In this document: in pieces, positions 1-64,000 of the stretch
Position numbering within the stretch: position 1 is the first letter of the stretch
Layout of the letters: each line of letters begins with the position of its first letter
NCBI RefSeq assembly: GCF_022370755.2
Contig: NZ_CP092364.2
Location: 558,001-622,000 of the forward strand
DNA from: Mycolicibacterium goodii
GTDB lineage: Bacteria; Actinomycetota; Actinomycetes; Mycobacteriales; Mycobacteriaceae
DNA length: 64,000 nt
Reading direction: 5' to 3'
Program-made: the position numbers and the translations under genes
Notes under the pieces: generated by a model
Seen by the model: the letters and a program-made list of their open reading frames with translations, nothing else
What the model was told of the DNA's origin: nothing
Database searches by the model: none

Positions 1-524
1 TTCTTGTCGGCGATGCCGAAACGGTCCTTGCCGTCTTTGAGGAAGAAGCCGGGTCCGAACCCGATGGTCAGCGTCAGCTGGGAGGCGGGCAGGCCCAGCG
101 CCTCACCGGTGTCGGAGGGCGGAGCGTAGGGATTGCCGCCGACCGCGCCGTCGGGTTCGGTCTCCTCGCCCTGTGTCATGCGCTCGGCCATCTGCGTCCA
201 CTGCTTCAACAGCGCGATGACGTCCTCGCGGCTGTCGGTGGTGATGTCGAAGGCGCAGAAGTGCATCCGGTCCTGCGCCTCGGTGATGATGCCGGCTTGC
301 CGTTCCCCACGGAACGGAACGGGCCCGCTCAACGCCCCGTGCGGGGCGCTGGCGGCGGCGGAGGCCCGGCCGGCCAGCGCACCAGCACTGGCCGCGCCGA
401 CCACCGCGGCGGTGACCCCGGCAGCGCCGAACAGTTTGCGTCGCGATATGCCCGACGGCTGCGCTGGGGTCACCTCTGACGCGGACGACTGCCCGGAGGT
501 GGGATCACTGCTGGGCGATGACAC
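1..524 (-). CDS. efeB: EfeB Dyp-type heme peroxidase, N-terminal part (cut by window edge)
   Basis: Third gene of the efeUOB ferrous-iron uptake operon. The reading frame is open from a GTG at 524 to the left edge, about 174 residues. It begins with a twin-arginine export signal (SRRKLFG, Arg at residues 28-29, then an Ala-rich hydrophobic stretch). It continues into the N-terminal Dyp-peroxidase fold with the GFGPGFF motif. The GTG lies inside the last codons of efeO (20-nt overlap), which suggests translational coupling. In the family, EfeB is a periplasmic heme protein thought to oxidise Fe(II) for EfeU. The heme-ligand His lies beyond the window and cannot be checked. Confidence 0.9.
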   Translation of the reverse strand, partial: MSSPSSDPTSGQSSASEVTPAQPSGISRRKLFGAAGVTAAVVGAASAGALAGRASAAASAPHGALSGPVPFRGERQAGIITEAQDRMHFCAFDITTDSREDVIALLKQWTQMAERMTQGEETEPDGAVGGNPYAPPSDTGEALGLPASQLTLTIGFGPGFFLKDGKDRFGIADK

Positions 525-1677
525 CTTGCACCTGGCTCACCTCTTTGCTCAGCGCGTCGATGGCACGCGAGAGCTCTTGGCGTTCCGGTTCGGTCACCTT
601 GTCGTAGGAGACAAAACCGTCGCCTTGACGATACTTCTCCAGCAGCGCTTCCACATCCGCGAAGCGCTGGTCCACGCGCTTGCCCAGGTCGGGATTGCGC
701 TCGTCGAGGATCGGGCGCACCGAGGCCACCGCGGTCTGCGAGCCCTCCACGTTGGCCCGGAAGTCCCACAGGTCGGTGTGGCTGAAGATGTCCTCTTCAC
801 CGGTGATCTTGCTGATCGAGATCTCGTCGAGCAGACCCTGTGCGCCACCGGCGATCTGGGTCGAGTCGATCGTGAAATCGGGCGCCTTCACACCGGCGTC
901 GAGTTCCTTGACGTCGGCCACGAGCTGATCGGCGATGGCGTCGGTGTCGGGCTGCAGACCCGAGACCCACAGATCCTTCTCCAGGCGGTGGAACCCGGTC
1001 CACTTCTGGCCGGGCTCCAGGTCGGCCTCCCGCAGGTCGATGCGCGGGTCGAGGTCGTTGGGGAACGACTCGGCGACGGGCTCGATGCGCTCGTAGTAGA
1101 TGCGCGAGGTCGGGTACAGCGACTTGGCCTTCTCGACGTCCTTGGCCTTGATCGCGGCGACGAACTCCTCGACGGCCGGGACCAGCGCGTCGGTCTGGCT
1201 GTTGACGTAGCGCTTGTAGCTGTCGGCGGCCTCCTTGAACTTGCCCTCGGTGTCGATCTGCACGGCCTCGCCGGTGACGACGAAGTCGCCGCGGATGCCG
1301 TCGCCGACCATGCCGGGGCGGCAGGAGGTCTGGTAGGTGCCAGGCTGGGTGAGCTGCACGATGAGCTGACGCTTGAGACCGGGGGAGATGTTCTCGACCT
1401 CACCCATGACGCGCTCGCCCTCGCCGTACACGTAGAACTCGGTGACCTTGTTCCCGGTGTTGGTGACGACGAACGTGCTGGGTCCGGTCGCGGCCTCGGT
1501 GCCCGAGAGCTTGCACTCGGTGTCGGATGCCTCGACGGTGATCTGGTTGGCCTTCTCGCCGCCTGCGGTGTCGCCGCTCGTGGCGCTCTCCTTGGCCTGG
1601 CAGCCGGCGAGCGAGAACCCGGCAAGGACGGCCGCTGCGGCGGCAACTCCTGTCTTGGCGGCAGGCATCATCTTCAC
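505..1677 (-). CDS. efeO: EfeO periplasmic iron-binding lipoprotein
   Basis: Exported component of the EfeUOB system, 390 residues. It starts with a signal peptide ending in a lipobox (FSLAGC), so it should be lipid-anchored. The first ~100 mature residues look like a cupredoxin domain. The remainder is a peptidase-M75/imelysin domain with the family's HxxE metal motif (GFHRLEKDLW). The start chosen is GTG 1677, which overlaps the efeU stop by four bases (GTGA). Two in-frame ATGs at 1671 and 1668 are alternatives. Position between efeU and efeB matches the canonical order. Confidence 0.92.
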   Translation of the reverse strand: MKMMPAAKTGVAAAAAVLAGFSLAGCQAKESATSGDTAGGEKANQITVEASDTECKLSGTEAATGPSTFVVTNTGNKVTEFYVYGEGERVMGEVENISPGLKRQLIVQLTQPGTYQTSCRPGMVGDGIRGDFVVTGEAVQIDTEGKFKEAADSYKRYVNSQTDALVPAVEEFVAAIKAKDVEKAKSLYPTSRIYYERIEPVAESFPNDLDPRIDLREADLEPGQKWTGFHRLEKDLWVSGLQPDTDAIADQLVADVKELDAGVKAPDFTIDSTQIAGGAQGLLDEISISKITGEEDIFSHTDLWDFRANVEGSQTAVASVRPILDERNPDLGKRVDQRFADVEALLEKYRQGDGFVSYDKVTEPERQELSRAIDALSKEVSQVQGVIAQQ

Positions 1678-2606
1678 GTGGTCGACCTTTCGGATGTGGT
1701 GGTTGCCTCCGGGTCGACGGTCGGCTCGGAGGACGTATCGGCGGACGCGCGGCCCGGCTTCAGGAACAGCGCGAGCACGATGACGATGTACGCCAGCCAC
1801 GCCACGAACTGCAGCACGGTCGGCGTGGGATCGATGTTGAAGACGCCCTGGATGGCCTCGCCGTACCAGGCGGACCAGTCGAACCAGCCCCAGCCGTGGC
1901 TGACGTCGAACGCCTTGGTGCCCAGGCCGGGCAGCCAACCGACGGTCTGCAACGCCTTGGTGGCGTAGGCCAGGATCCCGGCGGCCACCACGACCAGGAA
2001 GACGCCCGTGTAGGTGAAGAACTTGGCGAGGTCGAGCCGCACGGCGCCGGCGTACATGCCGTAGGCGATCGCGACCGCGATGAGCACGCCGATGATCAGC
2101 CCGGTCAGCGGCCACAGTGTCTCGGCCTCGGCGTAGCCGACCATGAACAGCGCCGTCTCGACGCCTTCACGGCCGACCGCGAGGAACGCCAGCAGCGCGA
2201 CCGCGGGCCCGCCCGTCTCCAGTGCCTGCGCGAGCCCACTGCGCAACTCGCTGGAGATGGAGGCCGCGGCCTTCTTCATCCACAGCACCATCGAGGTGAC
2301 GATGATGACGGCCAGAAGCGACGCGATCCCGGCGATGGCCTCCGCCCCGAGCCCACTGATGGTGTTCTCGCCGAACTGGATGACGAGGAACACCGTGACG
2401 GTCACAGCGATCGCACAGCTAACTCCCAGCCACACCCATTTGAGGGCGTCCCTTCGCTCGGATTTGACCAGGAAAGCGACGAGGATCGAGACCACGATCG
2501 CGGCTTCGAGACCCTCGCGCAGGCCGATCAAGCCGCTTCCGAGCAGCTGCGATGTGATGTTGGATGCGGCCAGTATGCTGGTCGGAACGTCCGTGATGGT
2601 TGTCAT
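1674..2606 (-). CDS. efeU: EfeU / FTR1-family iron permease
   Basis: Seven-helix membrane permease of the OFeT/FTR1 family, 310 residues, the transport subunit of EfeUOB. Both diagnostic glutamate motifs are present: REGLE near residue 32 and REGVE near residue 148. The ATG at 2606 is preceded by a good ribosome site (GAGGA, 8 nt upstream). A TTG directly before it is a less likely start. The C-terminus is charged and Thr/Ser-rich. It is the first gene of the operon; the upstream region holds a weak iron-box candidate. Confidence 0.93.
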   Translation of the reverse strand: MTTITDVPTSILAASNITSQLLGSGLIGLREGLEAAIVVSILVAFLVKSERRDALKWVWLGVSCAIAVTVTVFLVIQFGENTISGLGAEAIAGIASLLAVIIVTSMVLWMKKAAASISSELRSGLAQALETGGPAVALLAFLAVGREGVETALFMVGYAEAETLWPLTGLIIGVLIAVAIAYGMYAGAVRLDLAKFFTYTGVFLVVVAAGILAYATKALQTVGWLPGLGTKAFDVSHGWGWFDWSAWYGEAIQGVFNIDPTPTVLQFVAWLAYIVIVLALFLKPGRASADTSSEPTVDPEATTTSERSTT

Positions 2607-2656
2607 CAAGCGTCCTCAGATAGAGCGGGGTGAGCCATAGCCTTGGCTAGCCTTGG

Positions 2657-2675
2657 CAAGGCGTGGCTCACCTTA
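2657..2675 (-). promoter_or_regulatory. weak IdeR/DtxR iron-box candidate upstream of efeU
   Basis: The 19 bases here match the mycobacterial IdeR consensus (TTAGGTTAGGCTAACCTAA) at 12 of 19 positions. They lie about 50 bp upstream of the efeU start. Several CCTTGGC/GCCAAGG half-sites flank it. The match is below what I would call a confident site; function (iron repression of efeUOB) is inferred from the operon's role. Confidence 0.3.
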
Positions 2676-2787
2676 GCAGGGGGCGCTCGGAGTGAGGCCT
2701 TCTTCGCCACGCCGCTGTCCATCGAAACCACGCTTCTGCGTTCGTGCGACGATGGGGAACGAGATGAAGCGGGGTTGAGGGAGTTCG

Positions 2788-4867
<2,080 letters not shown>

Positions 4868-4915
4868 GCAGTGCGCGTGTTCTCGGCGCCTGACTGACGA
4901 CCAGGAAGATCAGGG

Positions 4916-5602
4916 ATGCCCGACCCGAAACGGCCTGATCCGAGGCGACGGTCCCCGGCCTCCCGACCTGGGAAGCCGGGGAAGAACGGCGAGGCCAACC
5001 GGCCGGGGGCGTCGCAGGCACGACGCCGGGCGGCCGAGGGCCGGCCCGCGCCGATCGAGCAGGCACCTGACGAGTCGGTCACGAAAGCCATTGCGGTACA
5101 GGCACAACAGCAGGCCGAGCTGCAGTCCGAGCAGCGGTTCGGTTCGGCGGCGCGACGGGCGGCCATCCTGGCCGCCGTCGTGTGCGTGCTGACGCTGACG
5201 ATCGCCGGGCCGGTGCGCACGTATTTCGCGCAGCGGACCGAGATGAAGCAACTGAAAGCGAGCGAGGAGCAATTGCGCGCCCAGATCGCCGAGCTCGAGC
5301 AGCAGAAGGTGAAGCTGGCCGACCCGGTCTACATCGCGGCCCAGGCCAGGGAGCGGCTCGGTTTCGTGATGCCCGGTGACACCCCGTTCCAGGTTCAACT
5401 GCCCCCCGACGCCGTCGTGACCCATGAACCGGAACCCGAGAAGCCCGGTGCGACGGTGCCCGCGGGACAGCCCTGGTACACGTCGTTGTGGCACACGATC
5501 GCCGATCAGCCACACGGGGTCACGCCCACGATCGCGCCCGCACCGCCGGCACCACCCGCCCCGGGTGATCCGGCGCCGACCCCACCCGCTCCCGGTGGTT
5601 GA
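4916..5602 (+). CDS. FtsB/DivIC-like septum-formation protein
   Basis: Single-pass membrane protein of 228 residues, orthologous by context to M. tuberculosis Rv1024 (just after eno). It has a basic, Pro/Gly-rich cytoplasmic N-terminus (1-80), one membrane helix (about 82-100), a periplasmic coiled coil (about 106-135) and then the conserved DPxYIxxxARExLGxVxPGE-like segment of the FtsB/DivIC family. A Pro/Ala-rich tail closes it. Predicted role: divisome assembly with FtsL and FtsQ. Confidence 0.88.
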   Translation: MPDPKRPDPRRRSPASRPGKPGKNGEANRPGASQARRRAAEGRPAPIEQAPDESVTKAIAVQAQQQAELQSEQRFGSAARRAAILAAVVCVLTLTIAGPVRTYFAQRTEMKQLKASEEQLRAQIAELEQQKVKLADPVYIAAQARERLGFVMPGDTPFQVQLPPDAVVTHEPEPEKPGATVPAGQPWYTSLWHTIADQPHGVTPTIAPAPPAPPAPGDPAPTPPAPGG

Positions 5603-6086
5603 CCCCGCCGACCTCGCGGTCGTCGCACGGCAGTTGGGCCGTGAGCCGCGAGGGGTCCTCGAAATCGCCTACCGGTGTCCCAACGGTGAACCGGGCGTGG
5701 TCAAGACCGCGCCACGTCTGCCCGACGGCACCCCGTTCCCGACGCTCTACTACCTGACGCATCCGGTGTTGACCGCGGCCGCGAGCCGGCTGGAGTCCTC
5801 GGGCATGATGCGCGAGATGTCCGAGCGGCTGAGCGAGGACCCGGAACTGGCCGCGGCGTACCGCCGGGCCCACGAGTCCTATCTCGCCGAGCGCGACGCC
5901 ATCGAACCGCTGGGCACCACGTTCACCGGCGGCGGCATGCCGGATCGGGTCAAGTGCCTGCACGTGGTGATCGCGCATTCGTTGGCGAAAGGCCCGGGCG
6001 TCAACCCGTTCGGTGACGAGGCCCTGGCCGTGCTGGCCACCGAGCCCGCGATGGCGGGGATCCTGGAGCGCGACACATGGGTGTGA
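5595..6086 (+). CDS. DUF501 family protein (Rv1025-like)
   Basis: Conserved actinobacterial protein of 163 residues with unknown function. The start chosen is GTG 5595, overlapping the ftsB-like stop by eight bases; the longer frame upstream is a shadow of that gene. The family core is present: GxVKTxPRLxDGTPFPTLYYLTHP near the start and MPDRVKCLHVVIAHSLAKGPGVNPFGDE near the end, with conserved Cys and His. It always travels between the ftsB-like gene and ppx in mycobacteria. Confidence 0.88.
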   Translation: MVDPADLAVVARQLGREPRGVLEIAYRCPNGEPGVVKTAPRLPDGTPFPTLYYLTHPVLTAAASRLESSGMMREMSERLSEDPELAAAYRRAHESYLAERDAIEPLGTTFTGGGMPDRVKCLHVVIAHSLAKGPGVNPFGDEALAVLATEPAMAGILERDTWV

Positions 6087-7027
6087 ACGACCGTCGGGTC
6101 GGGGCCATCGACTGCGGCACCAACTCGATCCGCTTGCTGATCGCCGAACCCGATGCGGGACGGCTGCGTGACGTGCACCGCGAGATGCGGATCGTCCGGC
6201 TGGGCCAGGGTGTCGACGCCACCGGGCAGTTCGCGCCGGAAGCGTTGGCACGCACCGAATCCGCGCTCGCGGACTACGTCGCGTTGATGATCGAACACTC
6301 GGTGTCGGCCGTGCGCATGGTGGCCACATCCGCCGCTCGCGACGCGGGCAACCGCGACGAGTTCTTCGCGATGACCGCCCGACTGCTAGGCAAGGTGGTG
6401 CCCGGCGCGGTCGCCGAGGTCATCACCGGCACCGAGGAGGCGGAATTGTCCTTCCGCGGTGCGGTCGGCGAACTGGACCCTGCCGCAGCGCCCTTCGTGG
6501 TCGTCGATCTCGGCGGCGGCTCGACCGAACTGGTACTGGGCACCGACGCGGTGCAGGCAAGTTTCTCCGCGGACATCGGCTGTGTGCGGCTCACCGAGCG
6601 GTGCCTGCACAGCGATCCGCCCACGGCCGACGAGATCGCCGACGCGCGGGCCGTGGTCCGCGATGGGCTGGCTCAGGCGCTGCGGGCCGTGCCGGTCGAT
6701 GAGGCACGCACCTGGGTGGGCGTCGCGGGCACCATGACGACATTGTCGGCGTTGGCACAGAACATGACGGAATACGATCCTGATCGGATCCACCTGTCCC
6801 GCATCGGTTTCGGAGATCTGCTGCGGGTCTGCGACGAGCTCATCGCGATGACACGGGCGCAGCGCCTCGCGCTCGGGCCGATGCACCAGGGCCGCGCCGA
6901 CGTCATCGGCGGCGGCGCGGTGATCGTCGAGGAACTGGCCGCGGTGCTCGGCGACCGCGCCGGCATCGACCAACTCGTCGTCAGCGAGCACGACATCCTC
7001 GACGGCATCGCGCTGTCGATCAGCTGA
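6077..7027 (+). CDS. ppx2: exopolyphosphatase, Ppx/GppA family (Ppx2-type)
   Basis: Enzyme of 316 residues in the actin-like ATPase fold that hydrolyses polyphosphate or pppGpp. The N-terminal AIDCGTNSIRLLI phosphate-1 motif and the second glycine motif VVDLGGGSTEL are intact. The start ATG overlaps the DUF501 stop by ten bases, so the eno-ftsB-DUF501-ppx genes are probably co-transcribed. It corresponds to Rv1026 by synteny. The operon ends at the hairpin immediately downstream. Confidence 0.92.
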   Translation: MGVNDRRVGAIDCGTNSIRLLIAEPDAGRLRDVHREMRIVRLGQGVDATGQFAPEALARTESALADYVALMIEHSVSAVRMVATSAARDAGNRDEFFAMTARLLGKVVPGAVAEVITGTEEAELSFRGAVGELDPAAAPFVVVDLGGGSTELVLGTDAVQASFSADIGCVRLTERCLHSDPPTADEIADARAVVRDGLAQALRAVPVDEARTWVGVAGTMTTLSALAQNMTEYDPDRIHLSRIGFGDLLRVCDELIAMTRAQRLALGPMHQGRADVIGGGAVIVEELAAVLGDRAGIDQLVVSEHDILDGIALSIS

Positions 7028-7040
7028 AGCGCGCAAAAAC

Positions 7041-7076
7041 AAACGGCCGGAAGCGGTTTCCCACTTCCGGCCGTTT
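7041..7076. terminator. strong bidirectional hairpin terminator
   Basis: Perfect 13-bp stem (AAACGGCCGGAAG and its complement) with a 10-base loop. A-rich sequence precedes it on the plus strand, so it reads as an intrinsic terminator for the minus-strand gene and a hairpin for ppx2. It sits between two convergent genes. Confidence 0.85.
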
Positions 7077-7091
7077 GCGGTGTCGATCAGA

Positions 7092-8111
7092 TCAGGCAGC
7101 GGGCCCGTGGCTGACCGGAGCCGCGGCGGGCGCCGGGGCGGGCACGGTCGTGGTCGGCTGGACACCGGCCGGGACCAACGCGGGATCAGCGGCCTCGACC
7201 GGAGCGCCCTCCGCCGGGGCGGCCGGCGGAACCGCGGTCGCCACGTTGCCTGCGGAGGCACCGGCCGGAGCACCGGCGGGAGCCGCCTCGGCGGGCAGGG
7301 TGCCCTCGGCGAGCGGTGCGCCGTGCGAAACCGGCGTGGTGCCCTCGGGAGCCGCAGCGGCAGGGGCCTCTGCGGGGGCCGGGATGGCCTCGGCCGCGGT
7401 GGCCTCGGCATCGGCCGCGGTGGCCGCGGGCAGGTCGGTGGCACGGCTGCCCGCACCGGCGGCGGCCGGCGTGGCGGCGGTGCCTTCCTCGGCGGTCGAC
7501 GCCGCAGCCGGGGCCGGGGTCGCCTCGGTCTCGGTCTCGGTCTCGGCCTCGGCCGCAGGAGCCGCGGCGGCCGGGGACGACGCCGCGGCCGGGCTGCTCT
7601 GGCCGGTGCCGCGCGGCGCCGGAGCCGACGCAGCCGGCTTGTCCCACACGAGCAGATCACGGCCACCGGCGTTGTAGACGACGGTGGTGGGCTCGGGGCC
7701 GGTCACGTCGAAGTAGATCTTGCCGCTGGTCTTCTCGCCCTGGGCGATGGTCGACGGGTTGACCCCCTGTGGGGAGGCGACCTGGAACAGCGCGCGGTAG
7801 TTCTGCCCATCGGCGGCGCGCACGTTGAAGTTGGAGATGATCGGGGTCACGTTGCCCTGGATGGCCTCATCGGTGGCCGTGATCTCCCACAGGGTGCCGC
7901 GCACCTGGTAGGGGATCGTGTCGCTGCTGGGCTTGAGGTCGGTCACGGTCCAGGCCTGGACGACGTCGCCGTTGTTCAGCTTTGCCGCGCTGCCGAGCGA
8001 GGACGTCGTGACGGCACTGGCATCGCCGAACGCGGCGGGCGCGGTGCCGAGAACGGCGGCGGCGGCAACGGCCGCAGCGGCCACGGCCGTACTGAGATTC
8101 GTGATCTTCAA
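7092..8111 (-). CDS. secreted MPT63-like protein with Ala/Pro-rich tail
   Basis: Secreted protein of 339 residues. After a signal peptide (cut near AAFGD) comes a domain of about 125 residues that closely resembles the MPT63/MPB63 immunoglobulin-like antigen, including QAWTVTDLKPS, NVRAADGQNYRALFQ and GKIYFDVTGPEPT. M. tuberculosis MPT63 ends there; here a low-complexity tail of about 180 residues rich in Ala, Pro, Thr and Glu follows. The start chosen is TTG 8111 because AGGAG stands eight bases upstream and it gives the family's MKIT start. GTG 8120 has no room for a ribosome site. Function of MPT63 is unknown. Confidence 0.82.
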   Translation of the reverse strand: MKITNLSTAVAAAAVAAAAVLGTAPAAFGDASAVTTSSLGSAAKLNNGDVVQAWTVTDLKPSSDTIPYQVRGTLWEITATDEAIQGNVTPIISNFNVRAADGQNYRALFQVASPQGVNPSTIAQGEKTSGKIYFDVTGPEPTTVVYNAGGRDLLVWDKPAASAPAPRGTGQSSPAAASSPAAAAPAAEAETETETEATPAPAAASTAEEGTAATPAAAGAGSRATDLPAATAADAEATAAEAIPAPAEAPAAAAPEGTTPVSHGAPLAEGTLPAEAAPAGAPAGASAGNVATAVPPAAPAEGAPVEAADPALVPAGVQPTTTVPAPAPAAAPVSHGPAA

Positions 8112-8262
8112 GGCATTCACTCCTGAGTTCTCCGATTTACGGCAGGCCCCCGACAGTGGGGATGCCCACTTCATCAGCGAAGTTAGCAGTATTAGAGGAG
8201 TCTGTGAAACCTGACCGGGTCATCCGAGCCTCTGCTTACGGTGCTGTCGGCGCCGAAATCGC

Positions 8263-8523
8263 TCAGCGAGGCCAGTAGCTGGACACGATCGCAGCTACCG
8301 ACACCGCGGCGATCACGCCGAGGTAGCCGATCACCAGGCGGGTGTCGCGCAGGGCGCATTTGCTGTGCATCAGTCCTGCTCGCCGGGCCCTGACGTACCC
8401 GACCAGGCCCAGAACGGCGAACCCCGCCACGGCCCAGGGCCCCAGAAGCCACGCCAGCAGCGCGACCGTGGCGTACACACACAGCCGTAGCGGGTCGTAC
8501 GGTTGCCCGACGGGTTCGCTCAT
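8263..8523 (-). CDS. small membrane protein, last gene of the radical-SAM operon
   Basis: Small protein of 86 residues with two or three hydrophobic segments (about 16-42 and 62-82) separated by an Arg-rich loop (RARRAG). The ATG overlaps the stop of the radical SAM gene by four bases (ATGA). I do not recognise a family. Its coupling to the radical SAM and Lgt-like genes suggests a membrane partner of that system. Confidence 0.7.
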   Translation of the reverse strand: MSEPVGQPYDPLRLCVYATVALLAWLLGPWAVAGFAVLGLVGYVRARRAGLMHSKCALRDTRLVIGYLGVIAAVSVAAIVSSYWPR

Positions 8524-10088
8524 GGGATCTCGATGAGTGGTAACGCCGCCGTGGTGCGCCCGGAAGCGAGCGAGAGCCGTTGGCGGCTCAACGCCGGCCA
8601 GGCCTGCACCGCGCAGAACGGCGCACACTGATGCTGTTCGTCGGAACGGGTCCCGACGTGCACGCAGCACTGGATCAGGCGTTCCTCGATCATCGTGGAC
8701 ATGTCCATGAACGGCTTGACCGTCAGGCGCACCACGCGTTCACCGAGCAGCTTGCGGATCTTGCGGCGACGTCCCGGTAGCGCGGACGACGCCAGCGTCA
8801 ACAACGTCGACATGCCCAGATCGCAGTTCTCACAGATGTTGCGCCACACATCGCCGATCTCGGGATGCGACAGCGAGGACTGTTCGGAGAGCAGTCCGAG
8901 CAGTGATTCCCGTACGGCCAGGCGGAGTTCGCGCGGGATCTCGGTGTCGGCGATGCGGTTGGCCACCAGTCCGAGCTTGTCCTTGAGACTGTCGGTGCCG
9001 ATCAGCGACACCAGGGAGCGCCATTGCTCGCTGTCGTCGCGCACCAGGTACCCGACCGAGCAGCAGTGCGGATGTGAGCACGGCAGCGCGGTGAGATCGC
9101 GCCAGGTGACCGCTCCGCCGGTCTGGGGCCCCAGGCGTTTGAGGACGCCGGTGTGGGTGAGCCGGTCGAGCGGGTCGAGCGCACCGGAACGGCCCGAACC
9201 GAATTGGGGCTGGATCGTCAGCCCGCCGACGTAGGGAGTGTCGAGCGCCAGTCGGACCATGGCCCCGATCTCGTGGTCGTTGACACCGAGTGCTGCCGTC
9301 ATCACCAGCGTGGTGAAGATCTCCCGTTCGGACAATCGCCGCAGCGCACGGCTTTTCACCCTCCCGAGATCGCCGCCGCGGTGATGACGGTGCGCCTCGG
9401 CGGACAACCCGTCGTACTGCAGGTACACCTCGACACGTTCGCGGTGCCGTGTCAGCAGATCCAGCAGCGTGTCGTTGTTGGCGATCCGAACTCCGTTGGT
9501 GTTGACCAGGATCCGGGTGATCGGTCGGTCCACCAGTTCGGTGAGCAGTTCGGGCAGATCGGGATGCAGCGTCGGCTCGCCACCGCTGAGCATCAGCACG
9601 TCGATGCGGCCGTTCTCGCGCCCCAGGCGCTGATCGACGTTGGCGAGCACCTCGGCCACCGGGACCACGTTGCGCAGGTCGGGCGAACTGTCGGTGAAAC
9701 ACGTGGGGCAGCGCAGGTTACAGGCCTCGGCGATGTCCTCCAGCAGGATGCAGGTGTGCTGTGTCTGCATCTCCGGCAGGCCGCGCAGATACGCCGACGG
9801 AATCGGGTCGAAGTTGCCTGTGACATCGGGGATGTGGGCCTTGGTCGGCGCGGTCCACTCCTCCAGGTAGGAGAGGATCTCGGGGTCCTCGTCGTAGAGG
9901 GTGCGCACCAGACCGTGTGCCGGGCAGCCCCGTTCGAGCCAGATCCGCCCGTCGCGTTCGATCAGCATCGCGGCGAGTCGCGGTACCTCGGCCAGCGGGC
10001 GTTCGGGGGCGTCGGCGTGACAGTGTGGGCAGAACGCGGTGACGTAGCGGTGCAGGCGGTCCCCGCGCAACCCCATGCCGGTGTTCAC
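8520..10088 (-). CDS. radical SAM enzyme, tetraether-synthase (Tes)-like
   Basis: Radical SAM protein of 522 residues. The SAM-cluster motif is CNLRCPTC (Cys 123, 127, 130), followed by the LSGGEPTLHPDL SAM-binding motif. The N-terminus has a second metal site typical of archaeal tetraether synthase relatives: CPHC at 20-23 and CPAHG at 55. Several Cys pairs lie in the C-terminal half (CCSVG, ICENC, QCCVHV, QCAPFC), suggesting auxiliary clusters. Known Tes enzymes join lipid alkyl chains. Here the substrate is unknown, but operon partners are membrane proteins including an Lgt-like enzyme. GTG start, GTGA overlap with the gene upstream. Confidence 0.85.
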   Translation of the reverse strand: MNTGMGLRGDRLHRYVTAFCPHCHADAPERPLAEVPRLAAMLIERDGRIWLERGCPAHGLVRTLYDEDPEILSYLEEWTAPTKAHIPDVTGNFDPIPSAYLRGLPEMQTQHTCILLEDIAEACNLRCPTCFTDSSPDLRNVVPVAEVLANVDQRLGRENGRIDVLMLSGGEPTLHPDLPELLTELVDRPITRILVNTNGVRIANNDTLLDLLTRHRERVEVYLQYDGLSAEAHRHHRGGDLGRVKSRALRRLSEREIFTTLVMTAALGVNDHEIGAMVRLALDTPYVGGLTIQPQFGSGRSGALDPLDRLTHTGVLKRLGPQTGGAVTWRDLTALPCSHPHCCSVGYLVRDDSEQWRSLVSLIGTDSLKDKLGLVANRIADTEIPRELRLAVRESLLGLLSEQSSLSHPEIGDVWRNICENCDLGMSTLLTLASSALPGRRRKIRKLLGERVVRLTVKPFMDMSTMIEERLIQCCVHVGTRSDEQHQCAPFCAVQAWPALSRQRLSLASGRTTAALPLIEIP

Positions 10089-10687
10089 AGTCGATACATC
10101 TCCGGGTTGATACCGGTGCAGAACCCGGCGGTGAGCACGGACATCAGTGCCCAGCCGACCATGAGGCCGATGCCGAGACCGCGGGCTTGAGGGCTGTTGC
10201 GACGCAACAGCAATGTGCCTCCACCGAACGCGATGAGAAGCAGGCCGATCGCGGCGAGGCCGAAGACCAGGCTCGAGCCGGTGGTCTGGGTTTCGAGCAT
10301 GCCACCGGCGATCAGCGCGGCGAAGCCCACCACGAGGTTGATCGCGGCGTAGACGAACGGGCCGATGATCACCATGGCGATCGAGATCCGGGAGCGGGAT
10401 GGGGGCGGTCCGTAGCCGTGTGGCGGGGGTGAGGACGGATAGTCACCCGGGTAGGGCTGCGTGTAGCCGGGCGGCGGTGGTGGTTGGTCGATGGGTGGTC
10501 GCCCGGGCGGCGGTATCGGCGGCGGTGGCGGCCCGGCCTGCGGGCCGAACGGTGCACCGGGAGGACGCAGGTCGTATTCGTAGGCGGGCGGAATGTCTTG
10601 CGGCCCGTCGTATTGCGGCCCGGAGTCTTCCGGCGGCTCACCGGAAGGCGGGGGTGATGCGGGTGGCTGGGGTGGGGGAGAGGTCAT
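10085..10687 (-). CDS. Pro-rich N-terminus, multi-pass membrane protein
   Basis: Protein of 200 residues. Residues 1-98 are strongly Pro/Gly/Tyr-rich and hydrophilic; residues 99-190 contain about three to four membrane helices (DUF4190-like layout). The ATG overlaps the Lgt-like stop by four bases and its own stop overlaps the radical SAM start by four bases. The Pro-rich arm may be a protein-interaction platform; no enzymatic motif is visible. Confidence 0.75.
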   Translation of the reverse strand: MTSPPPQPPASPPPSGEPPEDSGPQYDGPQDIPPAYEYDLRPPGAPFGPQAGPPPPPIPPPGRPPIDQPPPPPGYTQPYPGDYPSSPPPHGYGPPPSRSRISIAMVIIGPFVYAAINLVVGFAALIAGGMLETQTTGSSLVFGLAAIGLLLIAFGGGTLLLRRNSPQARGLGIGLMVGWALMSVLTAGFCTGINPEMYRL

Positions 10688-11469
10688 ACCGGCACTTCCT
10701 CACTGCGGGCTGCGCGCCGATAGTAACCGTGTCGATAGCCGTAGCACAGCCGAAATCCGATGATCAGCAACGTGGGCAGCAGGAACCATTGCGGCCGGGT
10801 GAGATCCAGCCACACCGTCTCGTTGGCGCGGACGAACTCGACCAGGAAGCGGAACACCGCGTATGCGGCGACGTAGATGACGAACAACTCGCCGGGACGG
10901 GTGATGCGGTGACGCAGCCACAGCAAGAGCGCGAAAGCGACAAGCTGGAACGCGATCTCGTACAGGAACGACGGATGCATGGCCTGACCCGTCAGGCAGG
11001 CTGGGCATTCCGGGGTGGTCGCCGGCGCGTGGACACCCCAGGGCAGGGCGGTGGGTCGTCCGGGGGCCTCGGTGAGATGGCAGCCGATCCGGCCGATGGC
11101 CATGCCGAGCGCGACCGCGGGGGCGAACAGGTCACCGGTCTTGCCGCGGTATCCCCCGATACGTTTGGCGATGTGCACGCCGACGTAGGCGCCGAGCAGT
11201 CCGCCGAGGATGCTGCGTGAACCGAACTGCCAGGCCTGAATGACGCTCGGATTGGCGCTGAGGTCCATGTGCTGCGCCCATCCCGACAGTCGCATACCGA
11301 TGGCCCCGCCGACCAGTGCTCCGGCGACCGCCACGATCGACTGATCGTTGACGGCCCCCCGTCGGCGGGCCTCGGCGATGAACACCAGCACGGCGGCGAA
11401 CACCCCGAGCGCGACGAACAATCCGTGGACCTCGACGGTCACGGGGCCCAGGTGCCATTCGGGTGCCAC
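10684..11469 (-). CDS. divergent Lgt-like membrane protein (Lgt paralogue)
   Basis: Integral membrane protein of 261 residues in the prolipoprotein diacylglyceryl transferase family. Retained family features: GRIG with Arg127, HPSFLYE at 165-171 and FRFLVEF with Arg207 and Glu211. Departures: the usual His of the FHGG motif is Leu (ILGG, residue 88) and the Asn after the GRxG motif is Cys130. By hand alignment these correspond to E. coli His103 and Asn146, both functionally important. M. smegmatis is known to carry a second, dispensable Lgt homologue with no lipoprotein phenotype; this is likely it. GTG start, 24 bp after the ZIP gene. Confidence 0.85.
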   Translation of the reverse strand: MAPEWHLGPVTVEVHGLFVALGVFAAVLVFIAEARRRGAVNDQSIVAVAGALVGGAIGMRLSGWAQHMDLSANPSVIQAWQFGSRSILGGLLGAYVGVHIAKRIGGYRGKTGDLFAPAVALGMAIGRIGCHLTEAPGRPTALPWGVHAPATTPECPACLTGQAMHPSFLYEIAFQLVAFALLLWLRHRITRPGELFVIYVAAYAVFRFLVEFVRANETVWLDLTRPQWFLLPTLLIIGFRLCYGYRHGYYRRAARSEEVPV

Positions 11470-11493
11470 GTGCTGAACTTAACGTTCGGCGCG

Positions 11494-12189
11494 TCAGGTG
11501 GCGAGCGACAGACCGGCGGCGACCGCGAAACCGAGAACCGCCGCGAGCCCGGCGTTCTCGCGGGCCTTCTGTGTGGCCTCGGGAATCATCGAACCCACAA
11601 GCATGACAAGCAGTGCGCCTGCGGCGAATCCGTTGATACCGCCCTGCAGCGCCGCGCCGGCGACCGTCTGCAACTGGTATCCACCCACCGTGGCGACCGC
11701 GCACAGTGCCGAGATCGCCGCCCAGCCACCGATGATCGTGCGCACCGGGTGGCCGGACTTTCTCATGTCGCTGGCCGATCCGATGGACTCGGGCAGGTTC
11801 GACACGAAGATCGCCACCACGAGCGCGATGCTCACGCCCGCACCGCCTGCGATGCCGATGCCCAGCACGGCCTGTTCGGGGATGCCGTCGAGCAACGCAC
11901 CCAGCAGCAGCGGCATCCCCGCCGCGCGGCCGCCCATGCGATCAATGGCCTTGTCGGCGACGTAGAAGACGACCGCGCCGATCGCGAGGCCCAGTGCCAC
12001 GGCCACCGCGCCGCCGGCGCGAAAGCCCTCTTCGGCCAGTTCGAACGAGATGCTCGAGATCAGCGCGCCGGCACCGAAGCCCAGCACGAGTCCGACGAAG
12101 CGCCCGTTCCAGTCGCGGATCGCGCCCGCCAGGGCGCCGATGAGGAGAGAGGATGCGGCGACGAGGCCCCACAGAAGCGCGGTGAGCAC
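11494..12189 (-). CDS. ZIP-family metal transporter
   Basis: Membrane protein of 231 residues with about eight helices. It carries the ZIP-type helix-IV/V motifs: a polar helix with LDGIPEQAVLG (an HxxPEG-like site with Asp/Glu instead of His) and VSNLPESIG. A Zn2+/Mn2+/Fe2+-type substrate is plausible. GTG start. It lies downstream of the Cys-rich peptide gene, with hairpins between, and 24 bp upstream of the Lgt-like gene, so read-through into that operon is possible. Confidence 0.82.
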   Translation of the reverse strand: MLTALLWGLVAASSLLIGALAGAIRDWNGRFVGLVLGFGAGALISSISFELAEEGFRAGGAVAVALGLAIGAVVFYVADKAIDRMGGRAAGMPLLLGALLDGIPEQAVLGIGIAGGAGVSIALVVAIFVSNLPESIGSASDMRKSGHPVRTIIGGWAAISALCAVATVGGYQLQTVAGAALQGGINGFAAGALLVMLVGSMIPEATQKARENAGLAAVLGFAVAAGLSLAT

Positions 12190-12234
12190 AGCGTGAGCAT
12201 ACGGACGTGTGGCGGTTAGGGCGCGAAAGCAGAA

Positions 12235-12309
12235 GAGCCCGATCGATCGGGGTGATCGACGGGCTCGGTTGAGGTGATGACCTGCCGCGCGGTGCCGGGC
12301 GGCAGGTCA
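12235..12309 (-). terminator. two adjacent hairpins after the Cys-rich peptide gene
   Basis: Two inverted repeats lie in tandem. The first has an 11-bp stem (TGACCTGCCGC arms, 12278-12309). The second has arms GAGCCCG/CGGGCTC extended by ATCGATC (12235-12266). Both lie between the peptide gene and the ZIP gene and would attenuate or stop minus-strand transcripts. Confidence 0.6.
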
Positions 12310-12318
12310 CCTACGGCG

Positions 12319-12417
12319 TCAGCGCCGCACGTTGCAGTTGGGCGGGTTTCCGCAGTGGTGGCCACCATCGCATGCGTTGCAGCGGCAGGTGCAGTTTCCC
12401 TTGGTTGCGATGCGCAT
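12319..12417 (-). CDS. 32-residue Cys-rich peptide, metallothionein-like
   Basis: Tiny gene not found by length-filtered gene calling. It reads from ATG 12417 to TGA 12319 and gives 32 residues with six cysteines and two histidines (Cys 9, 11, 13, 16, 22, 28; His 20-21), in the spacing CxCxCxxCx5Cx5C. AGGAG precedes the ATG by ten bases. It does not match the MymT sequence I remember. A soft-metal binding role (Cu, Zn or Cd) is inferred from composition and from neighbours: a ZIP transporter, an NmtR-like sensor and the CtpD ATPase. A strong hairpin follows. Confidence 0.7.
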   Translation of the reverse strand: MRIATKGNCTCRCNACDGGHHCGNPPNCNVRR

Positions 12418-12721
12418 CGTTACTCAACTCCTAACGTGCCCAGACGTCGCTGGTACTGCGCGGTAGCAAATCGCCCGAGCTCAGGCGGACATCAACATAT
12501 AACGACTCAACAATAGTTCGGCGCATCGCGAAAATAAAGGATTCCCCTGATCGCACGGCGTTTTGCCAGCTACCCCTCGTCGCGCGTCCTCGCAGACGCT
12601 AACCCGCCCGATTTCGCCGCGGAAAGGGCGACTTTGTGAGTGCTCGCCAGGGCAGGTGTCATGCGGGTGGCGGCAAATGAATGGGCAAATGAATGTCTGT
12701 GGCAGGCCGGTCATTCGCCGT
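12418..12721. other. intergenic region with tandem 12-bp repeat
   Basis: About 300 bp without a gene. It holds the presumed promoter of the Cys-rich peptide (minus strand; A/T-rich stretch around 12495-12520). Next to the nmtR-like stop is an exact head-to-tail duplication of GGCAAATGAATG at 12672-12695. I see no tRNA or other RNA gene. Confidence 0.5.
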
Positions 12722-13075
12722 TCAGGCGGTGGTGTCGCGGGCGCCGAGCCGCAGGTGTTCGATGTGGTAGATCGCCTCGTCGAGCAGTTGCGCGACGTGG
12801 TTGTCGTAGAGCCGGTAGACGATGTTGCGCCCGGACCGGTCGCCGGTCACCAGACCCAGTGCCCGCAACAGGCGTAGTTGGTTGGACACCGCCGGCTGCT
12901 CCATTCCGACCGCGGCGGACAGTTCGGTGACCGAGCACGGGGATTCGCGCAGCCGGGTCAAGATCAGCAACCGGTTGGGGGAAGCCAGCGCCTGCAGTGT
13001 CTCGGCGACCTTGACCGCTGACGCGGCATCGAGCGATGCGGCGGGCGTGGATCGCCCCTCGACACCATGACCCAT
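12722..13075 (-). CDS. ArsR/SmtB metal sensor, NmtR-like
   Basis: Winged-helix metalloregulator of 117 residues. The ATG at 13075 is chosen because the product then begins MGHGVEGR exactly as in M. tuberculosis NmtR (Ni/Co sensor). Metal ligands described for NmtR are found at the same numbers: His3, Asp91, His93, His104 and His107. The additional C-terminal histidines of NmtR are absent (Arg109, tail ends at 117). The recognition helix region is EQPAVSNQLRLLR. It is divergent from ctpD and probably represses it, releasing DNA on binding Co2+, Ni2+ or Fe2+. Confidence 0.85.
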   Translation of the reverse strand: MGHGVEGRSTPAASLDAASAVKVAETLQALASPNRLLILTRLRESPCSVTELSAAVGMEQPAVSNQLRLLRALGLVTGDRSGRNIVYRLYDNHVAQLLDEAIYHIEHLRLGARDTTA

Positions 13076-13107
13076 GCGTCCATTCTGGCATGCGACGCAA
13101 GTGGGCA

Positions 13108-13137
13108 TTGATACATTTCAATCTCTACATGTATAAA
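13108..13137 (+). promoter_or_regulatory. ctpD promoter with overlapping operator candidate
   Basis: A good sigma-70-type promoter is visible: TTGATA (13108-13113), 18-bp spacer, TATAAA (13132-13137). Interleaved with it is an inverted repeat ATACAT (13111-13116) and ATGTAT (13129-13134) with 12 bp between. This A/T-rich imperfect palindrome lies exactly where an ArsR-family repressor such as the divergent NmtR-like protein would block RNA polymerase. Confidence 0.6.
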
Positions 13138-13171
13138 GGTGTGCGTTCGTTAATCCATCGAAGGGTGCTCG

Positions 13172-15178
13172 ATGACCGCGTTGTATCCCGCCACCGAACC
13201 CGCGCTCGGCAGATCGGCGCGTATCCGTCCCGGGCATTGGTTGACGGCGGTGCCCTCGGTCCGGTGGGCGAGTGCGGCACTCGGACTGTTCTCGGCCGGC
13301 CTCGTCGCGCAACTCGCGCAGGCACCGGTGTTCGTCCACTGGACGCTGTACCTGGCCTGTTACCTCGTCGGCGGGTGGGAACCCGCGTGGGCCGGCATCC
13401 GGGCATTGCGGGACCGCACGCTCGATGTGGACCTGCTGATGATCGTCGCGGCGATCGGCGCGGCCGCCATCGGCCAGGTGTTCGACGGTGCGTTGCTGAT
13501 CGTCATCTTCGCGACCTCGGGCGCGCTCGAGGATGTGGCGACCGCGCGCACCGAGCGGTCGGTGCGCGGACTGCTCGATCTGGCGCCCGAGCATGCCGCG
13601 CTGATCGGTGATGACGGTTGCGAACGTGTGGTCGCCGCGGCCGATCTGCGACCCGGCGATGTCATCGTGGTACGGCCCGGCGAACGGATCTCGGCCGATG
13701 GCACCGTGATTCGCGGTGCCTCCGAGGTCGATCAGTCATCGATCACCGGCGAGCCGCTCCCCGCGGTGAAAACCGTGGGCGACGGCGTGTTCGCGGGCAC
13801 CCTCAACGGTTCGGGAGCGCTGCGCATCGAGGTGACACGCGAACCGTCGCAGACCGTGGTGGCGCGCATCGTGGCGATGGTGGCCGAGGCGTCGGCGACC
13901 AAGGCGACCACCCAGCTGTTCATCGAGAAGATCGAGCAGCGCTACTCGGTGCTCGTGGTGACCGCGACGCTCGCGCTGCTGACCGTACCGCTGCTGTTCG
14001 GCGCCGATCTGCGCTCGACGCTGTTGCGCGCCATGACCTTCATGATCGTCGCGTCACCGTGCGCGGTGGTCCTGGCCACCATGCCGCCACTGCTGTCGGC
14101 GATCGCCAACGCGAGCCGCCACGGCGTGCTGGTGAAATCCGCGGTCGCGATGGAGCGGTTGGCCGATACCGATGTGGTGGTGCTCGACAAGACCGGAACG
14201 TTGACCGCGGGGCAGCCTGTCGTATCGCGCGTGGTAACACTGGGAGACGACGACGTCCTCGGGATGGCTGCTGCCGCAGAACAGTTCAGCGAGCATCCGC
14301 TGGGGCGGGCGATCGTCGCCGAGGCGCGCGGCGCCGTTCCCGACGCCACCGATTTCACGGCACTACCGGGCCGGGGTGTGCGCGCGAGTGTGGACGGGCG
14401 CGTCGTCGACGTGATCAGCCCGTCGGCATATGCCGGTGACGATGCGACCGTGCGCGCGCACTGCGCCGCGATGGAGAGCGAGGGCGCAACCGCTGTCGTC
14501 GTCCTCGTGGACGCGGTGCCTGCGGGGGTGATCGGCCTGGTCGACCGACTCCGCCCGGACGCCCGGGCCGCGGTCGCGCGGTTGGCGGAGGTGACGACGC
14601 ACGTGCCCATGCTGCTGACCGGTGACAACCGGCGCGCGGCCGAGCGCCTCGGCCGCGCAGTCGGCATCACCGGAGTGCGCGCCGAACTGCTCCCGGAAGG
14701 CAAAGCCGCGGTGGTGCAGGACCTTCAGCGCGATGGCAGGCGCGTGCTGGTGGTGGGCGACGGGGTCAACGACGCGCCCGCAATGGCCGCCGCACACACC
14801 TCCATCGCGATGGGCCGGGCGGGTGCGGACCTGACGGTCCAGACCGCCGACGTCGTCACCATCCGCGATGAGCTCAGCACCATCCCCACCGTGATCGCGC
14901 TGGCGCGGCGGGCCCGCCGCGTGGTGATCGCCAACCTGGTGATCGCAGGCACCGCGATCACCGGGCTCGTCATCTGGGATCTGTTCGGGCACTTGCCGTT
15001 ACCGCTGGGCGTGGCAGGCCATGAGGGGTCCACCGTCCTGGTGGCGCTCAACGGTCTGCGCCTGTTGAGCAACCGTGCCTGGACCCGCGAGCAGACACAG
15101 AACTGCACTAAAACCCGCAAAAGTAGGCAGGTTTGCGTCTGCTCGCGAGGGGTCAGGAGCGGCGGAGGACCGACTTGA
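13172..15178 (+). CDS. ctpD: CtpD, P1B-4 metal-transporting ATPase
   Basis: Membrane ATPase of 668 residues that exports divalent metals (Co2+/Ni2+/Fe2+ for the P1B-4 group). Visible motifs: actuator TGE (SSITGEPLP), the SPC metal-site helix (ASPCAVVLATM), the phosphorylation site DKTGTLT, the nucleotide motif GDGVNDAP and the group signature HEGST in the last helix (AGHEGSTVLVALN). No N-terminal Cys metal-binding domain is present, as expected. The last ~30 residues are translated from a long inverted repeat and look non-native. The stop overlaps the convergent prpE-like gene by 26 bp. Confidence 0.93.
   Translation: MTALYPATEPALGRSARIRPGHWLTAVPSVRWASAALGLFSAGLVAQLAQAPVFVHWTLYLACYLVGGWEPAWAGIRALRDRTLDVDLLMIVAAIGAAAIGQVFDGALLIVIFATSGALEDVATARTERSVRGLLDLAPEHAALIGDDGCERVVAAADLRPGDVIVVRPGERISADGTVIRGASEVDQSSITGEPLPAVKTVGDGVFAGTLNGSGALRIEVTREPSQTVVARIVAMVAEASATKATTQLFIEKIEQRYSVLVVTATLALLTVPLLFGADLRSTLLRAMTFMIVASPCAVVLATMPPLLSAIANASRHGVLVKSAVAMERLADTDVVVLDKTGTLTAGQPVVSRVVTLGDDDVLGMAAAAEQFSEHPLGRAIVAEARGAVPDATDFTALPGRGVRASVDGRVVDVISPSAYAGDDATVRAHCAAMESEGATAVVVLVDAVPAGVIGLVDRLRPDARAAVARLAEVTTHVPMLLTGDNRRAAERLGRAVGITGVRAELLPEGKAAVVQDLQRDGRRVLVVGDGVNDAPAMAAAHTSIAMGRAGADLTVQTADVVTIRDELSTIPTVIALARRARRVVIANLVIAGTAITGLVIWDLFGHLPLPLGVAGHEGSTVLVALNGLRLLSNRAWTREQTQNCTKTRKSRQVCVCSRGVRSGGGPT
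15086..15147. repeat. long inverted repeat (GAGCAGAC family) inside the ctpD 3' end
   Basis: Imperfect 62-bp palindrome with outer arms CGCGAGCAGAC and GTCTGCTCGCG and weaker inner pairing (CAGAACTGC / GCAGGTTTGC). A second, near-perfect member lies at 21637-21694. It overlaps the end of ctpD and the region before the convergent stop, so it can act as a terminator for both strands. Confidence 0.8.
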
Positions 15179-17024
15179 GGTCGTCGAGCACCGACGGGTC
15201 CTCGATGGTCGAGGGCACCGGCTCGTCCCGACCGTCGGCGATACCGCGCATGGTCTTGCGCAGGATCTTGCCCGACCGGGTCTTGGGCAGGGCCGACACC
15301 ACGTCGACGGACTTGAAAACCGCGACCGCGCCGATGCTCTCGCGCACCTTCTGGACGAGTTCGTCGCTGAGGTTGTCGGCAGATGCACCGGACTTGAGCA
15401 CCACGAACCCTCGCGGCACCTGACCCTTGAGTTCGTCGGCCACACCGATCACGGCGCACTCGGCCACCGCGGGATGCTCGGCGAGCACGGCCTCGATCGA
15501 GCCCGTCGACAGGCGGTGACCGGCCACGTTGATGACGTCGTCGGTGCGGCCCATGACGAACAGGTAGCCGTCGGAGTCGACGTACCCGCCGTCGCCGGTG
15601 AGGTAGTAACCCTCGAACGCCGACAGGTATGACGAGATGTAGCGCTGGTCATCGCCCCACACGGTGGGCAGCGTGCCCGGGGGCAGCGGCAACTTGATGC
15701 AGATCGCGCCCTCTTCTCCCGCGTCGGCCACGGAACCGTCGGCGCGCAGGATCTGCACGTCGTAACCGGGCATCGCCACGGTGGCCGAACCGGGTTTGAC
15801 CGGCATGAGTTCGATACCGGTCGGGTTGGCCGCGATCGCCCAGCCGGTCTCGGTCTGCCACCAGTGGTCGATGACGGGCTTGCCGAGTTTGTCGGAGGCC
15901 CAGTGGTAGGTGTCGGGGTCGAGGCGCTCGCCGGCCTGGAACAGGTACTTCAGGCTCGACAGGTCGTAGTCGCGCATGCGAGCGCCGTCGGGGTCTTCCT
16001 TCTTGATCGCACGGACCGCGGTCGGCGCGGTGAACAGCACCTTGACACCGTGCTCGGAGATCACCCGCCAGAACGCGCCCGCGTCGGGTGTGCCGACCGG
16101 CTTGCCCTCGTACAGAACCGTTGTCGCGCCCAGCATCAGCGGCGCGTACACGATGTAGGAGTGCCCGACGACCCAGCCGACGTCGGAGGCCGTCCAGAAC
16201 ACATCGCCGGGTTCGATGCCGTAGATGTTGCGCATCGACCACAGCAGCGCCACCGCGTGGCCGCCGTTGTCGCGGACGATGCCCTTGGGTTTGCCGGTGG
16301 TGCCCGAGGTGTAGAGCACGTAGAGCGGGTCGGTGGCGGCCACGGGCACCGGATCGGCCGGTTCGGCCCCGGCGACCAGGTCGTGCCAGTCCACGTCGCG
16401 CCCCTCGACCAGGTCGCAGCGCTTCTGTTCCCGCTGCAGGATCACACAGGTCTGCGGGGTGTGCTCGGCGATCTCCAGCGCCGAGTCCAGCATGGGCTTG
16501 TATTCCACGATGCGGGTCGGCTCGATGCCGCACGAGGCGGCGACCACGACCTTGGGCCGCGCGTCGTCGATACGGGCGGCCAGTTCGTGCGCGGCGAAGC
16601 CGCCGAACACCACCGAGTGCGTCGCCCCCAGCCGTGCGCACGCGAGCATCGCCATGACGGCTTCGGGGACCATCGGCATGTAGATGACGACCCTGTCGCC
16701 CTTCTCCACGCCGAGGCTCCTCAGCGCACCGGCGAACTTTGCTGTCGCGTCGCGCAGCTCGCGGTAGGTGTAGGTCCGCTTGGTGCCCGTGACCGGCGAG
16801 TCGTAGATCAGTGCGGCCTGGTCGCCGCGCTCGGGGACGTGGCGGTCGAGCGCGTTGGCGCAGGTGTTCAACTCGGCGTCGGGGAACCAGCGGTAGAACG
16901 GCGGGTTGCTGTCGTCGAGGATGCGTTGCGGGTCGCGGGTCCACGTCACCGCTTTGGCGGCGTCGGCCCAGAACGTGGCCGGATCGGTGATGCTGGACTC
17001 GAACAAGGCACGGTAACCGGACAT
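15153..17024 (-). CDS. prpE: propionyl/acetyl-CoA synthetase (PrpE/Acs type)
   Basis: AMP-forming short-chain acyl-CoA synthetase of 623 residues. The N-terminal ACS-specific domain (FYRWFPDAELNTCANALDRHV) is followed by the P-loop-like YTSGTTGKPKGI, the YLTGDGGYVDSDGY hinge and the catalytic Lys in KTRSGKILRK. The start is ATG 17024; the frame is open further upstream but that part lacks coding character. The length and N-terminus fit PrpE (about 630) better than Acs (about 650). It would activate propionate or acetate. Confidence 0.85.
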   Translation of the reverse strand: MSGYRALFESSITDPATFWADAAKAVTWTRDPQRILDDSNPPFYRWFPDAELNTCANALDRHVPERGDQAALIYDSPVTGTKRTYTYRELRDATAKFAGALRSLGVEKGDRVVIYMPMVPEAVMAMLACARLGATHSVVFGGFAAHELAARIDDARPKVVVAASCGIEPTRIVEYKPMLDSALEIAEHTPQTCVILQREQKRCDLVEGRDVDWHDLVAGAEPADPVPVAATDPLYVLYTSGTTGKPKGIVRDNGGHAVALLWSMRNIYGIEPGDVFWTASDVGWVVGHSYIVYAPLMLGATTVLYEGKPVGTPDAGAFWRVISEHGVKVLFTAPTAVRAIKKEDPDGARMRDYDLSSLKYLFQAGERLDPDTYHWASDKLGKPVIDHWWQTETGWAIAANPTGIELMPVKPGSATVAMPGYDVQILRADGSVADAGEEGAICIKLPLPPGTLPTVWGDDQRYISSYLSAFEGYYLTGDGGYVDSDGYLFVMGRTDDVINVAGHRLSTGSIEAVLAEHPAVAECAVIGVADELKGQVPRGFVVLKSGASADNLSDELVQKVRESIGAVAVFKSVDVVSALPKTRSGKILRKTMRGIADGRDEPVPSTIEDPSVLDDLKSVLRRS

Positions 17025-17156
17025 ATCGCAAACCGTAATCTGCGTCACGTGCAACGTGGATGCAACCCTGGAAAAAACTCCCGCCGCTGATCTTGCGTCG
17101 CGTCGCCGGGGCCGGTCGACACGTTTGACTCCTGCGCTGCCGGGTAGCCAGCACAC

Positions 17157-17945
17157 ATGTCTGAAACACGCCCGCTTGCCATGGTGACCGGTGCGTCGAG
17201 CGGCATCGGGTATGAGCTGGCGATGCTGCTGGCCGACGACGGCTACGACTTGATCGTGGCGGCCGACGACGACGCCATCTATCCCGCGGCCGACAAACTC
17301 GGGACCGAAGCGGCGACCGTGCAGGCCGTGCAGGTCGATCTTCGCAAACCCGCCGACGTCGAGCGCCTCTACCGCTCCTCGGCGGGCCGGGTGCCCGACG
17401 TCGTGGTGCTCAACGCCGGGTCGGTGCGGGCCGGATCGTTCGTCGAGGGCGATCTTGACGCGGACCTGTCGATCGTCGACCTCAACGTCCGCTCCACGGT
17501 GCACCTGGCGAAGCTCGTCTTGCGCGATATGACGGCCCGCGGATCGGGCAAGGTGCTGTTCACATCGTCGATCGTGGCCGCCATGCCCGGATCGCTGCAG
17601 TCGATCTACAACGCGTCGAAGTCGTTCATCCAATCGCTGGCCGAGGCGCTGCAGGACGAACTGCGCGACAGCGACGTCACCGTCACCGCCCTGATGCCAG
17701 GCCCCACCGACACAAAGCTGTTCGCACGCAACCACATGGAGAACACCGTGCTCGCACGGTGGATCCCCAAGGACGACCCCGCCAAGGTCGCCAAGCAGGG
17801 CTACGACGCCCTGATGAGCGGCCGCCGCCGTGTGGTCGCGTCGTCACTGAGCAGCAAGGCGCTCGGCCTGGTCAACACGGTGTTGCCGGACATGGTCAAG
17901 GCGAGGATCAACCGCCTCATCGCCAGCCCCATTCGTGGGCACTAA
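17157..17945 (+). CDS. short-chain dehydrogenase/reductase
   Basis: Classical SDR of 262 residues. The cofactor motif is TGASSGIG, the active-site motif YNASK (Tyr-x-x-x-Lys) and the NAG motif reads LNAGS. An Asp-rich acidic segment follows the second strand (ADDDA), favouring NAD(H). The stop TAA is followed by a four-gene run in which the remaining starts overlap the preceding stops or follow closely. Substrate unknown. Confidence 0.88.
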   Translation: MSETRPLAMVTGASSGIGYELAMLLADDGYDLIVAADDDAIYPAADKLGTEAATVQAVQVDLRKPADVERLYRSSAGRVPDVVVLNAGSVRAGSFVEGDLDADLSIVDLNVRSTVHLAKLVLRDMTARGSGKVLFTSSIVAAMPGSLQSIYNASKSFIQSLAEALQDELRDSDVTVTALMPGPTDTKLFARNHMENTVLARWIPKDDPAKVAKQGYDALMSGRRRVVASSLSSKALGLVNTVLPDMVKARINRLIASPIRGH

Positions 17946-17962
17946 TGAAGGAGCAAGGGGTC

Positions 17963-18439
17963 ATGGAGTCATCTCCGGCGGCCGTGGACAGCTCGTTGAC
18001 CGTCAAACGGGACACGACCGCCACGCGTCAACAGGTGTGGGACGTCATCGCCGACGGCTGGACGTACTCGCAGTGGGTCGTGGGCAACACGCGTATGCGC
18101 GCGGTGGACCCCAACTGGCCTGCGCCGGGCAGCGTCATCCACCACACCATCGGGGTGTGGCCGGTGATGCTCAACGACGAGACCGTCGTCGAATCGTGCA
18201 CTCCTGGCGAGGAACTGGTTCTGCATGCCAAGGGGCGCCCGTTCGGCAAAGCGCGGATCGTCATTCGGCTGCACGATCTCCCCGACGGCGGGTGCCGCGT
18301 GGAGATGGCAGAGGTGCCGATCGGCGGGCCGCTGGACTGGGTGCCGCGCCGGCTGGCCCTGCTCGTCGCCTTCCCCAGGAACCGGGAGTGCACGCAGCGA
18401 CTCGTGGCGCTCGCCGAGCGCCGGGTCGAGCCGGAATGA
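17963..18439 (+). CDS. SRPBCC (polyketide-cyclase/START-like) protein
   Basis: Small lipid/aromatic-ligand-binding fold protein of 158 residues. ATG 17963 is preferred to ATG 17945 because AAGGAG lies nine bases before it. Family features: TRQQVWDVIADGWTYSQWVVG at the N-terminus and a C-terminal long helix. It sits between the SDR and an FAD-dependent oxidoreductase, so it may present a hydrophobic substrate to these enzymes. Confidence 0.8.
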   Translation: MESSPAAVDSSLTVKRDTTATRQQVWDVIADGWTYSQWVVGNTRMRAVDPNWPAPGSVIHHTIGVWPVMLNDETVVESCTPGEELVLHAKGRPFGKARIVIRLHDLPDGGCRVEMAEVPIGGPLDWVPRRLALLVAFPRNRECTQRLVALAERRVEPE

Positions 18440-20028
18440 GCCGCGACAGCGCGGATGCGGTGGTGGTCGGGGCCGGCCACAACGGTCTGGTCGCGGCCGC
18501 GATGCTGGCCGATGCCGGTTGGGACGTGGTCGTGCTCGAAGCCCAGCCGCAGCCCGGCGGTGCGGTCAAGAGCGCCGAACTCGTGCCGGGTTACACCAGC
18601 GATCTGTTCAGCGCGTTCTACCCGCTGTCGGTCGCCTCGCCTGCCCTGCGCGCGCTGAACCTGGAAGACCACGGGCTGCGGTGGACGCACGCGCCCGCAG
18701 TCGTGGGCCATCCCCGCTCGGCGGCCGACGAGGACGCGCCGATGATCTACCGCGACATCGACCGCACCGCAGCCGAATTGGATCGCCACCACCCTGGGGA
18801 CGGTCAGCGCTGGTGCGATCTGTTCGAGCAGTGGCTGAAGATCAAGGACGGCTTGATCTCGTCGCTGTTCACCCCGTTCCCGCCGGTGCGTGGTCTGATG
18901 CAGCTGCTGCGCAAGCTCGGCACCGCCGACGCCCTGCGGCTCGCACAACAACTCGTGATGCCCGCGGGCATCATGGCCGAGCATCTGTTCGACGGCGAGG
19001 CTGCGCGATTGTTGTTGCTGGGCAACGCGATGCACGCGGACGTGCCGATCGACGGCGTGGGTAGCGCGGTCATGGGCTACCTGCTGATCATGATGGCGCA
19101 GGACGGTGGCTGGCCGGTTCCGGTGGGTGGGGCCGGCCAGTTGACCGCGGCTCTTGTGAACCGGGCACGTTCGGCCGGCGCGCGCATCGAGTGTGGACGG
19201 CAGGTCGACGGTATCGATGTGCGGGGCGGCCGCGCGGTTGCCGTGCGCGTCGCCGACGGGACGACGGTGAACGTGCGGCGGGCCGTGATCGCCGATACGT
19301 CGGCCCCGCGGCTGTACCGCGACCTGCTGCCCGAACACGCCGTCCCCGCGGCGGTGCGCCGCAGCTTCGACCGGTTCGTGTGGGACACACCGGTGTTGAA
19401 GATCAACTATGCGCTCGATGCGCCCGTGCCGTGGCGCTCGAAGAACCTGAACGAGGCCGGGACCGTGCACGTGGGCGCCGACCATGACGGGCTGGTGCGG
19501 TGGATGGCCGACCTCAACACCGCGACGCTGCCGCAGCACCCCTTCATGCTGTTCGGGCAGATGACCACGGCGGATCCGACCCGATCCCCCGAAGGCACCG
19601 AAAGTGCCTGGTCCTACACACATCTGCCACGCGGTATGGCCGATGACGCCTCGGCCGAGAAACTGGCCGAGGTGGTCGATCAGGTCCTCGAAGACCATGC
19701 CCCCGGTTTCGGCGAGCGTGTGGTGGGCCGGGTGATCCAGCGTCCGTCCGACCTGGAGGCCGGCGATGCGAACCTGCACACCGGCGCCGTCAACGGCGGC
19801 ACCTCACAGCTCTATCAGCAGCTGATCTTCCGGCCCGTGCCGGGCTTCGGCACCGCCGAGACACCGGTCCCCAACGTCTTTCTTGGCAGTGCCGGCGCCC
19901 ACCCCGGCGGCGGCGTGCACGGTGTGTGCGGCCGCAACGCCGCCAAGGCCGCACTGGGCAACGACGGTGTGACCGGCTGGCCGCGAAGGACGCTCAGCAA
20001 GGCCGTGTTGTCGTTGGTCACGCGGTGA
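18436..20028 (+). CDS. FAD-dependent oxidoreductase, phytoene-desaturase family
   Basis: Flavoprotein of 530 residues. The N-terminal dinucleotide-binding motif VVVGAGHNGLVAAAMLADAG is followed by the family's second motif EAQPQPGGAVKS. The C-terminus carries the FAD-binding HPGGGVHGVCGRNAA segment. Relatives act on carotenoids, retinol or other polyprenyl lipids. The ATG overlaps the SRPBCC stop (ATGA) and its stop overlaps the RecQ start (GTGA). The substrate cannot be set from sequence alone. Confidence 0.85.
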   Translation: MSRDSADAVVVGAGHNGLVAAAMLADAGWDVVVLEAQPQPGGAVKSAELVPGYTSDLFSAFYPLSVASPALRALNLEDHGLRWTHAPAVVGHPRSAADEDAPMIYRDIDRTAAELDRHHPGDGQRWCDLFEQWLKIKDGLISSLFTPFPPVRGLMQLLRKLGTADALRLAQQLVMPAGIMAEHLFDGEAARLLLLGNAMHADVPIDGVGSAVMGYLLIMMAQDGGWPVPVGGAGQLTAALVNRARSAGARIECGRQVDGIDVRGGRAVAVRVADGTTVNVRRAVIADTSAPRLYRDLLPEHAVPAAVRRSFDRFVWDTPVLKINYALDAPVPWRSKNLNEAGTVHVGADHDGLVRWMADLNTATLPQHPFMLFGQMTTADPTRSPEGTESAWSYTHLPRGMADDASAEKLAEVVDQVLEDHAPGFGERVVGRVIQRPSDLEAGDANLHTGAVNGGTSQLYQQLIFRPVPGFGTAETPVPNVFLGSAGAHPGGGVHGVCGRNAAKAALGNDGVTGWPRRTLSKAVLSLVTR

Positions 20029-21626
20029 GGTCCCTGGAAGACGTCGCCGCCGAGGTTTTCGGGTGGCGATCACTACGTCCCGAACAACTCACGGCGATGT
20101 CGGGCATCCTCGACGGTCGCGACGTGCTCGCGGTGATGCCGACCGGTTCGGGGAAGTCGGCGATCTACCAGGTGCCCGCGGTGCTGCTGTCGGGGCCGGT
20201 GCTCGTGGTTTCGCCGTTGATCGCGCTGCAGTTCGACCAGATCGCGCAGCTGGAGCACAGCGAGGCCCCGCAAGCTGTGGCCATCAACTCCCGGCAGAAA
20301 GCCGCCGCGCTGGACCGGGCATGGGCCGCCGTGCGCGACGGTCAGGCCCGCTACATCTTCCTCGGACCCGAGCAGTTGGCGCGCGACGACGTGCTGGCCG
20401 AGCTCGCGGATGCGCGCCCGGCGTTGGTGGTGGTGGACGAGGCGCACTGTGTTTCGGCGTGGGGGCACGATTTTCGGCCCACCTATCTGCGTGTGCGCGA
20501 TGCGATCGACCGGCTCGGCAGGCCACCGGTGGCGGCGCTGACCGCGACGGCATCGGGCGTGGTGCGCCGCGAGATCATCGACATCCTTGGCCTGCGGAAC
20601 CCCGTCGTCGTCGCGAGCGGATTCGACCGCCCCAACATCGGGCTGCGGGTGTGCACCCACACCGACGACGCGCAGAAGCGCCAGGCCATCCTCGACGCGG
20701 TTGCCGACCTGCCATCGCCGGGTCTGCTCTACTGCGCCACCCGCAAAGATGTCGAGTATTTCGCCGAGGAGTTGCAACGGCGCGGGGTATCCGCGGCCGG
20801 CTATCACGCGGGTCTGCGGTCACGTGAGCGGGCCGACGTGCAGCGCCGCTTCCATGACGACGAGGTCGACGTGGTCGCCGCCACCTCGGCGTTCGGCATG
20901 GGTATCGACAAGCCGAATGTCCGCTTCGTCGCGCATGCCTCGATCCCGGAATCGGTGGACACCTACTACCAGCAGATCGGCCGTGGCGGTCGCGATGACG
21001 AACCCGCGCAGGCCGTGCTGTTCTACCGCGCCGAGGATCTGTCGCTGGGCACCTTCTTCGCCACCCGCCACGTCGACGAGGATCTGTTGGCCCGTGTGTA
21101 CACGGCGTTGAACGGTGCGAAGCCCAAGCGGTTCAAGGACCTTCGCGCCGATCTCGGGTCCGGCAGCCGCAGCGTGACCGCGGCCGTGAACCTTCTGGAA
21201 CGTGCCGGGGCGGTCACCTCGGCACGGGCGGGGTTCTCGACGACGGGCCTCGCCGTCGACGAGGCAGTGCGCAAGGCCGTCGAGATGGCCGAGATCTCCG
21301 AACGCGTCGACCACACCCGCGTGGAGATGATGCGGTCCTATGCCGAGACCCCCGACTGCCGACGGCAGTTCCTCCTCGCGTACTTCGGCGACCACCTGCC
21401 GAGACCCTGCGGCAATTGCGACCGCTGCCTCGACGGCTCGACGCCAAGGAGCTCGGGTTCGCCGGCGATCGCGCCGGGCACGCCCGTCGAGCACCGCGAG
21501 TGGGGACCCGGCGTGATCCTCGACGGCGACGAGGAGCGCCTCACGGCGCTGTTCGACTTCTACGGTTACCGCGTGCTGTCCGTCGAGGCGATCCAGGAGA
21601 ACTCGGTGCTGAAGATCACCGGCTGA
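20025..21626 (+). CDS. recQ: RecQ-family ATP-dependent DNA helicase
   Basis: Helicase of 533 residues. Motif 0 (FGWRSLRPEQ), Walker A (MPTGSGKS), the DEAH box (VVDEAHCVSAWGHDFRPTY), motif III (TATA) and the arginine-finger motif VI (QQIGRGGRD) are in order. A RecQ zinc module follows (CRRQFLLAYF...CGNCDRC). The RQC and HRDC domains are short or absent; instead a small C-terminal domain (about 60 residues with HREWGPGVIL) ends the protein. GTG start overlaps the upstream stop by four bases. Role in DNA repair is inferred. Confidence 0.9.
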   Translation: MRSLEDVAAEVFGWRSLRPEQLTAMSGILDGRDVLAVMPTGSGKSAIYQVPAVLLSGPVLVVSPLIALQFDQIAQLEHSEAPQAVAINSRQKAAALDRAWAAVRDGQARYIFLGPEQLARDDVLAELADARPALVVVDEAHCVSAWGHDFRPTYLRVRDAIDRLGRPPVAALTATASGVVRREIIDILGLRNPVVVASGFDRPNIGLRVCTHTDDAQKRQAILDAVADLPSPGLLYCATRKDVEYFAEELQRRGVSAAGYHAGLRSRERADVQRRFHDDEVDVVAATSAFGMGIDKPNVRFVAHASIPESVDTYYQQIGRGGRDDEPAQAVLFYRAEDLSLGTFFATRHVDEDLLARVYTALNGAKPKRFKDLRADLGSGSRSVTAAVNLLERAGAVTSARAGFSTTGLAVDEAVRKAVEMAEISERVDHTRVEMMRSYAETPDCRRQFLLAYFGDHLPRPCGNCDRCLDGSTPRSSGSPAIAPGTPVEHREWGPGVILDGDEERLTALFDFYGYRVLSVEAIQENSVLKITG

Positions 21627-21636
21627 TTCCTCCTGC

Positions 21637-21694
21637 CGAGCAGACACAAAAGTGCCCTTTTCGGCGCCAAAATGGGCACTTTTGTGTCTGCTCG
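21637..21694. repeat. near-perfect inverted repeat (GAGCAGAC family)
   Basis: A 58-bp palindrome between the convergent recQ and kdpE genes. Arms start CGAGCAGACACAAAAGTGCCC and are mirrored exactly on the right, with an internal GGCGCC-like centre. It matches the outer arms of the element at 15086-15147 and should serve as a bidirectional terminator. Confidence 0.85.
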
Positions 21695-21705
21695 CGAGTG
21701 GAAGG

Positions 21706-22398
21706 TCACGCCTGGAAGCGGTAACCCATACCCGCTTCGGTGAGCAGGTGCACCGGATGGGACGGGTCGTTCTCGAGCTTGCGGCGCAACTGCGCGAGAT
21801 ACACGCGCAGATAGTGGGTCTCGGTGGCGTATGCCGGGCCCCACACCTCGCGGAGCAGCTCCTCGCGGCCGACCAGCTTGCCGCGGTTGCGCACCAGCAT
21901 CTCCAACATGCCCCACTCGGTGGGCGTCAGATGCACCTCGGTGCCGTTCTTGATCACCTTCTTGGCCGCGAGGTCGACCGTGAACGACGCGGTCTCGACG
22001 ACGGGCTGATCGGTCTCGGGCACCGCGGCACGACGCACGGCGGCACGCAAGCGCGCCAGAAACTCGTCCATGCCAAAGGGTTTGGTGACGTAGTCGTCGG
22101 CGCCGGCATCCAGTGCCTCGACCTTGTCGGACGAGTCGGTCCGTGCCGACAGCACGATCACCGGGGCGCTGAGCCACCCGCGCAGGCCGTGCAGCACCTC
22201 GATGCCGGACATGTCGGGCAGTCCGAGGTCCAGCACGATGACGTCGGGCCGGTGATCGGCGGCGCTGCGCAGTGCCTCGGCGCCTGTGGCCGCGGTGCGC
22301 ACCTCGTAGCCGCGGACCGACAGGTTGATGCGCAGGGCCCGCAGGATCTGGGGTTCGTCGTCGATGACCAGCACACGCGTCTTCGCCGGTGTCGTCAT
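21706..22398 (-). CDS. kdpE: KdpE response regulator
   Basis: OmpR/PhoB-type response regulator of 230 residues. Receiver domain: acidic pair IDDEP, phospho-acceptor Asp in VLDLGLPDMSG, Thr/Ser in VLSARTD and Lys in VTKPFG. The C-terminal winged helix contains LTPTEWGMLEMLVRN and the recognition segment HYLRVYLAQLRRKLE. It activates the kdp operon on low K+ or osmotic stress in known systems. The ATG overlaps the kdpD stop by four bases. Confidence 0.95.
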   Translation of the reverse strand: MTTPAKTRVLVIDDEPQILRALRINLSVRGYEVRTAATGAEALRSAADHRPDVIVLDLGLPDMSGIEVLHGLRGWLSAPVIVLSARTDSSDKVEALDAGADDYVTKPFGMDEFLARLRAAVRRAAVPETDQPVVETASFTVDLAAKKVIKNGTEVHLTPTEWGMLEMLVRNRGKLVGREELLREVWGPAYATETHYLRVYLAQLRRKLENDPSHPVHLLTEAGMGYRFQA

Positions 22399-24938
22399 GC
22401 CGGGGCCGCCAGTTCGATCTCGACGGTCAACCCGCCGCCAGGTGTGTCACCGGCCGAGATGGTGCCGCCCATGGCCTCGACGAAACCTTTGGCCACCGAA
22501 AGGCCGAGGCCCACACCGGTGGTGGTGTTGTGGTCGCCGAGCCGTTGGAACGGTGCGAACAACGCGTCCTCGGCGCCGCGCGGAATCCCGGGTCCCTCGT
22601 CGACGACGGCGATCAGCACCTTGTCGGCGACGCGTCCGGCCGTCACCCGGATCAGACCGTCGGAGGCGTAGCGCAGCGCGTTGTCGATCAGGTTGGCCAG
22701 CACGCGCTCGAGCAGACCGCTGTCGGCCAGTGCCACCGAATCGCCCACCTCGACCTTGACCCGGTCCACACCGGAGCGGCCGTAACCGGTGGCGCCGCGG
22801 CTGATGCCCAGCAGTGCGCGTTGCACGGTCTCCTCCAGGTACACGGGCCGCAACTCGGGGCGGACCACCCCGGCCGCCAACCGCGACGAGTCGAGCAGGT
22901 TTCCCACGAGCGCGGTGAGCGCGTCGACGGATTCCTCGATGGTGGCGAGCAGCTCGGCGGTGTCCTCGGCCGAGAAGTCGATGTCGTCGCTGCGCAGGCT
23001 CGACGCGGCAGCCTTGGCTGCGGCCAGCGGGGTGCGCAGATCGTGGCTCACCGCGGACAACAGCGAGCGGCGCAGTTCGTCGGCCTGCGCGATCGCGTGG
23101 GCCTTGCCTGCCTCGTCACGGAGTTCGCGTTGGCGCACCAACCCCGCGGCCTGGTGGGCCACCGCACCGAGCACCCGCCGGTCACGCGCGGCGAGTCCGC
23201 GGCCCGACAGCAGCAGCCAGAATTCGTCGCCGTCGTCCCCTGCCTCGACCGCGGTGTCGGCGACTTCGACACGGTCGCACGGGTCCTGGCCGACGCAGTC
23301 AACAACCTCTGCACCGGACGGGGTTTGGCGAAGCAGGCTCACCGCGCGTTGCGAATACGTTTCGCGGACGCGTTCCAGCAGCGCGTTCAGGTCGGCCCCG
23401 CGCAGCACCGACCCGGCGAACAACGCGAGCAGTTCGGCCTCCCGCGAGGCGTGCCTGGCCTCGCGGGCCCGTTTCGCCGCGCCGTCCACCAGCGCCGCGA
23501 CCGCGACGGCCACTGCGAGCAGCACCACCACGGTCAGTGCGCTGTCGGGGTCGGACATCGTGAACGTATGGCGAGGGCTGATCAGGAAGTAGTTGAGCAG
23601 CAGCCCCGACAGCACGGCGGACAACGCTGCCGGTGCGACACCGCCGAGCAGGGCGACGACGAGCACCCCGATGAAGAACAGTGCGCTCTTGCCGCCGACG
23701 TCCAGGAACGGGTCGAGCACCGCGACGGTGACCGCGCAGATCAGCGACGGCACCACCAGCGCCGCAGCCCATGACGCCGCGTGCCGCTGCCGCGGTGTGG
23801 TCGACGACCAGCGGAAGCCGCGCTTGGCGGCCTCGTGGGTGACCATGTGGACGTCGATCTTCTCGGACCGCTGCACGACCGTCGACCCGATGCCCTCGTC
23901 GAAGATCCGCGCCCACCGTGACCGCCGCGACGTGCCGAGCACCAATTGTGTGGCGTTGATCTCGCGTGCGAAATCCAGCAGTGCGGTGGGCACGTCGTCA
24001 CCGACGATGGTGTGCACCGTGGCACCGAGGCTCGTCGCGACTTCGCGGACCTTGCCCATCTGGGCGGCCGAGATTCCCGAGAGTCCGTCGCCGCGAACCA
24101 CATGGACCACCAGGAGTTCGGCGCTGGACTTGGACGCGATGCGGAACGCGCGTCGCACCAGCGTTTCCGACTCGGGGCCACCGGTGACCGCGACGACGAC
24201 GCGTTCGCGGGTCTCCCATGTGGCCGTGATGTTGTTGTCGGCGCGGTATTTGGCCAGGGCCGTGTCGACCTGATCGGCGAGCCACAGCAGCGCCAGTTCC
24301 CGTAGCGCGGTGAGGTTTCCCCGCCGGAAGTAGTTGGAGAGTGCGGCGTCGATCCGTTCGGGTGCATAGACGTTGCCGTGGGACAGTCTGCGCCGCAATG
24401 CCTCCGGGGTGATGTCGACCAGTTCGACCTGGTCGGCCGCGCGCACCACCTCGTCGGGGACCTTCTCCTGCTGCTCGATGCCGGTGATGGCGGCCACGAC
24501 GTCGTTGAGGCTCTCCAGGTGCTGCACGTTCACCGTCGAGATGACGGTGATGCCGGCGTCGAGCAGTTCCTCGATGTCCTGCCAGCGTTTCGGGTTCTTG
24601 CTGCCGGGGGTGTTGGTGTGGGCGAGTTCGTCGACCAGCACCACCTGTGGATTGCGGGCCAGCACCGCGGGCACATCGAGCTCGGGGAACCGGCCGCCGC
24701 GGTACGTGATGTACCGCGGCGGGATGGTTTCGATGCCGTCGAGCAGCTCCGCGGTCTTCTTGCGTCCATGGGTCTCGACGACGGCGGCCACCACGTCGGT
24801 GCCGCGCTCGAGCCGGCGGTGCGCCTCTCCGAGCATCGCGTACGTCTTTCCCACACCGGGCGCCGCACCCAGGTAGATGCGCAGTTCGCCGCGCTTCGAT
24901 GCGTTCGACGCCCGCGTACTCACATGACCATCATCCAC
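22395..24938 (-). CDS. kdpD: KdpD sensor histidine kinase
   Basis: Sensor kinase of 847 residues. Order of domains: KdpD N-domain with Walker A-like GAAPGVGKT and DELAHTNTPG, a universal-stress-protein-like domain (about 250-370), four membrane helices (about 395-490), a GAF-like region, the H-box SHDLRTPLAAAK and the ATPase domain with N-box NLIDNALRYA and G-boxes DEGPGIP and GVGLGLSVAKG. GTG 24938 overlaps the kdpC stop by eight bases; an in-frame GTG at 24923 is another possible start. Confidence 0.94.
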   Translation of the reverse strand: MDDGHVSTRASNASKRGELRIYLGAAPGVGKTYAMLGEAHRRLERGTDVVAAVVETHGRKKTAELLDGIETIPPRYITYRGGRFPELDVPAVLARNPQVVLVDELAHTNTPGSKNPKRWQDIEELLDAGITVISTVNVQHLESLNDVVAAITGIEQQEKVPDEVVRAADQVELVDITPEALRRRLSHGNVYAPERIDAALSNYFRRGNLTALRELALLWLADQVDTALAKYRADNNITATWETRERVVVAVTGGPESETLVRRAFRIASKSSAELLVVHVVRGDGLSGISAAQMGKVREVATSLGATVHTIVGDDVPTALLDFAREINATQLVLGTSRRSRWARIFDEGIGSTVVQRSEKIDVHMVTHEAAKRGFRWSSTTPRQRHAASWAAALVVPSLICAVTVAVLDPFLDVGGKSALFFIGVLVVALLGGVAPAALSAVLSGLLLNYFLISPRHTFTMSDPDSALTVVVLLAVAVAVAALVDGAAKRAREARHASREAELLALFAGSVLRGADLNALLERVRETYSQRAVSLLRQTPSGAEVVDCVGQDPCDRVEVADTAVEAGDDGDEFWLLLSGRGLAARDRRVLGAVAHQAAGLVRQRELRDEAGKAHAIAQADELRRSLLSAVSHDLRTPLAAAKAAASSLRSDDIDFSAEDTAELLATIEESVDALTALVGNLLDSSRLAAGVVRPELRPVYLEETVQRALLGISRGATGYGRSGVDRVKVEVGDSVALADSGLLERVLANLIDNALRYASDGLIRVTAGRVADKVLIAVVDEGPGIPRGAEDALFAPFQRLGDHNTTTGVGLGLSVAKGFVEAMGGTISAGDTPGGGLTVEIELAAPA

Positions 24939-25797
24939 GCGCGGCCGGCGTGTCGAGGGCGATGTTGAGTTCCAGCACGTTCACCCGCGGTTCGCCGAGG
25001 AAACCCAGCGTGCGGCCGTCGGTGTGCTGGGCGACCAGTTGCCTGACCTGTTCGGGGCTCAGGCCCCGAGCCCGTGCCACCCGGTCGACCTGTAGATCGG
25101 CGTACGCGACGGAGATGTCGGGGTCGAGTCCGCTGCCGCTGGCGGTGACCGCATCGGCAGGCACCTGTGCCACGGCCGTGCCGCGGATCGGCACGATCTG
25201 CCCGACGGTGTAGTCCTCGCCGGGTTCTGCGCACTCGACCCGCACGCCCTCGTAGGTGGAGAGGAACGGTGCTGTGGTGTCGGCGCATGGTTCGTTGACG
25301 CTGACGACTCGGGCGGGGGTGAGGACTTGTCCGCGTGTGTCACGCGGACCGATCACCGACAGCACCGCGCCGACTCCGCCGGGGGTGCAGAACGGCCGGG
25401 CGCCGCTGACGCCGTCGAGGTCACCGATCGCTCGACTGCGCTGGCACACCTGGGTCAGCAGGCTGGGTTTGCCGGGTTGGTCGATGACGCTTTCCGGTCC
25501 CAGATTGCCGGCGCTGGTGGCCATCGGGTCGTATCCGTCACCGGCGGCAGACGGGCGGGGCTGGAAGTACTGCGGCAGCGGGTTGCCGTCGGCGTCGGTG
25601 AACGACTGCCCGATCAGGCTGCTGCCCACCGGTTTTCCGGCCACCTCGATGATCGATCCGTCGGCCTTGTCCTGCAGGCCGGGAAGTTGGGCCACCAGCC
25701 AGATGAACACCGGGTAGCCGAGGCCGAGGATCACGGTGAGCGCCAGCAGGGCCCGCAGCGCGGCGGTGTGTTGGCGGACGATGTTGGTGAAAGACAT
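24931..25797 (-). CDS. kdpC: KdpC subunit with a large insertion
   Basis: Single-helix subunit of the KdpFABC K+-ATPase, 288 residues. The membrane helix (about 14-38), SFTDADGNPLPQYFQPRPSAAGDGYDP motif, SNLGPE-like segment and C-terminal VTASGSGLDPDIS and GEPRVNVLELN motifs are all present. The usual length is about 190. The extra ~90 residues fall between the GNLGPE and VPADAVTASGSG motifs (about 100-213) and contain four cysteines. The ATG lies one base after the kdpB stop. Confidence 0.93.
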   Translation of the reverse strand: MSFTNIVRQHTAALRALLALTVILGLGYPVFIWLVAQLPGLQDKADGSIIEVAGKPVGSSLIGQSFTDADGNPLPQYFQPRPSAAGDGYDPMATSAGNLGPESVIDQPGKPSLLTQVCQRSRAIGDLDGVSGARPFCTPGGVGAVLSVIGPRDTRGQVLTPARVVSVNEPCADTTAPFLSTYEGVRVECAEPGEDYTVGQIVPIRGTAVAQVPADAVTASGSGLDPDISVAYADLQVDRVARARGLSPEQVRQLVAQHTDGRTLGFLGEPRVNVLELNIALDTPAARG

Positions 25798-25798
25798 G

Positions 25799-27943
25799 TC
25801 AGGACATCCCGGGAAGAAGGTGGACTACCAGGTCGATGAGTTTGATGCCGAGGAACGGCGCGATGATGCCGCCGAGGCCGTAGATGCACAGGTTGCGGCT
25901 CAACAGCTTCGACGCGCTGCTCGGTGTGTAGCGGACGCCCTTGAGCGCCAGGGGGATCAGCGCCACGATCACAATGGCGTTGAAGATCACCGCCGACAGG
26001 ATCGCCGACTGCGGGCTGTGCAACCGCATGATGTTGAGCAGGTCCAGTCCGGGGAACAGGCCCACGAACAACGCCGGGATGATCGCGAAGTACTTCGCGA
26101 TGTCGTTGGCGATCGAGAACGTGGTCAACGCGCCACGGGTGATCAGCAACTGCTTGCCGATCTCGACGATCTCGATGAGCTTGGTCGGGTCGGAGTCGAG
26201 ATCGACCATGTTGCCGGCCTCTTTGGCCGCCGAGGTGCCGGTGTTCATCGCGACGCCCACGTCGGCCTGCGCCAGGGCGGGCGCGTCGTTCGTGCCGTCT
26301 CCGGTCATCGCGACCAGGCGTCCACCGGCCTGCTCACGCTTGATCAGCGCCAGTTTGTCCTCGGGGGTGGCCTCGGCGAGGAAGTCGTCGACGCCGGCCT
26401 CGTCGGCGATGGCCTTGGCCGTCAACGGATTGTCACCGGTGATCATCACGGTGCGGATCCCCATGCGGCGCATCTCGTCGAAACGCTGCCGCATGCCTTG
26501 TTTGACAACGTCTTTGAGGTGGATGACGCCGAGCACCTCGGCCCGCTTGGGGTCGGTGTCGTCGGTGATGACGTGCCCGACCACCAGGGGAGTGCCGCCG
26601 GCCGCCGAGATCGCGTCGACGACGTCGAACAATTCGGTGGGCACAGTGCCGCCTTCACCGCGCACCCATTCGACGACGGCGGCCGCCGCGCCCTTGCGCA
26701 GGCGGTGCTCGCCGAGGTTGACACCCGACATGCGGGTGGTGGCGCTGAATTCGATCCAGTGCGCCTCGGCGAGTTCGCCGGGGGTGCGGGCCCGCAGGCC
26801 GAATTCCCGCTTGGCGAATACGACGATCGACCGGCCCTCTGGGGTTTCGTCGGCCAGGCTCGACAACTGTGCGGCATCGGCGAGCGCCTCGGGAGTCACA
26901 CCGGTCAGCGGCACGAACGCGGCGGCCTGCCGGTTGCCCAGCGTGATGGTGCCGGTCTTGTCCAGCAGCAGCGTGTTCACGTCGCCCGCGGCCTCGACCG
27001 CGCGGCCCGACATCGCAAGCACGTTGCGCTGCACCAGGCGGTCCATCCCGGCGATGCCGATGGCCGAGAGCAACGCGCCGATCGTCGTCGGGATCAGGCA
27101 CACCAGCAGCGCCACCATGACGATGCCGCTGACCCCGTCGCCGGTGAGCGCGAGGGTGTCGAGTACGCCCGGATTGTTGGCCTTGGAGTAGATCGCCAAG
27201 GGCTGCAGGGTCGCGACGGCGAACACGAAGATGATCGTCAACGCGGCCAGCAGGATGTTGAGTGCGATCTCGTTGGGTGTCTTCTGCCGGTTGGCGCCCT
27301 CGACGAGGGCGATCATGCGGTCGATGAAGCTCTCACCCGGTTTCTGTGTGATGCGCACGACGATGCGGTCGGACAGCACCGTGGTGCCGCCGGTGACCGC
27401 CGAACGGTCACCCCCGGATTCCCGGATCACAGGGGCGGATTCGCCGGTGATGGCCGATTCGTCGACTGACGCAATGCCTTCCACGACGTCACCGTCGCCG
27501 GGGATGGTCTGCCCGGCCTCCACGACGACGATGTCGCCCTGGCGCAGTTGCGGGGCGGGGACGGCCTCCTCTCCGCCCGATTCGTTGAGACGACGGGCCA
27601 TGGTGTCGGCCTTGGTTTTCCGCAGCGACTCGGCCTGGGCCTTGCCGCGGCCCTCGGCGACCGCCTCGGCGAGGTCGGCGAACACCACCGTGAGCCACAA
27701 CCACGCCACGATCAGCCATCCGAACCAGGTGGGTTCGGCGCATGCCAGGATGGTCGACCACACGGCGCCGATCTCGACGATGAACATCACCGGGTTGCGC
27801 CACAGCGTGCGCGGGTTCAGCTTGCGCAGCGCGTCGGGCAGCGAGCGCCACAACATCTTCGGGTCGAGCAGGCCACCCTGGACGGGCTTGGCGGGTCTCG
27901 GGGTGTGGTCGAGGACCGCCGGCGGGGCGGTGCGAACTGCCAT
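25799..27943 (-). CDS. kdpB: KdpB, catalytic P-type ATPase subunit
   Basis: Catalytic subunit of the K+-importing KdpFABC complex, 714 residues. Actuator TGES ([10 protein letters not shown]), phosphorylation site [21 protein letters not shown] and the transmembrane CLIPTTIG motif are present. The ATG at 27943 overlaps the kdpA stop by one base (TGATG). The open frame extends into kdpA but is not coding there. Order kdpA-B-C-D-E with tight junctions indicates one transcript. Confidence 0.96.
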
Positions 27944-29613
27944 CAGTGGATTCCTTCTGCGAGTGGCCCGAGTGCCAGCATGGGCAGGAACGTCAGGGCG
28001 ACGAGGATGAGGGTGACGCCCACCGTCATGCCGACGAACTGAGGCCGGTGCGTGGGCAGGGTGCCCACCGAGATGGGCGTGACACCTTGGCGGGCAAGGG
28101 ATCCGGCGAGAGCCAGGACCAGGATGATGGGCAGGAAGCGGCCGAACACCATCGCCAGCCCGAGAGCGGTGTTGTACCACTCGGTGTTGACGCTGATCCC
28201 GGCGAAGGCCGAACCGTTGTTGTTGGCCGTGGACGTGAAGGCGTACAGCACTTCCGAGAGGCCGTGCGGACCGGTGTTGAGCATGCCGGCCCGTTGTCCG
28301 GGCATCGCCATGGCGACGGCGGTGCCGGTCAGCACGATCAGCGGGGTCACCAGGAAATAGCTTGCGGCGAGCTTGATCTCACGCGGGGTGATCTTCTTGC
28401 CGAGATATTCCGGGGTGCGCCCGACCATCAGGCCCGCGACGAACACCGTGATGACCGCCAAAATCAGCATGCCGTACAGACCCGACCCCACACCGCCCGG
28501 CGCGATCTCACCGAGTTGCATGTTGAACATCGTCATCAGGCCGCCGAGGCTCGTGTAGGAGTCGTGGAACGAGTTCACCGCACCGGTGGACGTCAGCGTC
28601 GTCGCACCGGCGAACACCGCGGAATCGGCGACCCCGAAGCGCTGCTCGACGCCCTCCATTGCCGCGCCGACCGCCGTCGGGACCGTACCGTGGTGCTGCA
28701 GCTGGAACAGCATGGTCAGGCTCACGCTGGCCAGGGCGATCACGCCCATGACGGCGGCGATCGCCACCCCCTGACGGGGGCTCGCGACCATGCGGCCGAA
28801 CGTTCGCGGCAACGAGAACGGGATGAGCAGGATCAGGAAGATCTCCAGCCAGTTGGTCCACGGCGTCGGGTTCTCGAACGGATGCGCGGAGTTGACGTTG
28901 AAGAAACCGCCGCCGTTGGTGCCGAGTTCCTTGATGACCTCCTGGCTGGCCACCGGACCACCCGGGATCGTCTGCTGCATGCCGTTCAGCGTCGTCACGA
29001 CCTGTTCGTGCAGCGTGAAGTTCTGGATCGCGCCGCCGGCCACCAGCAGGATGGCGGCGACGGTCGCGAGGGGCAGCAGGATCCGCAGGTTGCCGCGCAC
29101 CAGGTCGACCCAGAAGTTGCCGAGCTCACCGGTGTGACGGCGCGCGAAACCGCGGACCAGCGCGATGGCCACCGCCATGCCGACCGCGGCCGAGACGAAG
29201 TTCTGCACCGCCAGCCCGGCCATCTGCACCAGGTGGCCCTGAGTGGATTCGCCGGCGTAGGCCTGCCAGTTGGTGTTGGTGACGAAGCTGACCGCGGTGT
29301 TCCAGGCCAGCGCCGGGGTCATCGGGGTGGCCGGGTCGTGCAGGTGCAGCGGTAGACGGCCCTGCACGAGCTGAAGGACGAACAGGAACACGATGCTCAC
29401 CGCCGAGAACGCCAGCACGCTGCGGGCGTAGGCGCCCCACGTCTGCTCGGCGTGCGGGTTCGCGCCGATCACGCGGTAGATCAAACGTTCGGCGCGGGAG
29501 TGCTTTTCGGAGGTGTAGACGCGGTACATGTAGTCGCCCAGCGGCACGTGCACCAACACGACCGCAGCGACCAGGGAGGCGAGGAACACGATCCCCGCAG
29601 TGGTGGGGGACAC
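27943..29613 (-). CDS. kdpA: KdpA, potassium-binding channel-like subunit
   Basis: K+-translocating subunit, 556 residues with about ten helices. Filter-loop motifs such as [25 protein letters not shown] and TANNNGSAF are recognisable as the four pore regions of the superfamily-of-K+-transporters fold. GTG start at 29613 overlaps the kdpF stop by one base (TAGTG). Confidence 0.96.
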
Positions 29614-29699
29614 TAGAACCTCTCCGGGAAGAGCAGTGCGGCGCCGATGAACAAGGCGATGAGCACCGCCAGGATCAGGCCGACAACGTTTTCGATCAC
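29613..29699 (-). CDS. kdpF: KdpF, small stabilising peptide of the Kdp ATPase
   Basis: A 28-residue membrane peptide read from GTG 29699 to TAG 29613. It begins [17 protein letters not shown] and ends ALLFPERF, the actinobacterial KdpF pattern: one hydrophobic helix and a charged PERF end. Position directly upstream of kdpA with a one-base overlap supports it. KdpF stabilises the KdpFABC complex. Confidence 0.88.
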
Positions 29700-29779
29700 T
29701 GGCGCTCCACCAGCCTCTGCACCACGCCCAGCAGCGCGAAGATCGCCACCGTCAGCACCAGGTAGACCAACACGGACAT
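29696..29779 (-). CDS. 27-residue membrane peptide preceding kdpF
   Basis: Reads from ATG 29779 to TGA 29696 and overlaps the kdpF start by four bases (GTGA). The ribosome site GGAG lies six bases before the ATG. The product is one hydrophobic helix ([17 protein letters not shown]) ending in basic/acidic QRLVERQ. It is distinct from KdpF. A role as a second small subunit or leader peptide of the Kdp operon is inferred from position. Confidence 0.7.
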
Positions 29780-29947
29780 GCTGTCTCCGTTCGAAGACCC
29801 GTTGACATCCCGCCGGCTCTCGGCGGGCTGATCCAGGATGTGTCCGGTGCAGCGACGCGGACGCGGCCCTGACGGTTTCTTTACGCTGCCGCGTCGGTCC
29901 TTAACACCGTTCGCTCCAAGGCCGGGCACAGGCGGTTCCCCACGGAC

Positions 29948-29985
29948 TGTCAGCGCTGCGTCAAGGTTTGTACAGCGGCAGTCAA
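29948..29985 (-). promoter_or_regulatory. direct-repeat candidate for KdpE binding
   Basis: On the minus strand two related segments, TTGACTGCCGCTGTACA and TTGACGCAGCGCTGACA, start 21 bp apart (two helical turns), about 170 bp upstream of the first kdp ORF. Spaced direct repeats are typical for OmpR-family regulators. They could equally belong to the divergent gene at 30011. Confidence 0.35.
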
Positions 29986-30010
29986 GAGACCGCTAGGAGA
30001 CTCATCGGGC

Positions 30011-30760
30011 ATGGCCCGTTTGATGGATGTTCGAGCTGTGACTCACCCAGCGAAGTTCATGTCCCTACTGCTCGCTCCACGGCCCGCGGCGTCCGCCGAG
30101 CGTGACACTCTGCGGCACTGCACGGCCGGCCGCCGCCGCCTCGGGGTGGTGGAGCTGGCGCTGCCGGCAGCCACTCTGCACGACAACGCCGTCGCACGAT
30201 GGGTACGCGACCGCAGCGTGGCCGTCGAAGTGCGCGACGGCCACGAACTGGCGATCGCGAGATCGGCAGGCGTACATCCGATGCGGATGACCGCTCACGC
30301 CGACGGCCTGTCCGCCGACGAGTTGGTGTTCTGCTCGGCCGGCCTGGGCGTCGGCCGGGTGGTGGTCACCACCGCCGACCACGTCGACGTGCTCGCCGCG
30401 ACCCGGCGTCGGCAAGCGGTCCTGATGGGGTCGCTGCGCCGCCGGCTCGCCAAGGCGGTGTTCGACTGCCCGACGGTCGACGTGGTCGGCATGTACCGCG
30501 ACGTCGACCACGCCGAGCACCACCGCGTGAGCTACCCGTCGGCCGTCGGGGCGTTGCTCGCCGAGATGAGCCGTATCCGTCACGACCACGGCGTCATGCT
30601 CACCCGCATCGCGCTCGGCGGGCGCCACCTCACGTTCGGGGCCGGGCCGGGGGAGTTGTCCGAGGTCGCCGCGGCCGTCGACGAAACCCTCGACGACGCG
30701 TGCGCCACACTGCGGTTCCCGCGGCCCTCGGTGGTGGTGTCGGCGACGCCGGCCCTCTGA
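30011..30760 (+). CDS. hypothetical protein, weakly like the decarboxylase/racemase PLP barrel
   Basis: Protein of 249 residues, divergent from kdp. The middle (AVEVRDGHELAIARSAGVHPMRM, HADGLSADELVFCSAGLGVGRVVV) follows the strand-helix pattern of the fold-III PLP barrel seen in DAP/ornithine decarboxylases. I find no clear catalytic Lys, so it may be a degenerate or non-enzymatic member. AGGAGA precedes the ATG by ten bases; an ATG at 30023 is also possible. High third-position GC in this frame supports it over the antisense reading. Confidence 0.6.
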   Translation: MARLMDVRAVTHPAKFMSLLLAPRPAASAERDTLRHCTAGRRRLGVVELALPAATLHDNAVARWVRDRSVAVEVRDGHELAIARSAGVHPMRMTAHADGLSADELVFCSAGLGVGRVVVTTADHVDVLAATRRRQAVLMGSLRRRLAKAVFDCPTVDVVGMYRDVDHAEHHRVSYPSAVGALLAEMSRIRHDHGVMLTRIALGGRHLTFGAGPGELSEVAAAVDETLDDACATLRFPRPSVVVSATPAL

Positions 30761-32059
30761 ACCTTCCGGCACGCTTGTGCTCGTCACCTCCCCCGTCAAC
30801 TGGGTGGCACGCGCGTCGGCGAGTGCCGGCGGCGTCGCCCCGAGCCACCACTGCGGGTCGGCGCTGTTCTCGGTGGCGGTGCCGTCGTCGCGCATGAAAT
30901 GCCGTTCATCGCGGCCGGACTCGTCGAATGCGCCGTCGAGGGCCTGCAGCACCCACTCGGCTCCGAACGCGAACACCTCGGCGGCCACACCGCCCAGCGG
31001 GTGGAACTCGTTCTCGTACACCCGCATCTCCTTCGGAGCACGGATGCGCTCGTAAGTCGCCAGCGCGTTCTGTACCGGGGTGAGCTCGTCGAACTCGCCG
31101 ATGCCGAGTAAAACCGGACGGGTGATGTGAGCGACCAACTCGCCCAGCGGCATCCGCTCCTTCAGGTCGCGGTCGAATGCGGCCTCGTCGGTGTAGCCGG
31201 CCATGTACATGTAGTTGTTCTTGAAGCTCGGCTGGGCGGCTTCGAAGATGGTTTCGAAGTCGCCGGACACCGCCTCGAACGTCGCTGCGGCGCGCAGTCG
31301 TGTCCCGGGATCGGCCAGCGCGCGCAGCGCCCAGTAGCCGCTCATGCTGATGCCGAACATCCCGATCCTGCTGGCGTCGACCTGCGGCAGGTTCGCGAGG
31401 TAGCCGGCGTAGGTCTCGATCGCCCGCTCGTAGTTGTCCAGGCCGACGGTCAAGCCCATGGACCGGGTCTGCCCTTGGCCGGGGCCTTCGATGGACAGTG
31501 CCACCACGCCGTGGGCGGTGTAGTACCGCTCGGCGGCGTAGATGTAGTCCTCTTTGATCATGTCCATGCCGGGGCCGAGGATCACCGCTGGGGCGTCCAC
31601 GATGTCGCCGGCGGGCAGGTGTAGCAGCCCGAAGATGGTGTTGCCGTCGAATTCCAGCTCGACCCGGCGCACGGTGTTGCCGCGCAGAGCGCCGAGGCGG
31701 TCAACGCAGTGGTCGCAGCGTTCGCGCAGTGCCGCCTTGCGGGCGTCGGTGCTGTCGAAGATCGAGTACTGCGCACGGCCGTACATCACTGCGGCCCGAA
31801 GATAGAGATCCGATGCGGTGCGGGTGAAGCCGTGGGCCTCGTGGTGACGGGCACGTTCCTCGGCCTGGGCCGCGACAACCGACCACGCTTTCGGCAGCAT
31901 CGCACCGCTTTTGACCTGTGCGAAGACTTTGTCGAAGTCGGTCGGGTCGTGGCCGAGTTGCTCCAGCGTGGCCTTGCCGCCGGGGTGCAGGGCGTTGAAA
32001 CCGCCTTCGGCCAGCGCGATGTCGAGTGACCAGTTCTGTGCGGTCGAACGGGTGGTCAT
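30065..32059 (-). CDS. alpha/beta hydrolase (FrsA/DUF1100-like); 3' end doubtful
   Basis: Serine hydrolase. The N-terminal ~140 residues form a helical cap, followed by the alpha/beta fold: oxyanion region GPGMDMIKEDY, nucleophile GISMSGY, Asp in GEFDELTP and His in ENEFHPLGG. Relatives include 2,6-dihydroxypseudooxynicotine hydrolase and dipeptidyl-peptidase-like enzymes. ATG 32059 follows AGGAGG by five bases. Only about 30770-32059 looks like protein; beyond that the frame stays open to 30065 but runs antisense through the neighbouring gene with Arg/His-rich junk. The native stop may have been lost. Divergent MarR likely regulates it. Confidence 0.7.
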   Translation of the reverse strand: MTTRSTAQNWSLDIALAEGGFNALHPGGKATLEQLGHDPTDFDKVFAQVKSGAMLPKAWSVVAAQAEERARHHEAHGFTRTASDLYLRAAVMYGRAQYSIFDSTDARKAALRERCDHCVDRLGALRGNTVRRVELEFDGNTIFGLLHLPAGDIVDAPAVILGPGMDMIKEDYIYAAERYYTAHGVVALSIEGPGQGQTRSMGLTVGLDNYERAIETYAGYLANLPQVDASRIGMFGISMSGYWALRALADPGTRLRAAATFEAVSGDFETIFEAAQPSFKNNYMYMAGYTDEAAFDRDLKERMPLGELVAHITRPVLLGIGEFDELTPVQNALATYERIRAPKEMRVYENEFHPLGGVAAEVFAFGAEWVLQALDGAFDESGRDERHFMRDDGTATENSADPQWWLGATPPALADARATQLTGEVTSTSVPEGSEGRRRRHHHRGPREPQCGARVVEGFVDGRGDLGQLPRPGPEREVAPAERDAGEHDAVVVTDTAHLGEQRPDGRRVAHAVVLGVVDVAVHADHVDRRAVEHRLGEPAAQRPHQDRLPTPGRGEHVDVVGGGDHHPADAQAGRAEHQLVGGQAVGVSGHPHRMYACRSRDRQFVAVAHFDGHAAVAYPSCDGVVVQSGCRQRQLHHPEAAAAGRAVPQSVTLGGRRGPWSEQ

Positions 32060-32078
32060 CACTGCCTCCTCATTATGT

Positions 32079-32101
32079 AAGTACTTAAACAATAAGTACT
32101 T
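32079..32101. promoter_or_regulatory. double AAGTACTT palindrome, MarR operator candidate
   Basis: Two perfect 8-bp palindromes AAGTACTT at 32079-32086 and 32094-32101, 15 bp apart centre to centre, in an otherwise GC-rich divergent intergenic region. They lie 20 bp before the hydrolase start and 80 bp before the MarR gene, so binding could control both. Confidence 0.65.
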
Positions 32102-32180
32102 ATGTACGATATGGCCGACGCGTCAGTCGCAGCAATACCGGCTAACCGGAACAACCACGTCCGCACCGGAGGGAACGTCG

Positions 32181-32636
32181 ATGCCAGCGAAGTCCACCAG
32201 TCGCAAAGCCGCGATCGACCAACTCGCGCACGCCGCATACCAACTCAGCGCTTCCGATGGACGGCTGCGGGGCCGCGCCACCCGCGACCCCGCAGCCTTG
32301 TCGTTGACCCACGCGCGCGCCCTGAAAAGCCTCGCCGACTTCGGGCCCATGACCATCGGCGCGCTCGCCGAGCGCGTGGCGACCACGAGCGCGGCCGTGA
32401 CCCAACTGGTCAGCAGTCTCGTCAAGGCCGGGTTGGTCACCCGCGAGCGCGCCGACGGCGGGGACCGCCGCGTGGCCACCGTTGCGCTGACCGAGGCAGG
32501 CCGGATCAGGCACATCGAGCGGCAGACACACCTCGAGCAGGCGCTCAGCGAACTGGTGGCCGACCTCGACGACGCGCAGGTGCACACCGTGTCAGAGGTG
32601 CTGCGCCGCCTCGCCGACCTCTACGACACGCTCTGA
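32181..32636 (+). CDS. MarR-family transcriptional regulator
   Basis: Winged-helix repressor of 151 residues. The DNA-binding part MTIGALAERVATTSAAVTQLVSSLVKAGLV leads into the wing with the typical DGGDRRVATVALTEAG motif. GGAGGG precedes ATG 32181 by about seven bases; the longer open frame upstream crosses the operator region and is not coding. Divergent from the hydrolase gene, with the palindromic pair between them. Confidence 0.88.
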   Translation: MPAKSTSRKAAIDQLAHAAYQLSASDGRLRGRATRDPAALSLTHARALKSLADFGPMTIGALAERVATTSAAVTQLVSSLVKAGLVTRERADGGDRRVATVALTEAGRIRHIERQTHLEQALSELVADLDDAQVHTVSEVLRRLADLYDTL

Positions 32637-32831
32637 CCGGCTCGACACCACGCGATCGGCAACGTGGTCGGCCGCTCGACACCGCCGCCGGCGTCTTCCG
32701 TGGCGACGGCGCGATTCGCCGTCCCGGGTGCAACGCTGTCCCTCATCGACGACGCCGCCGCGGCGACGCCGCCGCGGCAGTGACGCGAAAGCTGGCCTGG
32801 CGTTGACCTGAAGTACTCTCTGAGCGGCGAG

Positions 32832-32905
32832 GCCCCCATAGCCCAATTGGCAGAGGCAGCGGACTTAAAATCCGCCAAGTGTCGGTTCGAGTCCGACTGG
32901 GGGCA
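32832..32905 (+). tRNA. tRNA-Leu(UAA)
   Basis: A 74-nt cloverleaf: acceptor stem GCCCCCA/TGGGGGC with discriminator A, anticodon stem GCGGA/TCCGC with loop CTTAAAA (anticodon TAA), T-arm GTCGG/CCGAC with TTCGAGT. No CCA is encoded. The variable loop has only five bases, unlike the long arm usual for leucine tRNAs. Its 3' half is the attachment site of the island that follows. Confidence 0.93.
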
Positions 32906-32906
32906 C
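32855..32906 (+). repeat. attL: 52-bp direct repeat in the tRNA-Leu 3' end
   Basis: The segment from the anticodon stem to one base past the discriminator base is repeated exactly at 39146-39197. This is the normal signature of tyrosine-integrase insertion that restores the tRNA 3' end. Confidence 0.92.
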
Positions 32907-33130
32907 CGACATCGGTGCGGGTCAGAGCCGTTTTCTGGCCAATTCTGGTGGGGTTAGTGAGTTGTCGGATCGGCTCGCGTCCGTGTACGGACACAAATCG
33001 CGCCAGTGGGCCGCGCGCCAGCAATTCCGCGACACGGGGTGGTTACGGCAACGTAAGTTCGGCATCCAACCTGGTAAACGGCTGTATTCTCGTCTAGCTT
33101 CGTATTCGCTGCGTTGGGGAGAGTTGAGTT

Positions 33131-33754
33131 TTGTCCGAAGACATTGCCGAGATACTGACCAAGGCTTGGAAGGCCGTCCAAGACGCTGGCATTCCAGAGC
33201 CACTGCATGAGCTTGCGCTCGGTCGCGCCATCGATTTTCTCGCTGGTGGCTCTGCCCCGCGACTCAATGGCCAACAAACAGGTTCGCAGGACGTGGGACA
33301 GCAATCTGACTCAACGGGTTCTGCAGGGGGTGGCGGTACAGCTTCGGGGCCATCAACCAGCGAAGATGATTTTTACGAGAAGATGAGCAAAGGCACTGGC
33401 GTGTCAAAGACCTTGCTGGAACGCCTAGTGCACATACACGAAAACGCACCGCACATCCTTTTGAAGACCGGCCAGCTGCCGAAAGAAAATTCGGCAGCAC
33501 AGAAGGTGATCGCGCTGTTGATCAGTGTGGGCACCCACTACTGGACCGGCGAGAACGAAATTGATATCTCGCTGGTTCGTGCGGAGGTTGACCAGTTCAA
33601 CCGGATGGATTCCAACTTCAGCAAGAACGTCGACAAGATCGAGAACATTACCTTGACAGGGGTCAAGGGAGGCAACAAGAAGATCAAGATTCGCCGAGCG
33701 TACTTGGATAGCTTTAAGGCTGAACTGTCGAAGTATGGGCAGTTCACTGAGTGA
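33131..33754 (+). CDS. island cargo gene 1, unknown
   Basis: Protein of 207 residues from TTG 33131. Residues 1-40 are helical and charged; about 41-75 is a Gly/Ser/Thr-rich linker (GSAGGGGTASGPSTSEDD). A C-terminal alpha-helical domain of about 130 residues (KGTGVSKTLLERLVHIHENA to the end) follows and ends with a basic patch (GGNKKIKIRR). No catalytic motif is evident. The C-terminal domain could be a wHTH-type or protein-interaction domain. The stop overlaps the next start by four bases (GTGA), so products 1 and 2 are co-produced. Confidence 0.8.
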   Translation: MSEDIAEILTKAWKAVQDAGIPEPLHELALGRAIDFLAGGSAPRLNGQQTGSQDVGQQSDSTGSAGGGGTASGPSTSEDDFYEKMSKGTGVSKTLLERLVHIHENAPHILLKTGQLPKENSAAQKVIALLISVGTHYWTGENEIDISLVRAEVDQFNRMDSNFSKNVDKIENITLTGVKGGNKKIKIRRAYLDSFKAELSKYGQFTE

Positions 33755-34512
33755 GCGCGAGCGTAATTGAGGCTGGTTTCCTCGCGGCGGGGATGCCCGC
33801 CGACCTCGTCGCGGAAGTGATCGCGGCATACGAGGAAGCAAAGACTCGGTTCCACCGGCGCGACTATCGGCCGTCGTCCGTTGAGGGAGCACGATTCTCT
33901 GAGGCGGTGTTCCGCGTACTTCAGTGGGCGGCGACGGGTACTTACACGCCACTTAGCGACAATCTGCCTAAGGTGCCTACGCTGCTTGGCCAGTTGGCGC
34001 AGGTGACTAGCGCTGACGACAGCGTGCGGATACACATTCCCCGAACGCTTCAGGCCGTTTACGACATTCGGAACAAGCGCAACGTGGCGCACCTGGGGAG
34101 CATCGAGATTGGGCTCCAGGACTCGGGTCTTGTTGTCCACATACTCGATTGGGTAATGACGGAACTAGTCCGGCTGTATCACAACGTTCCCGCCGCCGAA
34201 GCGCAAAAGATCATCGAGGATATCGTCAAGAAGGAAGTGCCCGCGATACAGGTGATCGACGGCTTTCCGCGCCTGTTGAAAGACGTGCCAGGTACAGACC
34301 ACATTCTGCTACTGCTCTACCGCGAGGGCGCGGGCGGTGTAGATAAAGCGCAACTGTGCAATTGGCTGCCAGAGGCACACCGCAGAAACTTCGCCCGTAA
34401 CGTAAAGCGCCTCAACGATAGACACCATATCCACCCCTCTGGCGACCGAATCTTCCTGACTGATCTCGGTATCACCGAGGTTGAGAGCAAGGGTCTTCTC
34501 GATCCGCTATAG
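33751..34512 (+). CDS. island cargo gene 2, HEPN-like motif plus C-terminal winged helix
   Basis: Protein of 253 residues. A helical N-terminal half contains IRNKRNVAHLG (Arg107, His114), an R-x4-6-H motif like that of HEPN ribonuclease/effector domains. The C-terminal ~80 residues (HILLLLYREGAGGVDKAQL ... ITEVESKGLLDPL) have the pattern of a winged helix-turn-helix. GTG start coupled to gene 1. Combination of HEPN-like and HTH parts in a mobile island suggests an abortive-infection or toxin-like role; this is inference. Confidence 0.82.
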   Translation: MSASVIEAGFLAAGMPADLVAEVIAAYEEAKTRFHRRDYRPSSVEGARFSEAVFRVLQWAATGTYTPLSDNLPKVPTLLGQLAQVTSADDSVRIHIPRTLQAVYDIRNKRNVAHLGSIEIGLQDSGLVVHILDWVMTELVRLYHNVPAAEAQKIIEDIVKKEVPAIQVIDGFPRLLKDVPGTDHILLLLYREGAGGVDKAQLCNWLPEAHRRNFARNVKRLNDRHHIHPSGDRIFLTDLGITEVESKGLLDPL

Positions 34513-34553
34513 ACGCGTACGGGCTTTACCCTTGGCGAGGAGGAACATTAGGC

Positions 34554-35198
34554 ATGTCGTGGCTGGAGTTCATCTTTCAAATGACGTCCGCACTCGCATG
34601 GCCTGCCGTTGCTGCCGGTTCAATCGCCTTGCTGCGCAAGCAGATCAAGTCCGCGGCGGACAGACTGGTTGCACGAATCGGGCAGATTCAACATCTGAAA
34701 GCACCAGGTGTAGCAATTGATTTCAGAGACGAAGTCGAACAGCTGGCCAGGGATACGAAAGAGCTGGAGCACGAGGCCCCGAAGGCGTTGCCCGCCAAAG
34801 AGTCAAAGGAGCTAAAGGACGTCGTATTGCCGCCCGAGACGGCGGACGAACGACTGACCAAGTATCAGTTGCTGGCGCTCATAGACCCGAGAGCTGCAGT
34901 CCTTCTTCCGTTCGCTGACATAGAAGGGGCCATCCGGCAGCGGTTTCACTTCCTATACCCGGACCAGCGGCGGGGCCTCAGCTTCCTCCGCATCCTTGAC
35001 ACGCTGCAGGCTGACCGAAGGATTGCCCCTGAGACTGCAGATGCCCTGAGACAAATGAGCAGGATCAGGAATGAAGCGGCGCACGAATCTACAGGCGTCG
35101 ATGCGGATGTGGCCAACCTGTTTCTTGAGTCCGTCGGTAACGTTCTCGAGTACCTACTTCTCCTAGGTTTCTTCGATGACCCTGAGCCGGCGGCTTAG
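34554..35198 (+). CDS. island cargo gene 3, membrane-anchored HEPN-like protein
   Basis: Protein of 214 residues. An N-terminal hydrophobic helix (about 5-27) is followed by a coiled-coil-like charged region (28-95). The C-terminal helical domain carries SRIRNEAAHES (Arg172, His177), the RNxxxH form seen in HEPN/DUF4145-like domains. GAGGAGG stands about 11 bases before ATG 34554. Its stop overlaps the convergent integrase stop by four bases. A membrane-bound effector or sensor partner for gene 2 is a reasonable guess. Confidence 0.82.
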   Translation: MSWLEFIFQMTSALAWPAVAAGSIALLRKQIKSAADRLVARIGQIQHLKAPGVAIDFRDEVEQLARDTKELEHEAPKALPAKESKELKDVVLPPETADERLTKYQLLALIDPRAAVLLPFADIEGAIRQRFHFLYPDQRRGLSFLRILDTLQADRRIAPETADALRQMSRIRNEAAHESTGVDADVANLFLESVGNVLEYLLLLGFFDDPEPAA

Positions 35199-36241
35199 TT
35201 CGCCTTCCGCTGCATTGGTGCGACTGTCGCCGCTGTGTCTACAACACCGCGTCCGACCTTTGGCGCTACCTGTTCGTCCTCGTTGATGTAGTCCGCGTAG
35301 GTGGTCAGGGTGAGCACGAACGTAGAGTGCCCAAGCCACTTCGACACCTGCATGTAGTGCTCCCCGGCGCTCAGGTTCATGGTGGCGAACGTGTGCCGCA
35401 GATCGTGAAAGCGGACAGCTCCGAGACCTAACGCTCTCGTCGCGGGCTGCAGGTAGTGCTCATACAGGCTTGCGGCGCACACCGGCTTAGCCCAATCGAA
35501 CGCATGGCGATTGCGTCGGCCCGGGAACAGGGGAGCGTGGCCGTACTTGCCGGCAAACGGGTGGACCGTAGTCAGGTAGTCGCGTAGCTCGTCGGCCAGC
35601 CACGGCGCTAGGGGCACTATGCGATCCGCGCTGGCGTCGCTTTTGGGTCGTAGGTCCAATCTCGGTTCTTGAGCGAAGCGGTGCGGACAACGCGGGCGCT
35701 GCCCCGCGGTGCCCGGTATGTCGGACAGCGTGATGTCTTGCGCCTGTAAGCCCTGCGGCTCTGCGGCCCGAACGCCAGTGTGGGCGGCGAACAGGATCGC
35801 CAGCGCGTAGACGCGGTTGCCGTGGCGGGTATAGGTGTGCGGCTGCTCACCAGCTGCGCTGGGTATTACGGTGACCTCGCGCGATGTGGCGATGCAATTG
35901 ACTACCGACGCTACTTGGTTGGCCGTCAGGGGATGGTGCTTGAATGGCTGCGCGCTGCGCTTGGTGGTGCGGCGGCAGTTGGCGATGACCGGGTTGACGG
36001 CGATGTCCTGATCATCCTGTGCCATATCAAGAATCCGCTTGAGTGTTCCGATCATGTGTTTCACCGTCTTTGGTGAGCGCACCACCAGTTCAGGCCGGGT
36101 CGGGGCAGTGGGCTTGGCCCTGCCGTGACGGCGCTGATGTGGTGTCAGCAGCTGCGCGCGGAAGCTGGTTACGTCGGCTGTCGTGATACTCGCGACCGTC
36201 CTACTGCCGAACAGGGGTGCAAGGTGCGTGCGGTTGACGAG
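35195..36241 (-). pseudogene. tyrosine integrase, C-terminal portion (5' part cut off by IS21)
   Basis: Contains part of the core-binding domain (HLAPLFGSRTVASITTADVT, upstream of 36085) and the whole catalytic domain: Arg in HTGVRAAE, HxxR in FHDLRHTFAT, the WLGHSTFVLT box and nucleophile Tyr in TTYADY. The frame continues upstream without a stop to the IS end, where it is severed from its N-terminal domain. An internal GTG at 36085 could give a 296-residue fragment, unlikely to work in site-specific recombination. Confidence 0.88.
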
Positions 36242-36296
36242 GCTCAGCGAAAGTGCTCAGAGTTGATCGGTGAAGGTGCTCACCTGTGAGCTGGGT

Positions 36297-37136
36297 TCAC
36301 TGTAGTGGTTGTCGGGTTCCGGTGGTTGCTTTGCGGAGGTTCTCGGATCGGGCGTGGTGGTCGCGAAGGCGGTAGGAGTTGCCGTCGAGGTTGAGCACGA
36401 CTGAGCGGTGCAGGAGCCGGTCGAGCATCGCGGCGGCCACGGTGGTATCGCCAAGGACCTCACCCCATTCGCCGACGCCTCGATTGGTGGTGATCACGAT
36501 CGAGGTCTTCATATAGCGTTGCGCCACAACCTGAAACAACGCCGAGGCAGCCTCGCCGGGCAATGGGAGATAGCCCAGTTCGTCGATCACCAGCAGCGTC
36601 GGCCCGGCGTAGAACCGCATGGTGGTGGCCCAGCGTCCCTCGATCGCCGCGCGGTGACACCGTGCGGCAAGGTCGGCGGCGGTGGTGAAGTAGGTGCGAT
36701 ATCCAGCGTGAGCAGCCGCGCGGGCCAACCCCACCGACAGATGTGTCTTGCCGACCCCTGGTGGTCCGATGAGCAGCACGTTGGTGGCGGTCTCGAGATA
36801 GCGGCAGGTGCCGAGCTCGGCGATGAGCTTGCGGTCCAGTCCGGGGGCGGCGTCGTAGTCGAAGTCCTCCAGGGAGGCTGGGGTGGGCAGGCAGGCGAAC
36901 CGCAACCGGCCGGCCAGACGGCGGGCCTCGGTGGCTTCAACCTCGATCGACAGCAGTTGCTCCAGGGCGGCGGTCATCGAGGTGCCCTCGGCCTGAGCGC
37001 GGTCGAGCACCGAGGGCAGCGCTTCGGCGGCGTCGTGGAGTTTGAGCACGGCCAGATGGCCACGCAGGCGTTGATAGAGGCTGGCTTGGGCGGCGGTGCT
37101 GGGCGTGGGCACCGCATCCGAAGTGGTGGTGGTCAT
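36297..37136 (-). CDS. istB: IstB-like ATP-binding transposition helper
   Basis: AAA+ ATPase of 279 residues. Walker A GPPGVGKTHLSVGLA, Walker B LLVIDELGYLPL and the sensor segment SIVITTNRGVGEWGEVLGD are intact. The N-terminal helical region recruits IstA in this family. The start ATG overlaps the istA stop by four bases. No truncation is visible. Confidence 0.92.
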   Translation of the reverse strand: MTTTTSDAVPTPSTAAQASLYQRLRGHLAVLKLHDAAEALPSVLDRAQAEGTSMTAALEQLLSIEVEATEARRLAGRLRFACLPTPASLEDFDYDAAPGLDRKLIAELGTCRYLETATNVLLIGPPGVGKTHLSVGLARAAAHAGYRTYFTTAADLAARCHRAAIEGRWATTMRFYAGPTLLVIDELGYLPLPGEAASALFQVVAQRYMKTSIVITTNRGVGEWGEVLGDTTVAAAMLDRLLHRSVVLNLDGNSYRLRDHHARSENLRKATTGTRQPLQ

Positions 37137-38500
37137 GACAAGGTGTTCCTTCCGCGGGCGGCGCGTTCGTCGGTGGACAGATCGATCACGGTCGTCGGTG
37201 CGCCGAGAGTGTCGACTGTTATTGCTGATTCAGGAGCAGAGGTGTTGAGCCGCAATACTTCTGCGGCTGCCAACGCAGCTGGCCCGGGTGGGATGCGTTC
37301 CTTGCGGCGATGGGCTCGCCCACCGGTGGCGGCCGCGGTCATCGCCAGCTGATCCAAGGCGAGGACGTGGCCGTGATCGCGGACCATCACCCCGGCGCCG
37401 TCGGTGGCCAACCGGTGGCGGGCGATGGTGATCTGGGAGGCGGTGACGATGTCGATGACGTCAGATCCCAGCACGTGGGTGACGCTGACCGTCGCCGACG
37501 CCAGCTCCGGGGGCACCGAGTAGCGGTTACCCCGGTAGGAGACCATGGCCTGCCGTGACACTGTGCGGTCCTCGCTGAGGATCAGCGGATAAGCGACATC
37601 GGGCAGCGGCGCCAAGGGCTCGGTGGCAGCCAGAGCGGCCACCGATAGCTTGCCGTCGTCAGTGGGCCGCAGCCGGGCATCGGCACGGACTCGACAGAAG
37701 TCGTCGAGGCGATCTTGGGCCTGTTCGACCGTGAGGTCATCAGAAAGGTTGCGCCACCACCGCTGGGCGGCAGTGTGATTGGCCTTTTCGACCACACCTT
37801 TGCGGTTGCCTCGCTTGGGTGGGCAGATCGCCACCATCACCCCGTAATGCTTGGCCACCCCGGCGAACGACGCGGTGACCCGGCCCGAGCCGGGATCGCA
37901 GACCGTCGCCATGCGATCGAAGCGCCAGGTGCGGGTCAATCCACCCAGTTTGCGCGAGATCCGGTCCAGACCGTCCACGAGGTGCGGTTGGGTCATCGCC
38001 GGCGCCAACACTGCCCGCCAGCGACTGGAATACGCCAGCGACCCGACCAGCAGATGCGCCATTGCGCCCCACCCCCATGAGGCGGGTGGGTTGGGCAGAT
38101 CAAGCCAGTCCCATTGGGTTTCGTCCCCGGGCGGGTGATCGATGACGGAGTTGGCGCGATCGGCGGGGTTGGCGCAGTCCGGGCAGTGCGGGCGCAGGTT
38201 TCGGGCCCGGATCTGGCGGGTCAGCGTCGGATACGACATCGCGTAGCCCAGGTCTTCGAGTTCGTCGCACAGCGTGCGGGCCCACAGGTGCGGGTCCTCG
38301 GTCAATCGGGCGGTGACGTAAGCGACGAACGGTTCAAACGGATCAACGGCGGCCGGTTTGCGCACGCCCGGGGTGGTGACACCGTTGAGGTAGTTGCGGA
38401 CCGTTCGGCGGTTCTTGTTCGTGTGACGGGCAATGGCCGAGATCGACCAGCCTCGTTTACGTAGGGCGTGTATCTCCAAGTCGTCCTCCCATGTGAGCAT
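37133..38500 (-). CDS. istA: IstA-like DDE transposase
   Basis: Transposase of 455 residues. The N-terminal helix-turn-helix (SISAIARHTNKNRRTVRNYL) is followed by an rve-type integrase core: first Asp in WDWLDLP, second in TVCDPGSGRV and Glu in RGNRKGVVEKANH. A C-terminal beta domain (MVSYRGNRYSVPPELA) is also typical. The gene appears complete. Confidence 0.92.
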   Translation of the reverse strand: MLTWEDDLEIHALRKRGWSISAIARHTNKNRRTVRNYLNGVTTPGVRKPAAVDPFEPFVAYVTARLTEDPHLWARTLCDELEDLGYAMSYPTLTRQIRARNLRPHCPDCANPADRANSVIDHPPGDETQWDWLDLPNPPASWGWGAMAHLLVGSLAYSSRWRAVLAPAMTQPHLVDGLDRISRKLGGLTRTWRFDRMATVCDPGSGRVTASFAGVAKHYGVMVAICPPKRGNRKGVVEKANHTAAQRWWRNLSDDLTVEQAQDRLDDFCRVRADARLRPTDDGKLSVAALAATEPLAPLPDVAYPLILSEDRTVSRQAMVSYRGNRYSVPPELASATVSVTHVLGSDVIDIVTASQITIARHRLATDGAGVMVRDHGHVLALDQLAMTAAATGGRAHRRKERIPPGPAALAAAEVLRLNTSAPESAITVDTLGAPTTVIDLSTDERAARGRNTLS

Positions 38501-38631
38501 GAGAAAGCGGGTCTCCTTCAGATAGCTGGTGCGTGGTCAGAGACCACCAGCATCGAAGGAGACCCGCCCTCATCGGCGGAGCCACACAGGTGAGCACTTT
38601 CGGTGAGCAGAACTGAGCATTTTCAATGAGC

Positions 38632-38981
38632 GCCGTCACGGTAGATCTTCTCGTAGCCCTCGATGGTGGCCGGGTCGATAGCGCCGACCAGGCTGTCAAG
38701 GTACTGCCGAGCGTAGGTACCCAGAGGCGTGTTGGCTTTGGCCTTAGCCGCGCTGGGGCCCATGCCGTAGCAGGCGTCCAGCTAGTCCTCAACCTTGCGC
38801 AGGTGCGCCTCGGCCTTGCGCTTGGTAGGGAAGGTCTCAGACGTCTCCTTGAACTCACCGGTTGGCGCGCTGAATTCATCGCGCACGGGCTCCAGCCAAC
38901 GAACGTGATACAACACGACCGGATTGCCGTACTTGTCGAGCTGCTTGGTGGTGCGCTTGCGAATGAAAGCCGGAGTGTCAC
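38632..38981 (-). pseudogene. tyrosine integrase, N-terminal portion with nonsense codon
   Basis: The frame reads AFIRKRTTKQLDKYGNPVVLYHVRW, then KRKAEAHLRKVED, a TAG stop at 38784-38782, and LDACYGMGPSAAKAKANTP up to EGYEKIYRDG at the IS edge. This is the arm-binding and core-binding start of the integrase whose remainder lies at 35195-36241. CAG to TAG is the simplest origin of the stop. The natural start, GTG 38981 coupled to the upstream stop, is two bases out of frame with this reading, consistent with a duplicated AC. Confidence 0.75.
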
Positions 38982-39145
38982 TTGTCCTTCGATTTGTCAG
39001 TTGCCACGTCGGCTTCCAGCCGGCAATCGTGCTGCACCAATTGCCTAGCTGCTTCTAACTCTTCGGGTGTTTGCGAAGTACACGCACTCCGGTTCGTCGG
39101 GCTCGCCCGCTTCCATTCGAGGGCGCCACCGTCTGCCGGGTCCAT
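38978..39145 (-). CDS. small protein beside attR, excisionase position
   Basis: Protein of 55 residues whose ATG (39145) abuts the attR repeat and whose stop overlaps the integrase start. It is rich in charged residues (TPEELEAARQLVQHDCRLEAD, then a Lys-rich tail). Small genes here are common in actinobacterial tRNA islands and often influence excision. No DNA-binding motif is certain. Confidence 0.5.
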   Translation of the reverse strand: MDPADGGALEWKRASPTNRSACTSQTPEELEAARQLVQHDCRLEADVATDKSKDK

Positions 39146-39197
39146 GGCAGCGGACTTAAAATCCGCCAAGTGTCGGTTCGAGTCCGACTGGGGGCAC
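39146..39197 (+). repeat. attR: 52-bp direct repeat
   Basis: Exact copy of 32855-32906. It lacks the 5' half of the tRNA, so it is not a second tRNA gene. It marks the right end of the island; chromosomal genes resume after it. Confidence 0.92.
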
Positions 39198-39255
39198 TGC
39201 ATAAGCACTGGTCGAGACGCACCCGTTCCACCCGACGAGTCGTGGCGAGTGCGTC

Positions 39256-40113
39256 TCACTGAGCGGGGCGGTGCTCGGCCAAGGCGCGGAAGGCCTGTAT
39301 CGGTGAGGCGTTGGGGTGCTCGGTGAGAACCTGGATGCCGACGTGGTTGGCGCCAGCGGCGAGGTGCTGGTCGATCTGGGTGTAGATCGTCTCTGGGGAA
39401 CCGTGAGCGACCAGGGCGTCGACGAGTGCGTCGCTGCCCGACCCCTCGACATCCGCCTCGGTGAACCCGTGCCGCATCAGGTTGTTGGTGTAGTTGCGCA
39501 AACCGAGGTAGGGATTCTGGACGGCGCAACGGCCGATCCTTCGCGCCTCGGCATCGTCCTCGGTCAGCACGACCTTGTGCTCGGGAGCCAGGAAAGCACT
39601 GCTGCCCAGCATTTCTCGCGCGTAGCGCGTGTGCGAGGGCACGGTGAGATAGGGGTGTGCCCCCAGCGTCTTCTCGCCGGCCAATGTGAGCGTTCTCCTT
39701 CCCAGGGCGCCGATCACGATCGCCTCGGCCGGCACGCTGCCCTCCACGAGCGCACCGACATAGTTGGCCATCAGTTCGAATGGTCTTTCGTAGGTTGCTC
39801 GGGTTTCGGGATGGCCGAGACCGATGCCCAGCAGCAGCCGGGGTCCGTGGCGGTCGACGATCCGGTGATAGTGGTGGGCGATGCAGCGTGGGTCGTCTTG
39901 CCACATGTTGATGATCGCCGTCGCGATGATCGCGTTCTTGGTCGCGGCGACCATCTGCTCGAGCAGAGCGAGGTCACCGACAGGGTCCGCCCCGATTCCC
40001 ACCCAGATCGTCTGATATCCCAGGTCCTCGAGTAGAGGTGCGTAGTCGATACGGGGGGCATCACCCAGTGCAGGGTTGAGCCATGCTCCGTAGGTGCCGA
40101 ACTGCTCGTGCAC
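39256..40113 (-). CDS. LLM-class F420-dependent oxidoreductase
   Basis: Luciferase-like (beta/alpha)8 protein of 285 residues. The N-terminal FGTYGAWLN and GYQTIWVGIG strands, the RLLLGIGLGHPETR motif and the late GSPETIYTQIDQHLAAGANHVGIQVL segment are family hallmarks; mycobacterial members mostly use F420. GTG start. It follows the MerR gene by 15 bp on the same strand, so the regulator and enzyme form an operon. Substrate unknown. Confidence 0.85.
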   Translation of the reverse strand: MHEQFGTYGAWLNPALGDAPRIDYAPLLEDLGYQTIWVGIGADPVGDLALLEQMVAATKNAIIATAIINMWQDDPRCIAHHYHRIVDRHGPRLLLGIGLGHPETRATYERPFELMANYVGALVEGSVPAEAIVIGALGRRTLTLAGEKTLGAHPYLTVPSHTRYAREMLGSSAFLAPEHKVVLTEDDAEARRIGRCAVQNPYLGLRNYTNNLMRHGFTEADVEGSGSDALVDALVAHGSPETIYTQIDQHLAAGANHVGIQVLTEHPNASPIQAFRALAEHRPAQ

Positions 40114-40128
40114 GTCAGCGGTCTCCTT

Positions 40129-40956
40129 TCATTCCGATGGCGCGGTGGTGCTGAAGATCGGCCAACAGATTTCTGTGGCGGTGAACCGGGCCGGATCTGT
40201 GGGGGTGCCGCCGAAGTAGTGTTCGCGGATGGGCCCCTGGCTGCTGATCAGATGCTCGTTGACATAGATTCCCAGTGCCGCGTAACTGCGGTCGATGCCA
40301 TCGTGGCCGCCCGGGTGGGTGAGCACCGCGAATTCAGTTCTGGGTAAGACCTCGGCATCGATGCCCTCCGGGGGATCGGCAGATGATGGTGCGGGGACGA
40401 ACATGGTTGCGCTGCCCTGCTGTTCGAGAAACAGTGCTCTGTCGTAGAGGCCGCCCGGCACCACCGCGGTAGGCACACCTGCGGCCATGGCGACAGCCTG
40501 GTGCAGCTTCCTCAGTGCCGCTGCGAACCAGTCATCGATTTCGGAGACGTCGATGATGGCGCTGGTGGACCACACGGCGAGCGCTGGCTCGTGGCGCACC
40601 GTGACGTCGGCGGGAGGGCGCACCGGGGAAAGCAACTCGCGCAGCGCACCCACGGTTTCACGGGTCTGCGCGAGCGCAGCCTCCATCTGCTCGAGATGGG
40701 TTGTGATGATCTCGGCGCGGGCTCCGGGGTCTTCGGTGCTCAGCAGCGCCTTGATGTCGGGAATGGACATGCCCAGAGACCGGAACCGGCGGATGATGTG
40801 TGCATGATCGACTTGGCTGGTGTCGTAGAAGCGGTAGCCGGTGTGGGGGTCGACGTGAGCCGGCTCGAGGATGCCGATGTCGTGGTAGTGCCGTAGCGCC
40901 TTGCGGCTCAGACTGGTCATCACCGCGAAATCACCGATCGAGACTTGTGCGCCCAT
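40129..40956 (-). CDS. MerR-family regulator with GyrI-like ligand domain
   Basis: Regulator of 275 residues. N-terminal MerR domain: SIGDFAVMTSLSRKALRHYHDIGIL and the wing GYRFYDTSQV, then a dimerisation helix (about 80-115). The C-terminal ~150 residues form a GyrI/effector-binding domain as in BmrR, suited to small hydrophobic ligands. ATG 40956 follows AGGAGG by six bases. It is divergent from a SnoaL-SDR pair and has a matching operator on each side. Confidence 0.9.
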   Translation of the reverse strand: MGAQVSIGDFAVMTSLSRKALRHYHDIGILEPAHVDPHTGYRFYDTSQVDHAHIIRRFRSLGMSIPDIKALLSTEDPGARAEIITTHLEQMEAALAQTRETVGALRELLSPVRPPADVTVRHEPALAVWSTSAIIDVSEIDDWFAAALRKLHQAVAMAAGVPTAVVPGGLYDRALFLEQQGSATMFVPAPSSADPPEGIDAEVLPRTEFAVLTHPGGHDGIDRSYAALGIYVNEHLISSQGPIREHYFGGTPTDPARFTATEICWPIFSTTAPSE

Positions 40957-40993
40957 GGCGTCCTCCTCTTCGTCGCGCGCCTCCATCGAGGCC

Positions 40994-41024
40994 ATCTTGA
41001 AGCTTCCCCCTGGGGCAAGGTCAA
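40994..41024 (-). promoter_or_regulatory. MerR-type promoter of the merR-LLM operon
   Basis: On the minus strand: TTGACC (-35, 41024-41019), a 19-bp spacer that contains the inverted repeat CTTGCCCC/GGGGGAAG, and CAAGAT (-10, 40999-40994). The overlong 19-bp spacer with a central palindrome is the hallmark of MerR-activated promoters. Confidence 0.7.
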
Positions 41025-41050
41025 CATCGCGGCATGCTCGCAATCACGGG

Positions 41051-41081
41051 TTGACTTTGCCCTTACGGGAACCTCCATCGT
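41051..41081 (+). promoter_or_regulatory. MerR-type promoter of the SnoaL-SDR operon
   Basis: TTGACT (41051-41056), 19-bp spacer with TTGCCC and GGGAA half-sites, and a poor -10 (CATCGT, 41076-41081). The half-sites match those of the divergent promoter at 40994-41024. The predicted transcription start coincides with the ATG at 41088, so the mRNA may be leaderless. Confidence 0.6.
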
Positions 41082-41087
41082 GGGGCC

Positions 41088-41429
41088 ATGACGACAACAG
41101 AATGGGAAGCGCTCCCAGAAGCCGTGAAGACGTTCATGACCGCACTCGATGCCCGTGAGGTGGATCAAGTGCTGGCCACCCTCAGCAACGATGCCGTGGT
41201 GACCGATGAAGGCCACGACTACAAGGGACACGACGAGATCGGGGCCTGGCTGGCCACCGCAGTCACCGAGTACACCTACACCACCGAGTTCACCGGCGCG
41301 TCCACCACCGACGCCGGCGTCGACGTCGGGCAGCATCTCGAGGGCAACTTCCCGGGCGGGGTCGCTGACCTGAACTACCGCTTCACCCTCGACGGTGCGG
41401 TGATCAGTCGGCTGGTGATCGAGCCGTGA
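41088..41429 (+). CDS. SnoaL/NTF2-like protein
   Basis: Small NTF2-fold protein of 113 residues (DALDAREVDQVLATLSNDAVVTDEG, then GHDEIGAWL). No strong ribosome site precedes the ATG, in keeping with leaderless initiation. The stop overlaps the SDR start by four bases. Probably a ligand-binding or isomerase-type protein working with the SDR. Confidence 0.82.
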   Translation: MTTTEWEALPEAVKTFMTALDAREVDQVLATLSNDAVVTDEGHDYKGHDEIGAWLATAVTEYTYTTEFTGASTTDAGVDVGQHLEGNFPGGVADLNYRFTLDGAVISRLVIEP

Positions 41430-42265
41430 CGCGGCGGTGGTTCATCACCGGTGGCACACCCGGCAACTTCGGGGTGGCGTTCGCCGAGGCGGCGCTCGAC
41501 ACCGGTGACCGCGTGGTGTTGACCTCTCGGCGTCCGCAGGAGCTGGCGGCGTGGGCCGACCAGTACGGCGACCGGGTTCTCGTCGTGCCACTGGAGCTCA
41601 CCGACGCGGCACAGGTGCAGCGCGCGGTGCAGGCAGCCGAGGAGCGATTCGGCGGTATCGACGTGCTGGTCAACAACGCCGGCCGCGGGTGGTACGGATC
41701 CATCGAAGCGATGGACGAATCCGCGATGCGCGCGATGTTCGAGCTGAACTTCTTCGCCGTGCTCTCCGTGACGCGTGCGGTGCTGCCGGGTATGCGCGCC
41801 CGCGGAAACGGGTGGATTGTCAACGTGTCCTCGGTGGCCGGGCTTGTGTCGGCGCCCGGATTCGGCTACTACAGCGCGACGAAGTTCGCCATCGAAGCCG
41901 TCACCGATGCGTTGCGTGACGAGGTCGCTGCGCAGGGCATCTCCGTATTGGCGGTGGAACCGGGAGCGTTTCGCACGAACGCCTACGCCGCCTTCGCGAA
42001 CGAGCCTGTCGCGGAACCGATTCCGGTCTATCACGACATGCTGGAGCAGGTACGTGCCGCATTCGTCGAGATGAACGGGGTGCAGCCCGGTGACCCACTG
42101 CGCGGGGCCCGGGCGGTGATCGCGGCGATGGCCCAGGACCCGCCGCCCCGCCGGCTGGTCCTCGGCAACAGCGGATACGACGCCGTAGTCGATGCACTGG
42201 AGCAGGCCCTGACCGAGATCCGCGCCCACGAGACACTGTCGCGCAGCGCGGATTTCCCCACCTGA
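41426..42265 (+). CDS. short-chain dehydrogenase/reductase
   Basis: SDR of 279 residues. Its cofactor motif is variant, ITGGTPGNFG instead of TGxxxGIG; NNAG, the catalytic Ser region NVSSVAGLVSAPGFG and YSATK are intact. SRRP after the second strand suggests NADP(H). GTG start coupled to the SnoaL gene. MerR control implies induction by the compound that this pair and the LLM enzyme process. Confidence 0.86.
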   Translation: MTRRWFITGGTPGNFGVAFAEAALDTGDRVVLTSRRPQELAAWADQYGDRVLVVPLELTDAAQVQRAVQAAEERFGGIDVLVNNAGRGWYGSIEAMDESAMRAMFELNFFAVLSVTRAVLPGMRARGNGWIVNVSSVAGLVSAPGFGYYSATKFAIEAVTDALRDEVAAQGISVLAVEPGAFRTNAYAAFANEPVAEPIPVYHDMLEQVRAAFVEMNGVQPGDPLRGARAVIAAMAQDPPPRRLVLGNSGYDAVVDALEQALTEIRAHETLSRSADFPT

Positions 42266-42413
42266 TCGGACTCATGGGGCATGCGACGCGGGCCTCGAGT
42301 TCGTTGTCGCTCGAACCACCCTGTGGCATGGCGGTTCTCCCCGGCGCCGATTCGGGCGACGGCGTGACCGAACCCGATTCGACTGTGCGCCAGTCGATCC
42401 AGGCTGTCGCTGC

Positions 42414-42785
42414 CTAGCGCCGCCCACCTCCACGTCTACCTCCAGGCGAAGGCCGGGGTCGGGGTCCTGGATTAGGCCGTCCGATATCCGGTCGCCCTGG
42501 TCCTGGAGCGCCAATATTGGGAGGGCGAGGAACCGGGACGTCGAGGTCGAGATCGACATCGACGATATCCGGGACGTAGACCGGCAGCCACGGATCCACG
42601 TACACGGCGGGAGGCGGCGGGAACTCGCAGATGAGCGTCGTGAAGTTCCAGTACATGCCCGGTGGGCAAGGTGGTGGCGGTGGCGGTGGTTGGCCGTTGC
42701 TGACCGCTGGTGAGGCGAATTCGATCAGCGGCAGTATTGCCAATACGGCGGCTGACATGGCACTGCGTTGTAGCCAAGGCCTCAT
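42414..42785 (-). CDS. secreted Pro-rich small protein
   Basis: Protein of 123 residues with a signal peptide (to about SNGQP). A Pro-only run follows, then a short Cys-containing core (CPPGMYWNFTTLICEFPPPP) and an acidic VDVDLDLDVPVP stretch, then a Gly/Pro/Arg-rich tail. ATG 42785 is preceded by GAGAAGA. The family is not recognised; similar short Pro-rich secreted proteins are common in mycobacteria. Confidence 0.7.
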   Translation of the reverse strand: MRPWLQRSAMSAAVLAILPLIEFASPAVSNGQPPPPPPPCPPGMYWNFTTLICEFPPPPAVYVDPWLPVYVPDIVDVDLDLDVPVPRPPNIGAPGPGRPDIGRPNPGPRPRPSPGGRRGGGRR

Positions 42786-43039
42786 TGGAATCTTCTCTCG
42801 TTGCCTTCTGCGTGGAAGCCTACGATTCGTCCGCTGTCTGGGGGCTCGATTCAACGGAGACCTTGCCGCGTCTGTGGGGCAGGGACGCTCCCGAACGGTG
42901 AAAAGTTGCCGGTCGGCCTCCAACGGCGAATCTGCCACGCGTATTGATTGCGGAACTTATCGTGGGCTTACACAGTGCGGGGACCCTGCCGGTCACATGA
43001 TCCGCGGGGGTGGCCGCATTCGATGAAGGAGAAGCAGCA

Positions 43040-43435
43040 ATGATGTTGCGTTCACAACTTCAAAGGCGCCGCGGGGGAATGGAAGCCGTTGGCGCTGTCG
43101 CATTGGCCGGCGCATTGTTACTCGGGAGCGCCGCGACTGTTGGTGCACAACCGCCACCGCCGGCGCCGCCCAATTGCTCGCCCGCGGACTGGGCAGGCGT
43201 CCGGGCTGGCGTCGCGGCGGCACTCTCGGCCTATCTGTACACCCATCCGCCGGTGAACGATTTCTTCGCCACTCTCAAAGGCCAGTCCCGGGACGAGGTG
43301 CGTCCACAAGTGCAAGCGTATTTGGAGGCCAACCCGCAGGTCCGGGCGGAACTGCAGGGCATCAAGCAACCCGCCGACGACTTTCTCAACCGCTGTGACG
43401 TGGAACCAAACCCGTCGAACACGCCATTTCCCTGA
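43040..43435 (+). CDS. secreted hemophore-like (MHB family) protein
   Basis: Protein of 131 residues with a signal peptide cut near TVGAQ. The mature part starts with a Pro-rich stretch and two cysteines frame a helical domain (CSPADWAGVRAGVAAALSAYL ... FLNRC). This is the pattern of mycobacterial hemophore-like proteins related to Rv0203, in which YLYTHPPVNDFF is a conserved segment. AAGGAG lies eight bases before ATG 43040. Heme binding is known for some relatives only. Confidence 0.75.
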   Translation: MMLRSQLQRRRGGMEAVGAVALAGALLLGSAATVGAQPPPPAPPNCSPADWAGVRAGVAAALSAYLYTHPPVNDFFATLKGQSRDEVRPQVQAYLEANPQVRAELQGIKQPADDFLNRCDVEPNPSNTPFP

Positions 43436-43543
43436 TGCCCTACCCGTCGCATGACTGCGTGCGGCACCGACATGCTCGAATTGCGCTGTGCCACAACGGC
43501 GTTCGATGGCCGTGCCCGCTGTGCGGCCGTTCGAGGAGAACCG

Positions 43544-44026
43544 ATGAATCTGGCGAGTTGGCTCTTGGGCTTGGCGCTCATAGTGCTGACCATCGCGGTG
43601 CACACCACCGGTGTGGTGATGATGGCCTTCGGGCTCGAAAGAAAAACCCGATCACGGGTCCAGAAGTACCACGTTGATCCGCTTCGGGCGATTCCGGTCG
43701 TGATTGCCAACATCGGATTGGTAGCAGTGGTGCTGGCCGTTCTGCATGGATTGGAGGGCATGCTCTGGGCGTCGGCATACCGGTGGCTCGGTGTATTCGG
43801 CTCGTATGCCGACGCGTCGATCTACTCCCTGGGCACCATGGCCACCCTCGAGATACCGGACCTCGTGGTGCCATCCCGGTATCGACTGATCGGCGTGCTC
43901 GAGAGCATCAACGGCGTGCTGCTGTTTGGTATCAGCACGGCGTTCCTCTTCGCAGTGATGCAGACGTATTTTCTGGAGCTTTTCCACCCACGCGGACGTG
44001 GTACCAATGATGAACCCGCGGCGTAG
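43544..44026 (+). CDS. membrane protein, channel-like
   Basis: Protein of 160 residues with three helices (about 6-30, 50-75, 120-143). The loop before the last helix, YSLGTMATLEIPDLVVPSRYRLIGVLESINGVLLFGISTAFLFAV, resembles the pore-helix/filter/TM2 arrangement of two-TM ion channels but has no GYG filter. ATG 43544 follows GAGGAG by six bases. Function unknown; ion-channel-like fold is an inference. Confidence 0.7.
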   Translation: MNLASWLLGLALIVLTIAVHTTGVVMMAFGLERKTRSRVQKYHVDPLRAIPVVIANIGLVAVVLAVLHGLEGMLWASAYRWLGVFGSYADASIYSLGTMATLEIPDLVVPSRYRLIGVLESINGVLLFGISTAFLFAVMQTYFLELFHPRGRGTNDEPAA

Positions 44027-44171
44027 ACCGTCACTACGAGGCTCCCCCCTGGGTGGTGGACCACTCAGCCGTCGCCAACCACGATCGCTTTCGACCCTCC
44101 AACCACGTAGGCCACGGCGACGTGAGTTCACTACGGCGGCACGTGTCGCAGCCCCTGAACGCGTCGATCGA

Positions 44172-44957
44172 TCACCGCGCACCAGGCCTCGACGGGTGAA
44201 GATAGGTTGCGGTCGGGGCGTTGGTGTGCGGCGACACTTCCACCACCGCTTCGACGCGGTACACCTCATCGATGAGATCGGCGGTGAGGACCTGCCGCGG
44301 CATTCCGGTGACCACCAGCCGCCCCTCGCGCAGCACTGCTATCCGGTCACAGAACCGGGCAGCCAGATTGAGATCGTGCAACGCGGTGACGACCGTGAGC
44401 CCGAGTCGCCGTAGCAGCGTCAGGACCTCGAGCTGGAAGCGGATGTCGAGGTGATTGGTCGGCTCGTCCAGGACGATGATCTCGGGCTGCTGGGCCAATG
44501 CGCGTGCCAGCTGCACCCGCTGCCGTTCCCCTCCGGAGAGGGTTTGCCAAGCGCGCGAACGGAAGTCCAGCATCCCGGTGGCCGTCAGTGCGGTCTCGAT
44601 GGCGTCGTGGTCGGCGGAATCCAATGCCGCGAACGGGCCGCGGTGCGGGGTGCGTCCCAGGGAGACGGCCTGCTCCACGGTGATGTCGGCATGGGCCTCG
44701 GGAGCCTGTTCGACTATTGCGAGAAGTCGCGCGATCTCGCGGCGTCGGTATCCGGTGAGCGCCCGGCCTCCCAGTTCCACGGCGCCGCAGTCCGGCCGTC
44801 GTAGGCCGGCGAGCAGGCGCAGCAGCGACGTCTTTCCTGCGCCGTTGGGGCCGATCAGACCCAGCACCTCTTTACTGCGTACGTCGACGCTCACGTCGTC
44901 GATGATGCGGGAACGGCCGATGGAGTAGCTCAGTTGGTGCGCGGACAACGTGGTCAT
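44172..44957 (-). CDS. ABC transporter ATPase, siderophore/cobalamin type
   Basis: ATPase of 261 residues, the cytoplasmic motor of a FecCD/BtuCD-type importer. Walker A GPNGAGKTS, signature LSGGERQR, Walker B IIVLDEPTNHLD and the switch His in VTALHDLN are intact. The ATG at 44957 overlaps the permease stop by four bases. Last gene of a four-gene operon with permease, methyltransferase and binding protein. Confidence 0.92.
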   Translation of the reverse strand: MTTLSAHQLSYSIGRSRIIDDVSVDVRSKEVLGLIGPNGAGKTSLLRLLAGLRRPDCGAVELGGRALTGYRRREIARLLAIVEQAPEAHADITVEQAVSLGRTPHRGPFAALDSADHDAIETALTATGMLDFRSRAWQTLSGGERQRVQLARALAQQPEIIVLDEPTNHLDIRFQLEVLTLLRRLGLTVVTALHDLNLAARFCDRIAVLREGRLVVTGMPRQVLTADLIDEVYRVEAVVEVSPHTNAPTATYLHPSRPGAR

Positions 44958-45973
44958 CGGTGGGCCACCCGGCGCAGCACGACCGCGAACAACGGAGCAC
45001 CCAGCAGCGCGGTGATGACGCCGACGGGAATCTCGTGCGGGGAGAACACCGTTCGCGCCGCGGCGTCGACCCAAATCAGGAACACCGCCCCGCCCAATGC
45101 CGACAACGGCAACAACAGGCGGTGCATGCCACCGGTGAGCAGGCGCACGATGTGCGGGACCAGGAGTCCAATGAACCCGATCGCTCCGCTCACCGCGACG
45201 GCGGCCGCGGTGATCAAGGCCGCGAAGATCATCAACAGTGCGCGGGACCGGGCGACGTTGACGCCCATGGACGCCGCGGTGTCCCAGCCGAACGTGTAGG
45301 CATCGAGGGCGGCGGCGAAGAACCAGCAGCAGAGCACACCGACCAGAATCATGAGGGCGGCGGCGAGCACCGGCTCCCACCGCGCGCCGCCGAGCGAGCC
45401 CAGCAGCCAGTAGGTGAAGGCACGGGTGGAGTCGGCGTCGCCGTCCAGCATCAACACCAGTGAGGTGAGGGCAGCGAAGAACTGCGACACCAGCATTCCG
45501 GTGAGTACCACCCTGGTCGGGTTGGCCTCGCTGCCGCCACCGATCAGCATCAGGACAACTGCGAACGCCATCAGCGCACCGGCGAACGCGCCGACGGTCA
45601 GGGTGACGGCACCGGATCCCACGCCGAGAACCATGATCGCCACCGCGCCGGCGGAGGCACCTGATGACACGCCCAGTAGGTAGGGCTCCGCGAGCGGATT
45701 ACGCGTGACGGCTTGCAACACCGCACCGGAAACCGACAGTCCGCAGCCAACGAGCGCGGCGAGCAGGACTCGTGGCAGCCGGGATTCCCACACCAGCGCC
45801 TCGATCAACGGCGGCGCGGCCGGTTCGCCGAGGCCAAGTCGGTGTGCGATGACACCCAGTACGTCTGCGGGGCCGATGTCGGCCGTCCCCACCAGGGTCG
45901 CGAGAACCACAGACACACACAGTATGGACGTGAACCCCCCGATCAGTACGGCCGACCGGACCGACGGAGTCAT
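44954..45973 (-). CDS. FecCD/BtuC-family ABC permease
   Basis: Permease of 339 residues with about ten helices. Family segments: RLPRVLLAALVGCGLSVSGAVLQAVTRNPLAEPYLLGVSSGAS near the start, GAIGFIGLLVPHIVRLL coupling loop and PVGVITALLGAPLFAVVLRR at the end. ATG 45973 overlaps the methyltransferase stop (ATGA). A single permease gene implies a homodimer. Confidence 0.92.
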   Translation of the reverse strand: MTPSVRSAVLIGGFTSILCVSVVLATLVGTADIGPADVLGVIAHRLGLGEPAAPPLIEALVWESRLPRVLLAALVGCGLSVSGAVLQAVTRNPLAEPYLLGVSSGASAGAVAIMVLGVGSGAVTLTVGAFAGALMAFAVVLMLIGGGSEANPTRVVLTGMLVSQFFAALTSLVLMLDGDADSTRAFTYWLLGSLGGARWEPVLAAALMILVGVLCCWFFAAALDAYTFGWDTAASMGVNVARSRALLMIFAALITAAAVAVSGAIGFIGLLVPHIVRLLTGGMHRLLLPLSALGGAVFLIWVDAAARTVFSPHEIPVGVITALLGAPLFAVVLRRVAHR

Positions 45974-46767
45974 CGACGAGCAAACAACACAACGTCGTCG
46001 TAATAGCGCCATAGGCAACCGGTTTCGCTGAATCCAGCCGTGACGAGCGCCTGCAGGTGCAGTTCCAGAGGTGCCGCCTCGGTCGGCGGTCGGTCGGCGA
46101 AGCGCCGCTGCCGGTCGTCGAGATGGCGTCGCAACAGAGGCTCGGTTGCCGCGTCCGCCCACCATTGGTCCCAGGTCGGCACACCGCCGGCGTGCGCGAT
46201 ACGTTGAGTGCGTTCATCATCGGCGGCGGCCACCTTGGACAGGAAGGGTTGGTGACGGCTGTCGTAGCGCAGGTGGTCGGCATTCATGACGATCCCGCCC
46301 GGTTGCAGGATCCGGCCGAGTTGCAGGTACACCGCCACCAGGTCCGCGGGTGCGAGCCAGTGCAGCGCCGTGGACGACACCGCAACGTGAATCGTGACGG
46401 TGGGCAGCAGTTCGAACCACGACGGCGCGGCCAGATCGCCGTCGACGGCGGTGAACCGGTCTCCGTGACGTGCGCCCAACCACGCCGACGCCAGGGTGAG
46501 CAGCACCGGGTCGTAGTCGATACCGATGACCCGCACCCCCGGCAGGGTCTCGAGGATGCGGCCCGACAGGCTGCCGGGACCGCAGGCCAGGTCCAACACC
46601 GTCAAGCCGGTGCCGTCGGAGCCGAATTTGTCTGTCGTGGAACACAGCTGTGCGATGACGTCGACCATGACGGCGAAGCGCTGTTCCCGGTGGGTGATGT
46701 AAGCAGCCTGTTGGTCATCCCAGGACGCGATGAGCCGATCGATGGTGACGCTGGACATGGTTGTCAT
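45970..46767 (-). CDS. SAM-dependent methyltransferase within the importer operon
   Basis: Class I methyltransferase of 265 residues. SAM-binding motif VLDLACGPGSLS and the acidic motif IGIDYDP are clear; HWLAPADL and ILQPGGIV complete the fold. The gene is coupled at both ends (ATGA with the binding protein, ATGA with the permease). It probably modifies the imported ligand or makes a metallophore; this is inferred from position. Confidence 0.88.
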   Translation of the reverse strand: MTTMSSVTIDRLIASWDDQQAAYITHREQRFAVMVDVIAQLCSTTDKFGSDGTGLTVLDLACGPGSLSGRILETLPGVRVIGIDYDPVLLTLASAWLGARHGDRFTAVDGDLAAPSWFELLPTVTIHVAVSSTALHWLAPADLVAVYLQLGRILQPGGIVMNADHLRYDSRHQPFLSKVAAADDERTQRIAHAGGVPTWDQWWADAATEPLLRRHLDDRQRRFADRPPTEAAPLELHLQALVTAGFSETGCLWRYYDDVVLFARR

Positions 46768-47804
46768 GACGCTACTTTCATGTTGAGGAGCCCGTTGGCG
46801 ACGGTGGTCAGCGCCTTGACGCTGTGGATCGAGGGATCCATGTACTGGCCGGGTACGGTGATGAATCGGGAGGCCTGTACCGCGGGCATGGTGGACGTCA
46901 GCGGATCCGAACGCAGGAAGGCGATCTTCTCCGCGGCGCTGTCACCGGGATATCCGCGCGTCAGATCGGCCAGCACGATCACGTCCGGGTTGCGGGCGGC
47001 CACCTCGTCCCAGCTGACCTCGGGCCACTTGGTCGAGGCGTCGTCGAACACGTTCTCGGCACCCAACATCTCGGTGACCGTCTGTGGCAACCCGCCGGGT
47101 CCGGCCACCGACGGTGTCGACGAGGATGCGGCAGTCGAATAGAACCACATCAATCGGGGCGTGCCGGTGATCTTTCCGGCCGCGGCAAGACCCTCATCGA
47201 GAACCGCACGCTGTTGGGCTATCAGGGCGGTGCCGGCTTCCTCGACGTCGAATATGCTGCTGATGTCCCTGATCTCGTCGAACAGCATCTCGAAGGATGC
47301 GCCGCCGGCCACCGCCTCGTGGTAACTGCAGTCGAATTCGGTCAGGTAGGTCGGTACACCCAAAGCGTGCAACTCGTCGCGCTCACCAGCGTTCTGCGCG
47401 GTGAGGAACGAGGCGAATGACGAGTACACAAAATCGGGCTGCGCCTGCAGCAGCGATTCATGGGTGAGCACACCGTCGGTCAGCAGCGGAATCCGGTCGT
47501 ACTCGGCCGCGATCTCGGCGGATACCGGCTCGGTTTCGTAGGCGGTGCCCACCACGCGGTCGGTAAGGCCCAGAGCGATCATCAATTCGGTGGCTGACTG
47601 GTTGAGCGACACCGCTCGGGTGGGGGGCTGCGGCACCGTGACGGTGGCACCGCAGTTCTCCAGTGTCAGCGGAAACGACGCAGCAGGGTCGCTGCCCGCC
47701 GTGGTGCGGTCCGGCGCACCGTCGCGGCTGCAGGCGCCGACGGTAAACATCACCAGCGCGACCACCGATGCGATAATGATTATCGTTTTCATCAGCGGCA
47801 GCAT
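46764..47804 (-). CDS. ABC substrate-binding lipoprotein (BtuF/FecB type)
   Basis: Lipoprotein of 346 residues: signal peptide, lipobox FTVGAC, then a periplasmic-binding fold with a long linker helix. Motifs RAVSLNQSATELMIALGLTDRVVGT and RNPDVIVLAD are typical for siderophore, heme or cobalamin binders. ATG 47804 is given; ATG 47792 (MKTIIII) is equally likely. A Fur-type palindrome overlaps the first codons. First gene of the operon. Confidence 0.9.
   Translation of the reverse strand: MLPLMKTIIIIASVVALVMFTVGACSRDGAPDRTTAGSDPAASFPLTLENCGATVTVPQPPTRAVSLNQSATELMIALGLTDRVVGTAYETEPVSAEIAAEYDRIPLLTDGVLTHESLLQAQPDFVYSSFASFLTAQNAGERDELHALGVPTYLTEFDCSYHEAVAGGASFEMLFDEIRDISSIFDVEEAGTALIAQQRAVLDEGLAAAGKITGTPRLMWFYSTAASSSTPSVAGPGGLPQTVTEMLGAENVFDDASTKWPEVSWDEVAARNPDVIVLADLTRGYPGDSAAEKIAFLRSDPLTSTMPAVQASRFITVPGQYMDPSIHSVKALTTVANGLLNMKVAS
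47771..47785. promoter_or_regulatory. perfect 7-1-7 Fur-family box over the start of the binding-protein gene
   Basis: CGATAATGATTATCG is a perfect 15-bp palindrome matching the Fur/Zur 7-1-7 core (GATAATnATTATC) in 13 of 13 defined positions. It lies within codons 2-7 downstream of ATG 47792, where bound repressor would block the start region. Regulation by Fur or Zur (iron or zinc) follows by analogy. Confidence 0.65.
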
Positions 47805-47916
47805 AGCTCACCCGCGCTCGCGGCCCCGCCGACAGGCAACGCACAGCAATCACACACCATGCGTCCAAGCCTGCGGGACGAATCTGGACTAAAAACTCGT
47901 AGCGACGCGAAAAGAG

Positions 47917-48870
47917 ATGGCCATGACGTTGATCGCCCTTGAAGAGCACCTGATCCCTGCCGATCTCGTCGACCAGATCTGGCCCACACCGGGTGATCAG
48001 CGTGGGGTCCTGCCGAAACTCACCGAGGTCGGTGAACAGCGGTTGCGTGTCATGGACGACGCGGGCATCGACATGCAGATCCTCTCCGTGACCGCGCCGG
48101 GCACTCAGCAGGTGGACACCGAACACGCCGCTGACCTCAGCCGTGCCTTGAACGACCGATGCGCCGAGTTCGTCAGGGCACACCCGGACCGGTTCAACGC
48201 GCTGGCGTCACTGCCGACGCAGGACCCGGCCGCGGCGATCATCGAGGCGAAGCGCGCGATCACCGAACTCGGGATGTGCGGTGTGGTGATCAATGGGCAC
48301 ACCCACGGCAAGTTTCTCGACGCACCCGAGTTCGACGAAATGCTCAGCGCCATCGAGGAACTCGAGGTACCGGTGTACCTGCACCCGACGTATCCGCCGG
48401 CGCAGGTCGCCGAGGTGTACTTCGGCGGCCTGGAATCGCAGGTCGGTGCGGCGCTGGCGACCGCGGCGTGGGGATGGCACGCGGAGACCGGTTTGCATGT
48501 GCTGAGGATGGCCGCCTCGGGAGTGTTCGACCGGCATCCCGCGCTGCAGATCGTCGTCGGCCACATGGGGGAGAACCTGCCGTTCTCGTTGATGCGCGCC
48601 GATGCCGCGCTGTCCGGGTTCAACCCGGACGGGCCGTCCGTCGCGGACACCGTCCGCGCGCATGTGCACATCACCATCAGCGGATACACCACGACGCCCC
48701 CGCTGTTGTGCGCGTTGCAGGTGTTCGGTGCCGACCGGATCATGTTCGCTGCCGACTATCCCTACGGCGACGCGTCGACCCACGCGAAGTTCCTGGCGCA
48801 GGCGCCGATCAGCCCGACCGACCGCGAGAAGATCGCCCACCGAAACGCACGGCAACTCTTCCGGCTCTAG
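47917..48870 (+). CDS. amidohydrolase (ACMSD-like decarboxylase family)
   Basis: TIM-barrel amidohydrolase-2 protein of 317 residues. Metal-site segments: a variant N-terminal EEHL (instead of HxH), the VYLHPTYPP strand with His, VVGHMGENLPF and the C-terminal Asp in MFAADYPYGD. Relatives decarboxylate aromatic acids such as gamma-resorcylate or ACMS. ATG 47917 or 47923 may be used. Divergent from the importer operon. Confidence 0.86.
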   Translation: MAMTLIALEEHLIPADLVDQIWPTPGDQRGVLPKLTEVGEQRLRVMDDAGIDMQILSVTAPGTQQVDTEHAADLSRALNDRCAEFVRAHPDRFNALASLPTQDPAAAIIEAKRAITELGMCGVVINGHTHGKFLDAPEFDEMLSAIEELEVPVYLHPTYPPAQVAEVYFGGLESQVGAALATAAWGWHAETGLHVLRMAASGVFDRHPALQIVVGHMGENLPFSLMRADAALSGFNPDGPSVADTVRAHVHITISGYTTTPPLLCALQVFGADRIMFAADYPYGDASTHAKFLAQAPISPTDREKIAHRNARQLFRL

Positions 48871-48898
48871 CCGACCGTCAAAGAACTCGCGAGGTGAC

Positions 48899-48958
48899 GC
48901 CGAGATTGCACTCAGGGACAGGATTCTCCAAAACCCTGTCCCTGAGTGCAATCTCGGC
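48899..48958. repeat. perfect 24-bp-arm inverted repeat
   Basis: Arms begin GCCGAGATTGCACTCAGGG and are perfectly mirrored; the loop is 12 bases. It follows the amidohydrolase stop by 28 bp, between convergent genes, so it can terminate both. Its sequence is unlike the GAGCAGAC family. Confidence 0.85.
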
Positions 48959-49015
48959 GAGTATGCCGGGCACGTGTCGGCGGAGCTCGGCCGTCACAGA
49001 CGTTGAATCACATGT

Positions 49016-49873
49016 TCACTGCAGTGGGTGCTGAGCCGACGCCACCTCGGGGCTCAGATCTTCGCGCGTCAGTCGGTGCGCAGGTGGGCGCGGCAGCACC
49101 ACGCGGCGGCTGATCGAGAGGTCGGCGCCGACGTGCACCAGTTCACCCGATGCCAGCAGCTGCCAACGCTCGTCGTCCATCTTCTCGGTGGCGAACACCA
49201 CCGACGGCGAGGTGTCCAGATGGGCGCTGCCCGACCGGATGCGCTTGCTGTGCAACGAGAATGAACCGTGCCCACCGGTGGTGCGGTCGAGCAGGTACAA
49301 GTCGTGCGTGTCGGGGTACCGCAACGCCCACAGGTCGGTGGCGGTGGCCAGCAGCACATTGAGCGCATATATCGGGACATTTGCGCTCAGCCAGCGCAGC
49401 GCGTCGATCAACCCGTCCTCGACATCGCCGCCGCGTTCGCAGATGGACGCCGTGATCAACGCGAAGACTCGTTCGGAGTCGGTATCTCCGTGCACCAGGT
49501 TCGTGGCACCGAGCTCGGTCAGCCGACGGTCGAGCATGTCGAGACCTTGCACCACGCCGTTGTGCGCGAAAATCCGCCCGTCCTGCAAGAACGGATGGGT
49601 GTTCTGCTCCTGCGGCGCGCCGGTTGTGGCATACCGGACGTGCGCCACGAAGGTCGTGCCGGTGATCTCGCGTGCCTCGGTCGCGAAGTCGCGATCGCGC
49701 CAGGCCGCCATCGGTTGCTTGAGCACCACGGGCGCGCCGCTCGCGTCGAACGCCCCGAGGCCGGTGCCGTCGGGGTTGCGGCGGCTCTGTTCGGCCAGAC
49801 TGTCGGGCGCGTTCAACAGCCAGAAGGTCGCGGGCACCGCACGGCCGGCATGCAGCCCGAACAGACGGCACAT
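49016..49873 (-). CDS. class II glutamine amidotransferase (YafJ/EgtC type)
   Basis: N-terminal-nucleophile hydrolase of 285 residues. Cys2 (MCRLFG) is the nucleophile; RRNPDGTGLG, HVRYATTG, NTHPF and HNGVV are the expected glutamine-site motifs. Such proteins hydrolyse gamma-glutamyl amides; EgtC acts in ergothioneine synthesis, but the other egt genes are not here. Last of three minus-strand genes. Confidence 0.88.
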   Translation of the reverse strand: MCRLFGLHAGRAVPATFWLLNAPDSLAEQSRRNPDGTGLGAFDASGAPVVLKQPMAAWRDRDFATEAREITGTTFVAHVRYATTGAPQEQNTHPFLQDGRIFAHNGVVQGLDMLDRRLTELGATNLVHGDTDSERVFALITASICERGGDVEDGLIDALRWLSANVPIYALNVLLATATDLWALRYPDTHDLYLLDRTTGGHGSFSLHSKRIRSGSAHLDTSPSVVFATEKMDDERWQLLASGELVHVGADLSISRRVVLPRPPAHRLTREDLSPEVASAQHPLQ

Positions 49874-49903
49874 CAGCTCACCTCCGTGGTGGCGGTTTCG
49901 ACG

Positions 49904-50308
49904 TCACAGGGCGTTGTCCATCCTGCCGCCGGGTGTCCCGTCACGCCCGTGCAGGTGTGAATCGCCGCGCGTCAACACCACTTTGTCGCCCACATTGATA
50001 GTGACGACGTGCTCCTCCGGTTGCTCCACGAACGGGATGCCGAGCAGTCCGTAGAAGTCGTCGGTCCGCACGAAGGTGTGCGCGCGGGCGAACAGCGGAT
50101 GCACCTCGAACACCCGCACCTGCAGCACCTCCCGGCTGATCCGGCCCAGTTCACGCCCGGATTCCGGATCGGTGATCACCTCATCGGCGTCGGTGTGCAC
50201 GGCAAAGACCATGCCTGGCGTCACGCCGGCTTCAGAACCGCGGTTGAGGACCAGCGTGTAATCGTCCTCGATCAACGCGACCTGACCGGTGATCAACTGT
50301 GTGCTCAC
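49904..50308 (-). CDS. conserved hypothetical protein, beta-rich
   Basis: Protein of 134 residues from GTG 50308, coupled to the upstream stop (GTGA). It is mostly short beta strands (GQVALIEDDYTLVLNRGSEAGVTPGMVFAV, then GRISREVLQVRVFEVHPLFARAHTF), resembling flagellar-assembly/FlgT-like or OB-type folds. No catalytic motif. The true function is unknown; it is co-transcribed with the amidotransferase. Confidence 0.75.
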   Translation of the reverse strand: MSTQLITGQVALIEDDYTLVLNRGSEAGVTPGMVFAVHTDADEVITDPESGRELGRISREVLQVRVFEVHPLFARAHTFVRTDDFYGLLGIPFVEQPEEHVVTINVGDKVVLTRGDSHLHGRDGTPGGRMDNAL

Positions 50309-51093
50309 GACGCCGCCAGGGAATTGCTTTCCCGCAACGGCGCTTTCGTGCCGACGCGGATTCGCGGCCGCAGGGGATGGTGGTCGGCGAGGACGGGCAT
50401 GTCGAGGTGACCCGCAGCGTCCTGCTCGGTTCCCAGCGTGAGTTCCAGCGCGGTCTTGGCCTGGAAGAGCGAGATGAGGGCCTGCTGATGCCGCTCGGTG
50501 CCGATCGACGTGAGCGCCACCGCGAGTTTCTTGTCGACGTACTCCACAGACCGCTGGAGATCCGAGGATTCGACCGCCGCACCGCTGGTCTGCGCCGGCT
50601 GCCCACCGAGTCCGCTGTACCACCGGTGCCCGAGCGCCCCCAGCGTCATCGCGCACACCGGAATCACCACGACGGTGCACAGCAAGGCGAGCGCATCGTT
50701 CGCCGCGACCGCGCCGACGATGCCCAGGAGCATGACGATGGCCGCGACGGCGAACAGTCGCACGGCAGCCGGCACGGCCTCGATCACCCGCCACAACTGT
50801 GCGACGGTGCGCGCGCCGTACCGTGCGATCTCGACGAGAACTCGGGCGATTGCCGCAGCGGCCTTCAGGGCTGCGCGCCCGGCCTGGTCGGCCTGCTCGC
50901 GTGAAATCGGGGACTTGGGCATCGACCACGTCCGCTGACCCCCGGACGACGCGACCACCGGGGCGGGCGACGCATCGTCGGGCGCGTCGGACACGGGCGT
51001 GCTATCGCCAGGCGTCGTCGTCGAATCGGCAGACGCGGCGGCCACGGGCGTCGCGGCCGCGGGCTCGGTAGTCACATTTGCAACATCAGTCAC
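50305..51093 (-). CDS. hypothetical two-TM protein
   Basis: Protein of 262 residues from a GTG at 51093 (start uncertain; no strong ribosome site). Residues 1-60 are Ala/Thr/Pro-rich and disordered, 61-105 a helical region, about 107-155 two membrane helices, and the remainder a cytoplasmic helical domain (LQRSVEYVDKKLAVALTSIG). Family not recognised. First gene of the three-gene minus-strand operon. Confidence 0.7.
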   Translation of the reverse strand: MTDVANVTTEPAAATPVAAASADSTTTPGDSTPVSDAPDDASPAPVVASSGGQRTWSMPKSPISREQADQAGRAALKAAAAIARVLVEIARYGARTVAQLWRVIEAVPAAVRLFAVAAIVMLLGIVGAVAANDALALLCTVVVIPVCAMTLGALGHRWYSGLGGQPAQTSGAAVESSDLQRSVEYVDKKLAVALTSIGTERHQQALISLFQAKTALELTLGTEQDAAGHLDMPVLADHHPLRPRIRVGTKAPLRESNSLAAS

Positions 51094-51291
51094 ATCCGCA
51101 TCATCTCGCGACTTTGGCGAATCACCGACCTGGCGCGCCGGGGCATACACCAGTTGGCCGCGCTCAGGTTCCTCACAGCGCGCCGCACGGCGGTGTGCGC
51201 AGAAGGCAACACCGTTGCATAGTCGAAGTCTCTGAACTGCAATGTCGGTGCGACACGGTCGAGGGCAACTGTCCATCGGAAGGTTGCACCC

Positions 51292-52152
51292 ATGTCCTAC
51301 GTGAGTCCCACCGACTTCGTCGGCAAGATGATCGACGCCGGCGAGGCCAAGGCCCACATGTCCACCCGCGACACACTCATCCGGGCCTACATGGCCGGCG
51401 CGATCCTGGCGATCGCCGCGGCCTTCGCTGTCACGGTCACGGTGCAGACCGGCAACGCCCTGGTCGGCGCGATCCTGTTCCCGGTCGGCTTCTGCCTGCT
51501 CTATCTGCTCGGCTTCGACCTACTCACCGGCGTCTTCACCCTCGTCCCGCTCGCGCTGCTGGACAAGCGCCGCGGTGTCACCGTGCGCACGATGCTGCGC
51601 AACTGGGGTTGGGTGTTCCTCGGCAACTTCGCCGGCGCGCTGACGGTCGCCTTCATGATGGCGATCGTGTTCACCTATGGCTTCAGCGTGGACCCCAACG
51701 AGGTGGGCCAACGGCTCGGCGAGATCGGGCACAGCCGCACCGTCGGCTACGCGGAACACGGTGCCGCGGGCATGCTCACCCTGTTCATCCGCGGCGTGCT
51801 GTGCAACTGGATGGTGTCGACCGGTGTGGTCGCCGCGATGATGTCCACCAGCGTGTCGGGCAAGGTGATCGGGATGTGGATGCCGGTCATGCTGTTCTTC
51901 TACATGGGCTTCGAGCACTCGGTGGTCAACATGTTCCTGTTCCCGTCGGGGCTCATGCTCGGCGGTGACTTCTCGATCGCCGATTACTTCATCTGGAACG
52001 AGATCCCCACGGCGGTGGGCAACCTGGTCGGCGGACTGACCTTCGTCGGGCTCACCCTGTTCGCGACGCATGCCCGCACCGCCGCGCCACGGTTCGTGAT
52101 CCCCGGTGTTCCCCAGACCGACGGCGCAGAAGCGAGGAAGATCAGCGCATGA
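51292..52152 (+). CDS. formate/nitrite transporter family channel
   Basis: FNT-type pentameric channel subunit of 286 residues with six helices. Family motifs: GRAYMAG-like IRAYMAGAIL, GFDLLTGVF, the NWGWVFLGNFAGAL helix, RGVLCNWMV and MGFEHSVVNMF with the central His. The stop overlaps the cyanase start by four bases, so the channel may bring in cyanate or a related anion rather than nitrite; this is inference from context. Confidence 0.9.
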   Translation: MSYVSPTDFVGKMIDAGEAKAHMSTRDTLIRAYMAGAILAIAAAFAVTVTVQTGNALVGAILFPVGFCLLYLLGFDLLTGVFTLVPLALLDKRRGVTVRTMLRNWGWVFLGNFAGALTVAFMMAIVFTYGFSVDPNEVGQRLGEIGHSRTVGYAEHGAAGMLTLFIRGVLCNWMVSTGVVAAMMSTSVSGKVIGMWMPVMLFFYMGFEHSVVNMFLFPSGLMLGGDFSIADYFIWNEIPTAVGNLVGGLTFVGLTLFATHARTAAPRFVIPGVPQTDGAEARKISA

Positions 52153-52598
52153 CCCCCATCATGTCGAAGGCCGACGCTGCCGAACTGGTGGTTGCGGCCC
52201 GCATCCGAAAACAGCTCAGCTGGGCCGACATCGCCGCGCACCTCGACGCTCCGCTCGTGTGGTGCGTGGCGGCGCTGCTCGGCCAGCACCCGATGACGGC
52301 CGCCCAGGCGCAGAAGGCGTGCGCACTGCTGGATCTCGACACCGCCGTCGCCGAGAGCCTCCAACTGCAGCCCGCCCGCGGTATCGACCCGGCACTGCTG
52401 TCGGATCCCACGATCTACCGGTTCCACGAGGCGCTCAACGTGTACGGGCCCGCGCTCAAGGAACTCATCCACGAGGAGTTCGGCGACGGCATCATGAGCG
52501 CCATCAACTTCAAGGTCGACATCCGGCGTCGCCCGGATCCGGACGGGGACCGGGTGGTGGTCACCTTCGACGGGAAGTTCCTGGACTACCGCTGGTAG
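52149..52598 (+). CDS. cynS: cyanase (cyanate hydratase)
   Basis: Enzyme of 149 residues that converts cyanate and bicarbonate to ammonia and CO2. Catalytic Arg91 (YRFHE), Glu94 and Ser117 (GIMSAINFK) correspond to Arg96, Glu99 and Ser122 of the E. coli enzyme. The N-terminal helix-turn-helix-like dimer domain and C-terminal dimerisation strand (FDGKFLDY) are present. Confidence 0.95.
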   Translation: MTPIMSKADAAELVVAARIRKQLSWADIAAHLDAPLVWCVAALLGQHPMTAAQAQKACALLDLDTAVAESLQLQPARGIDPALLSDPTIYRFHEALNVYGPALKELIHEEFGDGIMSAINFKVDIRRRPDPDGDRVVVTFDGKFLDYRW

Positions 52599-52676
52599 GG
52601 CGACGCGCGTCGATCCGGTGGATGTCACTCGATCCGAACCCGACACTTCCGGCGTAACCGGTTGCAGCCCAGCGGG

Positions 52677-52940
52677 TCAGCTTTCGCACGCCACCCCGTT
52701 GCCGTCTCGGTCGAGGTCATAGACGTCGGTGCCGACGACATACACCGGACCCGACACGTACTCGGGCCCGTTGCCGCTGCCGCCCGTGCAGTCGACGTCA
52801 CTGGCTATCGGCACGCAGGCGCCCTCGTAGTTGGAGTCGCACTCGGTACCCGTCTGCCCCGGTATCGGTGCGGCGGCGCCGATGGGAGCAAACACCAGTC
52901 CCCACACCACTGCTGCTGTCGACACCGTCAATTTTCTCAT
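52677..52940 (-). CDS. secreted excalibur-domain protein
   Basis: Small exported protein of 87 residues with a signal peptide (to about IGAAA). The C-terminal DLDRDGNGVACE is an excalibur calcium-binding motif; Cys residues in TECDSNYEGACVP and SDVDCTG fit the family. Likely cell-surface or secreted. ATG 52940. Confidence 0.85.
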   Translation of the reverse strand: MRKLTVSTAAVVWGLVFAPIGAAAPIPGQTGTECDSNYEGACVPIASDVDCTGGSGNGPEYVSGPVYVVGTDVYDLDRDGNGVACES

Positions 52941-53462
52941 GGCGGCGAATTTAACAGCCCGTCAAACTTCCCACAGGGCGTTCGCGTAGGAAAGGCCCGC
53001 GAGTGCGAGTTCAGCTCTCGCAGCGGGCACAGGCCCCGACGCGGACACTCTGGAGCCCGCTTGCGGGTCTGGGTTCCGCAGAACTCAACGCTTCCAGCGA
53101 TCGGGTTGTGCAGGGTGGTCACCCGGACGCCGCCGAGGGAGGTGAAATCGGCGGTGTCGGCCTCAATCTGTAGGCCACGTCACAACCGACGCCATGGCCC
53201 GGTTCGATTATTTTTGCGCGTCAACGTCGCAGGTGAACGGTGATTTTCGTGGCCGGTTTACGGAGAAGATCCAAAACGCTGATAACGCAACACCTCTGGC
53301 GTCCGACATACATCGCGGGGGGTCAAGGTATTGCGTAGTCGTCCGGATGTAGAGGCGGCGAGATCGTCAAGAGTCGGTCTAGCAATTTCCTAAACCGAAC
53401 ATCGCACGGTCGCTGCCATTTCGCTGGTGAGCACCGTGAGAAGCAAGGCGAAGGAGTCAAGG
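52941..53462. other. intergenic region
   Basis: About 520 bp without a supported gene. Short open frames here have poor codon character. The right 100 bp should contain the promoter of the repeat protein; AAGGAG lies eight bases before its ATG. Several short GC-rich inverted repeats (around 53000-53060) are present but no convincing RNA gene. Confidence 0.5.
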
Positions 53463-54017
53463 ATGGACCTCAAGAAGCTCGCAGTTACCACCACCATGAC
53501 CGGTGCGTTGGGCCTCGGCGCGCTCGGCCTGGGTATGGGCGCTGCGCACGCGGAACCCGCGACACCGGATCCGCGGCCTGCGCCGGTCGTGCCGGACGTG
53601 AACGTTCCCGACGTGAACGTCCCGGCTGTGAACGTGCCCGACGTCGATCTGCCGGCCGTGAATGTGCCGGATGTCAACGTTCCGGGCGTCAACGTTCCTG
53701 ACGTGAATGTGCCGGCCGTGAATGTGCCCGATGTGAACGTCCCGAGCGTGAACGTTCCCGACGTGAACCTGCCCGAGGTGCAGTTCCCGGAACTGAACGG
53801 CTACTTCCGGTTGGACACGCAGATTGCGCCTGGTCAGCTGATGAATGACCGGTTCATCAACGGTGTCGAGAACCCGTTCTTCGGGATCGCGCCCGGCCAG
53901 CTGAAGAAGCTGCCGACGGTGAACGGCATCGTCAACCCGTTCTTCGACGAGCGACCTGGCCACTGGGAGATCCCGGGTGAGATCTCGGTCGAGGCCCCGG
54001 CCGAACCGGAGGCCTGA
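53463..54017 (+). CDS. secreted protein with PDVNV pentapeptide repeats
   Basis: Exported protein of 184 residues. A signal peptide ends at AHA/EP near residue 30. Residues 44-113 are fourteen tandem five-residue units of consensus P-[DA]-V-N-V, followed by a conserved-looking C-terminal part with two IAPGQL...NPFF units (FINGVENPFFGIAPGQL, VNGIVNPFF). The start is fixed by AAGGAG eight bases upstream. Regular Pro every fifth residue excludes helices and suggests an extended rod. Function unknown. Confidence 0.85.
   Translation: MDLKKLAVTTTMTGALGLGALGLGMGAAHAEPATPDPRPAPVVPDVNVPDVNVPAVNVPDVDLPAVNVPDVNVPGVNVPDVNVPAVNVPDVNVPSVNVPDVNLPEVQFPELNGYFRLDTQIAPGQLMNDRFINGVENPFFGIAPGQLKKLPTVNGIVNPFFDERPGHWEIPGEISVEAPAEPEA
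53592..53801 (+). repeat. fourteen 15-bp tandem coding repeats
   Basis: DNA-level repeat encoding the PDVNV units. Copies differ mainly in wobble positions (GAC GTG AAC GTT/GTC/GTG CCC/CCG), so the repeat is old and selected at protein level. Repeat number could vary between strains. Confidence 0.8.
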
Positions 54018-54027
54018 CCGGCGCCAC

Positions 54028-54062
54028 GATGGCCGCCCCACCGACACGGTGGGGCGGCCATC
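54028..54062. terminator. strong bidirectional hairpin
   Basis: Perfect 15-bp stem (arms GATGGCCGCCCCACC and complement) with a five-base loop, between the convergent repeat-protein and methyltransferase genes. Confidence 0.85.
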
Positions 54063-54066
54063 CCCG

Positions 54067-55092
54067 TCAGACGGCGACTGTCTCGATGATCGCGAACTGA
54101 CCGCCATAACCCACGGAGGTGCGACGCAGACCCGCCGCCTCGAACAGCGCGTCGAACTCGGCGAGATCGCGCTCGCGCCCACCGGTCATGACGAGCATGT
54201 TGATGTCCATCTGCGTCGTCGCATCGGCGGAACGCAGATCGCCGACGAGTTGTTCGAGGACCACAACGCGGCCGCCGTCCTGTAGTGAGGCCCGGCAGTT
54301 CTTCAAGATCCGAATGCAGGTCTCGTCGTCCCAGTCGTGCAGCACGTACTTGAGCGTGTAAAGGTCTGCGGGCGGCACGGATTCGAAGAAGTCGCCTTCG
54401 CGCGCGGTGAAGCGGTCCTGTAGTCCGTCTTTGCGAGCAGCCTCGATGGCGTCGGGCACCACATGGGGGAGGTCGACGACACCCCCACGCAGAGCGGGAT
54501 TGGCCCGCATCAGCGCACGAACCAATTCCCCGTTGGCGCCACCGATGTCCAGTGCGTAGTCGACACCTTCGGTGTCGAGCACGTTGGCGATCTCGATCGC
54601 CGCGGCGGCACTCACGTTCGACATGGCTTCGGTGAAATGACGTGCCTCTTCGAGATTCTCGGCCAGATAGTCGAAGTACGTCTCGGTTCCGTGCGCGGCC
54701 TTGATCTGTCGTTCGCCGGTGCGGATCGCGTCAGGCAGACGTCCCCAGGGCAACCAGTGCCCGGGTGCGCTCTGGGCAAGCGCCAAACCGCGCAGCGAGT
54801 TCGGAGCGTCGCGACGCAGTGTACCCAGCAGTGAGGTGCCGGCGAAGTGCACACCGTCGGTGGACGTCACCAGTCCCAGCGACGCGCAGGCGCGCAGCAA
54901 GCGGCGCGTCGCATCCACATCGGTGGTTTCGGCCGAGGCGATGGCCTCGACGGTGTCGGTACCCGTCGCCAAGTGGTCGGCGATGTTGAAAACCGCGGCG
55001 GCGTGGGCGATCTGGGTGACCCAGAAGCCCGTGAGCATGGACATCATACGTTCATGGTCGGACAGTGCGGCCGGCACGGAGCGGGTTGCCAT
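54067..55092 (-). CDS. O-methyltransferase (family 2, plant-COMT-like)
   Basis: Enzyme of 341 residues with an N-terminal dimerisation/wHTH domain (AAVFNIADHLATG; TRRLLRACASLGLV) and a C-terminal SAM domain: DIGGANGELV, VDLPHVV, GDFFESVP and LHDWDDETCIRILKNC with the catalytic His. GGAG lies before ATG 55092. The substrate is probably a small phenolic or polyketide; no partner genes are adjacent. Confidence 0.88.
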   Translation of the reverse strand: MATRSVPAALSDHERMMSMLTGFWVTQIAHAAAVFNIADHLATGTDTVEAIASAETTDVDATRRLLRACASLGLVTSTDGVHFAGTSLLGTLRRDAPNSLRGLALAQSAPGHWLPWGRLPDAIRTGERQIKAAHGTETYFDYLAENLEEARHFTEAMSNVSAAAAIEIANVLDTEGVDYALDIGGANGELVRALMRANPALRGGVVDLPHVVPDAIEAARKDGLQDRFTAREGDFFESVPPADLYTLKYVLHDWDDETCIRILKNCRASLQDGGRVVVLEQLVGDLRSADATTQMDINMLVMTGGRERDLAEFDALFEAAGLRRTSVGYGGQFAIIETVAV

Positions 55093-55395
55093 AGTTCTCC
55101 AAGGGTGAGGTGGCCGATCGGCCAGTGGGCGGGAAGGTGCGAACCGCCAGGCCGCCGCGCAGTACACACACGTTGCACGCGGCGGTTGAAAACGGTTCCT
55201 CCTGAAACAACTTGTGAAACGGAACGCGCGTAAAGCTCGTTCAACTGATACTGACGCCCAAACGACGACCACGCATTCACCGCGAAGGTACGTGTGTGAC
55301 CGGCCGGTGTCCGATCGCTGGGGGACTCCTGTGGTACGGAGCTGCTCAGCGCGATCGATTCCCACTCGGTGCACCATCCGAGCGGGCTGAGCGCC
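55093..55395. other. intergenic region
   Basis: About 300 bp between the O-methyltransferase start and the GNAT gene end. It should hold the methyltransferase promoter. I see no RNA gene or convincing short ORF. Confidence 0.5.
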
Positions 55396-55707
55396 TCAGC
55401 TGCGGTCGGTGATGTCGGCGTACTCCGGGTGCTTGTCGATGTACTCGGCCACCATCCAACACGTCGGCACGATGCGCAGTCCGGCCGCGCGGGTGGACCG
55501 CAACGCTTCGGCAATCATGATCGTGGCCAACCCGCGCCCGCGGTACTGCGGCAAGACCTCGGTGTGCGGGAAGATCCGTCGGCCATCGCGGTCGTGGTAA
55601 TCGGCGACACCGACCGTCTTACCGTCGACCGCGATCGTGAACCGGTCGGGATGCTCGGTGACGGTGGCGGCAGCACCAGTGCGATCCAGTTGCGTCTCGG
55701 TACTCAT
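55396..55707 (-). CDS. small GNAT (YjdJ-type) acetyltransferase
   Basis: Protein of 103 residues with the reduced GNAT fold. The acetyl-CoA motif is VLPQYRGRGLATIMIAEAL and the C-terminal PTCWMVAEYIDKHPEYAD is typical of the YjdJ/NATD1 group. ATG 55707 gives the family-length product. Confidence 0.87.
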   Translation of the reverse strand: MSTETQLDRTGAAATVTEHPDRFTIAVDGKTVGVADYHDRDGRRIFPHTEVLPQYRGRGLATIMIAEALRSTRAAGLRIVPTCWMVAEYIDKHPEYADITDRS

Positions 55708-55814
55708 CAGACCTCCATTCGCCGATACCCCACGATAACCACCCAACGGAAACCGCCTCGTCGTCACGACTTTCGCCGGTGAGGGCCGAACCCGCGGCCA
55801 CCTAGACTCGGGAC

Positions 55815-55997
55815 ATGACCCGCAAGCGCCTCGCGATCGCCGGCCTGGCCTTCGGCCTGCTGGCGCTGGTTGCCGGGGTCTTGCAGGTATCGGCGTATCT
55901 GGTCAGCGACGGCGCGAGGCACCTGGTGGTCGGCATCTTCGCGTTGAGCATCGGGGCGTCGGTGCTGGTGGCTGCCGTGCAATCGCTGCGTAGCTGA
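55815..55997 (+). CDS. small two-helix membrane protein
   Basis: Protein of 60 residues, almost entirely two hydrophobic helices (about 6-28 and 37-56) with a short charged turn (SDGARH). Begins MTRKRL. Family unknown; similar tiny membrane proteins are widespread in mycobacteria. Confidence 0.65.
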   Translation: MTRKRLAIAGLAFGLLALVAGVLQVSAYLVSDGARHLVVGIFALSIGASVLVAAVQSLRS

Positions 55998-56122
55998 CTT
56001 CTGAACCCTGCGTCGATAGTTTTTATCGCAAGTGCATATTTTTGCAGAATTTGCCGGTATGGGGGCATGGATATGTAAAACTGCGCTTCTCGGGGTGAAC
56101 TGCGCATGGGGAGGAGCGCACG

Positions 56123-57325
56123 ATGATTAGCTGGCGCAAGCAAATAGTTCCCCTGATCGCCGCCGCGTCGCTCCTTTTCGGATCGGCCACCATGCCGGAT
56201 GTCGTCTGCCGGGCCGAAGAGGCGATCCTGATCCCGGGGGCGACGATTCTCAAGCCGATCAACCCGTTCTACTCGATCATCGCCGAGAACTACCCGAAGA
56301 TCGGCATCAACTTCCACGACGACGCGAGACCTGAGCTCGTCGACTACTCGCAGGATGCGCTCAACTCCGACAAAGCCCTCGCTCACGGCGTGGAACAAAC
56401 GATGCTCGCTCTTGAGCGGACCGACGGCAAGGTCGTGATCATCGGTGAATCAATGGGTTCGATGGTCGCCGCCAGGGTCGCCAAGGAACTCGCCGCAGGA
56501 CCGGATGCGCCATCCACGAACGACGTCCGCATCGTCTTGATCGCGCCACCCGAAGCCGGTGTCGCCGAGTACTTCAAAGAGGGCACGTTCATTCCGATTC
56601 TCAACTATCGCGTGAAACGTGTTGCGACGTCGCCCTATCCCACGACGATCGTGATCGGGGAGTACGACGGCTGGGCCGACCCACCCGACAGGCCGTGGAA
56701 TCTGCTGGCGTCTGCCAACGCGCTCCTGGGCATCGTCTACGTCCACGGTGTTCCGATCGCGGCCGCCGACCCCGACGATGTGCCACCGGGGAACGTGACG
56801 ACCATCCCGGGGAACGAAGACCACGGACCCATCACGACAATGCTCGTTCCGACAAAGAACCTGCCGCTGACCCAGTTCTTCCGCGACCTCGGCGCGCCCG
56901 ACGCAGTCGTCGACAAGTTCGACGCAGTCCTTCGTCCCATCATCGACTCCGCCTACGTCCGGCACGATCAACCCGGCGACACCCGTCCGTATCTGCAGAA
57001 CGGCAAGATTCAGCGCAACGGCGAGACCCAGCAGGAGGTCTCTCCGTCATCGGTTGAGGCCGACGACGCCCAGAATGTCGCGTCCACGAGTGGTGACACC
57101 AAGGACATCACCAAAGCCGCCACCAGAGCCACCGACGACACCACGAAGGCCGATGCCCGTGGTGACAAGGGTAAGAAGAAACAGACCCTGCGCGAGAAGC
57201 GCCGCGAACATCGCGATGGCGTCGACAAGCTGCGCAAGCAGGTCGAGTCAGGTCTCAACGACCTGACCAAGCGGCTCAAAGGCCCGCAGGCCAAACCGAA
57301 GAGGACCGAGACCGAGTCCGAATGA
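56123..57325 (+). CDS. PE-PPE-domain serine hydrolase, exported, with Lys-rich tail
   Basis: Protein of 400 residues. Signal peptide, then the PE-PPE alpha/beta-hydrolase domain: nucleophile Ser110 in GESMGS, VLIAPPEAGVAEYF, GEYDGWADPP with the Asp, and NEDHGPITTML with the His. No PE or PPE domain precedes it. The last ~90 residues are highly charged and Lys/Arg-rich (TLREKRREHRDGVDKLRKQ). Probably a cell-envelope esterase. Confidence 0.86.
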   Translation: MISWRKQIVPLIAAASLLFGSATMPDVVCRAEEAILIPGATILKPINPFYSIIAENYPKIGINFHDDARPELVDYSQDALNSDKALAHGVEQTMLALERTDGKVVIIGESMGSMVAARVAKELAAGPDAPSTNDVRIVLIAPPEAGVAEYFKEGTFIPILNYRVKRVATSPYPTTIVIGEYDGWADPPDRPWNLLASANALLGIVYVHGVPIAAADPDDVPPGNVTTIPGNEDHGPITTMLVPTKNLPLTQFFRDLGAPDAVVDKFDAVLRPIIDSAYVRHDQPGDTRPYLQNGKIQRNGETQQEVSPSSVEADDAQNVASTSGDTKDITKAATRATDDTTKADARGDKGKKKQTLREKRREHRDGVDKLRKQVESGLNDLTKRLKGPQAKPKRTETESE

Positions 57326-57329
57326 GCAC

Positions 57330-57390
57330 GCCGAACGTTGGCTTGTGTGCGACATTCGTCGGGAAGTTCGCACACAAGGCGACGCTCGGC
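57330..57390. repeat. imperfect inverted repeat between convergent genes
   Basis: Arms of about 23 bp (GCCGAACGTTGGCTTGTGTG with three mismatches to its mirror) and a 14-base loop just after the hydrolase stop. Likely a bidirectional terminator; similar in layout to the other long palindromes. Confidence 0.75.
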
Positions 57391-57403
57391 CACCCCGGCG
57401 TCA

Positions 57404-58012
57404 TCACTCGTCGGGATCGCGGTCGGAGTCCGGAATGCTGAGCCGGTGGGAGAGCATCAGCACGATGTCCTGGATCGGCGCCTCGCGCAGGGCTCCCCAC
57501 TCCGGACCCGCCGCGAAGCCGGCATCGGTGGCGACGAAGCGGTAACCCGGGAGATTGCGCCGCGGATTGAGCGGAAACTTCATGCCCCACAACCGCTCCG
57601 CGACCGCGACCGCGGCGTCGACGGGCATCGGCCGGTCGATGCCGAGCGGCACGCAGATGTCCTGGGTGTGCACCAGGACATCCATGAGCGGATCGATCTC
57701 CTTGGTCATCGGCGGCCGCCCGCGAGAGCCGACCATGGCGCGCAGCCGCGCGGTGATGGTGGCCGGGTCGGCGGCATCGGAGACCGCCATCCGGCTGATC
57801 ATCGCGTCGAACCGGAACCCCGACCTGATCGCGGCGCGCACGTACTCGCCGCGGCTCATCTGCACGTGCGTGACGTGGGCCGCGACGTCGCGCACGGTCC
57901 AGCCCGCGCACAGCGACGGCGTCGACCACTGCCCCGGCTCGAGCGTGTCGAGGAGATCGGCGAGCTGTTCACGTTGTTCGTCGACGTGCCGCCAGATCGT
58001 GTCGGAGTCCAT
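57404..58012 (-). CDS. maleylpyruvate-isomerase/DinB-like mycothiol-dependent protein
   Basis: Protein of 202 residues of the TIGR03083 type. The metal site follows the family pattern: Asp/His in WTVRDVAAHVTH, His in DVLVHTQD with a later Asp/Glu. ATG 58012 is preferred to ATG 58018 because GAAGGA then stands six bases upstream. Mycothiol-dependent isomerase or transferase activity is the family expectation. Confidence 0.82.
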   Translation of the reverse strand: MDSDTIWRHVDEQREQLADLLDTLEPGQWSTPSLCAGWTVRDVAAHVTHVQMSRGEYVRAAIRSGFRFDAMISRMAVSDAADPATITARLRAMVGSRGRPPMTKEIDPLMDVLVHTQDICVPLGIDRPMPVDAAVAVAERLWGMKFPLNPRRNLPGYRFVATDAGFAAGPEWGALREAPIQDIVLMLSHRLSIPDSDRDPDE

Positions 58013-58048
58013 GAGCATTCCTTCGGTCAGGAGTCCGATTCAGGATAG

Positions 58049-59644
58049 TCAGCGAGCAGGCACGCAGAGGTTCTGCCGCAGGGCGCGTTTCGAGATCTTG
58101 CCGGTGGCGGTCTTGGGCAGGTCGTCGACGATCACGATGTCATCGGGTATCCACCACCGCGCGACGCGTTGTTGCAGGTGCTCGCGGATCAGGTCCGGCG
58201 TCGCGTCGCACCCGGCGGTGGGCACGACGAACGCCAGCGGGCGTTCACCCCACCGCTCGTGCGGCGCCCCGACCACGGCGGCTTCGGCGACCGCGGGGCA
58301 GGTCAAGATCGCGTTCTCCAGCTCGGCCGAGGAGATCCATTCGCCGCCGGACTTGATGAGGTCTTTGATGCGGTCGACGATCTTTACGAGTCCGCGCTCG
58401 TCGATGGTGGCGACATCGCCGGTGCGCAGCCACCCGTCGTCGGTGAACGCGGCCGACCCGTCGGTCGCGCCGTAGTACCCGGCAGCGACGGTGGGCCCGG
58501 CGACCTGCAGTTCGCCCGAGGACATCCCGTCGTGTCGGGCCAGCGTGCCGTCATCACGCACCAGGCGCAGCTCGACCAGCGGGACGGGCGCACCTGGCAG
58601 GCACAGGGTTTCGACGTCGTCGGCAGCATGACCCGTGGGGATGCGCGCACTGCACACCAGCGGGCTGGTTTCCGTCATGCCCCACGAACTGCACAGCGGC
58701 ACCCCGATGTCCTCGACGTAGCGCCGGGACAGGCTCTCCGGAAGCGGACCGCCGCCGCTGACCAGGCGGCGCACAGACGGCAACCGGCGCCCCGACAGAT
58801 GGGGCAGGAGGTTGCGCCACAGCGTGGTCACCGCGGCCGCGAAAGTCACTCCTGTGGTGGCGATCATCTCGGCCAGTGCCGCGGGATCCATCGCCGGCCC
58901 GGGCAGCGCCAACGACGCGCCGGACATCATTGCCGCGTAGGGCAGACCCCACGCGTTGACGTGGAACATCGGCACGATCGGCATCACCACGTCGGCTTCA
59001 CCGATGCCGAAGGTGTCGGTCATCAGCAGGCTCATCGCGTGCAACACGATCGAACGGTGGTCGTACAGAACGCCTTTGGGACGCCCTGTGGTGCCGGACG
59101 TGTAGCACAACGCGGCGGCGGTCCGTTCGTCCGAGACCTCGAGGGACGTGACAGGTGGGGCATCGACGAGCAGGCGCTCGTAATCGAGCACGCCGTCGGG
59201 GATCTGTGGCCCGGCGCCGTCGTCCATCACGATCACGTGGCGCACGGTGGTGAAGCGGTCGAGCAGCGGCCCCACCACATCGAACAACGAACGGTCGACG
59301 AACAGCACGTCGTCGGCGGCGTCGTTGACGATGTAGACGATGTCGTCGGAGAACAACCGGTGGTTGACGGTGTGCAGCACCCGCGCGCTGCAGGGCACCG
59401 CGAGATACAGCTCGAGGTGACGTTGGCTGTTCCACCCGAAGCTGCCGACGCGTGCGCCGAGTGGGACATCCAGCGTGTCGAGCACCGCGGCAAGGCGCCG
59501 AACCCGCTGGGCGACAACACCGTACGTCGCCACGGTAGGGGTATCCGGATGGTTCGTCGATACGGTCTTGTGGCTGAATCGGCCCTCCAAGCCCGACATC
59601 AACACCGGCAGGCTCAGCGGTCGGTCCTGCATCAAACCGTGCAT
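58049..59644 (-). CDS. acyl-CoA synthetase (FadD-like)
   Basis: AMP-forming ligase of 531 residues. P-loop motif YTSGTTGRPKGV, WGMTETSPL, the hinge WLRTGDVATIDERG, DRIKDLIKSGGEWISS and the catalytic Lys in KTATGKISKR are intact. The size and N-terminus fit medium/long-chain fatty acyl-CoA ligases. It starts 15 bp after the MFS transporter gene, so the two are an operon, presumably uptake plus activation of an organic acid. Confidence 0.87.
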   Translation of the reverse strand: MHGLMQDRPLSLPVLMSGLEGRFSHKTVSTNHPDTPTVATYGVVAQRVRRLAAVLDTLDVPLGARVGSFGWNSQRHLELYLAVPCSARVLHTVNHRLFSDDIVYIVNDAADDVLFVDRSLFDVVGPLLDRFTTVRHVIVMDDGAGPQIPDGVLDYERLLVDAPPVTSLEVSDERTAAALCYTSGTTGRPKGVLYDHRSIVLHAMSLLMTDTFGIGEADVVMPIVPMFHVNAWGLPYAAMMSGASLALPGPAMDPAALAEMIATTGVTFAAAVTTLWRNLLPHLSGRRLPSVRRLVSGGGPLPESLSRRYVEDIGVPLCSSWGMTETSPLVCSARIPTGHAADDVETLCLPGAPVPLVELRLVRDDGTLARHDGMSSGELQVAGPTVAAGYYGATDGSAAFTDDGWLRTGDVATIDERGLVKIVDRIKDLIKSGGEWISSAELENAILTCPAVAEAAVVGAPHERWGERPLAFVVPTAGCDATPDLIREHLQQRVARWWIPDDIVIVDDLPKTATGKISKRALRQNLCVPAR

Positions 59645-59659
59645 GTGAAACTCCCTGGC

Positions 59660-60982
59660 TCAGGCGGCGGCGTCTTCGCGGCGGATCGCGTGGGCGAGCA
59701 ACGGAGCCAGCGCGACGCCGATCACCGACGAGATGATGACGACGTAGAAGCCGGCGGACGGATTGTTGGTCGCGGTCTCGGTGAGACCGAACAGGTACGG
59801 CCCGACGAAGCCGCCGATCAGTCCGATCGTGTTGATGAACGCCAGGCCGGCGGCCGCCACGAGGCCCGACATCCGCGCCATCGCGATCGACCAGAACAGT
59901 GGCAGAGTGCCGAACACGAAGATCATCGAAACGGCGATGAGGATGATGCGGGCAAAGGCGCTCGTGGACAACATGAATGCGATCGAGGTGACGAGCGTGG
60001 CGGCGGCGAGGATGCCGACCGCGGCGGCTTCCCGCTGGTACCACGCGAACAGCCGGGGGACCACCAGGACGCCGATGGTCGCACCGATCCCTGCGCTGCC
60101 CGAAAGCAGGCCGATGATGAAAGACCCACTGATGTCGAGGTCTTCGACGATGGCCGGGATGTTGAACACGATGCCGACGTTGGTGATCTGGTTGAAGAAG
60201 TAGATCAGCGACACCACGATCACGAAGGGCCTGCCGAAGGCCTTGCCGAGGTTGCCCCGCAATTCCGTCACGGTCTCGGGATGGGCGCCTGCCGCGTGCT
60301 CGGACAGGGCGCGGGCCTCATCAGGCGTCAACCACTTTGCCTCACCGGGGGATTGGGGCAGTTTGAACCACACCAGCACGCCGACCAGCATCGTGACGAG
60401 ACCTTCGATGAGGAACATCCACTGCCAGCCGTGCAGGCCCATCGCGCTGTCCAGTTCCATCAGGGCTCCGCCCATCGGTCCGCCGACGACGAGCGCGATG
60501 GTGGGCGCGAGGTAGATGAAGCCGACGACGGTGGCACGGTACCTCTGGGCGAACCACAACGTGACCATGTACATCAGTGCGGGGTAGAGACCGGCCTCGG
60601 CCGCACCGAGCAGGAACCGCATGACGTAGAACGACACGTCGCCCTGCACGAACATCATGAGCGCCGACAGCGCTCCCCAGGTCAGGGCGATCCTGGCGAT
60701 CCAGCGACGCGGACCCACCCGATACATCACCAGGTTGCTGGGCACCTCGAGGAACGCGTAGCTGATGAAGAAGATGCCCGCGCCGAACCCGAACGCGGCG
60801 GCGCTGATACCGACGTCGGTTTCGAGATGGGTCTTGGCGAGCGCGACGTTGGTGCGGTCGATGTACGCCATGAAATAGACCACGCACATCACCGGCAGCA
60901 GTCGCAGCACGGCTTTGCGGGTCGCGCGCTTGTGCAGTTCGTCGGCTGACGCGAGCACGGAGCGTGAGCTGTCCAAGCTCAT
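59660..60982 (-). CDS. MFS transporter, anion:cation symporter family
   Basis: Twelve-helix transporter of 440 residues. ACS-family features: YIDRTNVALAKTHLE after the first helix, the EVPSNLVMYRVGPRRWIAR loop and GAAEAGLYPALMYMVTLWF. Relatives carry 4-hydroxyphenylacetate, phthalate or tartrate. ATG 60982; divergent from a TetR gene. Confidence 0.88.
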   Translation of the reverse strand: MSLDSSRSVLASADELHKRATRKAVLRLLPVMCVVYFMAYIDRTNVALAKTHLETDVGISAAAFGFGAGIFFISYAFLEVPSNLVMYRVGPRRWIARIALTWGALSALMMFVQGDVSFYVMRFLLGAAEAGLYPALMYMVTLWFAQRYRATVVGFIYLAPTIALVVGGPMGGALMELDSAMGLHGWQWMFLIEGLVTMLVGVLVWFKLPQSPGEAKWLTPDEARALSEHAAGAHPETVTELRGNLGKAFGRPFVIVVSLIYFFNQITNVGIVFNIPAIVEDLDISGSFIIGLLSGSAGIGATIGVLVVPRLFAWYQREAAAVGILAAATLVTSIAFMLSTSAFARIILIAVSMIFVFGTLPLFWSIAMARMSGLVAAAGLAFINTIGLIGGFVGPYLFGLTETATNNPSAGFYVVIISSVIGVALAPLLAHAIRREDAAA

Positions 60983-61060
60983 CAGGGTCCCTTCGAGTTG
61001 TCACGTGAGGTGGCGGGCGGGCCGGGAATTTGGTCGTAGCGGTTGGCAGAACCCACGTTT

Positions 61061-61089
61061 ACCAGGGATACTACTGAGTATTACGGTAA
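61061..61089. promoter_or_regulatory. TetR operator candidate
   Basis: ATACT-ACTG-AGTAT is a perfect inverted repeat (61068-61081). Outside it, TTTACC and GGTAAC extend the symmetry. It lies between the MFS operon and the TetR gene, in an A/T-rich island of the intergenic region. Confidence 0.6.
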
Positions 61090-61185
61090 CGAGCGTCACA
61101 ATCGAAGTCAATCGTGACGCCGCAGCGGAAATGCCGCCGAAGCCGCGCGGCATGCTGAACAATGCGGTCGGGAGAGGGAGTCGAA

Positions 61186-61824
61186 GTGAGCGCGAGCGCC
61201 GAACTGGAAACCGACGTCAAGAGTCGGATCCTCGACGCGGCCGCCGACGCGTTCATGGTCCACGGGTTCGCCAACACCACTATCGACGACATCGCCGACG
61301 AGGTCGGGGCCACGAAAGGCCTGATCTACTACCACTTCCGGTCGAAGTTCGACATCTTCCTCGCGGTGTACGAGGACGGCATGCGCCGGGTCCGCGAGCG
61401 CGTCGAACCCCACGTGGGCGGGCCGGGAACCGGGCGCGAGCGACTGACGGCGATGTCGATCGCGCACCTGGAGAACCTGATGACCGAACTCGGCTATCAC
61501 CACGTCGTGCACCAAGGCGTGCGCTATCAGGTGTCGACGGCCCTCAAGGCCCGGCAGCGTGACGCACTCGCCGCGCTCAACGGACTCCGGCAGGACTACG
61601 AACGGATGTTCCGGCACGTGATGGCAGAGGGCATCGCCGACGGTTCACTGCGTGCCGTCGATGAATCACTCGCCACCCGCACGTTGCTCAGCAACCTCAA
61701 CGCCGTCGACATGTGGTACCGCAAGATCGAGGGCCAGACCGACGACGAGATCAATGCACTCGCGCGCAACGTGGTCGACCTGTTGATCGGCGGCATGGCG
61801 AACCCGGCCGATCGGTCTCGCTGA
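61186..61824 (+). CDS. TetR-family regulator
   Basis: Regulator of 212 residues. The DNA-binding domain shows ILDAAADAFMVHGFANTTIDDIADEVGATKGLIYYHFRSK. A helical ligand domain follows. GTG 61186 is preferred over an ATG 24 bases upstream because GAGGGAG is five bases before it. It likely controls the divergent MFS/acyl-CoA ligase operon. Confidence 0.9.
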   Translation: MSASAELETDVKSRILDAAADAFMVHGFANTTIDDIADEVGATKGLIYYHFRSKFDIFLAVYEDGMRRVRERVEPHVGGPGTGRERLTAMSIAHLENLMTELGYHHVVHQGVRYQVSTALKARQRDALAALNGLRQDYERMFRHVMAEGIADGSLRAVDESLATRTLLSNLNAVDMWYRKIEGQTDDEINALARNVVDLLIGGMANPADRSR

Positions 61825-61908
61825 CAACCGGCTCTGTCAAAACCGCTCCGCAACAACGCCGCCCCCGCTACCGTGCCAGAGGGCGCAGTGTTACACACGG
61901 GGGCGAAA

Positions 61909-64000
61909 ATGACACGAGTTGCAGCGTGGGTCGGTGCTGGGGCGTTCACCGCCGGACTGTCGGCAGCGATGCTGGCCGGGGCGGGATACGCCAATGCCGA
62001 CGACGACAGCGGACCGAAGCAGGACTCGACGCCGTCGGCCACGCAGAAGAATCCGGACAAGCCGCAGCGCGGGCCGCGTGCGGTGAAGCAGCGTGAACGC
62101 GCCGAGGCCTCGGACACGGCCGATACGAAGGCCGAGGTCAAGGACAAGGTCAAGGACAGGGTGAAAGACAAGGCGAAGGTCAAGGCCGAACCGCCCGCCG
62201 CGGCGACCGAGGGTGAGCCGGCGGACGCCACCACCGACAAAGAGAAGGTACGCACCACCGGTCGGGACTCGGCACAGAACCCACGGGACGTGGTGCGCGA
62301 GTTTCGCGAGACCGCGCGCAAGGCGTCACAGGAGGCTGTGGAAGCCGCTCGCAATGCCATCGAGGACACCACTCGGGAGGTGAGTGAGCTTGCGGCCCGC
62401 GACGTCGCGAAGGCCCCACAACTCGGTGTCCGGCCGGAGCCCACCGAGAAACCCGTCAAGGCTGTGCTGCGCAGGCCCGCGGTCGAAGAGCCTGACGCCG
62501 AGAAGGATCCACCTTCGGTCGAGGTCACCCCGTCGGCGACCACTCAGGAGGTCACCCCGTCGGCGACGGCGATGCCTGCCGCGAAGAAGGCGCAGCCCGC
62601 GGACCCCGTCGAGGCCATCCACGACGTGCTGCGCAGCCTCGGTGCGCTGGCGCTCAACCCGGAGCCGCAGGACTATCCCGAGCCGTTGTCGCTGCTCGGC
62701 GATGTCGTGTTCGACACGCTGGCGACGCTGGAGCGCCTCGTCGGAGGTGACCCCGTCGTTCCTCTCGCACTGCGCGATTCGGTGCAGGTCAGCACCTCGA
62801 CCCTGGTGGTGTCGGAAGGCCATGAGGTCGAGTCGAACTGGTATCTGCCCACCAACGCCGAGACCCAGCCCACCCGGCTCATCTATCTGCAGCACGGATT
62901 CCTCGCGAACGGCCCGCTGTACAGCTACACCGCGTCATACCTCGCGGCCCAGACCAACAGCGTCGTCGTCACCACCACCTACACGTCGAACCCGTTCGAG
63001 GCCGACGGCATGTGGCTCGGCGGAAACAACCTGCACGAGGCCGTCGCAGGGTTGTTCCTCGACCCGGACCGCGCCGCCCTGAACACCAGCTTGGACGCCG
63101 CGGAAGCCAACGCCGGGCGCACGACTGATATCGATGTGCCCACGCAGTTCGTCCTCGTCGGGCACTCGCTGGGCGGTGGCTTCGCGCCGGGCGTCGCCGG
63201 GTACTACGCCGAGGGCCTGACCCGTCGCCGTGACCAGGGCCTGGATGCGCCCAATGAGCTTGCCGGCGTGGTGATCTACGACGCCGTACCGATGGGGTCC
63301 ATCGTCCCGAACGCGATGGGCCGGTTGCACACGCTGGAAACCAACGGCACCGCCGATCCCGGCGACGACAACCCGAACGACTACATCCCGATCTACGAGA
63401 TCGGCGCCCCGCTGAACTACCTCAACGTGTTCAGCGACGTCAACGACCAACTCACCGAAGCCCGGCCCGGACAGTTCACCGGCGTGGTCCTCGAGGACGG
63501 CGTCCACATGGACCCCATGCTCGGCGGCAACCCGCTGATCCAGTTCACCGCTTACCTGATCGCCGGGTTCCCGCAGCCGCAGAACCCGCTGGCCGTCCGC
63601 GAACTCTCCGCGGGCTGGATCAACGACATGTTCGACGAGAACATCGACCCCGCCACGGGCGCCTGCAAGACCGGTGTCGCGTGCGCCGGGCAGTACGGCG
63701 ACGGGGATGACTCGTTCACGATCACCACGGCCAGGGGTGACGCGGTCGCGGTGCTGATCGGCACGCAGCGCGCGAGAGATCTGACCTCACTGCACGCCAT
63801 CAGCGTGATCGACTTCGTCACCGCCCTGCCCGCCAACGTGCTCAACGGTGTGCGCACCACGTGTGAGCTGTTCTCGGTGTGCCCTGTCGAGTCAGAGGGG
63901 GAATCCGGCCGTGAGACCCGCCTTGAGATTGCACACCTGGCTGTGCCGAACGAGGAATCACGACCGTGGGCGCAATTTCAAAAGCTGAGCTACCAGACGC
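61909..64000 (+). CDS. secreted alpha/beta hydrolase with Lys-rich N-terminal region (runs off the window)
   Basis: Open from ATG 61909 to the right edge, at least 697 residues. A signal peptide (cut near GYANA) is followed by about 200 residues of Lys/Glu/Ala-rich, partly coiled-coil sequence (KAEVKDKVKDRVKDKAKVK). A hydrolase domain follows, with an HGF oxyanion motif (LQHGFLANG) and the nucleophile GHSLGGG; a catalytic-type DGVHMDPMLGG is near 63500. Relatives are mycobacterial secreted lipase/esterases of unknown substrate. Confidence 0.82.
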   Translation, partial: MTRVAAWVGAGAFTAGLSAAMLAGAGYANADDDSGPKQDSTPSATQKNPDKPQRGPRAVKQRERAEASDTADTKAEVKDKVKDRVKDKAKVKAEPPAAATEGEPADATTDKEKVRTTGRDSAQNPRDVVREFRETARKASQEAVEAARNAIEDTTREVSELAARDVAKAPQLGVRPEPTEKPVKAVLRRPAVEEPDAEKDPPSVEVTPSATTQEVTPSATAMPAAKKAQPADPVEAIHDVLRSLGALALNPEPQDYPEPLSLLGDVVFDTLATLERLVGGDPVVPLALRDSVQVSTSTLVVSEGHEVESNWYLPTNAETQPTRLIYLQHGFLANGPLYSYTASYLAAQTNSVVVTTTYTSNPFEADGMWLGGNNLHEAVAGLFLDPDRAALNTSLDAAEANAGRTTDIDVPTQFVLVGHSLGGGFAPGVAGYYAEGLTRRRDQGLDAPNELAGVVIYDAVPMGSIVPNAMGRLHTLETNGTADPGDDNPNDYIPIYEIGAPLNYLNVFSDVNDQLTEARPGQFTGVVLEDGVHMDPMLGGNPLIQFTAYLIAGFPQPQNPLAVRELSAGWINDMFDENIDPATGACKTGVACAGQYGDGDDSFTITTARGDAVAVLIGTQRARDLTSLHAISVIDFVTALPANVLNGVRTTCELFSVCPVESEGESGRETRLEIAHLAVPNEESRPWAQFQKLSYQT

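Follow-up and report, generated by a model that had tools for sequence, protein, structure and literature searches.

The window, a stretch of 64,000 nucleotides from the single-contig, 6.74-Mb genome of Mycolicibacterium goodii, carries on its minus strand four closely packed genes (Table 1), which we refer to as lgt2, PRO, the radical SAM gene and SMTM and, together, as the cassette. All three junctions between them are ATGA or GTGA, SMTM starting with the ATG at 8523, and the four-base overlaps claimed in an earlier, sequence-only reading of the locus are thus real. An open reading frame (ORF) that looks ZIP-like by eye, for which Pfam gave no match, ends 24 bases before the start of lgt2, which leaves room for a longer transcription unit in this genome. 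Directly downstream of the cassette, at window positions 7092-8174, lies the gene of an MPT63-type (DUF1942) protein with a long Ala/Pro-rich tail.

Table 1. Features of the cassette, in window coordinates.
Feature	Position	Strand	Description
lgt2	10684..11469	-	Lgt paralogue, 261 aa; open reading frame and Pfam LGT match
PRO	10085..10687	-	Membrane protein, 200 aa; Pro-rich N-terminus; candidate dedicated substrate
PRO residues 170-200	10088..10180	-	Final hydrophobic helix and tail GLGIGLMVGWALMSVLTAGFCTGINPEMYRL, conserved G188-x-C190
Radical SAM gene	8520..10088	-	522 aa; Tes fold, distinct subfamily
SMTM	8263..8523	-	Small membrane protein, 86 aa; conserved C15 and C56

The product of lgt2 has the Lgt fold, matching the Pfam model LGT (PF01790) with 134.6 bits at a cut-off of 24.9, and scores 106.5 bits against the equivalog TIGR00544, under the cut-off of 118.9. 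Aligned to 5azb and placed by the HGGL and GRLGN motifs, which we took from the accessible part of PMC13251419, it has Leu88 and Cys130 in the places of E. coli His103 and Asn146, and it retains the Arg and Glu residues of the second half (R127, E134, R207, E211 and R214); the sequence-only reading was correct on both counts and overlooked a third change, that of E. coli Tyr26 to His15. According to the same part of that paper, Y26, H103 and N146 are essential in E. coli Lgt, while ordinary actinobacterial Lgts have Trp at position 103, His being absent. The window genome also encodes a canonical Lgt, with Tyr23, Trp101 and Asn144, and since this protein and other ordinary actinobacterial Lgts carry the Trp, the loss of His103 alone says little. 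The replacement residues themselves are highly conserved, H15, L88 and C130 being found in 79/79, 78/79 and 79/79 sequences, and the equivalents of E. coli R143 and R239, which concern the substrate phosphate, are kept in all 79. Lgt2 thus shares with Lgt (PF01790, PDB 5azb) the fold, the phosphate-binding arginines and the HPxxxYE motif, but differs from it in the signature H/L/C in place of Y/(H, W or Y)/N and in the linkage of its gene to those of a radical SAM enzyme and of a protein with a GxC helix. M. smegmatis has a second Lgt homologue, MSMEG_5408, with Y26H and N146C and a presumed low activity (PMC13251419, accessible part); judged from these reported residues, it is probably the orthologue of the window lgt2. 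A Leptospira Lgt with N146C is described there as retaining partial function in E. coli. A zinc response of MSMEG_5406 was dropped as evidence because the locus tag could not be mapped onto the window operon.

The radical SAM protein has the fold of the tetraether synthase Tes (GDGT-MAS, M. jannaschii MJ0619, PDB 7tol and 7tom) across its whole chain, the fold comparison giving 47.2 against at most 18.8 for the listed RiPP enzymes; Tes and MoaA rank first, followed by SuiB and SkfB. As the sequence-only reading had it, the N-terminal metal site is present (C20/C23/C55/H58, CxxC..CxxH), in what is the rubredoxin-like domain of Tes, and these residues and the radical SAM cysteines C123/C127/C130 (CX3CX2C) are invariant in 55 sequences; further conserved cysteines are C337, C342, C422, C474, C475 and C492. 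While fold and both sites are those of Tes, the family assignment is not. The Tes model NF045702 gives 150.8 bits, under its cut-off of 450, and even the best-scoring NCBIfam model, TrsS (NF045646), gives 190.6 bits at a cut-off of 490, which rules out a true Tes or TrsS. The open-access literature searched mentions TrsS solely as a table entry. Neither the window protein nor the three clade members aligned beside it have the Tes [Fe4S4]N cysteines C73/C77/C80, of the motif GCPYDCGLC, whereas 7/8 of the other-subfamily relatives listed have them, in part. Lys and Val align with Tes Met439 and Tyr459, residues that are conserved in archaeal Tes though dispensable for activity (PMC9433317, accessible part). 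In addition, the gene adjoins lgt2, and the cassette clade stands on a long branch of its own, 3.55 changes per column, in a comparison that had Mss outside it; as the tree came from a quick search, with 37/56 rows and long branches, we draw on it just for the clade being separate. A second, different subfamily related to Tes and TrsS occurs in certain mycobacteria and in other actinobacteria (L092-L096 and others); its aligned members keep the [Fe4S4]N motif, and no Lgt2 was found in the 19-kb loci analysed for the subfamily.

The association of these genes holds well beyond the window. Among the 198 genomes of the genus sample, the window's own included, the cassette radical SAM clade is found in 51, whole in 49, in two pieces in one (G074) and as a contig-edge fragment in another (G008); five more carry only another radical SAM subfamily. 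Lgt2 is present in 53, namely the same 51 and two others, G140, where the contig ends beside it, and G090, where the copy is broken and no radical SAM gene is nearby. In the phylum sample of 396 genomes, an identical set of 10 holds both; outside these, what G396 has near a contig edge is a clade-like but broken remnant of the radical SAM gene, and no Lgt2 was seen there. G063 retains scraps of the radical SAM gene and SMTM. A protein-guided scan of genome records gave 372 stretches encoding a relative, and in the best 80 of these Lgt2 adjoins the radical SAM gene in 78 loci, once on the opposite strand, PRO is found in 74 and SMTM in 59 (not found in 21). In the two loci without an adjoining Lgt2, the sequence ahead of the radical SAM gene is just 557 bases (L137) and 162 bases (L187) long, and no piece of Lgt2 was found in it. 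The kept actinobacterial loci include Mycobacterium, Nocardia, Nonomuraea, Planomonospora, Planobispora, Microtetraspora and Dactylosporangium, and metagenome-assembled genomes (MAGs) labelled Gemmatimonadetes, Blastocatellia, Oscillochloris and Rhodothermales bring the best 80 to five phyla in all. High identity between phyla combined with patchy presence fits horizontal transfer of the cassette as a unit. Clustering of the neighbours, with noisy gene calls, revealed no other universal partner. SMTM is frequently missing from mycobacterial cassettes: it was found in 6/51 of them and not in the other 45, with at most 26 candidates scored per genome. It belongs to a conserved family (2737 proteins at E <= 0.01 among 7995 scored) with a motif around SKCxLRDTRLV, and in the alignment made with the best 120 of these Cys15 is kept in 121/121 and Cys56 in 120/121 sequences; no Pfam match exceeded the threshold.

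PRO has about three membrane helices (hydropathy, by eye). Its N-terminus varies freely across phyla. Close to the C-terminus, the last hydrophobic helix terminates in GxC, and its charge pattern is that of a signal peptide. The gene sits between lgt2 and the radical SAM gene or, in Nonomuraea, just upstream of lgt2, and sometimes forms a tandem pair. In the best 80 of the 372 loci, an automatic filter found 81 ORFs with a GxC helix in 71 loci, the Cys lying 5-17 residues from the end; because the filter demanded GxC, the glycine at -2 in these ORFs is by construction, and some of them may start too early. Three loci (L135, with a tail of 23 residues, L154 and L189) were added by eye, and in L181 and L187 the slot is cut by contig ends. 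No PRO gene was found in L111, L112, L126 and L178, though there is room, nor in L064; in L178 an upstream ORF ends in a helix with a Cys that is not part of GxC. In the related MAGs L111, L112 and L064, a protein of 512-530 aa, resembling by eye a membrane-anchored molybdopterin oxidoreductase, is encoded upstream of lgt2. In L119, an Oscillochloris MAG, a short tandem repeat encoding FRFQVSG units lies between the PRO region and the radical SAM gene (about 2578-2803).

In an alignment of 30 PRO sequences, drawn from the GxC-filtered set and the window sequence, G and C are the only invariant columns, and the motif is kept in 51/51 database homologues, which were retrieved with a query region that covered it. 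The actinobacterial proteins end roughly in GLGxGLMIGWALxSIxTAGFCTGxNPxLY, and some forms are little beyond the helix: 37 aa in L061, 85 aa in L062 and 49 aa in L115. A canonical lipobox has a small residue at -1; in PRO this position is usually bulky, and only 2/81 ORFs fit the PROSITE-like pattern. The actinobacterial tag profile, with at most 14 candidates scored per genome and weak matches near 8e-4 (G523, G489) disregarded, left 6/10 phylum-sample cassette genomes unmatched (G297, G318, G355, G446, G527 and G535); in three cassette genomes that it missed, PRO-like ORFs were recognized by eye (L060, L061 and L062), and with an equivalent C-terminal helix in or beside the matching slot in other phyla, PRO is no mycobacterial oddity. 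In 21 cassette genomes searched, the tag occurs once in 19 and twice in two, at cassette coordinates in all 21, which rules out a genome-wide sorting tag. MYXO-CTERM and those other C-terminal sorting tags that contain such a residue also have an invariant cysteine by a C-terminal helix, and its lipidation by an Lgt-like enzyme has been proposed (PMC11980579, accessible part). Unlike there, the cysteine of PRO follows the helix, in inverse topology, and each genome has one tagged protein or two, encoded within the cassette, in place of many unlinked ones. No processing protease was noticed among the cassette neighbours, again with noisy gene calls.

What the loci across phyla have in common is Lgt2, a radical SAM protein of Tes fold and, in most, PRO with its last helix ending in GxC. 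The simplest view of an Lgt-type enzyme that is paired with a single dedicated helix-cysteine protein is that the latter is its substrate, and we tentatively favour, at somewhat less than an even chance, a dedicated and self-contained protein-lipidation system with PRO as the putative acceptor. Like a prolipoprotein signal peptide, the last helix of PRO would have its basic end in the cytoplasm and present the cysteine on the outer side of the membrane, and the altered pocket of Lgt2 (His15, Leu88, Cys130) would place a diacylglyceryl thioether on this cysteine rather than on that of an ordinary lipobox; the arginines that Lgt2 retains point to phosphatidylglycerol, or a similar lipid, as the donor. 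The Tes fold suggests lipid chains as the substrate of the radical SAM enzyme, which would reach them from the cytoplasm, in a hydrophobic tunnel like that of Tes, and tailor either the donor phospholipid first or the attached acyl chains later; the simplest form of this would be the joining of chain ends. The outcome would be a PRO protein with an uncommon lipid anchor, which may span the membrane, and SMTM would be an accessory. We infer this order of steps and this product, and one specific form of them, in which the radical SAM enzyme couples acyl chains into a membrane-spanning or cross-linked phosphatidylglycerol that Lgt2 transfers to the PRO cysteine, stapling PRO through both leaflets, appears doubtful. 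Several observations stand against the lipidation system as a whole. The PRO cysteine lies outside the canonical lipobox, the gene was not found in the five loci named above, and the tag profile misses more than half of the phylum-sample cassette genomes; Lgt2 lacks the residues essential in E. coli, and its likely orthologue has a presumed low activity (PMC13251419, accessible part); of the Tes features, the three [Fe4S4]N cysteines and Met439/Tyr459 are missing from the radical SAM protein. Moreover, with the radical SAM enzyme in the cytoplasm and Lgt facing outwards, the two would share a lipid only if that lipid spans the membrane or flips. The proposal of the sequence-only reading, an unknown modification of envelope or lipoprotein lipids, stands in part.

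It is rather unlikely, though worth serious consideration, that the cassette concerns lipids only: the joint product of the radical SAM enzyme and Lgt2 would be an altered membrane lipid, such as a phospholipid that spans the membrane or a lipid with a thioether, the cysteines of PRO and SMTM would not be acceptors, and the two small proteins would be scaffold, recruiting or electron-transfer subunits. Mss, which is modelled with the Tes architecture and couples lipid tails, with a phosphatidylglycerol head group proposed (PMC13274423, accessible part), acts like Tes on free phospholipids (PMC13274423 and PMC9433317, accessible parts), and the Tes fold over the whole chain, the conserved cysteines of SMTM and the few loci without PRO are all consistent with such a role. 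Against this stands that PRO is invariant across phyla only at the G and C of a signal-peptide-like helix, is down to a 37-aa ORF in one genome and neighbours an enzyme related to others known to lipidate cysteines in helices of this kind. The resemblance of the partner proteins to precursor peptides, being small and fast-varying with a constant C-terminal motif and sometimes in tandem, together with the rank of SuiB and SkfB right after Tes and MoaA, raises the alternative of peptide maturation, with PRO or SMTM itself as the substrate of the radical SAM enzyme, in a sactipeptide- or RiPP-like manner, and with Lgt2 lipidating or only anchoring the modified product; with a far better match to Tes than to any listed RiPP enzyme, a rubredoxin-like N-terminal domain as in Tes and a membrane helix as the target, we think this improbable.

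The remaining explanations concern Lgt2 itself. The presumed low activity of MSMEG_5408 and the partly functional Leptospira enzyme would suit a second, weak general Lgt, the radical SAM enzyme tailoring the lipids of the general lipoprotein pool and PRO being a bystander. On the other hand, a canonical Lgt is still encoded in the genome, the positions at which Lgt2 departs from it are near-invariant, and lgt2 remains in linkage with PRO and the radical SAM gene; we consider this explanation quite improbable. That Lgt2 is a decaying duplicate paired accidentally with its neighbours is hardly credible: essential residues have indeed been lost, but their replacements are near-invariant across the 79 sequences, which rules out decay, and the linkage in 78 of the best 80 loci already contradicts an accident.

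Bacterial homologues of tetraether synthase also occur where production of such lipids is not known (PMC9433317 and PMC8941075, accessible parts), and the cassette links one Tes-related subfamily with an enzyme of protein lipidation and with a probable acceptor, giving a concrete substrate hypothesis in organisms open to culture and manipulation. In the open-access literature searched, which has few of the subscription papers, no description of the cassette turned up, MSMEG_5404-5407 and MSMEG_5408 included, and four papers that mention both Lgt and radical SAM enzymes are, judged by their listing, unrelated. The cassette points to a route, not described so far, by which lipids are put on a protein or modified there and, if true, lipoprotein biogenesis would reach beyond the N-terminal lipobox. 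Elsewhere in the window, positions 33100-37136 form a probable mobile island, with a low GC content (about 0.57 against 0.67) followed by two minus-strand ORFs that resemble by eye a tyrosine integrase (35195-36085) and an IstB-type protein (36297-37136).
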